Shown: positions 1 through 64,000 of the stretch, in pieces
How the letters are laid out: each line of letters opens with the position of its first letter
Numbering within the stretch: position 1 is the first letter of the stretch
Assembly (NCBI GenBank): GCA_030749435.1
Contig: JASMKH010000006.1
Coordinates: 21,579-85,578 of the forward strand
Length of the DNA stretch: 64,000 nucleotides
DNA from: Phycisphaerales bacterium
Lineage (GTDB): Bacteria; Planctomycetota; Phycisphaerae; Phycisphaerales; SM1A02
Direction of reading: 5' to 3'
Translations under genes and position numbers: made by a program
The notes under the pieces: model-generated
The model's database searches: none
What the model saw: the letters and a program-made list of their open reading frames with translations, nothing else
What the model was told of the DNA's origin: nothing

Positions 1-1
1 C

Positions 2-532
2 CACAATGCGACCGACCGAAGTCTCGTCGTGCTCGACGAAATCGGCCGCGGAACGAGCACGCTCGACGGCCTCTCGCTCGCCTGGGCGATCACCGAGACC
101 CTCGCCAGGAAGGGCTGCCGCACGCTCTTCGCGACGCACTACCACGAGATCACCGAACTCGGCGATCGCATCGACGGCGTGGGGAATCGTCATGTTGCCG
201 TGCAGGAGTGGGATGATCGCATCGTGTTTCTGCACCGCATCAAGCCCGGCGCCACGAATCGCTCCTACGGCGTACACGTCGGACGGCTCGCGGGCCTGCC
301 TCCGGAGGTCATCGCACGCGCCACGGAAGTCCTTGACTCACTGGCCGTGCATCATGCCACCGATGACGTCCCACCGCTGAATCTGGATCGCTCGGAGCAA
401 CTGAACCTGTTTACCCAGTACATCGATCATCCCGTCATACAGGAGCTCGCGGAACTCGACCTCGATCGCCTGAGTCCCCTCGAGGCCTTCGATGCACTTC
501 GAACCCTGCGGGCGATGCTGCGAGATACCTGA
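2..532 (+). CDS. mutS: DNA mismatch repair protein MutS, C-terminal part (5' truncated by window edge)
   Basis: Frame open from the window edge; [28 protein letters not shown] and FATHYHE are MutS ATPase signatures. Confidence 0.95.
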
Positions 533-1095
533 TGCTGAACCGTACCCTGGCTGCGGCATTCGACGCCGCCCTCCCCTATGAGGATTATCTGACGGCGTCG
601 CCAGCGCACGCTGACGCGTGGCGAGCCGTGAGCGAGCAGGTCACTATCACACCCGAGCACCTGACGCTCCTCCAACGCTTCGCCCGCGAAATGCGGATCC
701 TCGTCATTTCTGGCGCCTGGTGCGGCGACTGTGTGCGGCAGGGCCCCGCGCTCGCCGCGATCGGCGCCGCGTGTCCCCGAATCGACGTGCGATTCATCGA
801 CCGTGACCATCCGGCGTCTCCCATCGACCAGTTCAACATCAACGAGGGTGCTCGTGTTCCGGTCGCCATCTTCATGGCCGAGGACGGCGCACTGGTCTCA
901 CACCTCGGTGACAAGACACTTTCGTACTACCGGTGGGCAGCCGCGCAGCAACTGGGACCGGCGTGCCCGTTGCCGGGCGCGCCGATCCCTGTTGATGTTG
1001 TTGCGTCAGTTACGCAGGACTGGATGAACGAGTGCGAGCGCGTGCAGCTGCTGCTGCGGCTGAGCCCGCGGCTCCGCGCCCGTCACGATGACTGA
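532..1095 (+). CDS. Thioredoxin-like family protein
   Basis: 187 aa ORF with ISGAWCGDCVRQGPALAAI (CxxC thioredoxin-like motif). Confidence 0.7.
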   Translation: MLNRTLAAAFDAALPYEDYLTASPAHADAWRAVSEQVTITPEHLTLLQRFAREMRILVISGAWCGDCVRQGPALAAIGAACPRIDVRFIDRDHPASPIDQFNINEGARVPVAIFMAEDGALVSHLGDKTLSYYRWAAAQQLGPACPLPGAPIPVDVVASVTQDWMNECERVQLLLRLSPRLRARHDD

Positions 1096-1856
1096 TCGTT
1101 CTTCTTCGGGGACTGCGGCTTCTTGAGCTGCTCAAATACTGCCTTCCACTCACCAAGGAGGCGGCTAGGGTCCCCGATCCCTTGTCTGCGGGATTCAGAG
1201 ATCTCACTGAGCCGTTTCAGCAGCGCCTGACGCTCTGCGCCATCCGGCCGGCGCCCGATCTGCCCCGCACTCGAAGCCGGTACCGGGATCATGTCCACGA
1301 TGTCATGGCACGTCGCGAGCTGCGTCTGGGTGCCGCGCACGGCGATCAATCCCAGATCCAGCAGCACCTGAACCTTCGGCGGTGCCCCGCCTTCCATGTG
1401 ACTGATGGACTCGATTGCATCCAACACATGGTGCACCATTTCCGGCGATCGGTATGCGGCCGGAATCGCGATGATGCTGGTTTCATCGACTTCTGGCGTC
1501 GTCGCATGCCTCACCGGGCCACCTCGGCCCTGGACCCTACGATACTTGTTCGCATCGATGACCCAAACATGCTCACCCTCGTCTCCCCCAACCTGGTGGC
1601 AATGGGCGTTTGGAATGTGACCGACAACTTCCACGCACGTGTCAACCGTGACATTGTGCAGTAAGAGCGATGGCACCCGCACCGAACTGTCGCCGGGCTG
1701 CAGCACGATGTTTCCCGTCGGCGCCTTGGCTCGAACCGCATCGACCCATTCTGAGAGTGTTCCCCCCTTGAAGTCGATATCAAACGTCGCCGGGCTGGCG
1801 GCAAGCGCCGCAGAACAGATTCCCATCGTCAGTGCGATTCCAAGTAGTGCCTTCAT
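1083..1856 (-). CDS. Secreted hypothetical protein
   Basis: 257 aa ORF with N-terminal signal peptide (MKALLGIALTMGICSAALAA). Confidence 0.6.
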   Translation of the reverse strand: MKALLGIALTMGICSAALAASPATFDIDFKGGTLSEWVDAVRAKAPTGNIVLQPGDSSVRVPSLLLHNVTVDTCVEVVGHIPNAHCHQVGGDEGEHVWVIDANKYRRVQGRGGPVRHATTPEVDETSIIAIPAAYRSPEMVHHVLDAIESISHMEGGAPPKVQVLLDLGLIAVRGTQTQLATCHDIVDMIPVPASSAGQIGRRPDGAERQALLKRLSEISESRRQGIGDPSRLLGEWKAVFEQLKKPQSPKKNDQSS

Positions 1857-2004
1857 GCCAAAGTACTCCTATAGAGCCCAGGTGGTATGTCGCCGCGATC
1901 TGCGCCGCGGTCAAGTCCCAGGCAGTCCGCCATCAACGCGCAACTTCCATGGAGATTGCAGGATCAACAAACGAAATCGTCCCGATTGGGGAACGGCGGG
2001 TGCC

Positions 2005-3039
2005 CTACGCCTTCCAACCTGTCTTTGTTGGCGGCCTTGCGACGCTCCACACGTGTTCCATGACTGCGTCGACGCCATCACCAGTCATCCCCGAGGCGGC
2101 CATCACCTCACGGCCGGTGCCACGCGTGAGCGACGCCAGCAGATCGTCTCGGACAGCATCTTCGATCTGGTCACACTTGTTGAGCAGAACCAGTTCGGGC
2201 TTCCCCGCAAGCACGTCGCCGAAGGCTTCGAGTTCACTCCGAATCGCACGCCAGTTGTCGAGCGGTTCCGATCCGTCGATCGGTGAGGCGTCGAGAACGT
2301 GCAGAATGACCGAGGTCCGCTCAACGTGCTTCAGGAAGTCGTGACCCATACCGGCACCGCTCGCTGCGCCCTCGATGAGGCCGGGCAGGTCCGCCACAAC
2401 CAGCCGCCGCTCACCCGGCAACTCCGCAATCCCCAAGTGCGGCGACTTGGTCGTGAACGGGTAGTCGGCGACCTTGGGCCGTGCGCTGCTGATCGCCGTG
2501 AGCAAGGTCGACTTTCCCGCGTTGGGAAGACCGACGAGCCCGACATCGGCCAGCAACTTGAGTTCCAGATCAAGCGTCCGCTCTTCACACTCCCCGCCAG
2601 GCGTCGCCTCACGCGGCGTCTGGTTGGTGGAAGACTTGAAGTGCTCGTTTCCGAAGCCGCCGGCGCCACCCCTGGCGACAACCACCCGCTCGCCGTCCGA
2701 GGTGATCTCCGCAATCACGTCGCCGGCATCACGATCGAGGGCGATCGTTCCCAGCGGCACCGGTATCAGCAGGTGCTCCGCGTTCGGGCCGTGCTTCGAT
2801 GAGCCCTGACCGGGCAGCCCGTTTCTGGCGCGAAAGTGTGGCCGAGGCGTCAGCGACAGCAGCGTCGAGAGGCCCACCGCCCCCACCAGAACCACGTCGC
2901 CACCATGGCCGCCGTTGCCGCCGTCGGGACCTCCCTTCGGCCGATACTTCTCACGGCGGAGGCTGACACAGCCGTTACCCCCCTTGCCGGAGCGAACGAA
3001 GATGGTGCAGCGATCGACGAGCATCGGGCACTCCCTCAA
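2005..3039 (-). CDS. obg: GTPase Obg/CgtA
   Basis: Glycine-rich Obg fold (GKGGNGCVSLRREKYRPKGGPDGGNGGHGGDV) plus G domain GLPNAGKSTLL, DLPGLIEGA, NKCD; start may be the internal Met MLVDRCTIFV. Confidence 0.95.
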   Translation of the reverse strand: MRECPMLVDRCTIFVRSGKGGNGCVSLRREKYRPKGGPDGGNGGHGGDVVLVGAVGLSTLLSLTPRPHFRARNGLPGQGSSKHGPNAEHLLIPVPLGTIALDRDAGDVIAEITSDGERVVVARGGAGGFGNEHFKSSTNQTPREATPGGECEERTLDLELKLLADVGLVGLPNAGKSTLLTAISSARPKVADYPFTTKSPHLGIAELPGERRLVVADLPGLIEGAASGAGMGHDFLKHVERTSVILHVLDASPIDGSEPLDNWRAIRSELEAFGDVLAGKPELVLLNKCDQIEDAVRDDLLASLTRGTGREVMAASGMTGDGVDAVMEHVWSVARPPTKTGWKA

Positions 3040-3097
3040 CAGAACACGCGGACGCCGAAGACGCCCGCGTGGATGATCTCAGAATCGAGCTGCCCTC

Positions 3098-3379
3098 TCA
3101 GCCCGCCTTGTCGACCGCCGTGTATCGAGGCGTCGACGGGTCGGCAGGAATGATGTCAATCTTGCGACCTCGAAAGAAGACGGTGCCAGCCTGCTCGGCA
3201 AACAGCGTGTCATCGCGACCGCGCCGGACCAGATAGCCCGGGTGGAAGTGCGTCCCGCACTGGCGAACGATGATCGCGCCTGCCTTGGCGTACTGGCCGC
3301 CGTAGAGCTTCACCCCGCGAAACTGCGGGTTGGAGTCGCGTCCATTCTTGGTGGACCCTTGTCCCTTCTTATGTGCCAC
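3098..3379 (-). CDS. rpmA: 50S ribosomal protein L27
   Basis: [48 protein letters not shown]. Confidence 0.97.
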
Positions 3380-3495
3380 AGCAGACCTCCTGAAAAATCC
3401 GAGCCGGGGAGTATACCAGATCGAAGCGGCAATTCCGAGCAGCCCGTGGCCCGGTCCAGGGCGAGATCAATCGCGAATCCCGCCCCCGCGAACCC

Positions 3496-4107
3496 CTATC
3501 TGAAGATCCAGTGCGGTTCGGCCGCATAGTCGGGGTGCAGCCCGATGGGCCGATCTCCCAACGCGGCGGGATTGCCAGGCACCAGGTAGTGCAGCGCCAG
3601 GTTCTTGCGAAGCGTGACCGGCTCCCCCGTCACGGGATGCTCCACGACCGTCGACTCGGCGCTGATGCCCTCGACGAACACCCGAAGCTCATTCACATCG
3701 GTACGCGGTGCTGGCCAGACCGCGATCCCTCGCCTGGCGTGCCCGAGCCCCTGCCGCAGCCGCCCGATGACCGCGGCCTTGGGCTCAAGAAGCGGATCAC
3801 CAACGTGGTCCATGACCGCCTGCACCATGCGGCGAGGAACCGACTGCCCGTCGGTCAGCACCTCGCCCCGATCCGTAAAGAGCACCATGGAGGGAGCCCA
3901 TGTCAGATCCTGACCGGTCGTATTGACAACGTCATAGATGAGGTACCAGTAGTCCCCCGCCGGGCTCTGGTACAGCCGAAGGTCCCCGGGCTGGAACTCG
4001 ACCTCTGGGCGTGAGGACACAGAGGCAGGCCGTGGGTAGGCCTGTACCGTCCCAACGCTCGCCCCGAGGACCAAGGCGAGCAGCGTCACGCAGATTGGTG
4101 ATCTCAT
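3496..4107 (-). CDS. Hypothetical secreted protein
   Basis: 203 aa ORF with signal peptide; no family recognised. Confidence 0.6.
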   Translation of the reverse strand: MRSPICVTLLALVLGASVGTVQAYPRPASVSSRPEVEFQPGDLRLYQSPAGDYWYLIYDVVNTTGQDLTWAPSMVLFTDRGEVLTDGQSVPRRMVQAVMDHVGDPLLEPKAAVIGRLRQGLGHARRGIAVWPAPRTDVNELRVFVEGISAESTVVEHPVTGEPVTLRKNLALHYLVPGNPAALGDRPIGLHPDYAAEPHWIFR

Positions 4108-4175
4108 GGATCGGGGTCTCCTCTGTCCCCCGGGCGGGGTAGTGTAGCAGGGGGCTGAGGCCCGCTGGAGTCGCC

Positions 4176-5123
4176 ATGCACGAGGTCATTGTCGTCCCTG
4201 AGAAGCGCCGGATGGAAGCCCTCCATCATCTTCTGGAGGGACGAGCCCGATCGGCCATTCGCGGCCTGGAGGCCTCGGGGCGACTTCGGTCTGACTGGAT
4301 CTGGGCGGTGGTCTCCGCCTCCGGCCGATTGCGGTCCGTCGGCATCGCCATCGCCAATGCCGGCAGCACGGCCACGATCCTGGTGAGCCGCCCACATACG
4401 CCCGCGGAGGTTCCGCTCGCCACCGCGGTCATCGAGGCGGCCAGAGCGGGATGTCGTGCCCAGCCAATCGACCTGCTCCAGGCGCTGCTCGGCCCGGATG
4501 ACAGTTGGTCTCTGGAGGCCTACCGGGCGGCTTCATTCGACGTGCTCGCCGACCTGCACACCCTGCGAGTGCGTATCGGTCTGAACGAGACGCCGCCGCC
4601 CCTCCCACTGGGTGTCCGGCTGAGGACCGGCACCGATGCTGAACTGGTCGCAGTCATGGAGGCCACCTACGAGGCCACGCTCGACTGCGCGAGTTTGCGG
4701 GGTCTGAGACGCACGCAGGACATTCTGGACGGTCACCGATCGGGCGGCCTGGTGCATGAGGATCTCGTGCAGATCCTGACCAGGGACTCGACTCCGATTG
4801 GCTGCGCGGTCGTGACTTGTGGCCCCAACGCCGTTGCGGATCTCGCCTACATCGGGCTGATTCCCGCCGCGCGTGGATGCGGACTCGGTGAGTGCGCACT
4901 ACGCCACATGGTGTACCGCGCTGCCCGCCACGGCGCACGCCACATGCGGCTGGCTGTCGATGACGTCAACACACCGGCCAGATCCGTCTATCACAGGCTC
5001 GGTTTCACGCGCGAGTCGACACAGCGGGCGGTTATCCATTCGGTCCGGAGATTGCAAGTCGGCCGCGCCGACACCGAGATGTCCACCGCGCATCGACAGG
5101 GGGGGAACCCTTCGGGTGGATGA
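4176..5123 (+). CDS. GNAT family N-acetyltransferase
   Basis: C-terminal GNAT-like segment: LAYIGLIPAARGCGLGECALRHMVYRAARHGARHMRLAVDDVNTPARSVYHRLGF. Confidence 0.85.
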   Translation: MHEVIVVPEKRRMEALHHLLEGRARSAIRGLEASGRLRSDWIWAVVSASGRLRSVGIAIANAGSTATILVSRPHTPAEVPLATAVIEAARAGCRAQPIDLLQALLGPDDSWSLEAYRAASFDVLADLHTLRVRIGLNETPPPLPLGVRLRTGTDAELVAVMEATYEATLDCASLRGLRRTQDILDGHRSGGLVHEDLVQILTRDSTPIGCAVVTCGPNAVADLAYIGLIPAARGCGLGECALRHMVYRAARHGARHMRLAVDDVNTPARSVYHRLGFTRESTQRAVIHSVRRLQVGRADTEMSTAHRQGGNPSGG

Positions 5124-5536
5124 AACTTCTTTTGGAGTTGGGATCGCCTGTCGGACAGGCACTTTCGTTGTGCGGGCCCGCCTGAATCGAAGAACCCCTC
5201 TTGTAGACCGGCCTCACCCTGTGTAGATTGCCGCATGTCCAAGGATGGACCACGGTGATCGGCCGTCGGCGCGGGAGTTCGAGGTCACGCACTTCGCACC
5301 GCAACCGCCGCGTCGAGCACCGTGCCCGGGAGCAAGGAACGCCGGTGTTCGCATTCTCGCCTTCCCACGCTGAATCGACAGCGTCAGTGTCATGAGGCCT
5401 TTCGCTTCAAACGGATCAGGCTGCTCGGCAGCAGGATCCGGAGCGGCGATCGTTGCGTCCGGTGATCCTGAATCCTGGCCAGGGATGGCATTGTGGTCTC
5501 GCCCCCGCTCAGGAATCGCGAAACAGGACCGTACGC

Positions 5537-6928
5537 GTGCCCTCCACCTCACTCACTCACGACCTGGCAAGCCACGTAGCGAAGCGCATCGGCTCAACCC
5601 CGTACCGCATGTGGTTTGAGCAGGCCTCCATGACCATGCAGGACGGCGTGCTCACCGTTCAGGCACCGTCGCGATTCGAGGCAGAGTGGATTGAGCGTCG
5701 CTTTCTCGGCGACCTCTGCTCCGTTGCCAGAGCGGTGGGTGGTCACGAGGCCACCATCTCGTTCGACGCCGATTCCATCGAGCCGCCGAGCACTGCAGCG
5801 GCGAGCGGCTCGCCGAACCCCAACACATGCCCGGACGCTGGAGGCGAGCACCGCGAAGGGCGGCCGAGGCGGCGTCTTCTGGACTTGAAGGACTTCGTTG
5901 TCGGCCCGAGTAATCAACTTGCCTATACAGCCTCCCGCAACCTGATCGATGACCCCAACGGGCATCACTTCTCGCCGCTCTTCATCCATGGTGCGTGCGG
6001 CGTCGGCAAGACGCACTTGCTTCAGGGCATCTGCAGACGATTCCAGAACGTCCACCGTGGCGGCGCGATGCGGTACATGACCGGCGAGGCGTTCACAAAT
6101 CAGTTCATTCAGGCGGTCAGGCACAATCAGTTGGAGCGGTATCGCCGAACCATGCGGCGGCTCGACCTGCTCGCCATTGATGATGTCCACTTCATTGCGG
6201 GAAAGACCCGAACGCAGGAAGAGGTGCTGCACACGATCGACGCAATGGCGCTCTCCGGAGCGCGAATCGTGTTGGCGTCGGATGCTCACCCGTCGGTCAT
6301 CCGGCGATTCAACTCCTCGCTCGCCAGCCGATGCACCAGCGGCATGCTCGTGCAGGTGGATGTACCGGATCAGTCGCTGAATCAGGCGGTCACCATGCAA
6401 CTCTGCAGGGACCGCCACGTCGATGTGGATCAGGCCACGGCCGCGCTGATCGCTGCGCAGTGCAGAGGCGGTGCTCGCGAAATCCAGGGACTCCTCGCCC
6501 GCGTCGCCGCCGTGCGGAACGTACGAGGGAGCACCGGGCCCATGACCGGTCGAGATGTCCGAGAGGCTGCGGGGCTGGAGCAACCCACCGTTCGCCGGCC
6601 GATCACGCCGCGGGCCCTCGTAGACGCCGCGTGCCCGATGATGGGGATCACCACGGAGGAGTTGAAGGGGACCGGACGATCCCGACGGGCCGTCGCTGCC
6701 CGCGGGCTGATCGCCGTGCTCGCTCGGGATCTGACCACGGCCAGTTACCCCGAGATTGCCGCCGCACTGGGCAGGCGGACCCACTCCTCGGTCCACGCTG
6801 GCGTTCGCCGAATGCGGTCGAGACTCGAACACGGTGAGGACGCGATGATCGATGGCACCCGCGTACCACTCAGTGTGCTGCGTGACCAGATCCAGGCCGC
6901 CGCGATGTCTCAGCCGAGGCCTGCGTGA
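5537..6928 (+). CDS. dnaA: Chromosomal replication initiator protein DnaA
   Basis: AAA+ motifs GACGVGKTHLLQGI and LLAIDDVHFIAGK, domain IV LGRRTHSSVHAGVRRM; GTG start at 5537 inferred (ORF is open to 5453). Confidence 0.92.
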   Translation: MPSTSLTHDLASHVAKRIGSTPYRMWFEQASMTMQDGVLTVQAPSRFEAEWIERRFLGDLCSVARAVGGHEATISFDADSIEPPSTAAASGSPNPNTCPDAGGEHREGRPRRRLLDLKDFVVGPSNQLAYTASRNLIDDPNGHHFSPLFIHGACGVGKTHLLQGICRRFQNVHRGGAMRYMTGEAFTNQFIQAVRHNQLERYRRTMRRLDLLAIDDVHFIAGKTRTQEEVLHTIDAMALSGARIVLASDAHPSVIRRFNSSLASRCTSGMLVQVDVPDQSLNQAVTMQLCRDRHVDVDQATAALIAAQCRGGAREIQGLLARVAAVRNVRGSTGPMTGRDVREAAGLEQPTVRRPITPRALVDAACPMMGITTEELKGTGRSRRAVAARGLIAVLARDLTTASYPEIAAALGRRTHSSVHAGVRRMRSRLEHGEDAMIDGTRVPLSVLRDQIQAAAMSQPRPA

Positions 6929-7023
6929 TCACGGCCTCGGCGATCCACCGGGGCGCACTGACAGGGAGCGACTTTCATTGAACCGGAGGTGGGTTTCACC
7001 GGGGGCGGTGGTAGACTGGCGGC

Positions 7024-8505
7024 ATGTGCCCTCGACGCTCCCTTCGCCTCGCCACCGCATTGGTCCTGACTGCCGGTGCGCAGGCATCGGGATGGGATGA
7101 TCGGCGGGAGGACGCGGTCCACAGGGAACTCGATCGCGCGGTCACACCTCAACCAGGCAATGAGCACCTCCTTCGCCTTTCGGCGCTTCGCGCGTTGCAT
7201 GACGAGCGGCTTGTCCCGCTGTTGGTATCGCTCACAGAAGACGACGACCCGGCCATTCAGGTACATGCCCTTCTTGGCCTGGCCGAGTTGGCCCCGGATG
7301 GTCATCTCGAACCTGCCACGTTGCTTCAGGCGGATCCGATCGCGTTGGAGTCTGCGTTGGCAGTGGGACTTGAGACCGATCGACTCGGCACCGAGGACAT
7401 GCAGCGACTGCTCGAAGATTCCTCGATTCGGGCCGACTCAAGGTTGTGGCTTCTCGGCGCGCTGCTCGAGGCCGGTGCCGAGGTGGCCCCCGCCACCGTC
7501 ACCGCTGTAGACACTTCAGACAACCCGCTTGCTGCGGCCCGGCAATCGGCCCAACTGGCACATCTCGGGCACGCCGAGTCGCTGCGCGCCGACACCGAAC
7601 GCCTCCTTCAAGGCACCCCGAGCAATGAGCAACTGGACGCCGCGCTGGAAGCCATGGATCAGACCCGACGACTTCCGAGTGAGGCTGGATTCGACCTCGC
7701 CAGAGCGTGCCTTCGTTCCTCAAGCCCGGACGGCGTGAGACGGTACGCCCTTCTGACACTGCTCGAACAACGCGCCAGCGGCGCGGTGGACCTGTTCTGC
7801 GAAGAAGTCGCCGCAACCACCCGCCGGCGGCACCTGGTGGACCTCTCGCTCCTGCTGTTGATGACGAACACAGCGACGCCGGAGGCGTGCAGGGCCCGAC
7901 TTGAGAACGATGAACTGCTCGCAGCGCTCTCTCGCGCAGCAATCGCTCTGGCGGCGGACCCCACGACCGCCCTGCCGTCGCTTCAGGGCCTGATCGAGAG
8001 CGGTCACCGACGCACCATTGCCTGGGTACTGGCGCAGTCTGAGCAGTGGGAGGATCGCATCGCGGTGCCCCTGCTCGAACGCATTCTCGATCGGTCGGTG
8101 CAGGCTGGCCTTCGCGCCCCGACCGCATCACACGGCGTTCGCAGCGCCTCCTTGCTCCTGGAGCGGGCTCCCGACGCCTTCCGGACGCGGCTCATCCAAG
8201 CGGAGGATGACGGCATCGAGCAGCAGGTGCTGCTGCTGGCCCTGCTCCAACGGCCCGCGCCATCGCTTGCGGAAGCAGTGGCCTCAATTCGCCGAATCGG
8301 CGTCGGACCCGCCGACGTGCTCGCCCTGCTCGTCCACGCTCGAGATCAGGAGGTCATCGCGGCTGCCGATGTCGCCAACCTGAAACTCGTGGCTGCAAGC
8401 AGCACGGCCTCCGAAGCCGTCCGAACCCAAGCGGCATGGCTCGCCGTTCGCCACTCTGGAATCGTCGACGACGTCGTCGCCTCGCTCGTGAAGCTGGCTC
8501 GATGA
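7024..8505 (+). CDS. Secreted HEAT-repeat-like hypothetical protein
   Basis: 493 aa, signal peptide, Ala/Leu-rich helical repeats. Confidence 0.55.
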   Translation: MCPRRSLRLATALVLTAGAQASGWDDRREDAVHRELDRAVTPQPGNEHLLRLSALRALHDERLVPLLVSLTEDDDPAIQVHALLGLAELAPDGHLEPATLLQADPIALESALAVGLETDRLGTEDMQRLLEDSSIRADSRLWLLGALLEAGAEVAPATVTAVDTSDNPLAAARQSAQLAHLGHAESLRADTERLLQGTPSNEQLDAALEAMDQTRRLPSEAGFDLARACLRSSSPDGVRRYALLTLLEQRASGAVDLFCEEVAATTRRRHLVDLSLLLLMTNTATPEACRARLENDELLAALSRAAIALAADPTTALPSLQGLIESGHRRTIAWVLAQSEQWEDRIAVPLLERILDRSVQAGLRAPTASHGVRSASLLLERAPDAFRTRLIQAEDDGIEQQVLLLALLQRPAPSLAEAVASIRRIGVGPADVLALLVHARDQEVIAAADVANLKLVAASSTASEAVRTQAAWLAVRHSGIVDDVVASLVKLAR

Positions 8506-8529
8506 GCCCCCCACGACGGAGACGTACCG

Positions 8530-9630
8530 GTGCCCGCTGACATTCCGCTGAGTAATCCCCTGACGACTCCGGATGATCGCCGCATGGTCGACGAGCTCCT
8601 CAGATCGACCGGACTGAGTGGGACCGCCCACCGCGATGCGTTGGAGTCGGCGCTCGCTCAGGCAACTGCGAGATACCACGCCGTGTCGCTTGCCTCGTCG
8701 GAGCAGGCACTTTCCCTCCTGCTTCACGCCGTTGGCGTCACGCAGGATCGGGAGGTCGTCGTTCCTGCACTCGGAGATACAGCCATCCTTCGAGCGATTC
8801 GCCGGGTCGGCGGCATTCCGAAGTTCGCCGACTGCGACCCCGGAACACTTGTACCGACGGCAGCATCGGTCGAGCAGTGCATCACCGACGAGACGGCCGC
8901 CGTGGCGGCCTCCCATGGTGACGGCTGGGGAACAGGCCTTCCCGCCGTTGCGGCAATCTGCGCCCGCAATGAGGTCCCACTGGTGGAATTGGTCGGTACC
9001 CGGGTTGGAAGCAGTTGCGGCGCGGCGCCTGCCGGTTCGCTCGGACGCGCCGCGTACATCGATCTGTCGCAGCGAGGCATCATCTCGACCGGAGAGGGCG
9101 GAGCCATCGTGACCGATGATGAACATCTCGCCGCCGCGTGCCGCCCTGCCCCCTACCACAGCTCCCTCTGCCCGTTTCGGGCCGATGCGCTCTCGGAACT
9201 CAATGCGGCCGTCGGGCTCGCGCAGCTTCGAAGGCTCTCGACCACCATCGAAGTCTGCACGGACGCCGCCGAGACCTACACCATCGCGCTCTCTCGCATG
9301 CCGGAACTCCTGCTCCCTGCGACGACGCCCGACGCGGTGTCGTGCTGGTCTCGATATGTGATCCGCCTGGACGAGACGTTTTCAGCCGACGACCGCGACG
9401 AAATCATCAGAGGCATGGAGCGACACGAGATACAGGCCGCCGCCGGGCTCTCGCACCTGCCGGCTGAGTGGGATTCCTCACTTGCGTCCACCTGCCCCGT
9501 CGCAGCTGCGACTGCTTCCCGCACCATCGCGCTTCCGATTCACCCCGCGTTGACGCGGAGGGATGTCGAACTGATCTGTCAGACGCTGCAACTCATGGTG
9601 CAGCGGGCGACCCTCCGCCGATCCGCCTGA
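8530..9630 (+). CDS. DegT/DnrJ/EryC1/StrS-like aminotransferase fold protein, catalytic Lys apparently absent
   Basis: N-terminal NPLTTPDDRRMVDELLRSTGLSG and STGEGGAIVTDDEHLAAACR match the family; Lys before xxxxGEGG is replaced. Confidence 0.7.
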   Translation: MPADIPLSNPLTTPDDRRMVDELLRSTGLSGTAHRDALESALAQATARYHAVSLASSEQALSLLLHAVGVTQDREVVVPALGDTAILRAIRRVGGIPKFADCDPGTLVPTAASVEQCITDETAAVAASHGDGWGTGLPAVAAICARNEVPLVELVGTRVGSSCGAAPAGSLGRAAYIDLSQRGIISTGEGGAIVTDDEHLAAACRPAPYHSSLCPFRADALSELNAAVGLAQLRRLSTTIEVCTDAAETYTIALSRMPELLLPATTPDAVSCWSRYVIRLDETFSADDRDEIIRGMERHEIQAAAGLSHLPAEWDSSLASTCPVAAATASRTIALPIHPALTRRDVELICQTLQLMVQRATLRRSA

Positions 9631-9651
9631 TTCCCACGCTGGCCTCCGAGG

Positions 9652-10986
9652 TCAGAGCGTTTCGGGCACGATGGCCGCATCCTTCCACCGCCTCAGTTTC
9701 AATCCCAGAGTCCGCACGCCGATGCCCAATGCTGCGGCGCTTCGTCGACGGTGCCCCTTGTGATGTCGGAGCGTCGCCAGAATGGCAGTTCGCTCCAGAT
9801 CAGCCAGCGTCCGCCCACCGTCGCAGATCATTCCCCGCCGGCCTTCGCCGCCGGAGGATGCCTCCACCCAGCCCGCCAGCGTTGAGGGATCAAGTGACCG
9901 CGTCGTGGCGTGCAGCACCAACCGTTCGCACACCAGTTCCAGTTCTCGATCATGCCCCGGCCACTTCGCGGCGACCAACACGCTCAAGAGGTCCTGATCG
10001 AGTTCCGGCCGTGGACGCCCAAGCCTGGCGGCAGACTGGGTGATGTGATGGCAGATGAGATCCGGAAGGTCCTCGGCGCGGTCCTGGAGGGAAGGCATCC
10101 GCACAATGTGCCCGGACACCCGGTCCATCAGGGTCCTGCGCAGCGTGCCTTCCACAAGTGCCTGCAAAGGTGCCTGCCGCAGCGTAATGACCACGCGGGT
10201 CTGCCCCACGCGCGGCACGTCACTTCCCACCGCGGCCCAGTGACCGTCACGGAGCAATTCAACGAGCCGCAACTGCACCTGCTCGCTTGCGTTGTCGATG
10301 CCGTCAAGCAGCAGCGTTCCACCTGCGGCCAGGCCGATGGCCGACGGCCCCGGCTCAGACGCTCCAGGGAAGGCCCCAGCCGCATGCCCGAAGATCCTCA
10401 TGAGCAGCTGAGATGCTGTGCCGCCGCGACAGTCGATCGGAACGAAGGGGCCCTCACGCCGGATGCTGGAGTCATGCAGCCACCGGGCGGCCGCGTCCAG
10501 CGGAGTTCCGCAAGGCCCGTGGATCAGCGTCGGCACGTCGTGCTCGGCCACCTGTCGAAGCCGACTTCGAAAGCCCGACATGGCCTCCCCACCGCCGACC
10601 AACTCATCCTGAGCCCGACACGCAGCCTCTCCGGCTGGCGCCCCGCCCAACTGGCGGACACTCGTCTCGATGGCGGCTCGATGCCGCTGCCGCCCCCAAG
10701 CAACAAGTTGATCCAACAACGTCGGCCCCGCCTCCGATCCGCCAGTCGAACCGAGGTCGTCCATGGAGATCACGGTCGTGGTGGGGCAGACATCCCGTAC
10801 GCGGCCGCTCAAGGACTCGAGCGTCGCATCCGGCTGCGGCATCAGGACCACCACGGCAAACCGACCGCTGGCCACGGCGTCCAGCGCCGCTGAGACCGAG
10901 GACACCGCCTGGATGCCTGCGGGCAACTCAAACTCAGGATCACCGATACACAGGGCCCCCCGCGCCAAGGGCAGTTGTTCCGTCAT
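9652..10986 (-). CDS. NtrC-like sigma-54 regulator homologue with degenerate ATPase motifs and C-terminal Fis-type HTH
   Basis: HGPCGTPLDAAARWLH, GHAAGAFPGASE, AAGGTLLLDGID, WPGHDRELE, and C-terminal ILATLRHHKGHRRRSAAALGIGVRTLGLKLRRW. Confidence 0.75.
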   Translation of the reverse strand: MTEQLPLARGALCIGDPEFELPAGIQAVSSVSAALDAVASGRFAVVVLMPQPDATLESLSGRVRDVCPTTTVISMDDLGSTGGSEAGPTLLDQLVAWGRQRHRAAIETSVRQLGGAPAGEAACRAQDELVGGGEAMSGFRSRLRQVAEHDVPTLIHGPCGTPLDAAARWLHDSSIRREGPFVPIDCRGGTASQLLMRIFGHAAGAFPGASEPGPSAIGLAAGGTLLLDGIDNASEQVQLRLVELLRDGHWAAVGSDVPRVGQTRVVITLRQAPLQALVEGTLRRTLMDRVSGHIVRMPSLQDRAEDLPDLICHHITQSAARLGRPRPELDQDLLSVLVAAKWPGHDRELELVCERLVLHATTRSLDPSTLAGWVEASSGGEGRRGMICDGGRTLADLERTAILATLRHHKGHRRRSAAALGIGVRTLGLKLRRWKDAAIVPETL

Positions 10987-11054
10987 GGATCACTCCACCG
11001 CCGGCGAGTCCATTCACCAACGTCAGTGTCATATCGGACGTCCGCGGCCCTCGA

Positions 11055-12473
11055 TCAGACTTTTTTGGGCCCTCCGCCGCACTGCACCACCAGGGTTCCG
11101 GTGGCTGCATCGCCGGGCCCCTGCCCAAGCGGACCGAGCACCACGATGATGGCCAGCGGGGGCACCAGAATGGTGACCCCCTTCAAGAGGTTTCTGGCAG
11201 CAGTTCGCCACCAGACAATGCCGTCTCCGCGGAGCCGAGCGACGCGGAGCCCCATGATCCGCTTCCCGGGCGTGCGGTTCGTGGGCACCTCCCAGATGAT
11301 CCCCCACGCCACGGTTGTCGCAGCGGCGACCAGCAGCACCGGAATGGTCGCGGGAATGGGTCCCGTAAGCACCGCCGAAGCCAGATCGAGCGGAGATGCG
11401 CCCAGGACGATCGGGATGGCCACGACGCCCGGAACGAAGTCGATGAAAAATGCCACCACGCGGCGTGGAAGCGGGGCGACCTGGCATCCCTCCGGAAGCG
11501 AGACGACCTTGCTGCTCCGACCGAAGACGAGCATCAACACGACCACCAGGGCAATGCTGATCGAGACGGCCAGCGACCACAACCGCCCCCCGAGATTCGA
11601 TCGAAGCCTCAGCGGTTCCCACACGCCTGCCTCCCCCGACGCCCGATCGAGCACGCGGACCATCGGAGTCTCGCCGTCCATTCTGAACATATGGAGTCCG
11701 GATTCGGACGCCAACAGGGTCGCGTCATCACCGACATCGTCGAACGACGCCCAGGGCACGACCGCCCCGTCCTGTACCCACGCAAGCATTCGCGTCCCGT
11801 CGTCATGCTGGAGTCCAAGCAGCAGCGAACGCCCCGATCGCACGAGATCATGTGGAGTCCCCTCGATCCCGGCGAGGGCTGTTCTGGACCACTCATCCGG
11901 GCCGACGACGAATCGCCAGAGCGCCGCCTCGCCTTCATCGCTGCGGGTCAGCAGCGTCACATCGTCGGCGGTGGCCACGCCGGCAATGGGCGTGTCCTCG
12001 GTGCGGACCTCTGGCAGCGTGTGCCACGCCCCACGCCGGAGGGCGTGCACCGCCAGGACGTTGCCACCCTGCCGTCGGCTCAACAGCACCGGCCCGGCGG
12101 GGCCTCCCACCAGCAGCTCGACCGCCCCGTCTGCCTCCAGCGGTGGGAGTCGATCGAGTCCCTGTGGGGGCGATGTTCGCCATGACTCCATCTGGGCGTC
12201 CCACCTGGCTCGAAGTGCCAGGAGCGACACAGCGGCTCCCTCCCCCTGCTCGGGAAGCACCCAGACCGAGTCCCCGTGGGCGGCTATCGCACGCGGTTCT
12301 CCGCTCAGCGCCCGCAGCGACACATACTGCCTGCCGTCCGCTTCGGGGCCCTGAAGGCACAGCCGCATCACCGGCGGCGTACCAGCCTCCCAGCAGGTGA
12401 ACCACAACCCGGTCCCCTGGGAGGCCTGCATCGAGGCAGCGGCTGCGGCAGCCAACAGCAGGCCTGCGATCAT
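11055..12473 (-). CDS. RDD domain membrane protein with beta-propeller-like secreted N-terminus
   Basis: RRVVAFFIDFVPGVVAIPIVL and RTPGKRIMGLRVARLRGDGIVWWRTAARNLLKG (RDD); start set at signal peptide MIAGLLLAAAAAASMQ. Confidence 0.75.
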   Translation of the reverse strand: MIAGLLLAAAAAASMQASQGTGLWFTCWEAGTPPVMRLCLQGPEADGRQYVSLRALSGEPRAIAAHGDSVWVLPEQGEGAAVSLLALRARWDAQMESWRTSPPQGLDRLPPLEADGAVELLVGGPAGPVLLSRRQGGNVLAVHALRRGAWHTLPEVRTEDTPIAGVATADDVTLLTRSDEGEAALWRFVVGPDEWSRTALAGIEGTPHDLVRSGRSLLLGLQHDDGTRMLAWVQDGAVVPWASFDDVGDDATLLASESGLHMFRMDGETPMVRVLDRASGEAGVWEPLRLRSNLGGRLWSLAVSISIALVVVLMLVFGRSSKVVSLPEGCQVAPLPRRVVAFFIDFVPGVVAIPIVLGASPLDLASAVLTGPIPATIPVLLVAAATTVAWGIIWEVPTNRTPGKRIMGLRVARLRGDGIVWWRTAARNLLKGVTILVPPLAIIVVLGPLGQGPGDAATGTLVVQCGGGPKKV

Positions 12474-13276
12474 TCGACAACATCCGGTCTGAGATGCGCC
12501 CGCACGCGATCCAGATCGAACCAGATATCGGCGACAGGGCGAATCGCCTCTTCTGAAAACGCCCTCGCCGTCGAAGTGCTGACCTTGATCAGCGCTTCCG
12601 GAACGTGAAGATCGACGACCGATGCCAGCGGCCGCGCTTGGGGCGCATCCTGGACGCGAATCGCGCCGGTGGTCCATCGGTGCTCGCTGGTGAATCGACC
12701 TGTGTCACCCAGATCCACGACGACCTGTTCGACTCGAAGATCGGACGCCCGCAGCGTCGCCACCAGGGTGCCGCCGATCACATCGGCCGTGACTTTCAGG
12801 GAGGTCCCGCTGCGCTCGACGGACGCTGCATCCGGCCAGGGATCCAGCGCCAGGAGCATGCGAAACAGGGAGGGGCTGATCATCAGGCCACCATCGTCGA
12901 TCGATGGTGGCCTGACTCGGAGCACGGATGGCTCGGAGATCATGTCGAACTCCCAGTACCGATCGGGCGTCATCCCCACCCAGAACTTGACGTCACCAAA
13001 CTTGGTGATTCGAAGCGAGGCGTGCTCGTGTCCATCCAGCAGGACCTCCATGTCGCCCTGCTCCTTTCGAGCAGTGCGGTGGCCCTGGGCACCTTCCTCC
13101 CACTCCAGTTGAATCTGCCCCTTGAGCCGAAGCCACTGCAACCCCTCACACCGGATGGCCCATCGCTCAAGCACCGCCGGCGCGCCGCCGTCAATGACGC
13201 TCGACCCTGACGAGCGGTCCGGTCCCGCCACACATCCGGTGAACACTCCCACCACCAGGAGCAGCCACCACCGCAT
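12470..13276 (-). CDS. Putative lipoprotein
   Basis: MRWWLLLVVGVFTGC lipobox; overlaps the downstream RDD gene by 4 nt (ATGA). Confidence 0.6.
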   Translation of the reverse strand: MRWWLLLVVGVFTGCVAGPDRSSGSSVIDGGAPAVLERWAIRCEGLQWLRLKGQIQLEWEEGAQGHRTARKEQGDMEVLLDGHEHASLRITKFGDVKFWVGMTPDRYWEFDMISEPSVLRVRPPSIDDGGLMISPSLFRMLLALDPWPDAASVERSGTSLKVTADVIGGTLVATLRASDLRVEQVVVDLGDTGRFTSEHRWTTGAIRVQDAPQARPLASVVDLHVPEALIKVSTSTARAFSEEAIRPVADIWFDLDRVRAHLRPDVVE

Positions 13277-13277
13277 G

Positions 13278-13793
13278 CTACAGCTCCCCTTGAAGCACTT
13301 CGCCCAACTGCTCATGCAGGTCGACGATGTCCTCATCACCCAATTCAGGATCGCACACCACCCACGTCTGCCCCGAGTCACCCCGGCGGCTCAGGTGCCA
13401 CCGAACGCCGTCCGGCGAGGCTTCCCGCCGCTCGAACTTCACCAGCCGCTTGCGGAGCAGCACCAGCGTGATCACGAACCGGAAAGCGACCTTCTTCGGA
13501 TCCTCGGCATCCGCCAACCGGTCCAGCAGATCCAACAGCACTTCGTCATCAACGAAGAGCCGCTTGGCCGCCTTCGGCTCGGGCACCGTCGTTCGCCAGA
13601 AGCTGAAGAGCCCTTCCGGCCGGGCCCCCCTGTCCCAGGCCTCGACCGAGTAGTCCAGCCGCCGGAATCCTTCCTCCGCGGGTCCGTCGCACAGTGCAGC
13701 GACGCACGCCGACCCCGCCTCAAGCACCTCGCCGGTTGCCTCGCAGCGGCCGGTCGACCGTGCTACCTGATATGTGCCATCTGCGCCAGCCAT
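13278..13793 (-). CDS. Conserved hypothetical protein
   Basis: MAGADGTYQVARSTGRCEATGEVLEAGSACVAAL; only the 3' part of the longer annotated ORF looks coding. Confidence 0.55.
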   Translation of the reverse strand: MAGADGTYQVARSTGRCEATGEVLEAGSACVAALCDGPAEEGFRRLDYSVEAWDRGARPEGLFSFWRTTVPEPKAAKRLFVDDEVLLDLLDRLADAEDPKKVAFRFVITLVLLRKRLVKFERREASPDGVRWHLSRRGDSGQTWVVCDPELGDEDIVDLHEQLGEVLQGEL

Positions 13794-13865
13794 GAATGTC
13801 CGCTTCCCAATGGGAGAAAGATGAGCGAAGTATACTCGGCACCACCATCCACTTGAATCCCAAGG

Positions 13866-14690
13866 GTGTTCGCCCCCGTGCCATCGGATCTTCTCAGCAT
13901 CGACCTTCTGGAACTGCTCATCGAGTTGGCAGTCATCTGGTTCGTGGTCTACTTCACTGTCCGCTTTCTGCGGGGAACCCGGGGGGCGGGCATCGTCAAG
14001 GGTTTCGCAGTACTGCTGGCGGCCTTTGTCATTCTGCAACTGCTCGGGCTGGGAACAGAGCGGCTGGCGCGACTCAACTTCATCGTCAACTACCTCGTCG
14101 GAATCGTCGCGGTGCTGCTCATCGTGATCTTCCAACCCGAACTTCGACAGGCAACCATGCGGCTCGGGCAAGCAAGGCTGTTGCGACCGGGGCGCCGGGA
14201 AGCGGCCGACTCCAGAGTTGACGCGATCGCCGAGGCGGTCGGATTCCTGAGTCGCAGCCAGTTCGGCGCGATCATCGCCATCGAGCGGAACATTCGGCTG
14301 GGCAGCCTGATCGAAGGCGGTCAGCCGCTGGATGCGCGACTCAATCCAGCACTCCTCGAGTCGATCTTCTGGCCCAACAGCCCGCTGCACGATCTCGGGG
14401 TCGTCATCCGCGGCGAGCGAGTGCTTGCTGCGGGTGTTCAATTCCCGTTGGCCGAGGACGGCGTGCTCCCCGCGAAGTATGGATCGCGGCACCGTGCTGC
14501 GGTCGGACTGTCCGCCGAGTCCGACTGTCTGGTCATCGTCGTGAGCGAGGAGTCCGGCACGGTGAGCATTGCCGATGCGGGGAGTCTGGAGAGCCCGATC
14601 GCCACCGATCGGCTCGCCGAGACACTTCGTCGCCACCTGCACGACTCCCTCGACGAGATCGTCGTGGAATCACAGGGAGACGCGGCATGA
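13866..14690 (+). CDS. cdaA: Diadenylate cyclase (CdaA/DAC domain) homologue
   Basis: Membrane N-terminus; FQPELRQATMRLGQ, PNSPLHDLGVVIRGERVLAAGVQFPLAED, KYGSRHRAAVGLSAESDCLVIVVSEESG. Confidence 0.9.
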   Translation: MFAPVPSDLLSIDLLELLIELAVIWFVVYFTVRFLRGTRGAGIVKGFAVLLAAFVILQLLGLGTERLARLNFIVNYLVGIVAVLLIVIFQPELRQATMRLGQARLLRPGRREAADSRVDAIAEAVGFLSRSQFGAIIAIERNIRLGSLIEGGQPLDARLNPALLESIFWPNSPLHDLGVVIRGERVLAAGVQFPLAEDGVLPAKYGSRHRAAVGLSAESDCLVIVVSEESGTVSIADAGSLESPIATDRLAETLRRHLHDSLDEIVVESQGDAA

Positions 14691-15700
14691 GGTGGCCCCG
14701 TGAGTTCGGAACAATCGTTCTGGTCACCGTCGTCACGCTGTTGATCTGGCTCCTGGCAGCGGCCAAGACACGACAGATCGAAACGCTGGCGGGCCGGCTG
14801 GAGTTCACGGTGGCCAGCGACGCCGCCGGAGATCGATTCCAGGTCTCGCCTGCCCAGATCCCGGTCACAGTCACGCTCGAGGGCCCGGCGATCAGCGTCC
14901 GCGAGGCCCGCAACCTGCTCACCTCGTCCCCGATCCAGATTCCGCTGCCTGCAGAGCATGGCGCTCAGGAGATTTCGCCGCTCATCCGACTGCTCCAGAG
15001 CGCCCAGATGATCGCCGAGACCGGCGTCACGATCGTCGGGGTCGATCCTCCGGCGGCCATCGTGGACATCACCGAGTTCGTGAGTCGCACCGCCGTCACG
15101 CGAGCAGACATTCAGACGGCTTCGACCGTTCAGGACGTGTCGGTGACACCTAAGGAAGTAAGCGTTCGAGCGCCTCGCAACGTCATCCACGATCTGCCCG
15201 AGACCATTGTCGTGGACGCCGTGGTGGATCCCCGGGATGTCGCCAGACTCGAGCCCGGCGTCCTGCATACCGTCGAGTGTGCGCTCATGCTGCCTGAGAT
15301 GCTGCGATTGCCGGCATCCGTCACGATTGATCCGCCCACGGCACTCGTGTCTTTCCAACTCGTCGCACGACAGCGGCGGGCCGTCGTCCCCCGAGTTCGC
15401 ATCCAGATCATCTCGACACCGCAGGACTTCGAGGCCTACGCAATCGAACTCACGCAAGCAATGCTTACCGATGTCACCATCGAAGCGTCCCCCGAGGACA
15501 TCTCAGAAGTACAGGCGGGCCGCGCGCAGGTGATCGGCGTGGTACACCTGTCCACGAATGACAAGGAGCGTGGCATCGAGTCGAAGCCGATCTCGTTCTT
15601 TGCCATCCTCAATGCGGACGGGACCGCAACTCCGATCACCGCCACGGTGAAGGACGATGCCCACCCGGCCGTATCGCTTACGATTACATCTTCGAAGTAG
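14687..15700 (+). CDS. YbbR-like domain protein (CdaR-like)
   Basis: Single N-terminal TM, repeated YbbR-like beta segments; 4-nt overlap with cdaA. Confidence 0.75.
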   Translation: MRWPREFGTIVLVTVVTLLIWLLAAAKTRQIETLAGRLEFTVASDAAGDRFQVSPAQIPVTVTLEGPAISVREARNLLTSSPIQIPLPAEHGAQEISPLIRLLQSAQMIAETGVTIVGVDPPAAIVDITEFVSRTAVTRADIQTASTVQDVSVTPKEVSVRAPRNVIHDLPETIVVDAVVDPRDVARLEPGVLHTVECALMLPEMLRLPASVTIDPPTALVSFQLVARQRRAVVPRVRIQIISTPQDFEAYAIELTQAMLTDVTIEASPEDISEVQAGRAQVIGVVHLSTNDKERGIESKPISFFAILNADGTATPITATVKDDAHPAVSLTITSSK

Positions 15701-17014
15701 TCACTGCCAGCGGGTGCAGTGCCATGCCTTCTTGCCCCGCCTGAGCAGAATCGTTCTGCCGTGAAGCAGATCGTCAGCCACCAGCATTCGCGCGGCGGCA
15801 GTGTTGGGGGGAAGTTTCTGGCCGTTGACCGAGATGCTGCCGCTTGAGAGGAATTGTCTGGCCTCACGTTTTGAGGCGGCGAGTCCTGTCTCAGCCAATA
15901 CCTCAACAACCGCAATGCCATCGCCATCGAGTGCTGGTCGGGCGTGCTGGCTGGACGCCACGTCGGCGAAGACCGCCTCGAGCATGGCCTCATCCAGTTC
16001 ACGGATGTCACCGCCGAAGAGGGCCGCCGCAGCTGCTTCCACCCGCTTCACTTCGTCGTTGCCGTGCATCATCGCGGTCACTTGCTGCGCCAGGACACGC
16101 TGCGCCTCACGCTCGTGGGCCGCAGCGGCGTGCCTGCGTTCGAGCGCCTCGATCTCTTCCCTGCCCAGAAACGTAAAGAACCGCAGGAACTTCCCGGCAT
16201 CCTCATCGCTGGCATTGAGCCAGAACTGATAGAAGGCCCAGGGCGAGGTCTGCGGCGCCGTCAGCCAGACGACCCCCGACTCCGTCTTCCCGAACTTCGT
16301 GCCGTCGGCCTTGGTGACCAGCGGCGCGGTGATCCCGAATCCGCGGGCGACACGCTCTGGCTCACGCTGCATGGACCGCCGAATGAGGTCGATGCCCGCC
16401 ACGATGTTCCCGTACTGATCGGACCCCGCCAGTTGCACCGTGCAGTCCTGCGTCCGGCGGAGATGCAGAAAGTCATAGGCCTGCAGGATCATGTAGGAGA
16501 ACTCGGTGTACGAGATCCCCTGCTCGCGGTTGTGCAGCCGCTCACGAACCGAGTCCTTCTGAATCATCACGTTGACCGAGAAGTGCTTTCCGACGTCCCG
16601 CAGTACGTCGATCAATCTCAGATCACAGAGCCAGTCGGCGTTGTTGACAATCGTGGCCGCGTTGGGCGCGCCGCTGTCGAAGTCCAGTACGGCTCCGAAG
16701 ATCTTCCGCTGGGCAGCGACATTGGCTTCCACGACCTCTCTTGTCCTCAGCGACCGCTCCGCCTCCTTCCCGGACGGGTCGCCGATGAGCCCGGTTCCGC
16801 CACCCATCAGCACAATGGGCCGGTGCCCTGCCCGCTGCCAATGGGCGAGCAGCATCATCGGCACGAGATTGCCGATCGTGAGACTCTCCGCCGTAGGATC
16901 GAAACCGCAATAACACGTCCGCATGTCCTCGGCCAGGAAGGCTGGAAGCGCCTCGTCCGCGGTCGTCTGGTGGAGAAGGCCCCGCCATCGCAATTCCTGC
17001 AGCACATCCGTCAT
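15701..17014 (-). CDS. tyrS: Tyrosyl-tRNA synthetase
   Basis: YCGFDPTAESLTIGNLVPMM, GGGTGLIGDPSGK, QLAGSDQYGNIVAG, KFGKTESG, C-terminal S4 domain. Confidence 0.95.
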   Translation of the reverse strand: MTDVLQELRWRGLLHQTTADEALPAFLAEDMRTCYCGFDPTAESLTIGNLVPMMLLAHWQRAGHRPIVLMGGGTGLIGDPSGKEAERSLRTREVVEANVAAQRKIFGAVLDFDSGAPNAATIVNNADWLCDLRLIDVLRDVGKHFSVNVMIQKDSVRERLHNREQGISYTEFSYMILQAYDFLHLRRTQDCTVQLAGSDQYGNIVAGIDLIRRSMQREPERVARGFGITAPLVTKADGTKFGKTESGVVWLTAPQTSPWAFYQFWLNASDEDAGKFLRFFTFLGREEIEALERRHAAAAHEREAQRVLAQQVTAMMHGNDEVKRVEAAAAALFGGDIRELDEAMLEAVFADVASSQHARPALDGDGIAVVEVLAETGLAASKREARQFLSSGSISVNGQKLPPNTAAARMLVADDLLHGRTILLRRGKKAWHCTRWQ

Positions 17015-17019
17015 GAGGT

Positions 17020-17604
17020 CTACGCTCCTTGTCGCCTCCGCGTCGTGGCGAGTACCAGAATCGGCCAGATGCATACTGCGATGGTCGTGACGGCAATCGC
17101 CCCGATCGTGAATGCACGCAAGGACTCCTCTGTCAGCGGCGGCGTAGCGGCCGCTGCCTCGTCACCTTGGGCCAGGTCAGCCTGCATGGCCTGGAACGAC
17201 GCGGCAACAACCTCATCCAACCAGTAGATCGCGCCGAGCACGCCGATGATGGCCACCACGATTCGGGCGACCGCCCAGATCCGCAACCCGGTTCGACCCC
17301 ACGCAGCTCCCGACACGCTGCCGCTTCCGGCCACGATGAGCCACAGTCCCAAGAGCACTCCGGCGATGTAGCCCCCCGCCTCAAACGCCCGATGCCCCGA
17401 TGACTGCGGCGGTTGGTTCTGGGGCACATCGGTCATCGTTGAGGCGAACATGCTCCGCAGTCCCTGTCCGCCCCAGCACAGAATGCCCAGGCAGCCGATC
17501 ACAATCGACACGACCGCAACCCACTGTGGCACACTGGCCCGCGAAAGCGGCGCGAGTCCGGGGTCGCTCAATCCTGAAAATCCACCCTGCCCTTCACTCA
17601 TCAT
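17020..17604 (-). CDS. Hypothetical membrane protein
   Basis: 194 aa, about four hydrophobic segments. Confidence 0.55.
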   Translation of the reverse strand: MMSEGQGGFSGLSDPGLAPLSRASVPQWVAVVSIVIGCLGILCWGGQGLRSMFASTMTDVPQNQPPQSSGHRAFEAGGYIAGVLLGLWLIVAGSGSVSGAAWGRTGLRIWAVARIVVAIIGVLGAIYWLDEVVAASFQAMQADLAQGDEAAAATPPLTEESLRAFTIGAIAVTTIAVCIWPILVLATTRRRQGA

Positions 17605-17623
17605 CGGTTGTACCCCTGCCTCA

Positions 17624-18604
17624 TCAGAATTGTCTCAGGAATCTGGCATCGTTCTCAAACAGCCAGCGAATGTCGGCGATGCCGTATTTGCGCATGGCAA
17701 TGCGTTCCACACCAAGGCCGAACGCGAATCCGGACCAGGTCTCCGGGTCAAGACCGACGGCCGTCAGGACGTTGGGATCGACCAGACCGCATCCACCGAG
17801 TTCGACCCACTGCCACTGCCCCTTGATCCGCATCTTCATGTCGACTTCCGCAGACGGCTCGGTGAATGGGAAGAAACTCGGTCGCATCCGCACTTCGGCT
17901 TCTTCGCCAAAATAGGCGTGCGCAAACCCGAGCAGCGTGCTCTTGAGATCAACCATCGTGACGCCACGATCAACCCAAAGCCCCTCAACCTGATGAAACA
18001 TGCTGAAGTGGGTCGCGTCGTGCGTGTCCGGCCGATACACCCGCCCGGCTGCCACGATGCGGACCGGCGGAGGTGTGTTCTCCAGCACCCGGATCTGCAC
18101 CGTCGAGGTCTGTGAGCGGAGCATGCCCCCTCCGTCGAGATAGAAGTTGTCAATGGGCTCACGGGCGGGGTGGGACTCGGGCACGTTGAGCGCCGTGAAG
18201 TTGTGCCACTCGTCCTCGACCTCAGGGCCCGTTGCCGGCTCGAAGCCCATTCTGGCGAAGACCTCCAGAATCTCGGCGATGGTGCGGCTGATAATGTGCC
18301 GCTGACCGAGACCCGTTGGAGCACCCGGCTCGGTCACGTCGAGCGTCGGGCCGCTCGGAGTCCGCTGGCCCGCTCCCCTTCGCTCGGTGTAGGCCGCTTC
18401 GAGCGTCTTCTTCATCGCATTCATCCGCTGGCCGAACGCCGGGCGACCTTCCGGCGGAACGTCCTTCATGCGGCCCATGAGCGACTTCAAGCGACCCTTC
18501 GAACCAAGCCAATCGATGCGCCATGCCTCGATCGCGGCGGCATCCCCAGCTGCGTCGAGGTCTGCCAATGCCGCAGATTCAGTGGTGTCCAGTTCAGCGA
18601 GCAT
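17624..18604 (-). CDS. pheS: Phenylalanyl-tRNA synthetase alpha subunit
   Basis: GSKGRLKSLMGRMKDVPPEGRPAFG, HPAREPIDNFYL, TSTVQIRVLE, GFAFGLGVERIAMRKYGIADIRWLFENDARFLRQF. Confidence 0.95.
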   Translation of the reverse strand: MLAELDTTESAALADLDAAGDAAAIEAWRIDWLGSKGRLKSLMGRMKDVPPEGRPAFGQRMNAMKKTLEAAYTERRGAGQRTPSGPTLDVTEPGAPTGLGQRHIISRTIAEILEVFARMGFEPATGPEVEDEWHNFTALNVPESHPAREPIDNFYLDGGGMLRSQTSTVQIRVLENTPPPVRIVAAGRVYRPDTHDATHFSMFHQVEGLWVDRGVTMVDLKSTLLGFAHAYFGEEAEVRMRPSFFPFTEPSAEVDMKMRIKGQWQWVELGGCGLVDPNVLTAVGLDPETWSGFAFGLGVERIAMRKYGIADIRWLFENDARFLRQF

Positions 18605-18623
18605 GTTGGGGAAGGATACGAGA

Positions 18624-18662
18624 AATGGGGTCAGATACCTGCATCAGGTACCTGACCCCATT
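18624..18662. repeat. REP-like imperfect palindrome / hairpin
   Basis: aatggggtcagatacctg-cat-caggtacctgaccccatt; 18-bp stem, 3-nt loop; the single mismatch becomes G-U on the minus-strand RNA. Confidence 0.75.
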
Positions 18663-18686
18663 GAAGAAGCATTCAATTCAATGACG

Positions 18687-19448
18687 CTACTCGTCGGACT
18701 TCTTCTCGTCGTCCGCCTCAGCAGTGTCCTCGTCACCCTCTGCCGCCGCTTCGGCGCCCTTCTCGATATCGGGCGCATCGGTGGCCGCAGCCTCCTCGGT
18801 TGCCTCATCAGCAGCGACTTCAGCCTCTGCCTCTTCGACTCCCGCATCCTCAACGACGGCTTCCTCGGCCACCGCCCCACCCTTACGCAGAGACGCTGCG
18901 AAGGCAGTGCGGCGATCGGCCTGCTGGCGTCGCGAGGACGTCCCGCCACCGATCTGAGCACCTTGCTCCTCACCGACGAGTTGGAGAATGACGATGTCAC
19001 CTCCGTCTCCGAGCCGGTGCCGTCCCGTCCGAACGACTCGCGTGTAGCCACCATCCCGGTCACGGAAACGGTCCGCCACTGCCGTCATGACGTGCTGCAC
19101 AAGCCTCGGAGACTTCCTCAGTTCGCCATATCGATTGAACTCGATATCGGAGGCTGCGGGAAGATCGAACCATGGGTTGTCCTTGCGGGAGTCGGGCACG
19201 TTGGGATCGGCGACCCATGCATGGATCTTGCGATCATTCAAACGCGACTCGATCTGCCGGCGCGCCTGAAGCCCACCCTTCTTGGCAATCGTGATGATCT
19301 TCTCGACGAAAGGCTGCACCGCCTTGGCCTTGGGCATGGTCGTTTCGATCTGACCGTGCTCAAAGAGCCCTGCGGCAAGGTTGCGAAGCATCGCGCGGCG
19401 ATGTTCGCTGTCTCGATTCAGTTGTTTGCCTTGTATGCGATTCCGCAT
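18687..19448 (-). CDS. rplQ: 50S ribosomal protein L17 with long acidic C-terminal extension
   Basis: MRNRIQGKQLNRDSEHRRAMLRNLAAGLFEHGQIETTMPKAKAVQPFVEKIITIAK. Confidence 0.95.
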   Translation of the reverse strand: MRNRIQGKQLNRDSEHRRAMLRNLAAGLFEHGQIETTMPKAKAVQPFVEKIITIAKKGGLQARRQIESRLNDRKIHAWVADPNVPDSRKDNPWFDLPAASDIEFNRYGELRKSPRLVQHVMTAVADRFRDRDGGYTRVVRTGRHRLGDGGDIVILQLVGEEQGAQIGGGTSSRRQQADRRTAFAASLRKGGAVAEEAVVEDAGVEEAEAEVAADEATEEAAATDAPDIEKGAEAAAEGDEDTAEADDEKKSDE

Positions 19449-19501
19449 GACACATCTCCTGGCTCCCACGCCGCCTCACGGGGGCGGAGAGTCTCTCGGC
19501 C

Positions 19502-20527
19502 TCAGCCGTTGTACGCCCCTTCGGGAACGGTGAATCCTTCGGGAAGACGCATGCCGAGCGCGAGTCCCATCTCTTCAAGCTTCTTGACGATCTCACGAAG
19601 CGATGTTTTCCCGAAACTCCGCAGCGCCAGCAGTTCCGCTTCACTCCGAATGACGAGTTCCGCGACCGTCGCAATCGCAGCGGACTCAAGGCAGTTGCTC
19701 GAGCGCACCGTCAGGTCAAGTTCGGTCACGGGGGTGTTGAGTTTATTGATCAGGCTGTCGTCGACCGCAGCAGCGGCGGCGGCCTCATCCGACACGCGCA
19801 TCTCGCCGGGCTCTTCGACCTGTACGAACGGGTTGAGGTGCTTGCGAAGGATCTTCGAGGCCTCGGTCAGCGCCATCTCCGGCGTCACGGTCGCGTCGGT
19901 CCACACATCCATGACGAGCCGGTCGAAGTTGGTCTTCTGGCCCACCCGGGTGTCTTCCACTCGGAAGCGAACTCGAAGTACAGGGCTGTAGATCGCGTCC
20001 ACCTCAATCTGCCCGATGACCTGCTCCTCCGCGCTGCGAAGGTGCCGCTCGCTCGCGGGCGAATACCCGCGACCGCGATTGACGGTCATCTCAATGTCGA
20101 GATCGACGGACTCCGTCAGCGTGGCAATCTGCTGATCAGGGTTCAGAATCCGAATCGCCGGATCAGCCTCGATGAGGTCGGCCGTCACGGCACCCGGGCC
20201 ACTGGCTCGAAGGCTCATCGTCTTGGCCCCCTCGTCATCGGTGTCGATCGCGACGACCAGGCCCTTGAGGTTCAGCAGCAGGTCCGTGACGTCCTCCTTC
20301 ATACCGGGAATCGTCGTGAACTCATGCTCAACGCCGCCGACGGACACCGTCGTGATCGCGGCACCCTCGATGCTGCTCAGCAGAATCCGGCGAAGGCTGT
20401 TTCCGATGGTCGTGCCGAAACCCCGCTCAAGGGGCTCGACGGTGAAGCGGGCGAATGAATCGGTGCGGGACTCGGCGTCCACATCGACTCGGGCCGGCAA
20501 CTCAAGACCTCTCCATCGAACGTGCAT
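19502..20527 (-). CDS. rpoA: DNA-directed RNA polymerase alpha subunit
   Basis: FTVEPLERGFGTTIGNSLRRILLSSIEGAAI; C-terminal domain LDLTVRSSNCLESAAIATVAELVIRSEAELLALRSFGKTSLREI. Confidence 0.97.
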   Translation of the reverse strand: MHVRWRGLELPARVDVDAESRTDSFARFTVEPLERGFGTTIGNSLRRILLSSIEGAAITTVSVGGVEHEFTTIPGMKEDVTDLLLNLKGLVVAIDTDDEGAKTMSLRASGPGAVTADLIEADPAIRILNPDQQIATLTESVDLDIEMTVNRGRGYSPASERHLRSAEEQVIGQIEVDAIYSPVLRVRFRVEDTRVGQKTNFDRLVMDVWTDATVTPEMALTEASKILRKHLNPFVQVEEPGEMRVSDEAAAAAAVDDSLINKLNTPVTELDLTVRSSNCLESAAIATVAELVIRSEAELLALRSFGKTSLREIVKKLEEMGLALGMRLPEGFTVPEGAYNG

Positions 20528-20663
20528 GTCAATACTCCTGAATACGCAGCAGATGTTTCCAAATGGACTCGATCCGGATCTCACGGTCGTACGCCGCACT
20601 ACTGCTCGCGGCGAACGCCTTCTTCATCCGAACCGACGCGCCCCACGCGGGGAGCCGATTCAC

Positions 20664-21035
20664 TCAGCAGCGGCGCTGCTTCTTGGGCCGACATCCGTTG
20701 TGCGGAATCGGCGTATGGTCTTCCACGGCAGTCACGATGAGCCCGGCGTGATCGAGCCCGGTGATGGCGGCCTCGCGACCGCCGCCAGGGCCCTTGACGC
20801 GAACTTCCACCTCACGAACACCCATTCGCTTGGCCTTTGACGCCGAGCGTTCGGCTGCGCGGGTCGCGGCGAACGGGGTCGCCTTTCGCGCCCCCTTGAA
20901 GCCGACCGTGCCTGCGGAGTCCCAGCAGAGTGTCTCTCCACCAAGATCCGTGAAGGTGATGATCGTGTTGTTGAACGAGGCGGTCACGTAGACGATCGCC
21001 TTGCCGATGTTCTTTCTGGCTTTCTTCTTGGCCAT
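20664..21035 (-). CDS. rpsK: 30S ribosomal protein S11
   Basis: [40 protein letters not shown]. Confidence 0.97.
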
Positions 21036-21084
21036 GTGTACTTCCTCCGGACCATGTCCGGCTCAGATCCTCACGCTCGTGCGA

Positions 21085-21459
21085 TCACTTGACGCCCTTC
21101 TTACCTGCAACGGTGCGCTTCCTGCCCTTGCGGGTCCGGGCGTTGCACTTGGTCCGCTGCCCTCGAACTGGCAGTCCGCGGCGATGTCGATCACCCCGGT
21201 AACTCCGAATGTCCCGGAGGCGTTGCACGTTCTGGGCCACATGCCGCCGCAGGGCACCCTCGACCAGATACCCGTCATCGATGATGCCGGCGATCTGAAC
21301 GACGTCCGCTTCCGACAGATCTCCGGCGCGGAGGTCCGGATCAACGCCCGCCTGCTCCAGAATCAAGTCCGCAAAGCGCGGGCCGATCCCGTGGATGTAC
21401 CGGAGGGAGTACCGGATCTTCTTCTTCTCTGGAATGTCGATGCCTGCAATACGTGGCAT
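21085..21459 (-). CDS. rpsM: 30S ribosomal protein S13
   Basis: MPRIAGIDIPEKKKIRYSLRYIHGIG; RGLPVRGQRTKCNARTRKG. Confidence 0.97.
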   Translation of the reverse strand: MPRIAGIDIPEKKKIRYSLRYIHGIGPRFADLILEQAGVDPDLRAGDLSEADVVQIAGIIDDGYLVEGALRRHVAQNVQRLRDIRSYRGDRHRRGLPVRGQRTKCNARTRKGRKRTVAGKKGVK

Positions 21460-21490
21460 GGTTTCGCTCCGTCGTGTCGCCTGGCGGCGA

Positions 21491-21607
21491 TCAGCCCTGC
21501 CGCTGCTTGAGCCGCGGATTCTTCTTGTTGATGACATACCGGCGACCCTTGCGGATCACGATCTGGCAGTCCTTGGTCTTTCTCTTGATGCTGCTTTTGA
21601 CTTTCAT
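21491..21607 (-). CDS. rpmJ: 50S ribosomal protein L36
   Basis: Not in the supplied ORF track; reverse-complement reading gives [38 protein letters not shown]. Confidence 0.93.
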
Positions 21608-21626
21608 GGTGCTTTCCGTTTCGGTC

Positions 21627-21842
21627 CTACTGGCGGTAGACGATGCGTCCCTTGGTCATGTCGTAGGGACTGATCTCGACCTTGACGGTGTCGCCGGGAA
21701 GAATGCGGATGTAGAACTTTCGCATTCGACCGCTGATGTACGCGAGAATCTTCTGGCCGTTCTCCAGTTCAACCATGAACCGGGTATCGGGCAGCGCCTC
21801 GGTGACGACGGCGTCGAGGACGATCTTTTCCTCTTTTGCCAT
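21627..21842 (-). CDS. infA: Translation initiation factor IF-1
   Basis: [61 protein letters not shown]. Confidence 0.97.
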
Positions 21843-21864
21843 GAACTGCGTCCCTGGGGACCTC

Positions 21865-23274
21865 CTATGAACGGGTGGCGGACCCGCCACCCCTCCGGGC
21901 CGCATCGGGCCCAGTGATAAATCCGCTGTAATTACGCATGAGCAGGTTCGCTTCGATGCGCTGGATGAGATCCAGACCCACGCTGACCACGATCAGCAGT
22001 CCGGTACCGCCCAGGAAGCTCGAAACGAAGAATGGTATGTCCATGTATCTGGCCACCATCGAGGGAATCACCGCGATGATCGCGAGGAACCCGGCGCCGA
22101 CATAGGTGATCCGCTCGACCACTGTCTCCAGGTACTCGGCCGTTCGAGGTCCCGGTCGAAGGCCCGGGATGAAACTCCCGTTCTCCCGCAACTGCTGCGA
22201 CATGTCGTCAGGACTGAAGACAACAGTCGTCCAGAAGTAACTGAAGAAGTAGATCAGGATGATTTCGCACACGATGTACGGATACTCCCCGAACTGGAAG
22301 TTCCGATTCATGAAGTACACGATGTTCTGCCACCACAGCGGCGAGTCCTGGGACACCGATGTGGCGAGGTAGCCGAGGAACGACGAAGGGAAGATCAGCA
22401 GCGACGAGGCGAAGATGATTGGCATCACGCCCGCGTGATTGACCCGCAGTGGCAGGTAGTGCTTCTGTCCGCCGTAGGTGCGGCGGCCACGCGTATGTTT
22501 CGCCTGCTGAATCGGGATCCTCCGCTGCGCGACCGTAATGAGAATCGAACCCGCGACCACGATCACGAATGCGACGATCAGGAACAGGATGCCGAGCACC
22601 CCGACGCTCCCTTCACCACTCTGCAGCGAGAAGTCGACGTTGTTCGCCAGCCAACCGATCGCCATCGGCATCTGGGACACAATTCCCGCCGTCAGAATGA
22701 GGGAAACACCGTTACCGATGCCGTACTTGTCGATCTGCTCGCCCAGCCACATCAGGAAGATGCTGCCCGCCGTCAGCGCGGTCAATCCGGAGAAGTAGAA
22801 GACCAGGATGCCCGTCTGCGTCCGGAACTGCGGCTGCACCAGCCCCTGCCCCTGCAGGAACTTCATCCACATGAAGCCCTGAATCACGCACATGGCGATC
22901 GTGGCGTACCGCGTCCACTCGGTGATCTTCTGCTGACCGCTGGCCCCCTCCTTCTTGAGTTCCTGAAGCCGCGGAACCGCAGACTGCAGCAACTGGAAGA
23001 TGATCGACGCGGTGATGTAGGGCATGATGCCCAGGCCGAAAATAGTCGACTGCTTGAAGGAGCCGCCAGAGAAGACCGACACGTATTCGAGCAACTTGCC
23101 GAATCCGGTGGCCTCAGTGGCCGACTGGCGAGCGAGTTCCTCAAGCTGCGTCTGATCGACCCCGACGAGCGGAATCCAGAAGCCGATGCGATAGATCGCG
23201 ATCATCGCAAGTGTGAACAGCACACGGTTGCGAAGTTCGGGAATCTTCAAGATGTTGAGAACGGCGTTGAACAT
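21865..23274 (-). CDS. secY: Preprotein translocase subunit SecY
   Basis: [54 protein letters not shown]. Confidence 0.97.
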
Positions 23275-23314
23275 GCCGGGTCAACTTCCTTTGGACGTCG
23301 TGCGTCCGCTGCGA

Positions 23315-23851
23315 TCACTCTTCGGAGGAACTCTTCTCTGCTTCGGGCTTCGCCTCGGCGGCAGGCTTTGCAGGTTTGCCGGCCGCTCGAGTCCACTTCT
23401 TCTTCTCCACGAGCGTCACGCTCCCGCCCGCGGCTTTGATCTTGGCCTCGGCCGACTTGGACAGCTTCGTGGCAGTCACGTCCAACTTCTTGGTGAGATC
23501 ACCCTCGCCAAGCACCTTCACGGGCTTCTTCGTGTCTCGAATCAATCCCACCTTGGCGAGCGACTCGGCTGTCACGGAATCGCCTTCTGCGAAGCGATCC
23601 TCGAGTGACTTCAGGTTGACCACGTGGTACTCGGTCCTGAACTGAGCATTCGTGAACCCACGCTTCGGCATCCGCCGAGCCCAGGTCATCTGGCCACCTT
23701 CGAAGTAGGCCCGCCGCTTGGCGCCCGAGCGTGAGCCCGCGCCCTTGTGGCCGCGACCTGAAGTCTTGCCGTGGCCGCTGCCGGGTCCGCGGCCGATTCG
23801 CCTGCGAGCCTTGTAGCGGCCAACTTTCGACGTGATTTCATGAATCATCAT
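23315..23851 (-). CDS. rplO: 50S ribosomal protein L15 with charged C-terminal tail
   Basis: RRRIGRGPGSGHGKTSGRGHKGAGSRSG. Confidence 0.95.
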   Translation of the reverse strand: MMIHEITSKVGRYKARRRIGRGPGSGHGKTSGRGHKGAGSRSGAKRRAYFEGGQMTWARRMPKRGFTNAQFRTEYHVVNLKSLEDRFAEGDSVTAESLAKVGLIRDTKKPVKVLGEGDLTKKLDVTATKLSKSAEAKIKAAGGSVTLVEKKKWTRAAGKPAKPAAEAKPEAEKSSSEE

Positions 23852-23881
23852 TGGACTGACTCTCCTGGGGACGCCGACGCG

Positions 23882-24541
23882 TCACTCCGCGGTGGACTCC
23901 GTTTGCGATTCGGCACTCTTGGTGGCCGGTTCTTCGGTCGCCTCGGCAGAGGCACCATCCGAATCATCCCCCTCGGGCTCCTCCGCTTCGGCTTCGGCGT
24001 TGGCCGTTGTCACGAAAGTCGAGCCGCGGGCGATCATCTCCTCGACGTCGGTCACGCCCAGCTTGACGCCCCGCAACTGCTCGACATCCGACTTGCTCTG
24101 CAGCTTCGAGAGCCCGTCGATGACGGCCTTGACGAGATTCTTGGGGTTGTTCGATCCGAACGACTTCGTCAGGCAGTCCTGCAGCCCGAACATCTCAAGC
24201 ACGGCGCGAACCGAGGCTCCAGCGATAACGCCCGTACCGGGTGAGGCTGGCACCAGCCGCACACGGCAGGCACCGTATCGGCCCTCGACCTCATGAGGGA
24301 TCGTCCGGCCCTGCATGGCATAGAGACGCATGTTTCGCTTGGCGATCTTCTGCGCCTTCTCGATGGCGGGAGGAACCTGATTCGCCTTGCCGTAACCAGC
24401 TCCTACGCGACCATTGCGGTCGCCGACCACGACGAGCGACGAGAAACTGAAGCGGCGACCACCCTTGACGGTCGCAGCCGTGCGAAATACGCCGACCGTG
24501 GTCGATTCGATGCCGCCTGATGCTTCGAGGAATTCAGCCAT
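23882..24541 (-). CDS. rpsE: 30S ribosomal protein S5 with acidic C-terminal tail
   Basis: TVKGGRRFSFSSLVVVGDRNGRVGAGYGKANQVPPAIEKA; PGTGVIAGASVRAVLEMFG. Confidence 0.96.
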   Translation of the reverse strand: MAEFLEASGGIESTTVGVFRTAATVKGGRRFSFSSLVVVGDRNGRVGAGYGKANQVPPAIEKAQKIAKRNMRLYAMQGRTIPHEVEGRYGACRVRLVPASPGTGVIAGASVRAVLEMFGLQDCLTKSFGSNNPKNLVKAVIDGLSKLQSKSDVEQLRGVKLGVTDVEEMIARGSTFVTTANAEAEAEEPEGDDSDGASAEATEEPATKSAESQTESTAE

Positions 24542-24574
24542 TGAAATACACCTGTCTTCTGCCGCGGATCCGGC

Positions 24575-24937
24575 TCAGAACTTCAGCCCGTTCTCACGGG
24601 CACCGTCGGCCAGGCCCTTGACCCGACCGTGATACTTGAAACCATTTCTGTCGAACACGACGTTCGCCACACCCTGCGCGGTCGCCCGCTCGGCCAATCG
24701 CTTGCCGACTTCCGTCGCCGCAGCCGTGTTGCCGCCACTGGTGCCACTCGACGCCTTCTCGTTCGTCGAGGCCGAGGCGAGCGTCTTCCCGCTCAAGTCG
24801 TCGATGACCTGGGCGTAGATGTGCTTGGAACTCCTGAATACCGTCAGACGGGGACGATCGGGCATGCCGAAGATTCGGCGCCGAATGCCCCGCTTGCGTC
24901 TGGTTCGCCGTCCAATGCGTTGTTCGTTGCGCTTCAT
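24575..24937 (-). CDS. rplR: 50S ribosomal protein L18
   Basis: [75 protein letters not shown]. Confidence 0.95.
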
Positions 24938-24963
24938 GACGTATGACTCCCTTGATCCGACGA

Positions 24964-25524
24964 TCAAGCTCCGAACACCTTGCCCTGCTTGCGAATAATG
25001 ATCTCGCCGGCGTAGAGGATGCCCTTGCCGTTGTACGGCTCGGGGCGACGCTGATCTCTGATGTTCGCGGCGAACTGCCCGACCGCATGCTTGTCTGCAC
25101 CTGTGATCTTGATACGGGTTCCGTTCTCGACCTCGAACTCCACGCCCTCGGGCGCGGGAATGTCGACGGGATGGCAGTACCCGACATTCAACTGAATGTT
25201 CTTGCCCATAGGCTTGGCGTTCCAGCCCACCCCAACAATGTTGAGCACCTTGGTGTAACCCTGCGTGACGCCGGTCACCATGTTCTGGATCCGGCTGCGG
25301 GTCGTTCCCCACTGCGCCCGAGCGGTCCGCTCGCCGATCCTGCCCTCGTCGAGGGCACACCTGATCACCGACGAGGATTCGTCAAAGTCGACATCAACGA
25401 CGGCATGCCACGTGTAGGTGAGGGATCCCTTGGGGCCACTCACACCGATGCTGCGGTCATTCGACTTGCAGTCGACCTTGACGCCCTTCGGCACTTCGAT
25501 TGGTTTCTTTCCAATGCGCGACAT
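24964..25524 (-). CDS. rplF: 50S ribosomal protein L6
   Basis: [42 protein letters not shown]. Confidence 0.95.
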
Positions 25525-25533
25525 GGTTCTACC

Positions 25534-25932
25534 TCAGTTCACAATCGCTACGACTTCGCCGCCAACACGCTCTGAGCGAGCTCGGCGGTCACTCATGACG
25601 CCCGAGCTCGTCGACACGATCGCGGTTCCGAGACCCTGCATGGGCCGCGGAATATCCGATACACCCGCATACACCCGGCAGCCGGGTTTGGACACGCGTC
25701 GCAACTCGCGAATGATGTCCTCACCCCGAGGGCCGTACTTCAGCTTGACTCGCAGGTGCACCCGGGCGCCAACCTGCTCGGTATCCCAGCCATTGATGTA
25801 GCCCTCGTCCTGAAGGACCTGCACGACACCGCGGTTGAGACGGTTGTCGAGGCAGATAACCTCCTCGGCGTGGTTGCGGACCGCATTGCGAATCCGGGTC
25901 AACATGTCGGCTGTCAGATCTTGCTGTGACAT
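25534..25932 (-). CDS. rpsH: 30S ribosomal protein S8
   Basis: DLTADMLTRIRNAVRNHAEEV; GLGTAIVSTSSGVMSDRRARSERVGGEVVAIVN. Confidence 0.95.
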   Translation of the reverse strand: MSQQDLTADMLTRIRNAVRNHAEEVICLDNRLNRGVVQVLQDEGYINGWDTEQVGARVHLRVKLKYGPRGEDIIRELRRVSKPGCRVYAGVSDIPRPMQGLGTAIVSTSSGVMSDRRARSERVGGEVVAIVN

Positions 25933-25968
25933 TGAATCACTCCACACGGGCACCATGGCCCAGGTTCC

Positions 25969-26154
25969 TCACCAACTGGCTTTCCGCATTCCGGGGATCT
26001 TGCCTTGAAGCGCCAACTGACGCAGCATGATGCGGCTGATCCCGAACTTCCTGTAGACACCTCGGCTGCGACCGGTGAGCATGCACCGGTTCCGCTTGCG
26101 CGTCGAGAACTTCGGTTCCTTCTGCATCTTGGCGAAAACTCGTTTGCTTGCCAT
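25969..26154 (-). CDS. rpsN: 30S ribosomal protein S14 (short form lacking Zn-ribbon cysteines)
   Basis: [38 protein letters not shown], 61 aa. Confidence 0.93.
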
Positions 26155-26157
26155 GAC

Positions 26158-26739
26158 TCAGTCGTCCTTCCTTGCGAACGGCATGCCCAACTCTCGAAGA
26201 ATGAAACGACTCATCTCCGGGTTGGACTGCTCGAAACAGATATTGACATTCATGCCGTGGGTGAAACTCACCCGCGCCATGTTGATCTCGGGCCACACCG
26301 CCTGCTCGGTCAGTCCCAGCGAATAGTTGCCTGCCTGATCAAAGGCCGTTTCCTTCACGCCCCGAAAGTCCTTGATCCGGGGCATGGCAAGATTCATCAG
26401 CCGATCGACAAAGTGCCACATGCGGTCGCGGCGAAGCGTGACCACAAAGGCTGACGGTGCACCTTCGCGAACTTTGAAGTTCGCGACCGACCGCTTGGCC
26501 ATCACCATGATGGGCTTCTGACCGGTAATGGTCGTCAGCGTGTCGATGACAGTGTCTCGAATCTCCGGCTTGAGCTTCTGATTCTCCAGGAATCGGCCGA
26601 TGCCCGAATTCACGAGCACCTTGCTCAAGCGGGGCAGTTGATTCACATTCGACAGCGAGAACTCCTCACGCAGTTTCGGAACGACCACGTCGTCGAATAC
26701 CTGCTGGAGCCTCGGAGCTGCTTTCGTTTCGGCAACCAT
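26158..26739 (-). CDS. rplE: 50S ribosomal protein L5
   Basis: LPRLSKVLVNSGIG; TGQKPIMVMAKRSVANFKVREGAPSAFVVTLR; FTHGMNVNICFE. Confidence 0.95.
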   Translation of the reverse strand: MVAETKAAPRLQQVFDDVVVPKLREEFSLSNVNQLPRLSKVLVNSGIGRFLENQKLKPEIRDTVIDTLTTITGQKPIMVMAKRSVANFKVREGAPSAFVVTLRRDRMWHFVDRLMNLAMPRIKDFRGVKETAFDQAGNYSLGLTEQAVWPEINMARVSFTHGMNVNICFEQSNPEMSRFILRELGMPFARKDD

Positions 26740-26764
26740 GACGTTCACTCTCCCTGCAGGGGCA

Positions 26765-27100
26765 TCAGCCCTGCTTCGGCCCCCGTAGCACGGACAATTC
26801 CTTGTCGCCACGGACGGCGACGCGGACCTTGCTTCCATCGTCCCTGGTCTCAAATCGGACACGGCTGGCGCGTCCGTCGACGACAGGACTGACATTGCTG
26901 ATGTGGATCGGCATCTCCTTGCGGAGGAGGCCGCCCTTCGGATTCTGCTGGGTCGGCTTGAGGTGTCGAACACGGATGTTGACGCCCTGAACGACGACGC
27001 GATCCTTCTCGGGAATCACGCGAAGAACCTCGCCGACCATTCCCCGATCGTTGCCCGCGGTCACCACGACCGAATCACCTTTTCGTACGTGCTTGGCCAT
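26765..27100 (-). CDS. rplX: 50S ribosomal protein L24
   Basis: MAKHVRKGDSVVVTAGNDRGMVGEVLRVIPEKDRVVVQGVNIRVRHLKPTQQNPKGGLLRKEMPIHISNV. Confidence 0.96.
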   Translation of the reverse strand: MAKHVRKGDSVVVTAGNDRGMVGEVLRVIPEKDRVVVQGVNIRVRHLKPTQQNPKGGLLRKEMPIHISNVSPVVDGRASRVRFETRDDGSKVRVAVRGDKELSVLRGPKQG

Positions 27101-27103
27101 TGC

Positions 27104-27487
27104 TCAAATCACCTCCGAGGCAAGCGAGACGATCTTCATGTAGTTCTTCTCGCGAAGTTCTCGTGCAACCGCGCCGAAAATCCGGGTTCCGGCCGGGTTT
27201 CCTTCCTTGATCAGCACGCAGGCGTTCGAATCGAATCGAACATACGAACCGTCGTTTCGGCGCGTCGGGTACTTCGTTCGCACGATGACTGCCCGAACGA
27301 TGTCGCCCTGCTTGACGGCGGCGTTCGGCAAGGACTTCTTCACCGAACACACCACCTGATCACCGACACCGGCTGTTCGCCTCGAGTGTCGACCACGCGC
27401 AGTCGTGCCACCGAGCACGCCGATCACGCTGACGACTTTGGCGCCGCTGTTGTCCGCAACCTCGATCCTGGATTCTTTCTGAATCAT
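27104..27487 (-). CDS. rplN: 50S ribosomal protein L14
   Basis: [55 protein letters not shown]. Confidence 0.97.
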
Positions 27488-27512
27488 TGTTCTGAACCTC
27501 GATTCCGGAGCT

Positions 27513-27806
27513 TCACTCTGCCACCGCAGCCGGCTCCAACACTCGGAGCAGGACCCACGACTTGGTCTTCGAGATCGGTCGACATTCGGCGATCTCCACC
27601 CGATCGCCAACCTTGGCGGCGTTCTCTTCGTCATGCACGTGCAGCACTGTCCGTTGTCGGATGTACTTGCCGTACTTCGCGTGCCGCGAGAGGTAGTCGA
27701 TCGAGACCCGGCAGGACTTGTCCCGCTTGGCCGACGACACGACTCCCGTGCGACGAGGGGCTGTTTCGGAGACCTTGACTTCCTTGAGATGGCTCACGTC
27801 ACTCAC
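27513..27806 (-). CDS. rpsQ: 30S ribosomal protein S17
   Basis: [67 protein letters not shown]. Confidence 0.95.
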
Positions 27807-28005
27807 CTCCAGCCGCGGCGATCTGCCGGGCTCTCTTTTCGGTCAGCAGCCGGGCAATGTCACGCTTGACGTTGCCGAACTGCGCAGTGTTCTGAATCTT
27901 CTCCGTCACGGTCTGGCAACGAAGATCGAAGAGGCGACGACGAAGACTCGCGACTTCGATGTCGATTTCGTCGTCCCCAAGTTTTCTGGCTTCATGTGGT
28001 GTCAT
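27799..28005 (-). CDS. rpmC: 50S ribosomal protein L29
   Basis: [40 protein letters not shown]. Confidence 0.93.
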
Positions 28006-28026
28006 TTGCTCATTGCCTCCAGCAGG

Positions 28027-28446
28027 TCAGACCGACAGCCTCTTGCCGACGAAGCGGCAGCGAATCGGCATCTTGCGAGCGACTCGGGCCATCGCCTGGC
28101 GGGCCATGTCCTCGGGCACACCCGAAATCTCGAACAGAATGGTGCCGGCACGCACGCGTGCCGCCCAGTAATCCACATCGGCCTTGCCCTTGCCCATCCG
28201 AGTTTCAAGTGGCTTCTTGGAAATGGGCTTGTCGGGAAAGATGCGAATGGTCACCTTGCCCTCGCGGCGAAGAAAGTGCTGCGCGGCAATACGGCCGGCC
28301 TCGATCTGCCTGGCGCTGACCCAGTGCGGCTCCAGTGCCTGCAGTCCATAGTCACCAAATGCGACGTAGTTGCCGCGATTGGCCTTGGTCTGCAACTTGC
28401 CTCGCATCTGCTTGCGGAACTTGACTCGTTTTGGCATCCGTGGCAT
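28027..28446 (-). CDS. rplP: 50S ribosomal protein L16
   Basis: [88 protein letters not shown]. Confidence 0.97.
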
Positions 28447-28475
28447 CGGACGTTCTCCTCACTGCCGAGCAGGGC

Positions 28476-29180
28476 TCAGCGGCGACCTCTCGCACGAGCA
28501 CGGGCACCGGCGGCCTTGGACTGCGTCTGGTCCTCTTCGGCGTCGGTGAACATGCCCTTGTAGATCCACACCTTCACGCCGATGGCGCCGTAGGTCGTGA
28601 AGCTCGTGACGCTCGCGTAATCCACATTGGCCTGCAGCGTCGAGAGCGGAATCGAACCCTCGCGGGTGACAAATTTCCGTGACATTTCCGCACCGCCCAG
28701 ACGGCCGGAAACCTGAATGCGAACCCCCTTGGCGCCAGCCTGCATGGCCGACTCACATCGCTGTTTGAGCAGACGACGAAAGTTAGATCGCTTCTTCATC
28801 TGCTCGGCGATGGCCTCGGCCACAAGGGTCGCGTCGGTATCGGGGCTGCGAATCTCGACGGTCTTGACCGAGACCTTGCGGCCAGTCATGAGTTGAAGAT
28901 CGCTCGTCAGTTTGTCGATCTCAGCACCCTTCGGGCCAATGACCAGACCGGGCCGCGCCGTCTTGACGATGACGGTCAGCTCCTCACGCGTACGCTCCAG
29001 ATAGATGTCGGAGACAGCTGCGAAGGGAGGCGTCCGATTGAGACGCTTGTCCACGAACTCACGGATCTTGTGGTCTTCGACCAGAAGCTCCGCAAAGAGT
29101 GCCTTCGGAGCGTACCAGCGGGACTTGTGCGCCTCGGTGATTCCGACTCTGAATCCGAATGGATGAACCTTCTGTCCCAT
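28476..29180 (-). CDS. rpsC: 30S ribosomal protein S3
   Basis: MGQKVHPFGFRVGITEAHKSRWYA; GLVIGPKGAEID; GVKVWIYKG. Confidence 0.97.
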   Translation of the reverse strand: MGQKVHPFGFRVGITEAHKSRWYAPKALFAELLVEDHKIREFVDKRLNRTPPFAAVSDIYLERTREELTVIVKTARPGLVIGPKGAEIDKLTSDLQLMTGRKVSVKTVEIRSPDTDATLVAEAIAEQMKKRSNFRRLLKQRCESAMQAGAKGVRIQVSGRLGGAEMSRKFVTREGSIPLSTLQANVDYASVTSFTTYGAIGVKVWIYKGMFTDAEEDQTQSKAAGARARARGRR

Positions 29181-29183
29181 CGA

Positions 29184-29516
29184 TCAGTTCCTCTCGTCCA
29201 GCACGATGTGCAGGTGGCTCGTTCGTTTGTGAATCGGATGCGCCCGGCCCCGGTCCTTCGGCTGGAATCGCTTGATGGTCGGCCCCTCATCGACCCGGGA
29301 CTCGGCAACGACGAGGGACGTCACGTCCACATCCCGCTCCTCGGCGTTGGCGATGGCGCTCTTGAGTACGGCCTTGAGATACCACGCCGCACGCTTCTTC
29401 GAGAACTCGAGCTCGTTCATGGCGTCATCGACGCGGAGCCCGCGAATCAAGTCCGCCACAAGCCGCGCCTTACGGGGCGCGATTCGGGCGAAACGATGAC
29501 TTGCTTGATGCTTCAT
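29184..29516 (-). CDS. rplV: 50S ribosomal protein L22
   Basis: APRKARLVADLIRGLRVDDAMNELEFSKKRAAWYLKAVLKSAIANAE; KRFQPKDRGRAHPIHKRTSHLHIVL. Confidence 0.96.
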   Translation of the reverse strand: MKHQASHRFARIAPRKARLVADLIRGLRVDDAMNELEFSKKRAAWYLKAVLKSAIANAEERDVDVTSLVVAESRVDEGPTIKRFQPKDRGRAHPIHKRTSHLHIVLDERN

Positions 29517-29535
29517 GGTGGAATGCCCTCACCGG

Positions 29536-29820
29536 TCAACGACCGGACTTGAGGCCCTCCTTCTTGTTCGTGTGGCCGCGGAACATCCGAGTGATCGAGA
29601 ACTCCCCGAGCTTGTGCCCGACCATGTCCTCGGTCACAAAGACATCGGTGAACTGCCGACCGTTGTGCACCTGAAAGGTGTGGCCGACGAACTCGGGCAC
29701 AATGGTGCAGGCACGGGCCCATGTCCTGATTGGCCGCTTGGTGCCGGCCTCGGTCTGAGCCATGACCTTGACGAAGAGTTTCTCGTCGACGTACGGGCCC
29801 TTCTTTGTTGAGCGTCCCAT
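29536..29820 (-). CDS. rpsS: 30S ribosomal protein S19
   Basis: [67 protein letters not shown]. Confidence 0.97.
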
Positions 29821-29833
29821 CTCGATATCTCCG

Positions 29834-30688
29834 TCAGAGCTTCAACTGGCCGTAACGACGGCTCTTGCGGCGACGCAGGATGCGTGCATTCGACGCCTTG
29901 CGTCGTTGCCGCGTGCGACCGCCCTTGGACTTGGTACCTGACGCGCTGGCCGGCTCTCGGCCGCCCTTGCTGCGTCCCTCACCACCTCCGAGCGGATGCT
30001 CGTGGTGACTCATTGCCATGCCGCGGACCTTCGGCCGACGACCCAACCATCTGTTCCGGCCGGCCTTGCCGAGTTTGACGAGCTGATGATCGGTGTTCCC
30101 GACCTGCCCGATCGTGGCGCGGCAGTGGATCGACACCTGACGCAACTCGCCCGAAGGCAGCACCAGGGTGGCCCACTGGCCTTCCTTGTTCGTGAGTCTC
30201 GCCCCGACACCGGCAGAGCGGCAGATCCGGGCCCCCTTGCCCGGCTCGAACTCCACCGCGTGCAGGGTCAGACCGGTGGGAATGAACTCGATCGGCATGC
30301 AGCACCCGGGATTGGGCTCAATGGCTTTCTCGCTGCTCAGCACCGCATCTCCGTCGGTCAGACCGACCGGGGCCAGGATGTAGCGACGATCTCCGTCTTC
30401 GTATTCCACCAACGCGATGTGGCAGGAACGGTTCGGGTCGTACTCGATCCCGACGACCTTGGCGACCATGTCGTCCTTGGTCCGCTTGAAGTCGATGACG
30501 CGGTAACGACGCTTGTGGCCGCCACCTCGCCCCTGAACCGTGATCTTGCCCTGATTGTTGCGGCCGCCCTTCTTGGTCAAAGGACGAAGCAACGACTTCT
30601 CGGGTGTCCGCTTGGTCACCTCGGCGTGCATGTTCACCGAGGCGTTTCGTCGCCCTGGTGTCGTCGGCTTGTACTTGCGAATCGGCAT
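29834..30688 (-). CDS. rplB: 50S ribosomal protein L2
   Basis: [48 protein letters not shown]. Confidence 0.97.
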
Positions 30689-30707
30689 GGTTCGTATCCC
30701 AACGGGC

Positions 30708-30989
30708 TCAGATGAGCTCGATTCTGTCCTCTGGATGGATCTTCACGATGGCCCGCTTGACGTCGCTGGTCTTCCAGTACCCGAACTTGTTGCGACGCAT
30801 CTGACCCTTGCGGTTCTGAATCGCCACTTCAAGGACCCGGACGTCGTAGAGGTCCTGCACCGCGGCCCGGACATCGGGCTTCGCAGCAGCGCGATCAACT
30901 TCGAAGGCATACCGATTGTGCTCGGATGCTTCCCAGGTCGACTTCTCAGTCACGATTGGCCGGCGGATGATATCTGTACTCCGCATCAC
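30708..30989 (-). CDS. rplW: 50S ribosomal protein L23
   Basis: DIIRRPIVTEKSTWEASEHNRYAFEVDRAAAKPDVRAAVQDLYDVRV. Confidence 0.95.
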   Translation of the reverse strand: MMRSTDIIRRPIVTEKSTWEASEHNRYAFEVDRAAAKPDVRAAVQDLYDVRVLEVAIQNRKGQMRRNKFGYWKTSDVKRAIVKIHPEDRIELI

Positions 30990-31633
30990 GCTGCCTCCTT
31001 CTCACCGGCGAGGTCCGCCAGCCATGCCTCAAGCGAGGGCCGATCAACGAGCAGGAATCGGTGGTTCAGCAACTCGAAGACGTTCAACTGATCGATGCGG
31101 ATGATGTCGACGTCCGCGAGATTGCGAGCGGACAACGCCGCGTTGCGACCCGACTCACCCAGCGCGACGAGGCACGTGCGATTCACACCACAGGAGTCGA
31201 GGACCTTCTTCATGTCGCTCGTCTTGGGAGCGCCGAAGTCGAGTGCGTCGATGCACTTCACTTCGCCGTCCACCAGTTTGGCAAGCAGTGCGTTGCGGTT
31301 GGCCAGCTTCCGCATGGACCTGGGCATCCGCTTGCGGAACGTCTCGGTCTTCTTTGTCTTGGCGAAGGCGACACCGCCGCCCTTCCGGATGACCGTCCGG
31401 GCGTTGCCGACCCGGGCATTCCCGGTGCCCTTCTGCCGATACAGCTTGCGTGTGGAACCCTCGACCATGCCCCGACTCTTGGTTCGAGCCGAGCCCTGAC
31501 GGCGGTTCGCGTGATACATGACGTAGGCCTGCTTCAGCAGGTCTGGTCGCACCTCATTGCCGAGGGCGGCTTCGTCAATGGCAAGGGTGTCAACCTGCTT
31601 GCCCGATTTGTCCAGTACGGGAAGATCTATCAT
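30986..31633 (-). CDS. rplD: 50S ribosomal protein L4
   Basis: NRRQGSARTKSRGMVEGSTRKLYRQKGTGNARVGNARTVIRKGGGVAF. Confidence 0.96.
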   Translation of the reverse strand: MIDLPVLDKSGKQVDTLAIDEAALGNEVRPDLLKQAYVMYHANRRQGSARTKSRGMVEGSTRKLYRQKGTGNARVGNARTVIRKGGGVAFAKTKKTETFRKRMPRSMRKLANRNALLAKLVDGEVKCIDALDFGAPKTSDMKKVLDSCGVNRTCLVALGESGRNAALSARNLADVDIIRIDQLNVFELLNHRFLLVDRPSLEAWLADLAGEKEAA

Positions 31634-31824
31634 CGTCTTTACACCTGTGGCCCCTCAGGGCTCTATGCGCCTGACTCTCCTCGCCATGCTTCGGACCACC
31701 CTTTCAAGCGGTCCCACCCGTGGTTCCCTGACTCAGGGCCTTCGGGGGTGGGAGGAAGAACTGCGACTCGGCGTTCTCTTGTTTCGGGGTGTCCGGGCAC
31801 GCAATGGTCCGGACTCGGTGGGCA

Positions 31825-32496
31825 TCAGCCCGCCTTGGCCACCCTCGCTTTCTGTTTGTTCAGGCGAACGGCCTGCCGCACCAGCACCTGTGCTCCCACA
31901 GGACCGGGCACGGTGCCCTTCACCACGATGAGATTACGATCCACGTCGAGCGAGATCACACGAAGCGAGCGGTTCGTGACCTGCTCGTGCCCCATGTGGC
32001 CCGCCATTCTCTTGCCCTTCTTGAGCTTCGGGCCCGTTCCGAGATTGGTCGCGTGACCATTGATGGAACCGGGTGAACGATGACGGCGCTTCACACCGTG
32101 CGATGCTTCAAGCCCGCGGAAGTTGTGCCGCTTCATCCCACCCTGGAAGCCCTTGCCCTTGCTCACGCCCTGCACGTCAACGAACATCACATCTTCAAAG
32201 ACGGACACGTCGAGCGTGTCGCCCAATTCCGCATCGGCCTGCCCACGGACTTCGCGGTGATGGCGAAGCGGACCGCTCCCCGCCTTGTGGTCGTGACCGA
32301 TCATCGGCATGGTGCTGCGGCGGGGCTTGACACTCCCGTGACCAAGTTGAACCGCGTCATAGCCATCGGTTTCGACGGACTTGAGTTGAGTCACAACGCA
32401 GGGACCGGCTTCAATCACGGTGACCGGCACGTTCGTACCGTCTTCCATGAACCAGCGGGTCATGCCAATCTTCGTTCCAAGCAGTGCAGGGGTCAT
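31825..32496 (-). CDS. rplC: 50S ribosomal protein L3
   Basis: LLGTKIGMTRWFMEDGTNVPVTVIEAGPCVV; VSKGKGFQGGMKRHNFRGLEASHGVKRRHRSPGSINGHATNLGTGPKLKKGKRMAGHMG. Confidence 0.97.
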   Translation of the reverse strand: MTPALLGTKIGMTRWFMEDGTNVPVTVIEAGPCVVTQLKSVETDGYDAVQLGHGSVKPRRSTMPMIGHDHKAGSGPLRHHREVRGQADAELGDTLDVSVFEDVMFVDVQGVSKGKGFQGGMKRHNFRGLEASHGVKRRHRSPGSINGHATNLGTGPKLKKGKRMAGHMGHEQVTNRSLRVISLDVDRNLIVVKGTVPGPVGAQVLVRQAVRLNKQKARVAKAG

Positions 32497-32515
32497 CTCG
32501 GTGCTTCCGTCCAAC

Positions 32516-32815
32516 TCAAGCCTTGATCTTCACAAACACGCCAGCCGGAACAACGAGGCGGTTGAGCGCATCAATCGTGTTGGCGCTCGGCTCGGAGATG
32601 TCGATGATCCGCTTATGCGTACGAATCTCGAACTGTTCCCGCGACTTCTTGTTGACGAACGTCGAACGGTTCACGGTGTAGACCTCGCGGCGAGTCGGCA
32701 GAGGCACGGGACCGCTCACGCGAGCGCCGGTGCGCTTGGCGTGGTCGACGATCTCACGCGCGGACGCGTCGAGCGCCTGGTGGTCGTAAGCTTCCATGCG
32801 GATGCGGATCTTCAT
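32516..32815 (-). CDS. rpsJ: 30S ribosomal protein S10
   Basis: [71 protein letters not shown]. Confidence 0.97.
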
Positions 32816-32933
32816 GGTTGGTCATCACCCGGGGCCACTACGTGAACCCTCTATGATTGCCTCTTGACGAGTGTCTCTGAACGAACGCGCCGAACACACA
32901 ACGGCCTGGCCCAAAACCAAGCGCGAAACGGCG

Positions 32934-32961
32934 ATGATAGGGCCCCCCAACCCCCTGTCAA
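32934..32961 (-). promoter_or_regulatory. Candidate sigma70-type promoter of the S10 superoperon
   Basis: Minus strand TTGACA - 16 nt - TATCAT, about 120 nt upstream of the rpsJ start. Confidence 0.6.
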
Positions 32962-33011
32962 GGTCGTGAGAGCCCCCAATCCATGAATCATCGCACCTGT
33001 GAGACCCATGC

Positions 33012-34325
33012 ATGCCCCTTCCAATCCTGCTGTTGACCACCCTATCGCTCGCCGCCGAGCCGCCGCCCTTCATCAGTGACGAACTCGGGCTGACCCTCAC
33101 GCTCCCGCCCAATGCCGAGATGGTCAGGCGGGCCGGCGACGGGGGCATGTCCACCTTCCTCTTTCGGGATGGCGGCAAGACACCCATGTGGAGCCTTCGG
33201 ATCGACTCGACCCCCACCCGGGCCACCGGCACCGATGCCTGCCTTCGCGAAGTGCTGGAATCGAGGGTGCATCCCGACCACCTCCCCGAGACGCTCGACC
33301 CCGTACACCTCAATCTGGCCGGCCGCCAGGCTGCCGTCCTCTGGCTGCCGGTGCCCGCAAGCGAGGATCGAGAGGCGTTGCTGGGATGGATGGTGGCCCC
33401 TCAGGCCCTCGACCGGTGCCTGGTCGTCAGCGCGGTCACAATCCCCGAGGCGCCGCCCGAGTTGCTCGCGACGCTGGACGGCGTGTTTGCCAGCGTCCAA
33501 CTGTTGGACCTCACGGCGGGCTCCACAGCGCTCGCCCAGGACTTCACCTCTGGCGAGCAGGTCCTCAACCTCTTGACAGAAGAGCGGTTGCGATCACTGG
33601 TGGGGTCATCGACCACCGTGCGAATCCGCAATCCCACCGCCAGCGACCACGGCGAACTGGGGTACGGGACCATTCAAGTCACCGAGGCCCCGAAGTCAGA
33701 CCTCCAAACCGGTTCCGGATCCGCCTCAGACTCCGACGAGACCGGGCTGCTCGTCACGACCCACCTTCGGCTCGTCGAAGATGCCGACACGCAGACGTAC
33801 ATCGATCGGGTGCAGCGGTGTTGGGTGAGTTGGGACCTCACCGAGGAAACGTGGATTGACTCCGCCACCCGGCGGCAGGGCGACCATCGCTCAAGCACCT
33901 CCGAAGTCGGCGTCCGGGAGCCACCCTCAACCAGCTTGCCTCGAGGGCAACTCCTTGTCGTGCGGGAAGATGGGACTCATGGCATCCGCAGCAGCGACAC
34001 CCTCGTTCCCGAATCACCGTGGCTCCCCAGGGCGCTTCGGTGGCATGTCTGGGACGCCATCGAACCCGCTGCCCACCCGCGGGCTGCGTGGAACACCTGG
34101 GATGACACCACCGCCTCTCCCCGCGTCACGATCCGGAGGGACCGGTGGCAGGGGCCCCTGGTGTGCTGGTCCTGGGCAGGGCTCGACGGCCTGCCAACCG
34201 AACTTGGCTACGCGAGCGATGGCCGCTGGCAGCGGGCCCACCGGCCTGGCGGAACGGTCATCGAGCACTCCGACCGCGACACGATCAACACGGCATGGGG
34301 CAAGGCAGGGCTGCGTCTTCGCTGA
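33012..34325 (+). CDS. Secreted hypothetical protein
   Basis: 437 aa, short signal-like N-terminus MPLPILLLTTLSLAAEPPPF. Confidence 0.6.
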   Translation: MPLPILLLTTLSLAAEPPPFISDELGLTLTLPPNAEMVRRAGDGGMSTFLFRDGGKTPMWSLRIDSTPTRATGTDACLREVLESRVHPDHLPETLDPVHLNLAGRQAAVLWLPVPASEDREALLGWMVAPQALDRCLVVSAVTIPEAPPELLATLDGVFASVQLLDLTAGSTALAQDFTSGEQVLNLLTEERLRSLVGSSTTVRIRNPTASDHGELGYGTIQVTEAPKSDLQTGSGSASDSDETGLLVTTHLRLVEDADTQTYIDRVQRCWVSWDLTEETWIDSATRRQGDHRSSTSEVGVREPPSTSLPRGQLLVVREDGTHGIRSSDTLVPESPWLPRALRWHVWDAIEPAAHPRAAWNTWDDTTASPRVTIRRDRWQGPLVCWSWAGLDGLPTELGYASDGRWQRAHRPGGTVIEHSDRDTINTAWGKAGLRLR

Positions 34326-35568
34326 TTGCCCGAGCAATCGCCGCCTCCATCCGCCGCATGGACGCCTCCGGATACAGCGGGAACGCCCAGTCCCGTTTCC
34401 GAGCCGTGGCGAGGCCCACACCCGAGTCCCGCACGCCGCTGGAGCGATCCAGCCAACGATGCAGCGTGTTCCAGGCATCCCGCCGCTGGACGGACCGTGG
34501 GGGTGATTGATCGATGGCCTTGAGTAGTGCGGCCTTTTCCGCAGAGAGGCCCGCCTTGCCGCCACCAGCCGGGTCGTGCCGCACGCGGCGGCGGCGCCTC
34601 CGCTGAACGGTCTCCGCGCGCAGCACGGCCGCTTCGTCGCACCCCGGCAGCCGCGCCTCGGCGGTTGCCAGCCAACAGGCTGCAAGGGGCCACCCGAGCC
34701 ACTTGGCAATCCATCGCTCCATGACCTGGTCATACCGCCAGCCCCCGAGGCCGTGCACAAAGGCGTCGCACCCGGCCGAGCGGATGATGGCGGTCGTGAC
34801 AAGGCCGCTGGGCAGCAGTGACTCGGGCGAATCGAGATCGTCCACGCCCGCAGGCCGCCTCAGACCGCGGTCCAGCACCCAAAGCGGCAACTCCGGCTCG
34901 GCCCCGACGCGGAGCAACCGCACGCGCGCCTCCGGAACGGCGCAGCACGCCGCATTCCACGCCCGGGCACAGCCCTGCGGATCCCGCTTCATCGCCCGCA
35001 CCAGCGCCTCGCCTGCGGGTGTCCTGACCAGCGCCGAGGCAGCGACGCTGATGAGGTCCCCCGCATACGGTTGCAGAAGGGCCGCCACACACTCGGCAGC
35101 CTGCACGCCGGCGGTCTGACCGCCAGCCGACTCCCATGCCCGTGAGATCGCCATGAGCCCCCGCCGCACATCCGGGGAGACCTCGGGGGGCGGTGAGCAC
35201 GCCGCGACCACGGCGGCAGGACGAGTCGCCAAGACGCCCACCGCCTCACGAGCCAGGGATACCCGGCGCGTCACAAGGCCCAGCGGTGGCGAACCAACGG
35301 GTACCTCCACGTCCCCAAGGCTGATGTCCACCGTATCGACGACGAGATTGAGAACGACACCGCCAGCGGCGTCGGCCAGTTGCCGCGCCGCGAGATACTT
35401 GGCGAGGATTCCGGGATGTGGCGGAAGGGGTTGATGACCCGTGGCAACCACGTGGCAGTCGTCTGGAATACCGAGACAACGTCGCGTCTCCCGTGCGTCG
35501 AGGGCAGGCGGGCTCGCCTGATCCCCACCACGGACTGCGGTCCGAACCCTACCCTCGAACGAGCACAT
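34285..35568 (-). CDS. Conserved hypothetical protein, weakly BshC-like
   Basis: VVATGHQPLPPHPGILAKYLAARQLAD and DAFVHGLGGWRYDQVMERWI motifs; start set at internal Met, overlapping the upstream gene by about 20 nt. Confidence 0.5.
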   Translation of the reverse strand: MCSFEGRVRTAVRGGDQASPPALDARETRRCLGIPDDCHVVATGHQPLPPHPGILAKYLAARQLADAAGGVVLNLVVDTVDISLGDVEVPVGSPPLGLVTRRVSLAREAVGVLATRPAAVVAACSPPPEVSPDVRRGLMAISRAWESAGGQTAGVQAAECVAALLQPYAGDLISVAASALVRTPAGEALVRAMKRDPQGCARAWNAACCAVPEARVRLLRVGAEPELPLWVLDRGLRRPAGVDDLDSPESLLPSGLVTTAIIRSAGCDAFVHGLGGWRYDQVMERWIAKWLGWPLAACWLATAEARLPGCDEAAVLRAETVQRRRRRRVRHDPAGGGKAGLSAEKAALLKAIDQSPPRSVQRRDAWNTLHRWLDRSSGVRDSGVGLATARKRDWAFPLYPEASMRRMEAAIARAISEDAALPCPMPC

Positions 35569-36280
35569 CACAGGAACCCGCGCGTAGCAGCGCTCGATGG
35601 AAGGTCGCCTCGTATACCGCCCGCCGATTCTCAGGATCATCGAGCGGTCCACCAAAGGACCGGTCCGGATCGTTGTAGATCAACCGAACCGGAATCTCCT
35701 GGATTCGAAGCCCGTGCCGGGCAGCCTGAACCCAGAACTGCATGGGGAAGTCGTACCCGTCGACATCGAGTTCAAGCGGAGCACATGCAGCCGTGCGGTA
35801 TGCCTTGAATCCGCAGAAGGCGTCGGTCAACGAGAGACCGAGCCGCTCATTGATCAGCCGTGTCATCGCCGCATTGATGCTTCTCCGATCGGCCGGCGGC
35901 CTGTCCGCGCCGCAGAGGAGCTGCAGGTAGCGGCTTCCCGAGACCACATCCACATTGCCCTGCTGCACGACCTGGACGAAGTCGGGGATGGCCGCAGGTT
36001 CATGTTGCAGATCGCAGTCCATCGTAATCAGCCACTCATAGCCATCCCGATCGGCCCGCCGCAGCATGTCCTGCATCGAATGCCCGTAGCCGCGATTGTG
36101 CGGATGGCGGATGACCTCGACATCATGATCCGCGAGCAGGTGGGGCGTCGCGTCGGTCGATCCGTCATCGACCACCAGGATGTCGCTGGTGTATCGGCGC
36201 ACCTCACCGAGCACCGCAGCCACATACCTGGCCTCGTTGAACACCGGGATTCCAATCAGCACATGGGGAGTGGTTGACAT
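35549..36280 (-). CDS. Family 2 glycosyltransferase (polyprenyl-phosphate mannosyl/glucosyltransferase-like)
   Basis: VLIGIPVFNEARYVAAVLGEVRRYTSDILVVDDGSTDATPHLLA; MDCDLQHEPAAIPDF. Confidence 0.9.
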   Translation of the reverse strand: MSTTPHVLIGIPVFNEARYVAAVLGEVRRYTSDILVVDDGSTDATPHLLADHDVEVIRHPHNRGYGHSMQDMLRRADRDGYEWLITMDCDLQHEPAAIPDFVQVVQQGNVDVVSGSRYLQLLCGADRPPADRRSINAAMTRLINERLGLSLTDAFCGFKAYRTAACAPLELDVDGYDFPMQFWVQAARHGLRIQEIPVRLIYNDPDRSFGGPLDDPENRRAVYEATFHRALLRAGSCDVLVRG

Positions 36281-36362
36281 GAGAGCAGCAGTGTAGATCC
36301 AACCAGCGATCTGCTGAGGTCGGGGCCTCCCGCTGACAGGACAGGGGGAAGCGTTGGCCCTG

Positions 36363-37244
36363 CTACTCCACGAGGTGCAGCGTTGCGTCGAGTCGATCGA
36401 TCAGGCACAGCACATGCGCCTCCGGAGTCAGCGGCGGCCTGGCGGCCCCATACTCGGGTCGCTCATGATGGCTCAGAACCAGATGAATCAGGTGCTGCAC
36501 GTCCGCCGGGTCGATCGGCGGACCCCCCGCAAGTTCGGCCTCCGAAACCTTCTCGTCAATGAAGCCTGCACCAATGACGAGATGCCCGACCAGGTCACCC
36601 TCTCGCGTATAGGTGAATCCTCTGGACCAATCGAGCTCCGAGACCTTGCCCAGGTCGTGGAGAAAGGCGCCCAGCATGAGCACGTCCCGATCGAGAGCGA
36701 CCTCGGTGCTGGCGTACAGCGAGCAGATCTGGTCGGCCAGTCGCATCACCTGCAGCGTGTGCTCCAGCAGGCCACCGATCCATGCATGATGCTTGCGAAC
36801 GCCCGCAGGCGCCTCACGAAATCGCCTCATCAGCGGCTCGTCATCAAGAAATGCTTCGGCCAGTGCGCTGAGCCCGGGACGCTCGATCGAAAGCAGGAAC
36901 CGACGAACCTCGCCAAACATGCAGTCGATGTCGCCGCTGGTCACCGGCATCAACGCAAGCAACTCGTCACGATCGACATCCACTGCTTCGATCGACTCGA
37001 TGTTGACCTGGGGAGCGCCTTGCCAATCGACCACGTGCCCATCGACCTCGACGACCGCGGCATTCTGCAGGGCGCGGAGCCGCTGCGCATCGAACGACCA
37101 TGCTCTCCCGGCGACCTGCCCTGCAGCGTTGCGGAGCAGACACCGCAGGTACGGGCCGCCGCCGCGGCTGGTGCCCAGTTGCGGATTGACCAGCAGGAAC
37201 CGCTCGCCCGAGAGTGACGCCCCTGCCTGTATCGACGTGGCCAT
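36363..37244 (-). CDS. HD-domain protein, YhaM-like 3'-5' exoribonuclease
   Basis: N-terminal OB-like domain; KHHAWIGGLLEHTLQVMRLAD, LMLGAFLHDLGKVSEL, HLVLSHHERPEYGAARPPLTPEAHVLCLIDRLDA. Confidence 0.85.
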   Translation of the reverse strand: MATSIQAGASLSGERFLLVNPQLGTSRGGGPYLRCLLRNAAGQVAGRAWSFDAQRLRALQNAAVVEVDGHVVDWQGAPQVNIESIEAVDVDRDELLALMPVTSGDIDCMFGEVRRFLLSIERPGLSALAEAFLDDEPLMRRFREAPAGVRKHHAWIGGLLEHTLQVMRLADQICSLYASTEVALDRDVLMLGAFLHDLGKVSELDWSRGFTYTREGDLVGHLVIGAGFIDEKVSEAELAGGPPIDPADVQHLIHLVLSHHERPEYGAARPPLTPEAHVLCLIDRLDATLHLVE

Positions 37245-37253
37245 ATCGGCAGC

Positions 37254-38162
37254 CTATCTGGACGCAGCTGGCAACGCGTCAGCCAATTCCTCGGCCAGCA
37301 TCCCCCGATCCCCGTGCGCCTCACGCCATACCGCGCCAGCGTTGGCATGAAGCGTGACTGCGAGGCGAGCTGCCCCGACCACGTCGAGGTCGCCTCTGGC
37401 CACCTGCTGCGCCAGCACGCTCGCCAGGACTCCGGTCAGCACATCCCCGCTGCCCGGGACCGCAAGTTCCACTCCGCCGGTGGGGCATGTCCACGCACCG
37501 TCCCGAGTCGCCACAACCGTACCGTGCCCCTTGAGGACCACCACCGCCTCGGTCGCAGCCGCCAACTCGATCGCGGCAGCCCGCCTGGACTCGTCGTCCA
37601 CCCCCGCATCACCTGTCGAATACGCCTCCGCCAACACGCGGAACTCGCCGGGATGGGGCGTGAGCACCACATCGCGGAGCCGCCCGCTCGGCTGCGCCTG
37701 GGCCATTCCATGGAGTGCATCGGCATCCAGCACGAGCGGCGCGCCCGGCCGCGAGAGCAGTTCCCTCACGATGCCCCCGGACACGGTGCGCTTGATTCCA
37801 AACCCCGGGCCGACGGCGAGCGTTTGAACCTGGCGATCAAGTTCAAGGACGCGCGGCACGACGCTTCCATCGCTGAGCGGTTCCTCGTCCATCGTGAGCG
37901 GCCATCCCGTCGCCGAGTGGCAACACGTCAGAATCGGCGCGAGAATGGACCGGGCCGCCCCGATGATCACGCGACCGCAGCCGCATCGCAGCGCCGCCCT
38001 GGCGGCCAGTGCCGGTGCGCCGATCATCATCGTGCCGGAAGACCCCGGCGGGTCACACACAGAGGGGCCACGTTCGTTGCATCCGCCAACAATGCCGACC
38101 GTCCCGAAGGTGCCCTTGTGCCCGTCCGCGGGTCGCGGCGGCAGATGGTCGGCCACCCTCAT
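37254..38162 (-). CDS. nnrD: ADP-dependent NAD(P)H-hydrate dehydratase
   Basis: HKGTFGTVGIVGG; VLTPHPGEFRVLAE; VVLKGHGTVVA; AVPGSGDVLTGVLASVLAQ. Confidence 0.85.
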   Translation of the reverse strand: MRVADHLPPRPADGHKGTFGTVGIVGGCNERGPSVCDPPGSSGTMMIGAPALAARAALRCGCGRVIIGAARSILAPILTCCHSATGWPLTMDEEPLSDGSVVPRVLELDRQVQTLAVGPGFGIKRTVSGGIVRELLSRPGAPLVLDADALHGMAQAQPSGRLRDVVLTPHPGEFRVLAEAYSTGDAGVDDESRRAAAIELAAATEAVVVLKGHGTVVATRDGAWTCPTGGVELAVPGSGDVLTGVLASVLAQQVARGDLDVVGAARLAVTLHANAGAVWREAHGDRGMLAEELADALPAASR

Positions 38163-39601
38163 CGGTCGACCCGGACAACCTCAATGTCGAGATTGCCCAG
38201 CAGCCCCAGCATCGACATCAACTGCCGCTGCCCGTCGCCATCCTTCAGCGTCGAAGTGGCTACGAGCACGTGGCCTGCCGAGAAAGGGGTCGGCAGGGTC
38301 GCGTCGAGGTCGATCCACTGGCCATCGATGAAGGCCTGCGTCCACATGTGCCAGCCGAATGCGTCCACCCCGTCCATCCAGACCAGCCCTGAGGCAACCC
38401 TGGAGGGAATGCCGATCGCCCGCAGCGCGGCTGCAAGGAGAACGCCATGCTCCGAGCAGTCTCCGACCCGATTGCGGACCGTCTCCGAGGCGCTCGCGAA
38501 GGCCGTTTCCAATCCCTTGTCGGTAATCCACGCACGAACGGCCCGCCGCAACGCTTCGGCCCGCGTCCCCGGCGAGGCATCGGCGGGAAGGCCCGCGATG
38601 GCCGAGCGTGCAAACGACTCGACCTGGGCATCGGACGCGTTGATCATGGCCGACGACTCGGCGCAGGCCGGCGCCACGCCGCCGGCAGCCGGAATCATGG
38701 ACGCCTCACGCTCCACGAGCAGCAGCACGCCCGTGTCTCGCTCGCCAGCGATGGTCTGCGCGCCGCTTGCGGGCAGTTCCAGCGGCGATCCATCCTGGGT
38801 GGTCAACCTCAAGAACACCCGTCGGGCGGTGGCAAGCGACTCCGCCTCGCCCGTCGGCCGGACGAAGAGTGATGTGAACAGTTCCGGGGCGGGCCCGCCC
38901 GAGGCACCCCTCGCCGTTGCTCGATCCGTCAGCGTGGACTCGAGGACGCCGAACGGGGCGTTCATAATGGTCTTGACGGGGTGGAAGTCGGGCGAAAACC
39001 ACGTCTCCAGTTCCACCGGAAGGCCCTCGATGGAGACGGACCACGTCGACACTTCGATGACGCCGCGGGGAGACTCCAAAACTCCCTGACCGATCCGCCG
39101 CATTGTCTGCTTCACCGGCGTGAGGCCCAGATCCGGCATCAGGGTATGGAATTGCACCTCGTCCGCCCCGGCCGAGGCCTTCCGCCTGAGCACCTCCAGC
39201 GACGCAGCGGGTGTGAGCCAGCCGATGCGTGGCGTGGGCTGCGTCGCGGTCGAAACGCGACCGCCCTGCGCCACCTCGATCACCACTTCCCCGGGTTGAA
39301 ACGTCCACGTCGTCTCGACCGGCACGCCGCCCATGTCCTGTGTCCAGTGCATCGACACGGGAGTCCCGTCGAGGTGGTCCACCCAGACGGTCGTCGCGGT
39401 CACCGAGACTTCGCTCGGCCCTCGGGCAATCCTCATGGACTCGGTCGAACTGACGGTTCGGAGGTCCCCTTGAATGTGTTCGGTGCCGTGCGCCCAGCCC
39501 GCCCGCACGCCGCCGAGTTTCAACTCGTACCACGAGTCGTACACGGCAGAGGCTCCGCCACAGCAAGCGAGCAGCAGCAGCGATGCCAATACGCGGATCA
39601 C
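38159..39601 (-). CDS. Transglutaminase-like domain secreted protein
   Basis: Cys/His/Asp triad context: NRVGDCSEHGVLLAAALRAIGIPSRVASGLVW, FGWHMWTQAFIDGQWIDLDAT. Confidence 0.85.
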   Translation of the reverse strand: MIRVLASLLLLACCGGASAVYDSWYELKLGGVRAGWAHGTEHIQGDLRTVSSTESMRIARGPSEVSVTATTVWVDHLDGTPVSMHWTQDMGGVPVETTWTFQPGEVVIEVAQGGRVSTATQPTPRIGWLTPAASLEVLRRKASAGADEVQFHTLMPDLGLTPVKQTMRRIGQGVLESPRGVIEVSTWSVSIEGLPVELETWFSPDFHPVKTIMNAPFGVLESTLTDRATARGASGGPAPELFTSLFVRPTGEAESLATARRVFLRLTTQDGSPLELPASGAQTIAGERDTGVLLLVEREASMIPAAGGVAPACAESSAMINASDAQVESFARSAIAGLPADASPGTRAEALRRAVRAWITDKGLETAFASASETVRNRVGDCSEHGVLLAAALRAIGIPSRVASGLVWMDGVDAFGWHMWTQAFIDGQWIDLDATLPTPFSAGHVLVATSTLKDGDGQRQLMSMLGLLGNLDIEVVRVDR

Positions 39602-41112
39602 TCGCCGCGCTCCTCGGGCTTCATCAGCGGAAACAGCACAACGTCCCGAATGCTGGTATTGCCGGTCATGAGCATCACGACCCGGTCAATGCCGATTCCG
39701 AACCCACCGGCCGGCGGCATGCCCACCAGCAGTGCATCGAGGAAGTCTTCGTCGAGGCTTCGGAAGGCCGCGTCCTCATCATTGATGCCCTCAAGCTGCT
39801 CGGTGAATCTCGCACGCTGGATGTCGGGATCGTTGAGTTCCGTGTAGAAGTTGCCCAACTCCATCCCGGCAATGAAGAGCTCGGCCCGCCACGCCAGCGA
39901 CGGGTCGTCCTGGTGCGGCCTGGAGAGGGGCGAGAGCGCCGAGGGGAAGTCGGTCACCCACGTGGGGCGGGACGGGTCGATCGTCTCTTCGGCCTCACCA
40001 AAGAGCGCCTCGACCAGCAACCAGGCGTCCCTGGTGTCGGCATCTTCAAGCCCTTTGGCTGTTGCGACGGCTCGCACCGCCGCCTCATCCCCCATGTCGC
40101 ACCCGAACGTTGTCTGGAAGAGCGCCCCGTAGGTTGTTCGATCGAAGTCCGCCTCGTAGTCGATCTCAAGGTCACCGAAGGCCACGGTTCCACCCGCAAG
40201 GCTTCGGAGCAGCGACTCCGTCAGCCGCATGACCGACTCGCAGTCGCCGAAGGCCTCGTAGGCCTCCATCATGGTGAACTCGGGGTTGTGCCGGCGGCTG
40301 ATTCCCTCGTTTCGGAAGTTCCGGTTGATCTCGAACACGCGGCGCATGCCTCCGACCAGCAATCGTTTGAGGTACAACTCCGGCGCGATTCGCATGTACA
40401 GATCGATGTCGAGCGCGTTGTGGTGGGTTACGAACGGCCTCGCAGCAGCGCCGCCGGCGATGGGCTGCATCATTGGCGTCTCAACCTCGACAAATCCATG
40501 CGACTCCATGAATCGCCGAATGTCAGAGACAATCCTGCTGCGTTGAAGAAACGTCGCCATCGTGTCGGGACTGGCGTACATGTCCACGTATCGACGCCGG
40601 TATCGCTGCTCGGCGTCGGTCAACCCGTGGAACTTCTCCGGCGGCGGCGCCAGAGACTTGCAGTGCACTTCGAAGCGGTCAGCCCAGATGCAGATCTCAC
40701 CCCGCCTGGTGCGTCCCACCGGTCCGGCGGCGACAACGATGTCGCCGTAGTCCACCTTGGATGCCAGCTTGAAGGACGCTGGTTCCAGGTCGGCCTTCGA
40801 GCATGAGATCTGCATGTCGCCCGACTCATCCCGAAGCACCATGAAGCACAGTTTCCCCATGGCACGGTGTTGAACCACCCGACCCGCGACCACGGCCCGC
40901 GGACGCGGGTCCGGATCCGGCGTCGGCTCGCCCTCCATCGCCTCGGCAGCGGCTTGGTCGAACATGCCTCGAGCCTCGGCCAGCGGCACGAGCCCCTCGA
41001 CGCGGCGACCCCATGGGTCGATTCCCAGATCGTCGCGCCACCGCGCGAGCTTGGCGCGGCGGGCGGCCACAAGATCCGAGTCGGTCCGTTCGGTCGAGTC
41101 TGTCACGCTCAT
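39598..41112 (-). CDS. lysS: Lysyl-tRNA synthetase (class II)
   Basis: PEKFHGLTDAEQRYRRRYVDMYASPDTM; NRNFRNEGISRRHNPEFTMMEAYEA; GFGIGIDRVVMLMTGNTSIRDVVLFP. Confidence 0.95.
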   Translation of the reverse strand: MSVTDSTERTDSDLVAARRAKLARWRDDLGIDPWGRRVEGLVPLAEARGMFDQAAAEAMEGEPTPDPDPRPRAVVAGRVVQHRAMGKLCFMVLRDESGDMQISCSKADLEPASFKLASKVDYGDIVVAAGPVGRTRRGEICIWADRFEVHCKSLAPPPEKFHGLTDAEQRYRRRYVDMYASPDTMATFLQRSRIVSDIRRFMESHGFVEVETPMMQPIAGGAAARPFVTHHNALDIDLYMRIAPELYLKRLLVGGMRRVFEINRNFRNEGISRRHNPEFTMMEAYEAFGDCESVMRLTESLLRSLAGGTVAFGDLEIDYEADFDRTTYGALFQTTFGCDMGDEAAVRAVATAKGLEDADTRDAWLLVEALFGEAEETIDPSRPTWVTDFPSALSPLSRPHQDDPSLAWRAELFIAGMELGNFYTELNDPDIQRARFTEQLEGINDEDAAFRSLDEDFLDALLVGMPPAGGFGIGIDRVVMLMTGNTSIRDVVLFPLMKPEERGE

Positions 41113-41168
41113 GCCCGTACGATACTCCCACCCGGTCCTCGGCGGACGAGGCGTGGAGAGATGACGTG

Positions 41169-41912
41169 ATGGACCACGTGGCGATCGTAACTGGCGCAGG
41201 CACCGGCATCGGGCGAGCCGTGGCCGCGCGGCTGGCCGAACGAGGATCGAAGGTCATCATGCTCGGCCGTCGCCGCAATGAACTGGAAGCCGCTGCGGCA
41301 GACGTTCAGGGAGAGGTACGCATTCATCCGGGCGACGTCCGCTGTCCGGAGGATCTGCAATCCGCGGTTCACGCTGGGGACGCGCTCGGAGGTGTCAACC
41401 TGCTCATCAACAACGCGGGCATCATGCCGATCGCACCGGCATCCTCCGCATCGCTGGAGGATTGGCGTGACACTGTGGACGTCAACGTCACAGGCGCTCT
41501 GAATGCGATTCATGCCGTTCTACCAGGCATGCAGCAGCGCGGGGGCGGCCACATCGTCAACATCTCGTCAGTTGCGGGACAGCATCCCTTCCCGAGCGCC
41601 AGCGTCTACTCGGCCAGCAAGTCGGCATTGGATGCGATCAGCGAAGGCCTGCGGGCCGAGTTTGCAGCTGGCATGAAACATGGTGGTCCGCGCATTCGCG
41701 TGACGTCGATCGCGCCCGGCGCGGTCCTCACAGACTTGACATCGAGCATTCGCGACGAAGAGACGCGAGTTGGCACCGAGGCCTACTACGAAGCGATGGA
41801 CCAGCCATTGACTGCGGCGGACGTCGCCGATGCGGTCCTGTTCGCAGTAGAGGCGCCCAACCACGTCTGCATCTCCAACCTCACCATCCGACCGACGGCG
41901 ATGACACGATGA
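41169..41912 (+). CDS. SDR-family oxidoreductase
   Basis: VAIVTGAGTGIGRAVAARL; NNAG; ISSVAGQHPFPSASVYSASKSAL. Confidence 0.92.
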   Translation: MDHVAIVTGAGTGIGRAVAARLAERGSKVIMLGRRRNELEAAAADVQGEVRIHPGDVRCPEDLQSAVHAGDALGGVNLLINNAGIMPIAPASSASLEDWRDTVDVNVTGALNAIHAVLPGMQQRGGGHIVNISSVAGQHPFPSASVYSASKSALDAISEGLRAEFAAGMKHGGPRIRVTSIAPGAVLTDLTSSIRDEETRVGTEAYYEAMDQPLTAADVADAVLFAVEAPNHVCISNLTIRPTAMTR

Positions 41913-42448
41913 GCCGACCAGCCGTTTTCCTCGACCGGGACAACACGATCATCCGCAACGAGGGTGACCTCGGCGATCCCGAGTGCGTCGTGCTGATGCC
42001 CACCGCTCGATTGGCCCTCGCCAGACTTCACGCCGCTGGCTGGCCGCTCGTCGTCATCACCAACCAGGGTGGTGTTGCTCGCGGCAGATACGGAGAGGAT
42101 GACGTCCGGGCCGTACACGCGCGTACCCAGGAATTGCTGGGCGATGTTCCCGTACTCGATTGGCTCTGGTGTCCCTATCACCCAACCGGCACCGTGCCGC
42201 ACTACACCCGCGAACATCCGTGGCGAAAACCGGCACCGGGCATGCTGCTGGAAGCGGCCAGTCGCCACGGCCTCGACCTCGCCGCCTCGTGGCTGGTCGG
42301 AGATCACGACCGTGACATCGCGGCCGGGCAGGCCGTTGGCTGCAGGACCGTGCTGCTGGGCGAGTCGGCTGGCGATCCTCCGCCCGACTTTGTCGCGGGG
42401 ACCATGCAGGCGGCGGCTGAGGCAATACTTGGAGCCCCACCGCCGTGA
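41909..42448 (+). CDS. gmhB: D-glycero-D-manno-heptose-1,7-bisphosphate 7-phosphatase-like HAD phosphatase
   Basis: AVFLDRDNTIIRNEGDL; VVITNQGGVARGRY; WRKPAPGMLLEAA; WLVGDHDRDIAAG. Confidence 0.85.
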   Translation: MSRPAVFLDRDNTIIRNEGDLGDPECVVLMPTARLALARLHAAGWPLVVITNQGGVARGRYGEDDVRAVHARTQELLGDVPVLDWLWCPYHPTGTVPHYTREHPWRKPAPGMLLEAASRHGLDLAASWLVGDHDRDIAAGQAVGCRTVLLGESAGDPPPDFVAGTMQAAAEAILGAPPP

Positions 42449-43494
42449 TCGACTGGTCTCCGGTGCAACGCGTGTGCGTGCTCATGCCGACCTGGATCGG
42501 TGATGTCTGCATGGCGACTCCCACGCTGCGGCTGCTCCGCGATCGGCTGCCCGAAGACGCTTCCATCATTGCTGCAATGCGGCCGGGAATGACGCCGCTC
42601 CTGCAGGGACTGCCCTGGCTCGACGACATCATCGAGTGTGATCCCCGGGGTCTTGCCGGCCCGTGGCGAGCCGGATCCCGCCTCGCCGCGGTCAAGCCCG
42701 ACGCCATCCTGGTGCTGCCGGGAAGCTGGCGATCGGCGCTCACAGCGCGTCTGAGTGGAGCCCGGAAGCGGATCGGGTACGCCCGCGATGCGCGAGGATG
42801 GCTGCTCACCGATGCAGTCAAGCCGCCGGATCGCAGCCAGCCCGTCGCGACCATCGCGTGGTACGCCCAACTTGTCGACCCCACCACCGAGGCCGGATTG
42901 CCCGAGTTCGCCGTCACTGATTCCGACCGCGCCGACGCTGCTGAAGTCCTTCCACCACACTTCAAGCACTATGCGGTACTGGTCCCCGGAGCCAATCGGA
43001 CAGACAAGCGGTGGCCGGCTGAACGCTTCGTCGAGATCGCCAATCGACTGCATTCATCGCGAGGATGGTCGATCGTCGTCGCTGGCGGGCCGAGTGAACA
43101 GTCGCTCTGCGGCGAGGTTGCCTCGGCATGCGCAGGACCAGTGGTCGATCTCGCTGCTGCCGGCAGTTCGCTCGGGGCGCTCAAGGCAATTGTCGCCGAG
43201 GCCCAACTCATGATCACCAACGACACCGGCCCACGGCACGTCGCCATCGGGCTGGGCACGCCGGTCGTCTCGCTCTTTGGACCAACGGACCATCGGTGGA
43301 CGCTGATGCCCGAGGCGAACGAGTGCAGGCTGCTTGCTGAACCGTTTCTTCCCGAATCGCTGGTGGCCGACCGCTGCGCCGCGGCGTGTGCGATCGACCG
43401 TATCACCATCGAGGACGTCTACCAGGCCACATGGCTCGTCCGGCCCCCCGACGACGGTGCCTCAGCGCCAACTCGTCCCCGTCCCGCCGCCTGA
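42445..43494 (+). CDS. waaF: Family 9 glycosyltransferase (heptosyltransferase II-like)
   Basis: MPTWIGDVCMATPTLRLLRDRLP; VPGANRTDKRWPAERF; ITNDTGPRHVAIGLGTPVVSLFGPTDHRW. Confidence 0.88.
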   Translation: MIDWSPVQRVCVLMPTWIGDVCMATPTLRLLRDRLPEDASIIAAMRPGMTPLLQGLPWLDDIIECDPRGLAGPWRAGSRLAAVKPDAILVLPGSWRSALTARLSGARKRIGYARDARGWLLTDAVKPPDRSQPVATIAWYAQLVDPTTEAGLPEFAVTDSDRADAAEVLPPHFKHYAVLVPGANRTDKRWPAERFVEIANRLHSSRGWSIVVAGGPSEQSLCGEVASACAGPVVDLAAAGSSLGALKAIVAEAQLMITNDTGPRHVAIGLGTPVVSLFGPTDHRWTLMPEANECRLLAEPFLPESLVADRCAAACAIDRITIEDVYQATWLVRPPDDGASAPTRPRPAA

Positions 43495-43508
43495 TAGCAT
43501 CCCGCACG

Positions 43509-44846
43509 ATGTCCGAATCGCACACGAACGGCTCTGGCCCGGAGTCGAGACGGCACGAAGTACGCTGTCAGCGGCTTGCGACTGCAGCTGCGGCAGATCC
43601 GATCGGACACCGCATTCACGTCGCACTGGCGATGCTGTGGGCGTGCACGCTCCCACTGCAGATGATTCCGGCGGCCAAGGACGTCGCGCTGCTCATGCTG
43701 ATCGCCTGGGCGGCGATTCGAGCCCTGATCGGCGGAGTGGCGCCCGCGTGGCGGCCCATCGTGACCCGGCCGGTCGCCTGGCTGCTGACTGCGTGGGGGC
43801 TGTGGACGTGCGCGGCGCTCCTGTGGTCGCCTGATACGCAGGCCGGCATTGAGGAGTTGGCCAACTACCGCGCATTCTTCGTTCCGCTCGCGGTGTTCCC
43901 GATCCTGCTGGATCTCCGCCGCGTGCTGTGGGCATTCCTGGTTGGCGTTGCGATCGTCAACGTCGTGCAGGTCCTGCAGGCCATGGGTGCGCCGGGGTTC
44001 ACCCCCGAGGTTGCCGACCGGTTCTTTGCGTGGATGGCGCCCAACCCGGGGGGGCTCCTCATTGCAGCGGCATTTGTCGCCCACGCGGCGTGGCTCGTCG
44101 TGGAGCGGCGAGGTGGCGTCTCCGGACTGCACGTCGCTGGCGCCGCGCTCGCCGCACTGGGCCTGGCCCTCATGCAGAATCGAGGCGGCATCGTGGCCGC
44201 AGCGATCGGGGTCATCATGCTGCTTCTGATCGTGGTTGCCCTGCTTCCCCGCGCTCGTTCCACCGTGCTGCTTGTTGCAGCCTCCCTGACGTTTGGTCTG
44301 TCTGCAGGGCTGCTCATCGACGACCTGCTCCTGGGATCCAGCATCGGCAATCCCGTGCGGCAGCGTGTGCAGGAAGGCTTCGATGACGTGCGCAACACGC
44401 CAGAGTACGAGGCCAAGCGGCTTGTCCAACGTTCGGTCACCATGCGACTCACCGCATGGCGTGAGTTGACTCAGGTCATTCGGGCACAACCCCTCGGGGG
44501 AACCGGGCTCGGCGGGCTCGCACCGGCCCTGCTTGAGGCTGGTGGCGAGGCCGCGGCTGCAGACGACTTGCCACCGCATCGCCACGGCCACAACTCGTGG
44601 CTCTTCACCGCGGCGGCGACCGGTCTGATCGGTCTGGCGCTCATGCTCTGCACGATCTGGGGCGGAGCAATCGACCTGCTGACCCGGCTGAGCGCATTCC
44701 CTGAGGCATTGGTGTGCCTCGGCATCCTCCTCACGTGGATGATCGCCAATATGTTCGACTCGCTCATTCTCTCGGGCGGAACAGCCGGTCTGCTGATGCT
44801 CGGTCTGCTGGCAGCGTTCATCCCACGAACCCGCACCGATTCATGA
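43509..44846 (+). CDS. O-antigen ligase-like (Wzy_C family) membrane protein
   Basis: Polytopic; RSVTMRLTAWRELTQVIRAQPLGGTGLGG, PPHRHGHNSWLFTAAATGLIGLAL. Confidence 0.85.
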   Translation: MSESHTNGSGPESRRHEVRCQRLATAAAADPIGHRIHVALAMLWACTLPLQMIPAAKDVALLMLIAWAAIRALIGGVAPAWRPIVTRPVAWLLTAWGLWTCAALLWSPDTQAGIEELANYRAFFVPLAVFPILLDLRRVLWAFLVGVAIVNVVQVLQAMGAPGFTPEVADRFFAWMAPNPGGLLIAAAFVAHAAWLVVERRGGVSGLHVAGAALAALGLALMQNRGGIVAAAIGVIMLLLIVVALLPRARSTVLLVAASLTFGLSAGLLIDDLLLGSSIGNPVRQRVQEGFDDVRNTPEYEAKRLVQRSVTMRLTAWRELTQVIRAQPLGGTGLGGLAPALLEAGGEAAAADDLPPHRHGHNSWLFTAAATGLIGLALMLCTIWGGAIDLLTRLSAFPEALVCLGILLTWMIANMFDSLILSGGTAGLLMLGLLAAFIPRTRTDS

Positions 44847-45514
44847 GTTGGGCGCTGTTCATCGCCGGCGCGTACCTGATCGGGTCGATCCCGTTCGGCG
44901 TCATCATTGCGAAAGCGAAAGGGGTCGACATTACGGCGCATGGATCCGGCAACATCGGCGCCACCAATGTCGGCCGCGTACTCGGACGACGACTCGGATT
45001 GACCTGTTTTTTGCTCGACGTAGGGAAGGGCGCTGGTCCCGTGCTCATCGCCGGGGCAAGCCATGATCTGCTGGGCCGGTGGGCCACCGAGATCACTGCC
45101 AGCGCGAGTTGGCTCTGGCTCGCCGTTGCAGTCGCCGCGCTGACCGGTCACATGGCTTCGGTATTCCTCGGGTTCCGCGGTGGCAAGGGGGTCGCAACCG
45201 CATTCGGTGGCCTCGCCGCCATGTGGCCGACGCTGGGCATTCCCGCGGTCATCGCGCTGGGGTGCTGGATTGCCGTCGTGGCCTGCACACGCATCGTCTC
45301 GGCCGCAAGCATGGCAGCGGCCATCGCACTTCCCGCAGCCACGCTCGCCCTGCTGCTCACCACCGCGCCGGGTGAGGAAGCGGCGGACATCACCCGCCGG
45401 CTCGCCCCTCCCATCATCGTCTCATTCGGAATCGCGGGGCTCGTGCTCTGGCGGCACCGGACCAACATCGGCCGACTCCTCAAGGGCACGGAACACCGCA
45501 TCGGTCGACGATGA
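44843..45514 (+). CDS. plsY: Glycerol-3-phosphate acyltransferase PlsY
   Basis: YLIGSIPFGVIIAKAKGVDITAHGSGNIGATNVGRVLGRR; HMASVFLGFRGGKGVATAFG. Confidence 0.95.
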   Translation: MSWALFIAGAYLIGSIPFGVIIAKAKGVDITAHGSGNIGATNVGRVLGRRLGLTCFLLDVGKGAGPVLIAGASHDLLGRWATEITASASWLWLAVAVAALTGHMASVFLGFRGGKGVATAFGGLAAMWPTLGIPAVIALGCWIAVVACTRIVSAASMAAAIALPAATLALLLTTAPGEEAADITRRLAPPIIVSFGIAGLVLWRHRTNIGRLLKGTEHRIGRR

Positions 45515-46399
45515 ACCGGTCGCGGCAGGCCAGCCCGCCAGAAGCAGCGCGGCTGCGACGGCGATTGGGTAGAGCACGTCGACCAGATCACGCGTCCGCA
45601 TCGGGCCGGCTGCCCTGAGCAGGATCACCGCGGCCAGCGGCAGTCCTGCGATCGCCACGCCCAGTCCCGGCGACACCAGCCCGCACGCCACGCCCAGCAG
45701 CGTCAGGGCACCGGCCGCGGCGGTCAGCGCCTCGGCGCACCACCATGTCTTCTCCGCACCGATCGTATTGGGCAGCGTCCGAGTTCCGTGTCTCGCGTCG
45801 CTGTCCGCATCATCCAGATCACAGAGCATCGCCCCCGCCATGACATGCATGAACAGTGCCGCCGCGGCGAGTGCGAGCGGCGCCCATTGAACCGTCGCTC
45901 CGAAGCGAGGCCAGCCCGGGAAAGCCACGAGCACGACCGCCATCGCCGTCATGCTCGCTGCGACCACGGCGTTCTTGAGCAGCAGTCGATCCTTGAGTCG
46001 CCAGGCCCCCGGGGGGTGGGCGTATCCGATCATGCCGAGCACCGCAAGGGGAACCAGGGCAGCTGCGAACACCCCCTCTGCCAGACTCAACGCGAACGAG
46101 GCGAGCAGCACCGCCGAGGCCAGTACCCGGGAGTGAGGTACGCGTCTTCGCAGAAACCGAACGCGCTCGGGCGTAGACGCCAGATCGGCCCGGTCCGGCA
46201 TCGACGGCCACGGGCCGAGACGATCAAGCAGGTAGGTGCCCGTCGTCAGGAAGCCCGCAATGGCGACGGGCCGCCATCGAAACGGTCCGCCCGTCAGAGA
46301 CTCGATGAAGAGCACACATCCCCCGGCGTAGAGTCCCGGCCACACGGCAAGGTGACCACACGCGTCCAGCATCGTCTCAGTCCGTCGAGCGGCAGTCAT
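45422..46399 (-). CDS. UbiA-family prenyltransferase-like membrane protein
   Basis: Polytopic; DLDDADSDARHGTRTLPNTIGAEKTWW (second UbiA Asp-rich-like motif); start at MTAARRTETM. Confidence 0.65.
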   Translation of the reverse strand: MTAARRTETMLDACGHLAVWPGLYAGGCVLFIESLTGGPFRWRPVAIAGFLTTGTYLLDRLGPWPSMPDRADLASTPERVRFLRRRVPHSRVLASAVLLASFALSLAEGVFAAALVPLAVLGMIGYAHPPGAWRLKDRLLLKNAVVAASMTAMAVVLVAFPGWPRFGATVQWAPLALAAAALFMHVMAGAMLCDLDDADSDARHGTRTLPNTIGAEKTWWCAEALTAAAGALTLLGVACGLVSPGLGVAIAGLPLAAVILLRAAGPMRTRDLVDVLYPIAVAAALLLAGWPAATGSSSTDAVFRALEESADVGPVPPEHEPRDSE

Positions 46400-46423
46400 T
46401 CCGGGGTCCTGTATCATGCCCAC

Positions 46424-47860
46424 TTGAGCCAAGACGCTGCAGGGTATCGATCGCCGCTCTCCACGCGGTATGCCTCCGCCGAGATGCAATCGGTCTGGTC
46501 GGACATGCACCGGTTCCGCATCTGGCGTCGCCTCTGGCTCGCGCTGGCCGAGTCCGAACAGCAACTTGGCTTGGATATCTCCGACTCGCAACTCGACGCG
46601 ATGCGATCGCACCTCGATGACATCGACCTTGATGCGGCCCGCAGTTACGAGCGGAAGCTTCGACACGATGTCATGGCCCACGTCCACGCCTGGGGCGATG
46701 TGATCCCGGAGGCTCGCGGCATTATCCACCTCGGCGCCACGAGCCAGTTCGTCAACTGCAACACCGAACTCATCCTCATACGGGATGCCATCGAGATCGT
46801 CGCGGCCAAGACAGTTGGCGTCATTCTTTCGTTGTGCGCATTCGCCGAGAAGTGGAAGGACCTGCCCACGCTCGGCGCCACGCACTATCAACCCGCCCAG
46901 CCCGTCACGGTCGGGCGCCGCGCCGCATCCTGGGCGCAGGACCTCTGGCTCGCGCTCGAGGATCTTGAGTATCGCCTCGATCGCCTGCGGTTCCGCGGCG
47001 TCCGTGGAGCCACTGGCTCACAGGCGTCGTTCATGACGCTCTTTGATGGCGAGGCCTCGAAAGTCGAGTCGCTCGATCAACTCGTCACCGAACGCATGGG
47101 GTGGCCTGCCCAGCGGCGATACCTCGTCACCGGCCAGACCTATCCCCGCCTCGTGGATGCCCAGGTGCTCGCCTCGCTCGCTGCGGTTGCCGCCGCCGCG
47201 CACAAGTGCGCCACCGACATCCGGCTCCTCGCTGGCGTCCGTGAACTCGAGGAGCCATTCGAGAAGAATCAGATCGGTTCTTCGGCCATGGCCTACAAAC
47301 GCAATCCCATGCGGTGCGAGCGAGCCTGCGGCATGGCCCGGTTCGTCATGACGCTTGCCGCCTCGCCGCTGCAGACCGCGTCCGTGCAGTGGCTGGAGCG
47401 AACGCTCGACGACTCCTCGAATCGCCGTCTCGTCCTTCCCGAGGCGTTTCTGGCGCTGGATGGACTGCTCGACGTCATGCGCAACGTCGCCGATGGGCTG
47501 ATCGTCCGCCCCGCTGTGGTCGAGGCGAGACTGCAGGCGGAACTCCCGTTCATGGCCACCGAAGACCTGATGATGGCGGCCGTCAAGCGTGGTGCCGACC
47601 GGCAGGAGGCGCATGAACTGGTCCGGAAGCATGCGATGGCTGCGGCCGAGGCGGTCAAGGAGGGCGGCGAGAATGATCTGCTGGAGCGGCTGGCGGGGGA
47701 AGCCTGCTTCGCCGGAATCAATCTGGCAGGTGTGCTCGACCCGAATCGGTATGTCGGCACGTGCCCCGAGCAGGTGAGCCGCTTCATCGGGGCTGCCCGC
47801 AGCAGCATCGAGCCGCGGTGGTCGGGCCGGATTCCCGGGCCCTCGGACCCCGGAATCTAG
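46424..47860 (+). CDS. purB: Adenylosuccinate lyase
   Basis: HLGATSQFVNCNTE; PTLGATHYQPAQPVTVGRR; GSSAMAYKRNPMRCERACG; TTG start at 46424 inferred because no suitable ATG precedes the conserved N-terminus. Confidence 0.93.
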   Translation: MSQDAAGYRSPLSTRYASAEMQSVWSDMHRFRIWRRLWLALAESEQQLGLDISDSQLDAMRSHLDDIDLDAARSYERKLRHDVMAHVHAWGDVIPEARGIIHLGATSQFVNCNTELILIRDAIEIVAAKTVGVILSLCAFAEKWKDLPTLGATHYQPAQPVTVGRRAASWAQDLWLALEDLEYRLDRLRFRGVRGATGSQASFMTLFDGEASKVESLDQLVTERMGWPAQRRYLVTGQTYPRLVDAQVLASLAAVAAAAHKCATDIRLLAGVRELEEPFEKNQIGSSAMAYKRNPMRCERACGMARFVMTLAASPLQTASVQWLERTLDDSSNRRLVLPEAFLALDGLLDVMRNVADGLIVRPAVVEARLQAELPFMATEDLMMAAVKRGADRQEAHELVRKHAMAAAEAVKEGGENDLLERLAGEACFAGINLAGVLDPNRYVGTCPEQVSRFIGAARSSIEPRWSGRIPGPSDPGI

Positions 47861-48032
47861 CGGGATTTACCGAACAACCACCGAACAGACCTCGCCAAAA
47901 GGGGCTGATACCACGAAAAACGGCGGAATCAGACCAACATGACCGATACTCTCGCCAGTCATGGGCCCCCCCTCCCGGCGTACGGGAATGGGTGCGAGTG
48001 CCCTTCAGGGGCAAGGCGGAGGACTCACGTCG

Positions 48033-48206
48033 ATGCAGTCATACGAAACTCTCAAGAACCTCATTGAAGCGACAGCTGATGATGTCGCCAAGTGCGCTGG
48101 CGGCAACAAGGCCGCAGGAACGCGGGTCAGAAAGGCCATGCAGGACATCAAGAACGCAGCGCAGGACGTCCGCAAGGAAGTGCTGACGATGCGTGATGGC
48201 TCCTAG
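48033..48206 (+). CDS. Small histone H1-like (Hc1-like) DNA-binding protein
   Basis: MQSYETLKNLIEATADDVAKCAGGNKAAGTRVRKAMQDIKNAAQDVRKEVLTMRDGS, 57 aa; GGAGG about 9 nt upstream of ATG. Confidence 0.75.
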   Translation: MQSYETLKNLIEATADDVAKCAGGNKAAGTRVRKAMQDIKNAAQDVRKEVLTMRDGS

Positions 48207-48229
48207 CCAGTCGATCCAACAAACTTCAG

Positions 48230-48258
48230 AGCGACCACCGGCACTGCCGGTGGTCGCT
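48230..48258 (+). terminator. Rho-independent-like hairpin downstream of the histone-like gene
   Basis: agcgaccaccggcactgccggtggtcgct; 11+ bp perfect stem, weak T-tract. Confidence 0.7.
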
Positions 48259-48327
48259 GTGTTGGGCCTGATTCAGGCCCAGCCACGTTGAAGAAGCCTC
48301 GGCCCTCCGGCTATTCTTGCCGCCACC

Positions 48328-48804
48328 ATGGCTGAGCCGCTCTTCGATATCTCGGGGCACGACCTGTCCCGCACGCATGTGAGCCCGGAGTTGCTCGATG
48401 AACTCCTGCCTCAGTGCGGTGACATGCGACAACTCGACCGTGTGGTATGGATCGATGAGGCCTCCAAGCACGCCATCGGCATCAAGAAAGTGCGGGACGA
48501 CGAGTTCTGGGTTCCCGGTCATATCCCGGGACGACCACTGCTGCCCGGTGTCATCATGATCGAGGCAGCAGCGCAGCTCAGCAGCGTTCTGTATCAGTAC
48601 AGACTCAACTTTGAGAACGCCGGGTTTCTCGGATTCACGCGTGTGGACGACTGTGTGTTCCGCGGAAGCGCCGTCCCCGGAGACACAATGGTCCTGTTGG
48701 CGGTCGAGAAGAAGTTTCAGCGGCGGCGATTCGCGTGCTATGCCCAGGGCCTGATTGATGGCAATGTCATCTTTGAGGTCAGGTGCACCGGCATGCGGAT
48801 CTAG
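48328..48804 (+). CDS. FabZ/FabA-type 3-hydroxyacyl-ACP dehydratase-like protein
   Basis: FWVPGHIPGRPLLPGVIMIEAAAQLSSVL hot-dog signature. Confidence 0.85.
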   Translation: MAEPLFDISGHDLSRTHVSPELLDELLPQCGDMRQLDRVVWIDEASKHAIGIKKVRDDEFWVPGHIPGRPLLPGVIMIEAAAQLSSVLYQYRLNFENAGFLGFTRVDDCVFRGSAVPGDTMVLLAVEKKFQRRRFACYAQGLIDGNVIFEVRCTGMRI

Positions 48805-48813
48805 CGGATTGCG

Positions 48814-49254
48814 TCAGTACCCAAGCACGAAACCCGCTTCAAACACCATGCCCGAGTTACGGTATCCGTGGCCGCTTCGGACCGGAAACGGTCGATGCGA
48901 TCCGCAATAGTCGTTGATGATGATTGGTGAGCCCCAACCCCACCCATAGCCGTACCAGCCATACCCAGGACCGGTCCCGCCCCATCCACCCCACCGCGGC
49001 GAACTCCATTCGGCGAAAGCGCCGTCTGAACTTGACTCGGGAATGGTCAACAGAATCACGTCGCCCGCGTGATCTCGAGCGGGGTCGTTGCTGACAAACC
49101 GCTGCAGGGGCGTTACGCGGTTCACGCTCGTGCTGGGCGACGGCACAGCCTTCACAGCCGGGGCGGCAGCCGGTGGCGGGGGCATCTTGAGCACCACACC
49201 CCCGAGTGCGGGTGCTGCCACCAGGACGGTCGAGATGGCCCAACGGGCTGACAT
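48814..49254 (-). CDS. Small secreted Gly/Trp-rich hypothetical protein
   Basis: 146 aa, signal peptide, WGGWGGTGPGYGWYGYGWGWGSP tract. Confidence 0.5.
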   Translation of the reverse strand: MSARWAISTVLVAAPALGGVVLKMPPPPAAAPAVKAVPSPSTSVNRVTPLQRFVSNDPARDHAGDVILLTIPESSSDGAFAEWSSPRWGGWGGTGPGYGWYGYGWGWGSPIIINDYCGSHRPFPVRSGHGYRNSGMVFEAGFVLGY

Positions 49255-49300
49255 GACATCCCTATCCTACGCCCTGACAGGCCACACGCAAGGAATCCCG

Positions 49301-50269
49301 ATGCTCGATGCACCGCTTCAACTGACCCCGCTGCTCGTTCCCAAGGTCTGGGGCGGCAGGCGTCTGGAAGGACTTGGGAAGGCCCTGCCGCCGGATGAAC
49401 CGATCGGCGAGTCGTGGGAGTTGGCCGACCTGCCCGGCGATGGACCCTCCAGCGTCGTGTCAGAGGGCCCTTTCGCGGGGTCGTCGCTCCGCGAACTCTT
49501 GGACACCCATCAAGCGGCCATCATGGGCGCAGCCTCGATGAACCAGCAGGGTCGATTCCCGCTGCTGATCAAGTTCCTCGACGCGCGTGCGAACCTCTCC
49601 GTGCAAGTCCATCCGGATCAGGCCTGGGCCGACCGGCACGCGGACGCCTTTCTCAAGAGCGAAGCCTGGGTCGTGCTCGACGCCGAGCCGGGAAGTCGCA
49701 TCTGGGCCGGGGTCAAGCCGGGAACGACTCCGGATGCGCTCCGCAGGGCGCTTGACGAGAATCGCCCTGAGGACGTGATGCAGTGGCGAGTCGCCCACAG
49801 CGGCAGTTGCCATGCGCTTCCGAGCGGGACATGCCACGCGCTTGGCGCCGGGGTGCTCGTGGCCGAGGTGCAGACGACCAGTGACACGACATTCCGACTC
49901 TGGGACTGGGGACGCACCGGCCGCGAAATGCACGTCAATGCCGCGCTGGCATGTATCGACTTCGACAACCCGCCACCGCAGGAGGTGCCGCCGCCACCAG
50001 TGGCGGACGGACTCGCCGAGTCGATGCTCTCTGACACCCCGTGGTTCCAGATGCGACGCGTCGACTGCGGCGAAGCAGCAACGTGGCGTTCGGATCTTGG
50101 CAACAAGCCGATGGTGCTGATGTGCCTGCGGGGAACGGCCCATGCCACGGGTCCCGGCGGCGCGGCCCGCCTGCAGGCTGGCAGCACCGCGCTGCTTCCC
50201 GCGTGCCTCGGGCAGGCCACTGCGGAGCTTGCCGAGGGCACCTCGATGCTCATTGCGACTCCTGTCTGA
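49301..50269 (+). CDS. manA: Mannose-6-phosphate isomerase, class I-like
   Basis: LLVPKVWGGRRLEGLG, GESWELADLPG, FPLLIKFLDARANLSVQVHPDQAWADRH. Confidence 0.9.
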   Translation: MLDAPLQLTPLLVPKVWGGRRLEGLGKALPPDEPIGESWELADLPGDGPSSVVSEGPFAGSSLRELLDTHQAAIMGAASMNQQGRFPLLIKFLDARANLSVQVHPDQAWADRHADAFLKSEAWVVLDAEPGSRIWAGVKPGTTPDALRRALDENRPEDVMQWRVAHSGSCHALPSGTCHALGAGVLVAEVQTTSDTTFRLWDWGRTGREMHVNAALACIDFDNPPPQEVPPPPVADGLAESMLSDTPWFQMRRVDCGEAATWRSDLGNKPMVLMCLRGTAHATGPGGAARLQAGSTALLPACLGQATAELAEGTSMLIATPV

Positions 50270-50287
50270 TCGCTGGTGCGCCGCCGT

Positions 50288-51217
50288 TCAAGCAAGAACG
50301 TCGATGACACCCACCACTCCGAGCAGGCAGGACATGATGCCGTTGAGCGTGAAGAATGTGATTGCCATGCGGGAAGTGCCCCAACGATGGACGGTGGCGT
50401 GCTCGACGATGAGCAGCGTCGCGACCGTGGCAACGCCCACCAGCCACGCGCCGCCGAGACGCGTGTCAGTCCACCACACCAGAGCAAGCAGCAGGACTGC
50501 GGCGAGATGCAGCAGCCGACTGATCCACAGGGCGGCTGACTCCCCGAGTCGTGAGGGCATCGAGTGCAATCCCTCGGCGCGATCCACCTGAACATCCTGA
50601 AGCGCGTAGATCACATCGAAGCCAGCGACCCAGCAGAGCACCATGCTGGCAAGCAACCAGAGTTGCGGGCCTGCAAGCGTTGGCGGGTTGATCGCGACTG
50701 CGGCCGCGGGCACGCTCAGCGCCAACGAGGCACCCAGCCACAGGTGGCAGAGCGCCGTGAAACGCTTGAACAGTCCGTACGCGCAGATCCACGCCAACAC
50801 AGGAAACGCCAGAATGAGGGGCCAAGGATTGTCATTCACAAACCAGAAGGCCGAGGCAATCGCCACAAAGAGCACCGACATGGCGATGAACACGAAGACG
50901 TACTGCCCAAGGGCCACGCTCCCCGAAGCGAGCGGCCGCGTTGCGGTCCGCGGGTTCCTCGCGTCGATCTCACGATCGAAGATCCGATTGCTCAGCATGG
51001 CGGCCGTGCGGGCCGTCACCATAGCGCAGACCACCAGAACAAGATCCACCGCAAATCGCAACGGCGCAATGGTCCCCACTTCAGTTCCCGCTGCGGGGAA
51101 TGCCGCCATGAACCCAGCAAGCACCGCGAAAGGGAGCGCAAAGACGCTGTGCGCAACCTTGATGTCACCGAGCATGGCCCGCTGCGGGGTCAGTGTGCTG
51201 CTGTCGATCGTGCTCAC
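50288..51217 (-). CDS. 4-hydroxybenzoate/menaquinone-type UbiA prenyltransferase
   Basis: KVAHSVFALPFAVLAGF; NRIFDREIDARNPRTATRPLASG; DVIYALQDVQVDRAEGLHSMPSRLG. Confidence 0.9.
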   Translation of the reverse strand: MSTIDSSTLTPQRAMLGDIKVAHSVFALPFAVLAGFMAAFPAAGTEVGTIAPLRFAVDLVLVVCAMVTARTAAMLSNRIFDREIDARNPRTATRPLASGSVALGQYVFVFIAMSVLFVAIASAFWFVNDNPWPLILAFPVLAWICAYGLFKRFTALCHLWLGASLALSVPAAAVAINPPTLAGPQLWLLASMVLCWVAGFDVIYALQDVQVDRAEGLHSMPSRLGESAALWISRLLHLAAVLLLALVWWTDTRLGGAWLVGVATVATLLIVEHATVHRWGTSRMAITFFTLNGIMSCLLGVVGVIDVLA

Positions 51218-51226
51218 GCGTAGATT

Positions 51227-51991
51227 CTACGAAACGCGCCCCGCGGGCCGAGTGCGTTGAAGCGAGCGAATCTTGGAGTATTTCATCCACGCGCGGCGAG
51301 CAGTCATCCATGCGATCCGCCAGCCGTCTCGCCCCTGGAACGCGCCACCTTTGCCGATCAACTTCCGAAGAAGCGCCACAACGGCGTGCATCAGGGGCGC
51401 CAGCGGACTCACCCGCCCACCACCTGCCACGTACGCCTCGGCATCCCGGGTCGTCATCCATTCAAGGCATTGCCGCCAGTGCGCCATGTCGCGGAACGTC
51501 AAGTGGCGGAGGTGCGCCCGCACGCTCACGCGGGATGCATCCCCGGCCACCCTGCTGTGCCCCGCCGACGGCAGGTACTCCGCCGTCCGCCTGTTGTAGA
51601 GTCGAACCACCTCATCCGGGTAGAACCCTGCGGCCCTGATCCAGTGATCGCCCAGGAAATTGCGGCGCCGAAACGCGTAACAGGAATGCTCGTCGATCTC
51701 CGCATCGCGTAGCCACTCCTGCAAATCCGGCTCGAGCCGTTCATCGGCATCGATCGCCAGAATCCAGTCATTCGAAGCGAGCGCTGAGGCCCGGATCCTC
51801 TGTGGCCCATTCCCTGCATAAGGCTGTTCGTGGACAACGGCCCCGAGCGACCGGGCGAGATCCTGAGTTCCATCGGTACTGCACGAATCAAGCACCAGCA
51901 CCTCATCCACCAGTCCGCTGAGCGAGTCCACGCAGTCCTTCAGGTTGCGGGCCTCGTTGAGTGTGATGATTGTCGCTGTGATTCTGGGCAC
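51227..51991 (-). CDS. Family 2 glycosyltransferase (WaaE/KdtX-like)
   Basis: ITATIITLNEARNLKDCVDSLSGLVDEVLVLDSCSTDGT; NDWILAIDADERLEPDL; GTG start inferred. Confidence 0.88.
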   Translation of the reverse strand: MPRITATIITLNEARNLKDCVDSLSGLVDEVLVLDSCSTDGTQDLARSLGAVVHEQPYAGNGPQRIRASALASNDWILAIDADERLEPDLQEWLRDAEIDEHSCYAFRRRNFLGDHWIRAAGFYPDEVVRLYNRRTAEYLPSAGHSRVAGDASRVSVRAHLRHLTFRDMAHWRQCLEWMTTRDAEAYVAGGGRVSPLAPLMHAVVALLRKLIGKGGAFQGRDGWRIAWMTARRAWMKYSKIRSLQRTRPAGRVS

Positions 51992-52055
51992 GGGAACGCA
52001 ATTGTAGAGTTGAGCGGACTCCGCGGTCTCCGAGGCTGCGTGTATCCTCCCCGCC

Positions 52056-53576
52056 ATGGCGACCAAGGCGAAGACGGCGATCACACCCACCCGCGACGAG
52101 AACTACCCCGAGTGGTATCAGCAGGTCGTCCGCAAGTCCGATCTCGCCGAGACTTCGGCGGTTCGGGGATGCATGGTCATCAAACCGTGGGGCTATGCCC
52201 TCTGGGAGAACTTTCAGCGGGTCCTCGATGGGATGTTCAAGGCCACAGGGCACCGCAATGCCTACTTCCCGCTGCTGATTCCGAAGCGGTTTCTCGAGAA
52301 GGAAGCCGAGCACGTCGAGGGTTTCGCCAAGGAATGTGCCGTCGTGACGCACCACCGCCTCGAGACGGGACCGGACGGTGGACTTGTGCCGGCAGGCGAG
52401 TTGGAGGAACCGCTCATCATTCGACCGACGAGCGAAACCATCATTGGAGATGCTTTCAGTCGCTGGATCGAGTCGTACCGAGACCTCCCCCTGCTGATCA
52501 ACCAATGGGCCAACGTCATGCGGTGGGAAATGCGGACCCGGCTGTTCCTGCGAACCAGCGAGTTTCTGTGGCAGGAAGGCCATACCGCACACGCGACTCC
52601 GGAAGAAGCCATTGAAGAGACCGATCGCATGCTCGACGTGTACGCAGACTTCGCCAACAACTGGATGGCCATGCCGGTGATCACCGGCTCGAAGACTGCC
52701 GGCGAGCGATTCCCGGGCGCCGTCCAAACGCTGTGCATTGAGGCCATGATGCAGGACCGCAAGGCACTGCAGGCTGGCACGTCGCACTTCCTCGGGCAGA
52801 ACTTCTCCAAGGCGCAGGACATCACGTATCAGAGCGAAGAAGGCAAGCTGGAGCACTGCTGGACGACGTCCTGGGGTGTCTCGACCCGTCTCGTGGGCGC
52901 GATGGTGATGACCCACGGCGACGACGACGGACTGATGCTCCCGCCGCGGCTCGCACCCGCCCACGTCGTCATCCTTCCGATGACCGGTCGCGCCGAGAAC
53001 CCGGAGGCCGTCCTGAACTACTGCCGCAAGATTGCGGATGACTTGCGGGTGATCCCCTATCACGGCAGGCACATCGAAGTCGAAATCGACGAGCGGGACA
53101 TTCGCGGCGGTGAGAAGAACTGGCAGTGGATCCGCCGGGGCGTCCCCATTCGCCTCGACATCGGACAGCGGGACATGGAGGGAGACAGCGTCTTCATGGC
53201 TCGCCGCGACAAGGGGCACAGGGACAAGGCCAATGTGGATCGAGCCGCGTTCGTCTCGGGCATTCACGGCATCCTCGAGGAAATCCAGCAGGGCATGTAC
53301 GATCGGGCGCTCACCTTCCAGCGAGACCACTCCTGCGAAATCAACTCCGAAGAAGCCTTCCGCGAGTACTTCGCAGCCCCGCCCGGAGACCCGACGCCGC
53401 CGCATGCCGGATTCGCCTGGGCGCACTTCTGCGGAGACGAAGGTGTCGAGGAGCGGATCAACAATGAGTTGGGCGTCACGGTTCGGTGCGTGCCGCTCGA
53501 AGAAGGCGAGCCGGGCACGTGCATTTTCACCGGCAAGCCGAGTGAGAAGCGGGTCGTCTGGGCCAAGGCCTATTGA
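52056..53576 (+). CDS. proS: Prolyl-tRNA synthetase, archaeal/eukaryotic-like type
   Basis: NYPEWYQQVVRKSDLAETSAVRGCMVIKPWGYALWENFQ; LIIRPTSETII; FLWQEGHTAHAT. Confidence 0.95.
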   Translation: MATKAKTAITPTRDENYPEWYQQVVRKSDLAETSAVRGCMVIKPWGYALWENFQRVLDGMFKATGHRNAYFPLLIPKRFLEKEAEHVEGFAKECAVVTHHRLETGPDGGLVPAGELEEPLIIRPTSETIIGDAFSRWIESYRDLPLLINQWANVMRWEMRTRLFLRTSEFLWQEGHTAHATPEEAIEETDRMLDVYADFANNWMAMPVITGSKTAGERFPGAVQTLCIEAMMQDRKALQAGTSHFLGQNFSKAQDITYQSEEGKLEHCWTTSWGVSTRLVGAMVMTHGDDDGLMLPPRLAPAHVVILPMTGRAENPEAVLNYCRKIADDLRVIPYHGRHIEVEIDERDIRGGEKNWQWIRRGVPIRLDIGQRDMEGDSVFMARRDKGHRDKANVDRAAFVSGIHGILEEIQQGMYDRALTFQRDHSCEINSEEAFREYFAAPPGDPTPPHAGFAWAHFCGDEGVEERINNELGVTVRCVPLEEGEPGTCIFTGKPSEKRVVWAKAY

Positions 53577-53593
53577 GTCACCTCGACGCTGAC

Positions 53594-54676
53594 TCAAGTC
53601 ACTTCGTTGTAGAGCTGAAGGTAGGCGGCAACCATGGCGTCCGTTGAAAAGCGATCCATGTCCACCGACGCCCGAGCGCGAAACCTCGCCAGTCGGTCCG
53701 GTTGAAGCGCCGCGAGTACGGCGCGGGCGAATCCGGTCGAATCACCGGCAGGCACGAGCAACCCCTGAGCGCCGTCCTCAACGACTTCGGGAATACCATC
53801 GACATTGGTCGCGACAATCGGCAGGCTGGCCCGACGCGCCTGAATCAGGACCGAGCAGATCCCCTCGCTGTCGGACGACATGACGAACAGATCCGCTGAC
53901 TTCATGACTCCAATGATGTCGGACCGGAATCCAAGCCAGTGCACGCGTTTGAGATCGAGTTCGTCCGCGAGCCGCCGGAGGTCACGCTCGAGTTCGCCCT
54001 TGCCTGCAATCACCAGTCGCGCCGATTCGTGCCTCGCCTCGATCTGCGCCCATGCCCTGAGCAGCATGGCCTGGTTCTTCTGGTGCGAAAAGGCGGCCGC
54101 ATGCAGCACGATCGGTCCGGTGCAATCTTCATCTCGCAATCCAAGCGGCGATGGTGGAGTGGCCTCGACCTCGGCAAAGTCCACGGCGCTGTGAATGGTC
54201 GTGATGCGACCCGCAGGCACGCCAGCTGCTCGAAGAACCTCGCCAACGGCGTCGGCCACGACCGCGTACCTGCTGACGCCGGAGAGATACTTCCATCTCG
54301 CGATCATTCCCCGCTTCATTGGAAACGACACCCGCCGCGTCACTACGAGGGGCACAGGAGAACGCAGCCCGGCATTCGCCATCCGGCCCAGTTGATGTGT
54401 GCGACTTGTATGGGCGTGCAGCACTGCCGGCCGCAGGCGGCGAATCAATCGCCGAAGTGCCAGAACGCCCCGAAGGCCAGCCGACGGGATGGTCTCCACA
54501 TCAATGCCGATCTCGGCGCATCGTCCAAGGAGTTCGCCATGGCGGCGTCCGACCACCACACACGGCCGAACTGCGCGTACACCGCGGGCCAGATACAGCG
54601 TCTGCTGTTCACCCCCGCGCCACGTCAATTCCGTGTTGAGTTGAACGATCGGTGCCTCATGAGACATCCTCAGCAC
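53594..54676 (-). CDS. Glycosyltransferase (GT4/GT1-like)
   Basis: LVIAGKGELERDLRRLADELDLKRVHWLGFRSDIIGVMKSADLFVMSSDSEGICSVLIQA. Confidence 0.9.
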   Translation of the reverse strand: MLRMSHEAPIVQLNTELTWRGGEQQTLYLARGVRAVRPCVVVGRRHGELLGRCAEIGIDVETIPSAGLRGVLALRRLIRRLRPAVLHAHTSRTHQLGRMANAGLRSPVPLVVTRRVSFPMKRGMIARWKYLSGVSRYAVVADAVGEVLRAAGVPAGRITTIHSAVDFAEVEATPPSPLGLRDEDCTGPIVLHAAAFSHQKNQAMLLRAWAQIEARHESARLVIAGKGELERDLRRLADELDLKRVHWLGFRSDIIGVMKSADLFVMSSDSEGICSVLIQARRASLPIVATNVDGIPEVVEDGAQGLLVPAGDSTGFARAVLAALQPDRLARFRARASVDMDRFSTDAMVAAYLQLYNEVT

Positions 54677-54763
54677 GCCTCTCTGAAACGCATCCGAACC
54701 TCAATGCAGCGGTCACTCCACGCCGCGTCCACGCCGCAATGGTACCCGCTTCAGTTCGATCGC

Positions 54764-57034
54764 TCAGCAGGGACCGAACGCCGCGACGATGCCGAGGATG
54801 TCGTTCACATCGACAATGCCGTCCCCGTTGAGGTCGCCAGCCGGATCGTTCGTGCCGAAGGCGCCAAGGACGAGCAGGACGTCGTCCACGCCCACAGTGC
54901 CATCACCGTCCAGATCACCGGGGCACGGATTCGCATCGACACAATCCATCTTCACGATCTGCACGCCGTCGAATCCAGCTTCGACCACGGATCCGCTTCC
55001 CGCATCCTCGGCCGTCACTCGAAGGCGGAACGACTCGACGCCGCTCATGCCCAGCGCGTCCAGGTCGAAGTCGGTCTGGACCCAACCGCCCGAGGCTCCG
55101 GTCGGGCCGATCTGCTCGACGAGAGACCACGTCGAGCCGTCTTCGGACCACTCGACCAGCATGACGTCCTCATTCGGCGAGGCGCCGTAGTCATTGCTGA
55201 ACCATCGCCAGTAGGACATCGTCCACCCGTCGCCCGGCGTGACCAATTCCGGCGATGTGAGCGCGGAATACCCACCGTCCACGTCACTGTTGCCAGCGAC
55301 GTTGTCCGTCAGCCAGCATTGCCCGCTGCCGTCGCCGTCCGTCGGCGGGTCTCCTCGATCGCCGCCTCCTGCTGGAACACCACGATTCCAGTGCCCGTCA
55401 CTTGCCGTACCACTCACCGACCATCCCGGGTTCGTCTCGCCATCGTCATCGAAGGCGACGTCCAGTTCGGACACCACCTCGGAGGTCAGCACCTCATCCG
55501 GCGCCGCGAGCGGATACCGCACTTCCGTCCCGCCCACGCTTGCGACCGACACGTAGTACTCGGGCGAGTCGTCACACTCAAACGCGGGCAGCGACGCCTC
55601 ATAACTCTCCCCGCCCAAATGCGTCAATCCCCGCTCACTGAACGCCCCGGCCCCGCCGCGGTAGTGCAGCGTTGCCGTACTGGAATCCGGCGCCTCGCTT
55701 CGCTCCACAACCCGCACGGCGAAACTCGTCTCGGCATCCGTATGCACGATGGAGGGTGGTCCCATCGGAAGGTCGATGGTCATCGGAACCGCGACATCTT
55801 CAATGAGAACAAGCGCGGCCTCGAAATTCTCTTCCGCGCACGGAAGGATCTGGCTCGGCGGAGGATCGAATCCATCACCACTGCCGGACGAAGGTCGCAG
55901 TTCAATGGTGAAGGATGACGCTCCGTAGGTCTCATAGGGCCAGTCGATCAGCGTCCCGCTCGCGCAATACAGGATGTGGCACGGATTGTCGTGCGTATAA
56001 CTCAGTCCGTGCACCGACTGAATGCCTGCTGCCATCTCGCCGCCGAGCGCATGAAGCGCATCCCAGTCGGGCGGCGGAACCGTCGTGTACCCGCGGGGCT
56101 CCAGAATGAGCTGCGAGTAAGAGTGAAAATCGATTTGCGCCCGAATGTCACCGTGGCCGAGACAGTAATTGGCAAGCGCCTGTACCTCTGGCTCGCTCAT
56201 CGACGAAGGGCCCACGTAGACGTCGCTGCATGGGTCGGTGCTTGTGCTCTCGCCGCCATTCCAATCTGCGCCCCAGTTCCTATTGAGATCGACACCTTCA
56301 CAGCTGCCGCTGTTGTCGCGACGGTTCTTTCGCCAGAAGCGATAGCCGCCCGCGTTGTAGGTGTATTCATATCCGTCCGGATTGGTGATTGGAATGACGA
56401 CCACTTCCACCCGATCAAGCAGCGCGGTAATCCTCGAGTCGACGCCGTACCCGTCGGCGAGCATGTCGGCGATGTACCAGGTGGTCGGCGGTGAAATCCA
56501 CTCGCGAGCGTGCTGGCATCCATTGAAGAGTACGGCTGGCTTGTCGGTCCCATCTACGTTGATGACCACGCCACGGATGTCGCGTCCTTCATGACTCTGC
56601 CCCAACGTCACGCTCGTCGCGATATCAGCGTGGTCGGTCAGGAACTGGTCGATCCGTGTCTGGTACTCGTCGTAGGTCCGGTAGTCCGAGTAGAACGCAT
56701 CAAGGCCGCGGGCAGCTGCCCGGGCAGCACGGCGCTGCGCATTGCGGGCACGCTGATGCGCCGCCATATCGGGAATGAGCGGCGAATGGTCCAGACCGAG
56801 TGCCTCGATCATGGCGAGTTGATCTGCGTCCACCAGCCATGGGCCGGGTCCGGGCGCCGGGCGGCACGCCAGCGCGCTGAGCCCGTCATCGAGCAGTTGT
56901 GTGACCGTCAACTCGTCGGGAACGTCGAGTTCGATCACCTGCTTGCCGACATAGTCGGTCGGATTGGGCATGGGGACCGCCGCCGCAGCAGCACCAGTTA
57001 CGACCATGGCGCACGCGCTGATCAGATGAATCAC
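54764..57034 (-). CDS. Secreted M14 zinc carboxypeptidase with C-terminal dockerin-like module
   Basis: FNGCQHAREWISP, IPITNPDGYEYTY, NRNWGADW, SFTIELRPSSGSG; C-terminal DLDGDGTVGVDDVLLVLGAFG / DLNGDGIVDVNDILGIVAAFG; GTG start inferred. Confidence 0.85.
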   Translation of the reverse strand: MIHLISACAMVVTGAAAAAVPMPNPTDYVGKQVIELDVPDELTVTQLLDDGLSALACRPAPGPGPWLVDADQLAMIEALGLDHSPLIPDMAAHQRARNAQRRAARAAARGLDAFYSDYRTYDEYQTRIDQFLTDHADIATSVTLGQSHEGRDIRGVVINVDGTDKPAVLFNGCQHAREWISPPTTWYIADMLADGYGVDSRITALLDRVEVVVIPITNPDGYEYTYNAGGYRFWRKNRRDNSGSCEGVDLNRNWGADWNGGESTSTDPCSDVYVGPSSMSEPEVQALANYCLGHGDIRAQIDFHSYSQLILEPRGYTTVPPPDWDALHALGGEMAAGIQSVHGLSYTHDNPCHILYCASGTLIDWPYETYGASSFTIELRPSSGSGDGFDPPPSQILPCAEENFEAALVLIEDVAVPMTIDLPMGPPSIVHTDAETSFAVRVVERSEAPDSSTATLHYRGGAGAFSERGLTHLGGESYEASLPAFECDDSPEYYVSVASVGGTEVRYPLAAPDEVLTSEVVSELDVAFDDDGETNPGWSVSGTASDGHWNRGVPAGGGDRGDPPTDGDGSGQCWLTDNVAGNSDVDGGYSALTSPELVTPGDGWTMSYWRWFSNDYGASPNEDVMLVEWSEDGSTWSLVEQIGPTGASGGWVQTDFDLDALGMSGVESFRLRVTAEDAGSGSVVEAGFDGVQIVKMDCVDANPCPGDLDGDGTVGVDDVLLVLGAFGTNDPAGDLNGDGIVDVNDILGIVAAFGPC

Positions 57035-57120
57035 GACATCACTCCTCACACCCGGACACATTCCCACAGGGCGCAGTATGGCGTCAATCCTGGATTTCAC
57101 AACCCCGAATCTGCAGCGTC

Positions 57121-58491
57121 TCAGCACATGTTTCGAGCAGCGAGGGCCCCCATGGGGTCCCACGGGGGCAGCACTGTGGGTGCTTCGGCAAGTGCCGCCT
57201 GCAGGGCATCGTCCAAACGAGTGCGATGGGCGGCGATCTCGAACACGTATTCGTCAAACCACGAGTCGTTCATGATCTGGAAGCCCTTGCGGCCGACGCC
57301 GTCGTCTCCCCATGAGTTTTCGACCCTCCATCGGCGGGCATCTCCATCCAGCACATCGACGCCCGTAAAGAGCATCGCGTGGGTCATGGCTGTGTGGTGG
57401 TAATGAAGCCGGTCCGGTTTGTCCAGCCCTTCGGAGGAACCGTACAGGTTCTCGTACTCGAAGAGTTTCGCGTCCCACAAGCCGACCTGCCGGTGAAACT
57501 GCTTGCCAACGTCGCACCCGAACCAAACGGGTTCGCCATCCTCCATCGTGTCGATTGCAGCGCGTTTCATCGTGTCCATGTCAACGTTGAGATACACGAC
57601 TTGCTCGCCACCGACGATGTTTCCGAGGAACTCCACGGTGTAGGTTCTGCCGAACGGATGCTCCGGCCGTGGATCATGCACGAGGCAGACCATATCGCTC
57701 AGCGGAAGATCAACGTACTTCTCGGCAAACTGCACTGGCGTCATCTCGCCTTCACGGTGGAAGTTTCGATCCTTGTCGTTGTACTGCCACATGAATGAGG
57801 CTGGCGGCTCACCGAGATGCGTGCACAGCACGCGCCAGATGGTGGTGAGCTGGGTGTCTTTGATGGCCCGAGCCTCCTCGGTCGACGCCCCGTCCTCGAT
57901 TGCCGCTCGCAGGTCCCGCGCAAAGCGGCGAAGGAAACCCTTGCAGACCGCATTCATCCTCGCCGTATTCGAAGACGACTGAGACTCGGGCATCAGATCC
58001 TTGGGAACAAGGCCATGGCGCCGCACCAGGTTCACGAACATATTCCACTGACCACCATCATCGAGCGGATAGTCGAGCAGGAAGGCCACGTGCCGGTCGT
58101 CAAGTTCACGACTCGCAGTCTGGATGATGCACTCGAGAAACCAATTGGCCCGCTCGAACTTGTCCCAGAAGAGCGTGTAGTTCTGACTGAACTCAAAGCT
58201 CTTGACGTTGAGGCGTTTCAGAACGCTCGCCCGAAAGAGATTGAGCGCAGCGAACATCCAGCATCGCCCGGACTTCTTCTGATTCGTCACCGACCAGTCG
58301 TCCAGCCAGGTGCTGAACGACCAGTCTGTCGAAGCGACAACCTTGCGATTGAGCGCCGCCTCATCGGCGCCCACTCTCGTGACGGCGTTTCGCGCGAGGC
58401 GGTAGGTGCTGTCGTCTGCAAGACTGGCGCGAAGCGAAGCAATGCGATCTCCCGAAATCGCGCCATCAGGCGGTGCGGTTGTTGTTGTCAT
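57121..58491 (-). CDS. C1-family aminopeptidase (bleomycin hydrolase / PepC)
   Basis: VTNQKKSGRCWMFAALNLFR; HAMLFTGVDVLDGDARRWRVENSWGDDGVGRKGFQIMNDSWFDEYVFE. Confidence 0.93.
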   Translation of the reverse strand: MTTTTAPPDGAISGDRIASLRASLADDSTYRLARNAVTRVGADEAALNRKVVASTDWSFSTWLDDWSVTNQKKSGRCWMFAALNLFRASVLKRLNVKSFEFSQNYTLFWDKFERANWFLECIIQTASRELDDRHVAFLLDYPLDDGGQWNMFVNLVRRHGLVPKDLMPESQSSSNTARMNAVCKGFLRRFARDLRAAIEDGASTEEARAIKDTQLTTIWRVLCTHLGEPPASFMWQYNDKDRNFHREGEMTPVQFAEKYVDLPLSDMVCLVHDPRPEHPFGRTYTVEFLGNIVGGEQVVYLNVDMDTMKRAAIDTMEDGEPVWFGCDVGKQFHRQVGLWDAKLFEYENLYGSSEGLDKPDRLHYHHTAMTHAMLFTGVDVLDGDARRWRVENSWGDDGVGRKGFQIMNDSWFDEYVFEIAAHRTRLDDALQAALAEAPTVLPPWDPMGALAARNMC

Positions 58492-58593
58492 GGGGGCGAT
58501 GGTAACGCCAAGTGACGGGGGGCGAACACCGCAATGCGGGCTCCAAGGCAGCTCACGCGCTCGCCCGCCACAGTGCACCAACCGCGCAGACAC

Positions 58594-58619
58594 AGGGCCG
58601 AGTCTTGCAACTCGGCCCT
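58594..58619 (-). terminator. Hairpin downstream of dnaK
   Basis: agggccgagt-cttgca-actcggccct; 10-bp perfect stem. Confidence 0.65.
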
Positions 58620-58665
58620 ATGCCCTGTTCCAATCCAAACGACCCGAAGGCCGTGAATCTACATA

Positions 58666-60585
58666 TCAGGCACTGTTGTCATCGCGGACTTCGTACTCCG
58701 CGTCGATGACATCGTCGCCGTCCTTACACGTACCGTCACCGCAGCAGGCGTCATCTGCAGGCTCCGCCTCGGCCTGCGAAGCGGCCTCGTAGGCGGCCTT
58801 GCCGAGTTCCTGAGCCACGGTGTTGACCTGATTGAGCGCCGCTTCGATAGCGGCCTTGTCATCACCCTTGATCTTCTCTTCGAGGTTGCTCAACGCAGAC
58901 TCGATGTTTCCGCGAACTTCGGCATCCACCTTGTCGCCGTGCTCTTCGAGCTGCTTGCGGGTGGCGTAGACGATCTGCTCGGCCTGGTTTTTCAGTTCAA
59001 TCAGTTCGCGTTTGGCCTTGTCTTCGCTCGCATGCGACTCGGCATCGGACTTCATCTTCTCGATCTCGTCCTTCGACATACCGCTCGAGCCGGTGATCTC
59101 GATGTTCTGGCTCTTGCCGGTCGCCTTGTCGGTCGCGGAGACCTTGAGAATGCCGTTGGCGTCGATCGCAAACTCGACTTCGATCTGCGGCATGCCGCGA
59201 GGCGCTGCAGGGATGTCCATGAGGTCGAACTTCCCGAGTGTGCGGTTGTCGGCGGCCATTTCACGTTCACCTTGGAGGACCTGAATGGTCACGCTGGTCT
59301 GATTGTCGCTGGCCGTGGAGAACGTCTCTTTCCGCGAAGTCGGAATCGTTGTGTTCTTCTCGATCAGCCGTGTCATCAGCCCGCCGAGCGTCTCGACACC
59401 GAGGCTCAGTGGAGTGACGTCCAGCAGCAGCACGTCCTTGACGTCGCCCTGCAGCACACCACCCTGAATCGCGGCACCAATGGCAACCACCTCATCAGGG
59501 TTGATCGACTTGTCGACTTCGGCGGTGCCAAAGAGCGACTTGGCAATGTCCTGGACCTTGGGGATCCGGGTGCTGCCACCGACCATCACGACGTCGCTGA
59601 CGTCGCCTGCCGAGAGTCCGGCGTCCTTGAGGGCCGTCTTGCAGGGACCTTCGAGGCGATTGAAGAGGCTGGCGGCAAGTTCCTCGAACTTGGCGCGAGT
59701 CACGGTCACCTGAAGGTGTTTGGGACCGTTCTGATCGGCCGTTATGAAAGGCAGGTTGACGTTGGTCTCAAGCTGCTGGGAGAGCTCGCACTTGGCCTTC
59801 TCGGCGGCCTCCTTGAGCCGCTGAAGCGCCATCGCATCGTTGCGGATGTCGATGCCATCAGTCTTGCGGAACTCGTCGGCGAGGAAGTCGATGATGACCT
59901 GGTCGAAGTCGTCGCCGCCGAGGTGGCCATCGCCACTGGTGGAGAGGACCTCAAACACGCCGTCACCGATATCAAGAATGGAGACATCAAACGTACCGCC
60001 ACCGAGGTCAAAGACCACGATCTTGGTGTTCGTCTTCTTCTCAAGGCCGTATGCCAGGGCCGCAGCGGTCGGCTCGTTGATGATCCGCTCGACCTTGAGG
60101 CCAGCGATCTCACCGGCGTCCTTTGTCGCCTGACGCTGGGCATCGTTGAAGTAGGCCGGCACGGTGATGACGGCACTTTCGACGGATTCCCCGAGGTACT
60201 CCTCAGCAATCCGCTTGAGTTCCCGCAGGAGCATTGCGGACACTTCCGGCGGGGTGTATTCCTTGCCGTCTGCGCCAACCTTGACCTTGACGAGTTCATC
60301 GGCGGCACCGGTGACTTCGTAGGGGACGATCTTCTCTTCGCTCTGAACCTCGCTGTGGCGGCGGCCCATGAAGCGCTTGATCGAAAAAACTGTGTTCTTG
60401 GGATTGGTCACCTGCTGGTGCCGGGCCGGCTCGCCCACAAGGCGGTCGCCCTTGTCTGTGAACCCGATGACGCTGGGCGTGGTGCGGTTGCCCGACGAGT
60501 TGATCAGGACCTTCGGCTGATCGCCTTCCATGACGGCGACGCATGAGTTCGTGGTGCCGAGGTCGATTCCAATAATCTTTGACAT
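58666..60585 (-). CDS. dnaK: Chaperone protein DnaK
   Basis: [50 protein letters not shown] near C-terminus. Confidence 0.97.
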
Positions 60586-60810
60586 GGTGTGTTTCCTTCC
60601 TGGGCTTCAGGCTGCTGCCTGCAGCCCCCTCCGGCCCGCGGTGGATCCGTGGGCAGGGCTTTGACACTGAGCAACCGCCGTGCCGAAACAGAGCCCCAAG
60701 GGGCGAGATTTCGCCGATTTTTGCCGGCCGACGGCGGATCCCCCCATTTCAAGCCTGCCAGATTGACCGGACGGGGCGGAACGCGACCTCGCCAAGAGCC
60801 GCTGTCGAGC

Positions 60811-61260
60811 CGTTGTTGGACACCCATCAACCATTGTCGGACACCCATCAACAGCCGTAGCCGTAACCATTGTCGGACACCCATCAACCAATGTCGGACA
60901 CCCATCAACTCAAGCCGTTGTTGGACACCCATCAACCCGGCTTCATGGGGCCGTCACGGCGTGTTGGTGGGTGTCCAGGCTCTCCTGCAGTCTCTCCTCT
61001 GGGGCCGTCGCAGCCCGTGTCGGCAAGTGTCGGACACCCATCAACCAGGCTTCACGGGGCCGTCACGGCGTGTTGGTGGGTGTCCAGGCTCTCCTCTCCT
61101 GCAGTCTCTCCTCTGGGGCCGTCGCAGCCCATGTCGGCAAGTGTCGGACACCCATCAACCCGGCTTCATGAGGCCGTCACGGCGTGTTGGTGGGTGTCCA
61201 GTCTCTCCGACGGCGTGTTGGTGGGTGTCCAGTCTCTCCTGGTGTCCAGTCTCTCCTGGG
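60811..61260. repeat. Complex direct and inverted repeat array (GGACACCCATCAAC / GTTGGTGGGTGTCC)
   Basis: Direct copies start at 60818, 60839, 60875, 60896, 60923, 61032, 61146; inverted copies start at 60963, 61072, 61186, 61217; larger 109/114-bp tandem unit from 60923. Confidence 0.95.
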
Positions 61261-61527
61261 GTGGCGAAGCGATGGGGCACAGCCCCGCTTCCTCAGAGAG
61301 GCCAATCTCTTAGGCAGCAGCGACTTGCGATCCGACACTCGCTCATCGCACAGGCAATCTTGAAAAACGGCGATTTGCCGATTGCTCCCCCCTCACGCTC
61401 GTTTATAGTGCGGTTGAGCGTTCCGGCTCCCGGCTTGGGAGGAGCAGGCCGACCGGAACGGATGTGATCTGATACATGTGCTCGCGGGCGTGGAACCCCG
61501 GAGCGCAAGGAGCGAGGAGAAGAATCC

Positions 61528-62214
61528 ATGCGAGTCACAATGTTGGTTGCAACGACCGCGGTGTTGGGCCTGAGTGCTGGCGCACTCGGCGACGTGCTCT
61601 ACAGCAACAGCTTCGAGAACACCGACGCCCTCGGCGGCAAGTACTACGACACCGGCGATGCCAATGTCGCGCATGATCTTGTGAACAACGCTGGAGAAGC
61701 GTGGGTCGATGTCGACGGCATGGACGCGGGCTACATCCCCTTTGACCCCCCGGGTGTCGGCCTGACCGACGGCGACTACGTGGGCGTCACGAACTACACC
61801 GGCAGCGTCGGCGCCTTCTACGACGGCGACCAGGGATATCAGATGTCGGATACCGATGGCGTCATGTCGCTCTCGAGTGCCGACTTTGCCGGCGCCACGT
61901 CCGTCTCGCTCGCGCTGTTCATCGCGGATACCGGGTACGAAGACACCGACTACGTCCAGGTCTTCTTCGGCGGCGTCGAACTGCTGAGTATCGGCGGCAC
62001 CGACGACGGCGGCGCGGCACTTGAGGCAGCCGCTGGCTCATGGTTCGAGGTCACCGGCGCGGTCGCTGGCGGCGCATTGGAGATCTACTTCGCGAGCAAC
62101 TCCGGCAGCGAAGCGCTCTTCATCGATGCCATTGTCATCGAAGGCATCCCGGCACCGGGTGCCCTGGCCCTTCTTGCTGTGGCCGGATTCGCAGGCCGCC
62201 GACGCCGACGCTGA
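61528..62214 (+). CDS. Secreted PEP-CTERM-type sorting-signal protein
   Basis: Signal peptide MRVTMLVATTAVLGLSAGALG and C-terminal IPAPGALALLAVAGFAGRRRRR. Confidence 0.8.
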   Translation: MRVTMLVATTAVLGLSAGALGDVLYSNSFENTDALGGKYYDTGDANVAHDLVNNAGEAWVDVDGMDAGYIPFDPPGVGLTDGDYVGVTNYTGSVGAFYDGDQGYQMSDTDGVMSLSSADFAGATSVSLALFIADTGYEDTDYVQVFFGGVELLSIGGTDDGGAALEAAAGSWFEVTGAVAGGALEIYFASNSGSEALFIDAIVIEGIPAPGALALLAVAGFAGRRRRR

Positions 62215-62239
62215 TCCATCCGTTCAACTGTCTTGATTC

Positions 62240-62267
62240 AGGGCCGCAGTCTTCGGACTGCGGCCCT
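62240..62267 (+). terminator. Rho-independent-like hairpin with TTCG tetraloop
   Basis: agggccgcagtc-ttcg-gactgcggccct; 12-bp perfect stem, 25 nt after the PEP-CTERM gene stop. Confidence 0.8.
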
Positions 62268-62437
62268 GTCATATGCCAGGACCTGCTGTGTGTCAGGGTC
62301 GGCTGTGTGTCAGAACTGATGGAAGTCAGCCCTCCCGCACTGTCGGCATCTCGATGGCAGCACCCTCGGCCGGCACCGCGGCCTCCATCGCCTCCCCCGA
62401 ACGCCGCCGAGGTGGCTGCGTGGCTGCCCGGGCCGCG

Positions 62438-63479
62438 TCAGCCGCACTGCCCCCAATTCCCAAGCACCACCAGCAGGTCGCCCACTGCAACCGCGCCATC
62501 GCCATCCAGATCACACGCACCGCACGGCCCGACAGCGTCCCCCCAACAGCCGATCACCGCCAACACATCGTCCGCCCCCACCACGCCGTCGCCGCCGAGG
62601 TCAGCGCTGCACGGGGTCAACCCATCCAGAAAGGTACGAACGCCGTCGTAGAACACGCTCCGGGAGGGTTCCGGATTGAGGTGCGCCGCGTGCACACCGA
62701 CCGTCTCATCAAAGAGCATGAAGGTGCTGCCTGGAATCTGCTCGTGGACCCACTGCATCACTTCCCAGTGCACGATGCTGACTTTGCCGCCATAGATCAG
62801 CGTGGGAACACCCGACTCGCGGATGGTCGTCATCACATCCGTATAGGTGGACACCAGCGTGTTCCAAAAGAGGAGGCTCAGCATCTTGCCATTGAGCCGA
62901 TACGAGAAGTCGGTCCAGCGATCCCACGCATCCAGCGACATCACGAACGACGGCTGAGGATCCTCCGGGTCGAGCACCGAAGGCTGCCCATCCACGCCGC
63001 CGAGCATCTGCGTCACCCCCGCCTCGACGTTGACGTAGCCCTGGCCGTCTGTCCACTCGGGCAGTTCCGCAACCATGTCGAGAAACGCATCCATCGGGTA
63101 CGAGGCATACTCGGTGGGAAAGGTCGCATCGGCAGCCGTTCCCGGTTCGAGGTTCTTAGGGGACTGGTCGTAAATGAACAACCCGTCGAGCCGCTGCGTC
63201 CCGGCCATGTCCCCGAAGTTGAATCGACACGACGTGGTAGTCCGGCAATCGCTCCCCGAAGAGGCGTGCGTAAGCCCGGGCCGACCCGGTGAACGCCGGC
63301 GAAATGAGCAGGGCGGGCGCTTGCGATGGTCCGTGCTCGAAAAACTGCACACGGGCGCCGTCACCGGCTTCAAAGTGGCCTCCCGTTACGCCATCTGAAG
63401 CATGCGCTGCTGAGGCCACGACACACCCCACGATCGCCGCCATGCGCCTCCACTGCTTCACCCTCTGCACTCCTCTCAT
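62438..63479 (-). pseudogene. Secreted alpha/beta hydrolase with dockerin-like tail, frame-disrupted and missing the nucleophile segment
   Basis: N-terminal part (ORF 63156..63479, ...YHVVSIQLRGHG) and C-terminal part (ORF 62438..63373, GTQRLDGLFIYDQSPKNL...) are in different frames; no GxSxG in either. Confidence 0.65.
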
Positions 63480-63538
63480 GCGCGCCTCTCAATGATGCCA
63501 CGCTTCTGTAGCAAGCCAGCAGCGGTCACGCACCACAC

Positions 63539-64000
63539 TCACTCACGCCCGGGCACATCCGCCGGTGGCGGCGATCCGATGTCATACATCGTGATCTGCT
63601 CGCCCAGTCGGCACTTGATGGCCGCCCCATCCACAAGCCCTTCTGAGAAGAGCAGGATGTTCAGGGAGCCGCCGTACAGGAAGTTGCCCAGTCTGGTGTA
63701 TCCGCGCTTGACCTGATTGCCCACAGCACAGTCTTTCGACAGAACGACCGATGAAATGGTGTTGAGGCCAACCGGCACCACGGCGACGTATCCGGTGAGT
63801 TCTGCAGGCTCGGCGCCAGGAAGATTGGCGTACTTCACCTCAATCACAATGATGCCGCGTTGAAAGTTCTGAAACTGACTGAAGTCGCTGCCCGCTCGCC
63901 CCGGGTTTCCATCCGTCGGAACCCAATTGGCGAAGTCCGAATAGCCATAGGCACCATCAATCACAACATCTGCGTGCACGATGGTTCCGCTGACGGGCGC
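63539..64000 (-). CDS. Phosphatidylserine decarboxylase-like protein, C-terminal part (5' end beyond window)
   Basis: APVSGTI..., FQRGIIVIEVKYANLPGAEPAELTGYVAVVPVGLNTISSVVL, GNFLYGGSLNILLF; frame open to the window edge. Confidence 0.8.
   Translation of the reverse strand, partial: APVSGTIVHADVVIDGAYGYSDFANWVPTDGNPGRAGSDFSQFQNFQRGIIVIEVKYANLPGAEPAELTGYVAVVPVGLNTISSVVLSKDCAVGNQVKRGYTRLGNFLYGGSLNILLFSEGLVDGAAIKCRLGEQITMYDIGSPPPADVPGRE

Follow-up and report, generated by a model that had tools for sequence, protein, structure and literature searches.

The window analysed here is a 64,000-nt stretch of the Phycisphaerales bacterium assembly GCA_030749435.1 (contig JASMKH010000006.1, 21,579-85,578), and positions given without a contig or locus label refer to it. 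It contains a divergent gene pair separated by a repeat array. On the left lies dnaK (58666..60585, minus strand), whose earlier identification was upheld, and on the right an ORF of 228 aa with a PEP-CTERM-like tail (61528..62214, plus strand); the PEP-CTERM label given to the latter before has the C-terminal sequence as its sole basis and found no NCBIfam match. Both genes are outside the repeat. The array as a whole runs from about 60811 to 61259, has no strand of its own and holds 11 copies of the 9-nt core GGACACCCA in the order +++++-+-+--. Its features, all given on the plus strand, start with four direct cores (60813..60909) that carry the tags TTGTT or TTGTC and are stepped by 21 bp (twice) and 36 bp (once). 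There follow a 109-bp unit (60923..61031) composed of a plus core, 26 nt, a minus core and a 55-nt linker, its tandem copy of 114 bp with an extra CTCCT (61032..61145), and a third inverted pair of 54 bp that represents a partial unit (61146..61199). A tandem duplication of 31 bp bearing two minus cores (61179..61239) and one of 17 bp of the core tail GGTGTCCAGTCTCTCCT (61224..61259) complete the array, in which nested duplications of 17, 21, 31, 109 and 114 bp can be distinguished.

The preliminary description had delimited the two units and the partial third copy from 61146 correctly, and the tandem unit was recovered by TRF (period 114, 2.6 copies, 92% matches). The arms GGACACCCATCAAC and GTTGGTGGGTGTCC of each unit indeed form a 14-bp stem that includes a single G-T pair. 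The extent of 60923-61230 proposed for the array was too narrow, as more direct copies and duplications belong to it. Conversely, the array does not fill the intergenic region, contrary to what had been stated, since it covers only some 450 bp of the 942 bp that separate the start of dnaK (60585) from that of the following gene (61528). Within the window the 14-mer arm matches 12 times at two mismatches or fewer, against a mean of 0.57 and a maximum of 3 in shuffled sequence.

The motif is not confined to this site. Pattern searches of the 1.8-Mb MAG, with the reversed pattern as control, yielded 71 occurrences of the 14-nt arm GGACACCCAYCAAC (control 0) and 131 of the core GGACACCCA (control 6). 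The fetched copies form 18 clusters of at least two cores at about 14 loci, with an irregular spacing of 21-105 bp (median 36), and 82 of the 91 adjacent pairs are direct, i.e. head-to-tail. The conserved block comprises 20 bp, RATGYT-GGACACCCACC-AAC, of which the 6-nt tip is degenerate and partly locus-specific. Solo arrays of the motif are scattered over the genome, each with spacers particular to its locus: the mean shared 7-mer fraction of spacers is 0.25 within arrays (113 pairs) and 0.006 between arrays (1372 pairs), which implies that one core was seeded widely and was subsequently copied along with the DNA of each locus. Searches of plasmid and phage records for the repeat gave no match.

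These counts bear on the possibility that the dnaK array results purely from replication slippage or misassembly at that locus. The preliminary description had taken confinement of the unit to this place as the sign of such an artefact. The 109-bp unit does occur only at dnaK, and the nested duplications of 17, 31, 109 and 114 bp resemble slippage, but the core is found at about 14 loci with differing spacers and also in other genomes. The recurrence of the core throughout the genome therefore excludes a mere local artefact; slippage may account for the growth of the array, not for the dispersal of the core, and as a full explanation it is contradicted and very unlikely.

In the same MAG there are also 16 occurrences (control 0) of the palindrome CCCCCCACAAGTGGGGGG, which makes up a further family of repeats. 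It is often paired at a distance of about 50 bp and is also found at contig ends (e.g. contigs C29 (locus L099), C5 60964-61032, C9 3-71, C26 4-72 and C3 64072-64139). A separate locus on contig C37 (L097:593-709) has a single plus and a single minus core about 100 bp apart that enclose the palindrome GGGGGTCACACC...GGTGTGACCCCC, and this miniature element is longer than the one at dnaK.

A link of the motif to a transposase was provided by the genes that it surrounds. On contig C3 two clusters in inverted orientation flank a gene of 312 aa at 52109-53044 that encodes a RAYT-like HUH/Y1 transposase. Four copies of the transposase are present in the genome, none of them in the window; relative to the first, the remaining three show 64-73% identity. 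The three copies with assembled flanks all have plus cores upstream and minus cores downstream, whereas the fourth fills a contig of 906 bp. The motif RATGYTGGACACCCACCAAC therefore bounds transposase genes, in sense orientation upstream and inverted downstream. Moreover, the five clusters of mixed orientation, among which is the one at dnaK, all read plus then minus. As this is the polarity of the gene-bearing elements, they are best seen as elements cut to their two ends, and the 54-bp part of the 109-bp unit is a miniature pair of a left end and a right end. Of the readings offered in the preliminary description, that of a mobile non-autonomous repeat is the one that found support, given that copies of the core occur throughout the genome and also sit at both ends of its transposase genes.

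The transposase matches Pfam Y1_Tnp above the cut-off and the NCBIfam RAYT model below it. A search with PF01797 alone recovered none of the four copies because they are divergent; a protein search did find them. The best fold match of the AlphaFold model (pLDDT 81) was TnpA-REP bound to its REP hairpin (4er8, E 3e-4, prob 1.0), followed by the IS200/IS608 transposases. The HuH motif (N64-H65-L-H67), FWE and Y182 are invariant in 24 homologues. The protein thus combines the HuH motif, the catalytic tyrosine and the IS200-like fold that characterize RAYT/TnpAY1 proteins.

In a comparison of sequence features and taxa with Table 1 of PMC6006769 the protein fits TnpAY1 subclass 2.3, for which a median length of 325 aa, the motifs NHYH/WE/YVDLNP and a median HuH-Y distance of 110 were reported (Quentin et al. 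2018, PMC6006769). The agreement covers length (about 312 aa), motifs (NH-h-H, WE and YxDLN), the long HuH-Y distance (about 115), the presence of several divergent copies per genome and the taxa, with relatives in Alteromonadales and Chromatiales; the copies of this genome differ in reading NHLH and YIDLNA in place of NHYH and YVDLNP. For this subclass the authors found no flanking REP-like sequences or structures (PMC6006769), in contrast to the linear motif and dispersed repeats described here. A transposase family believed to be without a repeat partner thus likely gains one.

The generality of the association was studied in a scan of GTDB genomes, which gave 47 relatives of the transposase and 33 usable loci from 19 lineages of Planctomycetota and Gammaproteobacteria. 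The octamer G[AC]CANNCA was present between -150 and -50 upstream of 30 of the 33 relatives and in 17 of the 19 lineages, compared to 2 on the opposite strand and a mean of 2.0 (maximum 8) in 500 shuffles. It was found inverted 130-330 bp downstream in 23 of 30 cases, versus 2. Since the octamer was picked after inspection of these 33 loci, a second set of 25 further Planctomycetota loci was tested with the window set beforehand. Here the prospective result was weak: 7 of the 25 had the octamer, with 4 on the opposite strand and a mean of 1.6 (maximum 7) in 1000 shuffles. After widening of the window the count rose to 11 of 25. The two sets overlap by at least one locus, as the protein of L180 (second set) is identical to that of L114 (first set). 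At several loci the longest inverted words between the flanks, identified without any preset pattern, included the motif or a sequence close to it (ATGGGGACAGGC, AAGCAAGGACAGGC, ATTGCCATCCACTGTAT, TAAAGGGGCCACACCACC). We read G[AC]CANNCA as a real but degenerate family motif that is strongest in the closer relatives. Relatives of the motif flank homologous transposases in two phyla. A different genus of the family has three motif sites about 6.7 kb apart on a single contig (G095 C29, 14215, 20993 and 27637; loci L041, L055 and L058).

Genomes in which the transposase has several copies were informative about the position of the motif in the element. In Colwellia polaris (seven copies) and a Kangiellaceae MAG (five copies) the homology is lost 6-9 nt 5' of GGACACCC. 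Because copies within the same genome diverge just 5' of the core, the motif constitutes the left-hand tip of an element with several copies. In the genome of the window, too, the information profile begins some 6 nt before the core on its 5' side. In Colwellia the left ends are also reiterated head-to-tail, and at L140:3975-4140 of C. polaris the left end and the start of a second copy come within about 50 bp after a transposase copy, head to tail. In Thioalkalivibrio a triplet of the motif with a spacing of 34 bp is located away from the L144 transposase. The genome concerned (G123) has 20 forward and 3 reverse matches to the motif, against 6 and 6 for the control, a strand bias that would fit a lagging-strand preference if the orientation of the scaffolds follows replication. 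A genome of the same family as the one studied here (G027) has five transposase matches and its own variant of the motif. This 12-mer, GACAGGCACTCG, occurs 22 times in that genome (control 1) and is absent from the genome of the window. It adjoins two of the G027 transposases with the same polarity as in the genome of the window and forms a solo array of seven copies with a period of 36 bp (C15:180046-180274).

Known Y1 transposases recognise hairpins. Permutation of the 5' and 3' flanks around the core revealed no excess pairing, neither in this genome (p=0.26) nor family-wide (p=0.89), and the hairpin hypothesis was therefore dropped. The stems GTTGG-ACACCCA-CCAAC and GGGA-CACACA-TCCC, each seen at single loci, were discarded likewise, as there was no excess after flank permutation. 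The long stem noted in the preliminary description arises from two facing cores. Its proposal of a structured repeat family did not find support, considering the predominance of direct pairs, the restriction of the self-complementary unit to places where plus and minus cores face each other and the lack of a co-varying stem around the core in the permutation test. The alternative of a small-RNA locus is unsupported as well, since an Rfam search of the array found nothing. One could still envisage a family of structured RNAs or of regulatory hairpins that acts on neighbouring transcripts, and the inverted pairs of the window do fold strongly (about -32 kcal/mol computed for the 54-bp pair). However, such a pair is absent from most clusters, its polarity is explained by the role as element ends, and together with the Rfam and permutation results this makes an RNA function very unlikely. 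At the same time, a motif without a hairpin is at odds with the known Y1 transposases that read hairpins, which we counted against an explanation in terms of transposon ends.

The distribution within the genus provides an indication of the age of the repeat. Each of the eight other genomes of the genus has 0-6 exact copies of the 14-mer, and at the syntenic dnaK site of the sibling species G002 and G004 the motif is entirely absent (the gap at dnaK in G002 measures 754 bp). The burst must therefore be recent and at the level of the species. A precise empty site at dnaK could not be recovered from the siblings because their intergenic DNA has diverged. Near-matches to the motif are numerous in the siblings G002 and G003, which also have small arrays. 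In G002 a decayed N-terminal fragment of the transposase adjoins a core. G003 has no transposase match despite its many near-matches, which counts against an origin from the transposase, although this genome is 87% complete. The motif could be a site bound by a host protein, iteron-like or chromosome-organising, that was acquired by the transposase, the arrays being kept for a host function; the strict conservation of the core amid diverging spacers and the length of the arrays (up to 11 direct copies) would be in line with this. Such an origin is nevertheless unlikely in view of the species-specific burst, the siblings without an array at the syntenic site, the irregular spacing and the fact that homologous transposases of distant phyla are bounded by the same class of motif.

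Among the systems already described, the nearest concept is that of the TIRtrons, in which terminal-inverted-repeat-associated tyrosine transposases (TIRYT) are found; the TIRs of some families are dispersed, dimeric or in clusters, and several share GGGGWSAS (PMC3733652, 2013). As in TIRtrons, a RAYT-like Y1 transposase gene lies here between inverted repeats other than the GTAG REPs. GGGGWSAS may overlap the motif in part: in motif orientation it was found exactly in 2 and with one mismatch in 13 of 35 elements, against 0 and 3 in the opposite orientation. The differences are the shared end motif G[AC]CANNCA and the solo ends in long head-to-tail arrays with locus-specific spacers. The REP/REPIN/BIME systems with their RAYT likewise have a short dispersed repeat that bounds the RAYT gene, inverted pairs, tandem clusters and a cognate variant per lineage. 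Unlike in these, the single motif has no hairpin here, the arrays are mostly direct, and in Colwellia the gene-bearing unit is itself multi-copy and ends at the motif. A canonical REP (GTAG) was rejected because RATGYTGGACACCCACCAAC has no 5' GT[AG]G foot and the permutation test for flanking stems was negative. The inverted pair of transposase-bounding ends at dnaK (plus core, 26 nt, minus core) is REPIN/MITE-like; like a MITE it has two ends, no gene and the polarity of the full element, but it is just 54 bp long, tandemly amplified and has very short ends. A CRISPR was set aside, as the spacing is 21-105 bp and the spacers are alike within an array. Resemblances to attC, DUS and Chi were also discarded, for the arms do not match an attC core and copies of the motif cluster.

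We consider it probable, with good though not full confidence, that the array is made up of repeated ends from a single-strand DNA transposon system with a RAYT-like HUH/Y1 transposase (subclass 2.3-like). The arrays are best read as non-autonomous, REPIN/MITE-like derivatives of an element of the TIRtron type. In such a system the transposase would recognise and cleave RATGYTGGACACCCACCAAC on single-stranded DNA, and it may have moved the motif to the dnaK locus in trans, as suggested by the dispersal of the motif and its absence at the sibling sites. Nick-driven re-replication or slippage at the motif could then duplicate the core and adjacent host DNA in tandem, which would yield repeats of 21, 31, 109 and 114 bp. 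An extension to subclass 2.3 as a whole, as mobile elements whose linear ends (G[AC]CANNCA and a lineage-specific tip of 6-9 nt) have no hairpin and which generate tandem arrays of end and host DNA, is more tentative, and we would put it at slightly under an even chance. If true, transposition and the birth of repeats in this subclass would differ from the hairpin-guided IS200/REP systems.

A Y1 transposase with dispersed ends is an already known kind of system. As far as the literature consulted shows, a linear motif for subclass 2.3 and direct, spacer-specific arrays have not been described earlier. A large orphan branch of single-strand transposases thereby gains a candidate recognition sequence that is directly testable, and the association would account for a class of irregular short tandem arrays in genomes of planctomycetes and marine gammaproteobacteria. 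Should the ends truly lack hairpins, the rule of hairpin recognition by Y1 transposases would need an exception. Finally, these genomes may allow the origin of a repeat family to be traced, from the end of a transposase element to the solo array.
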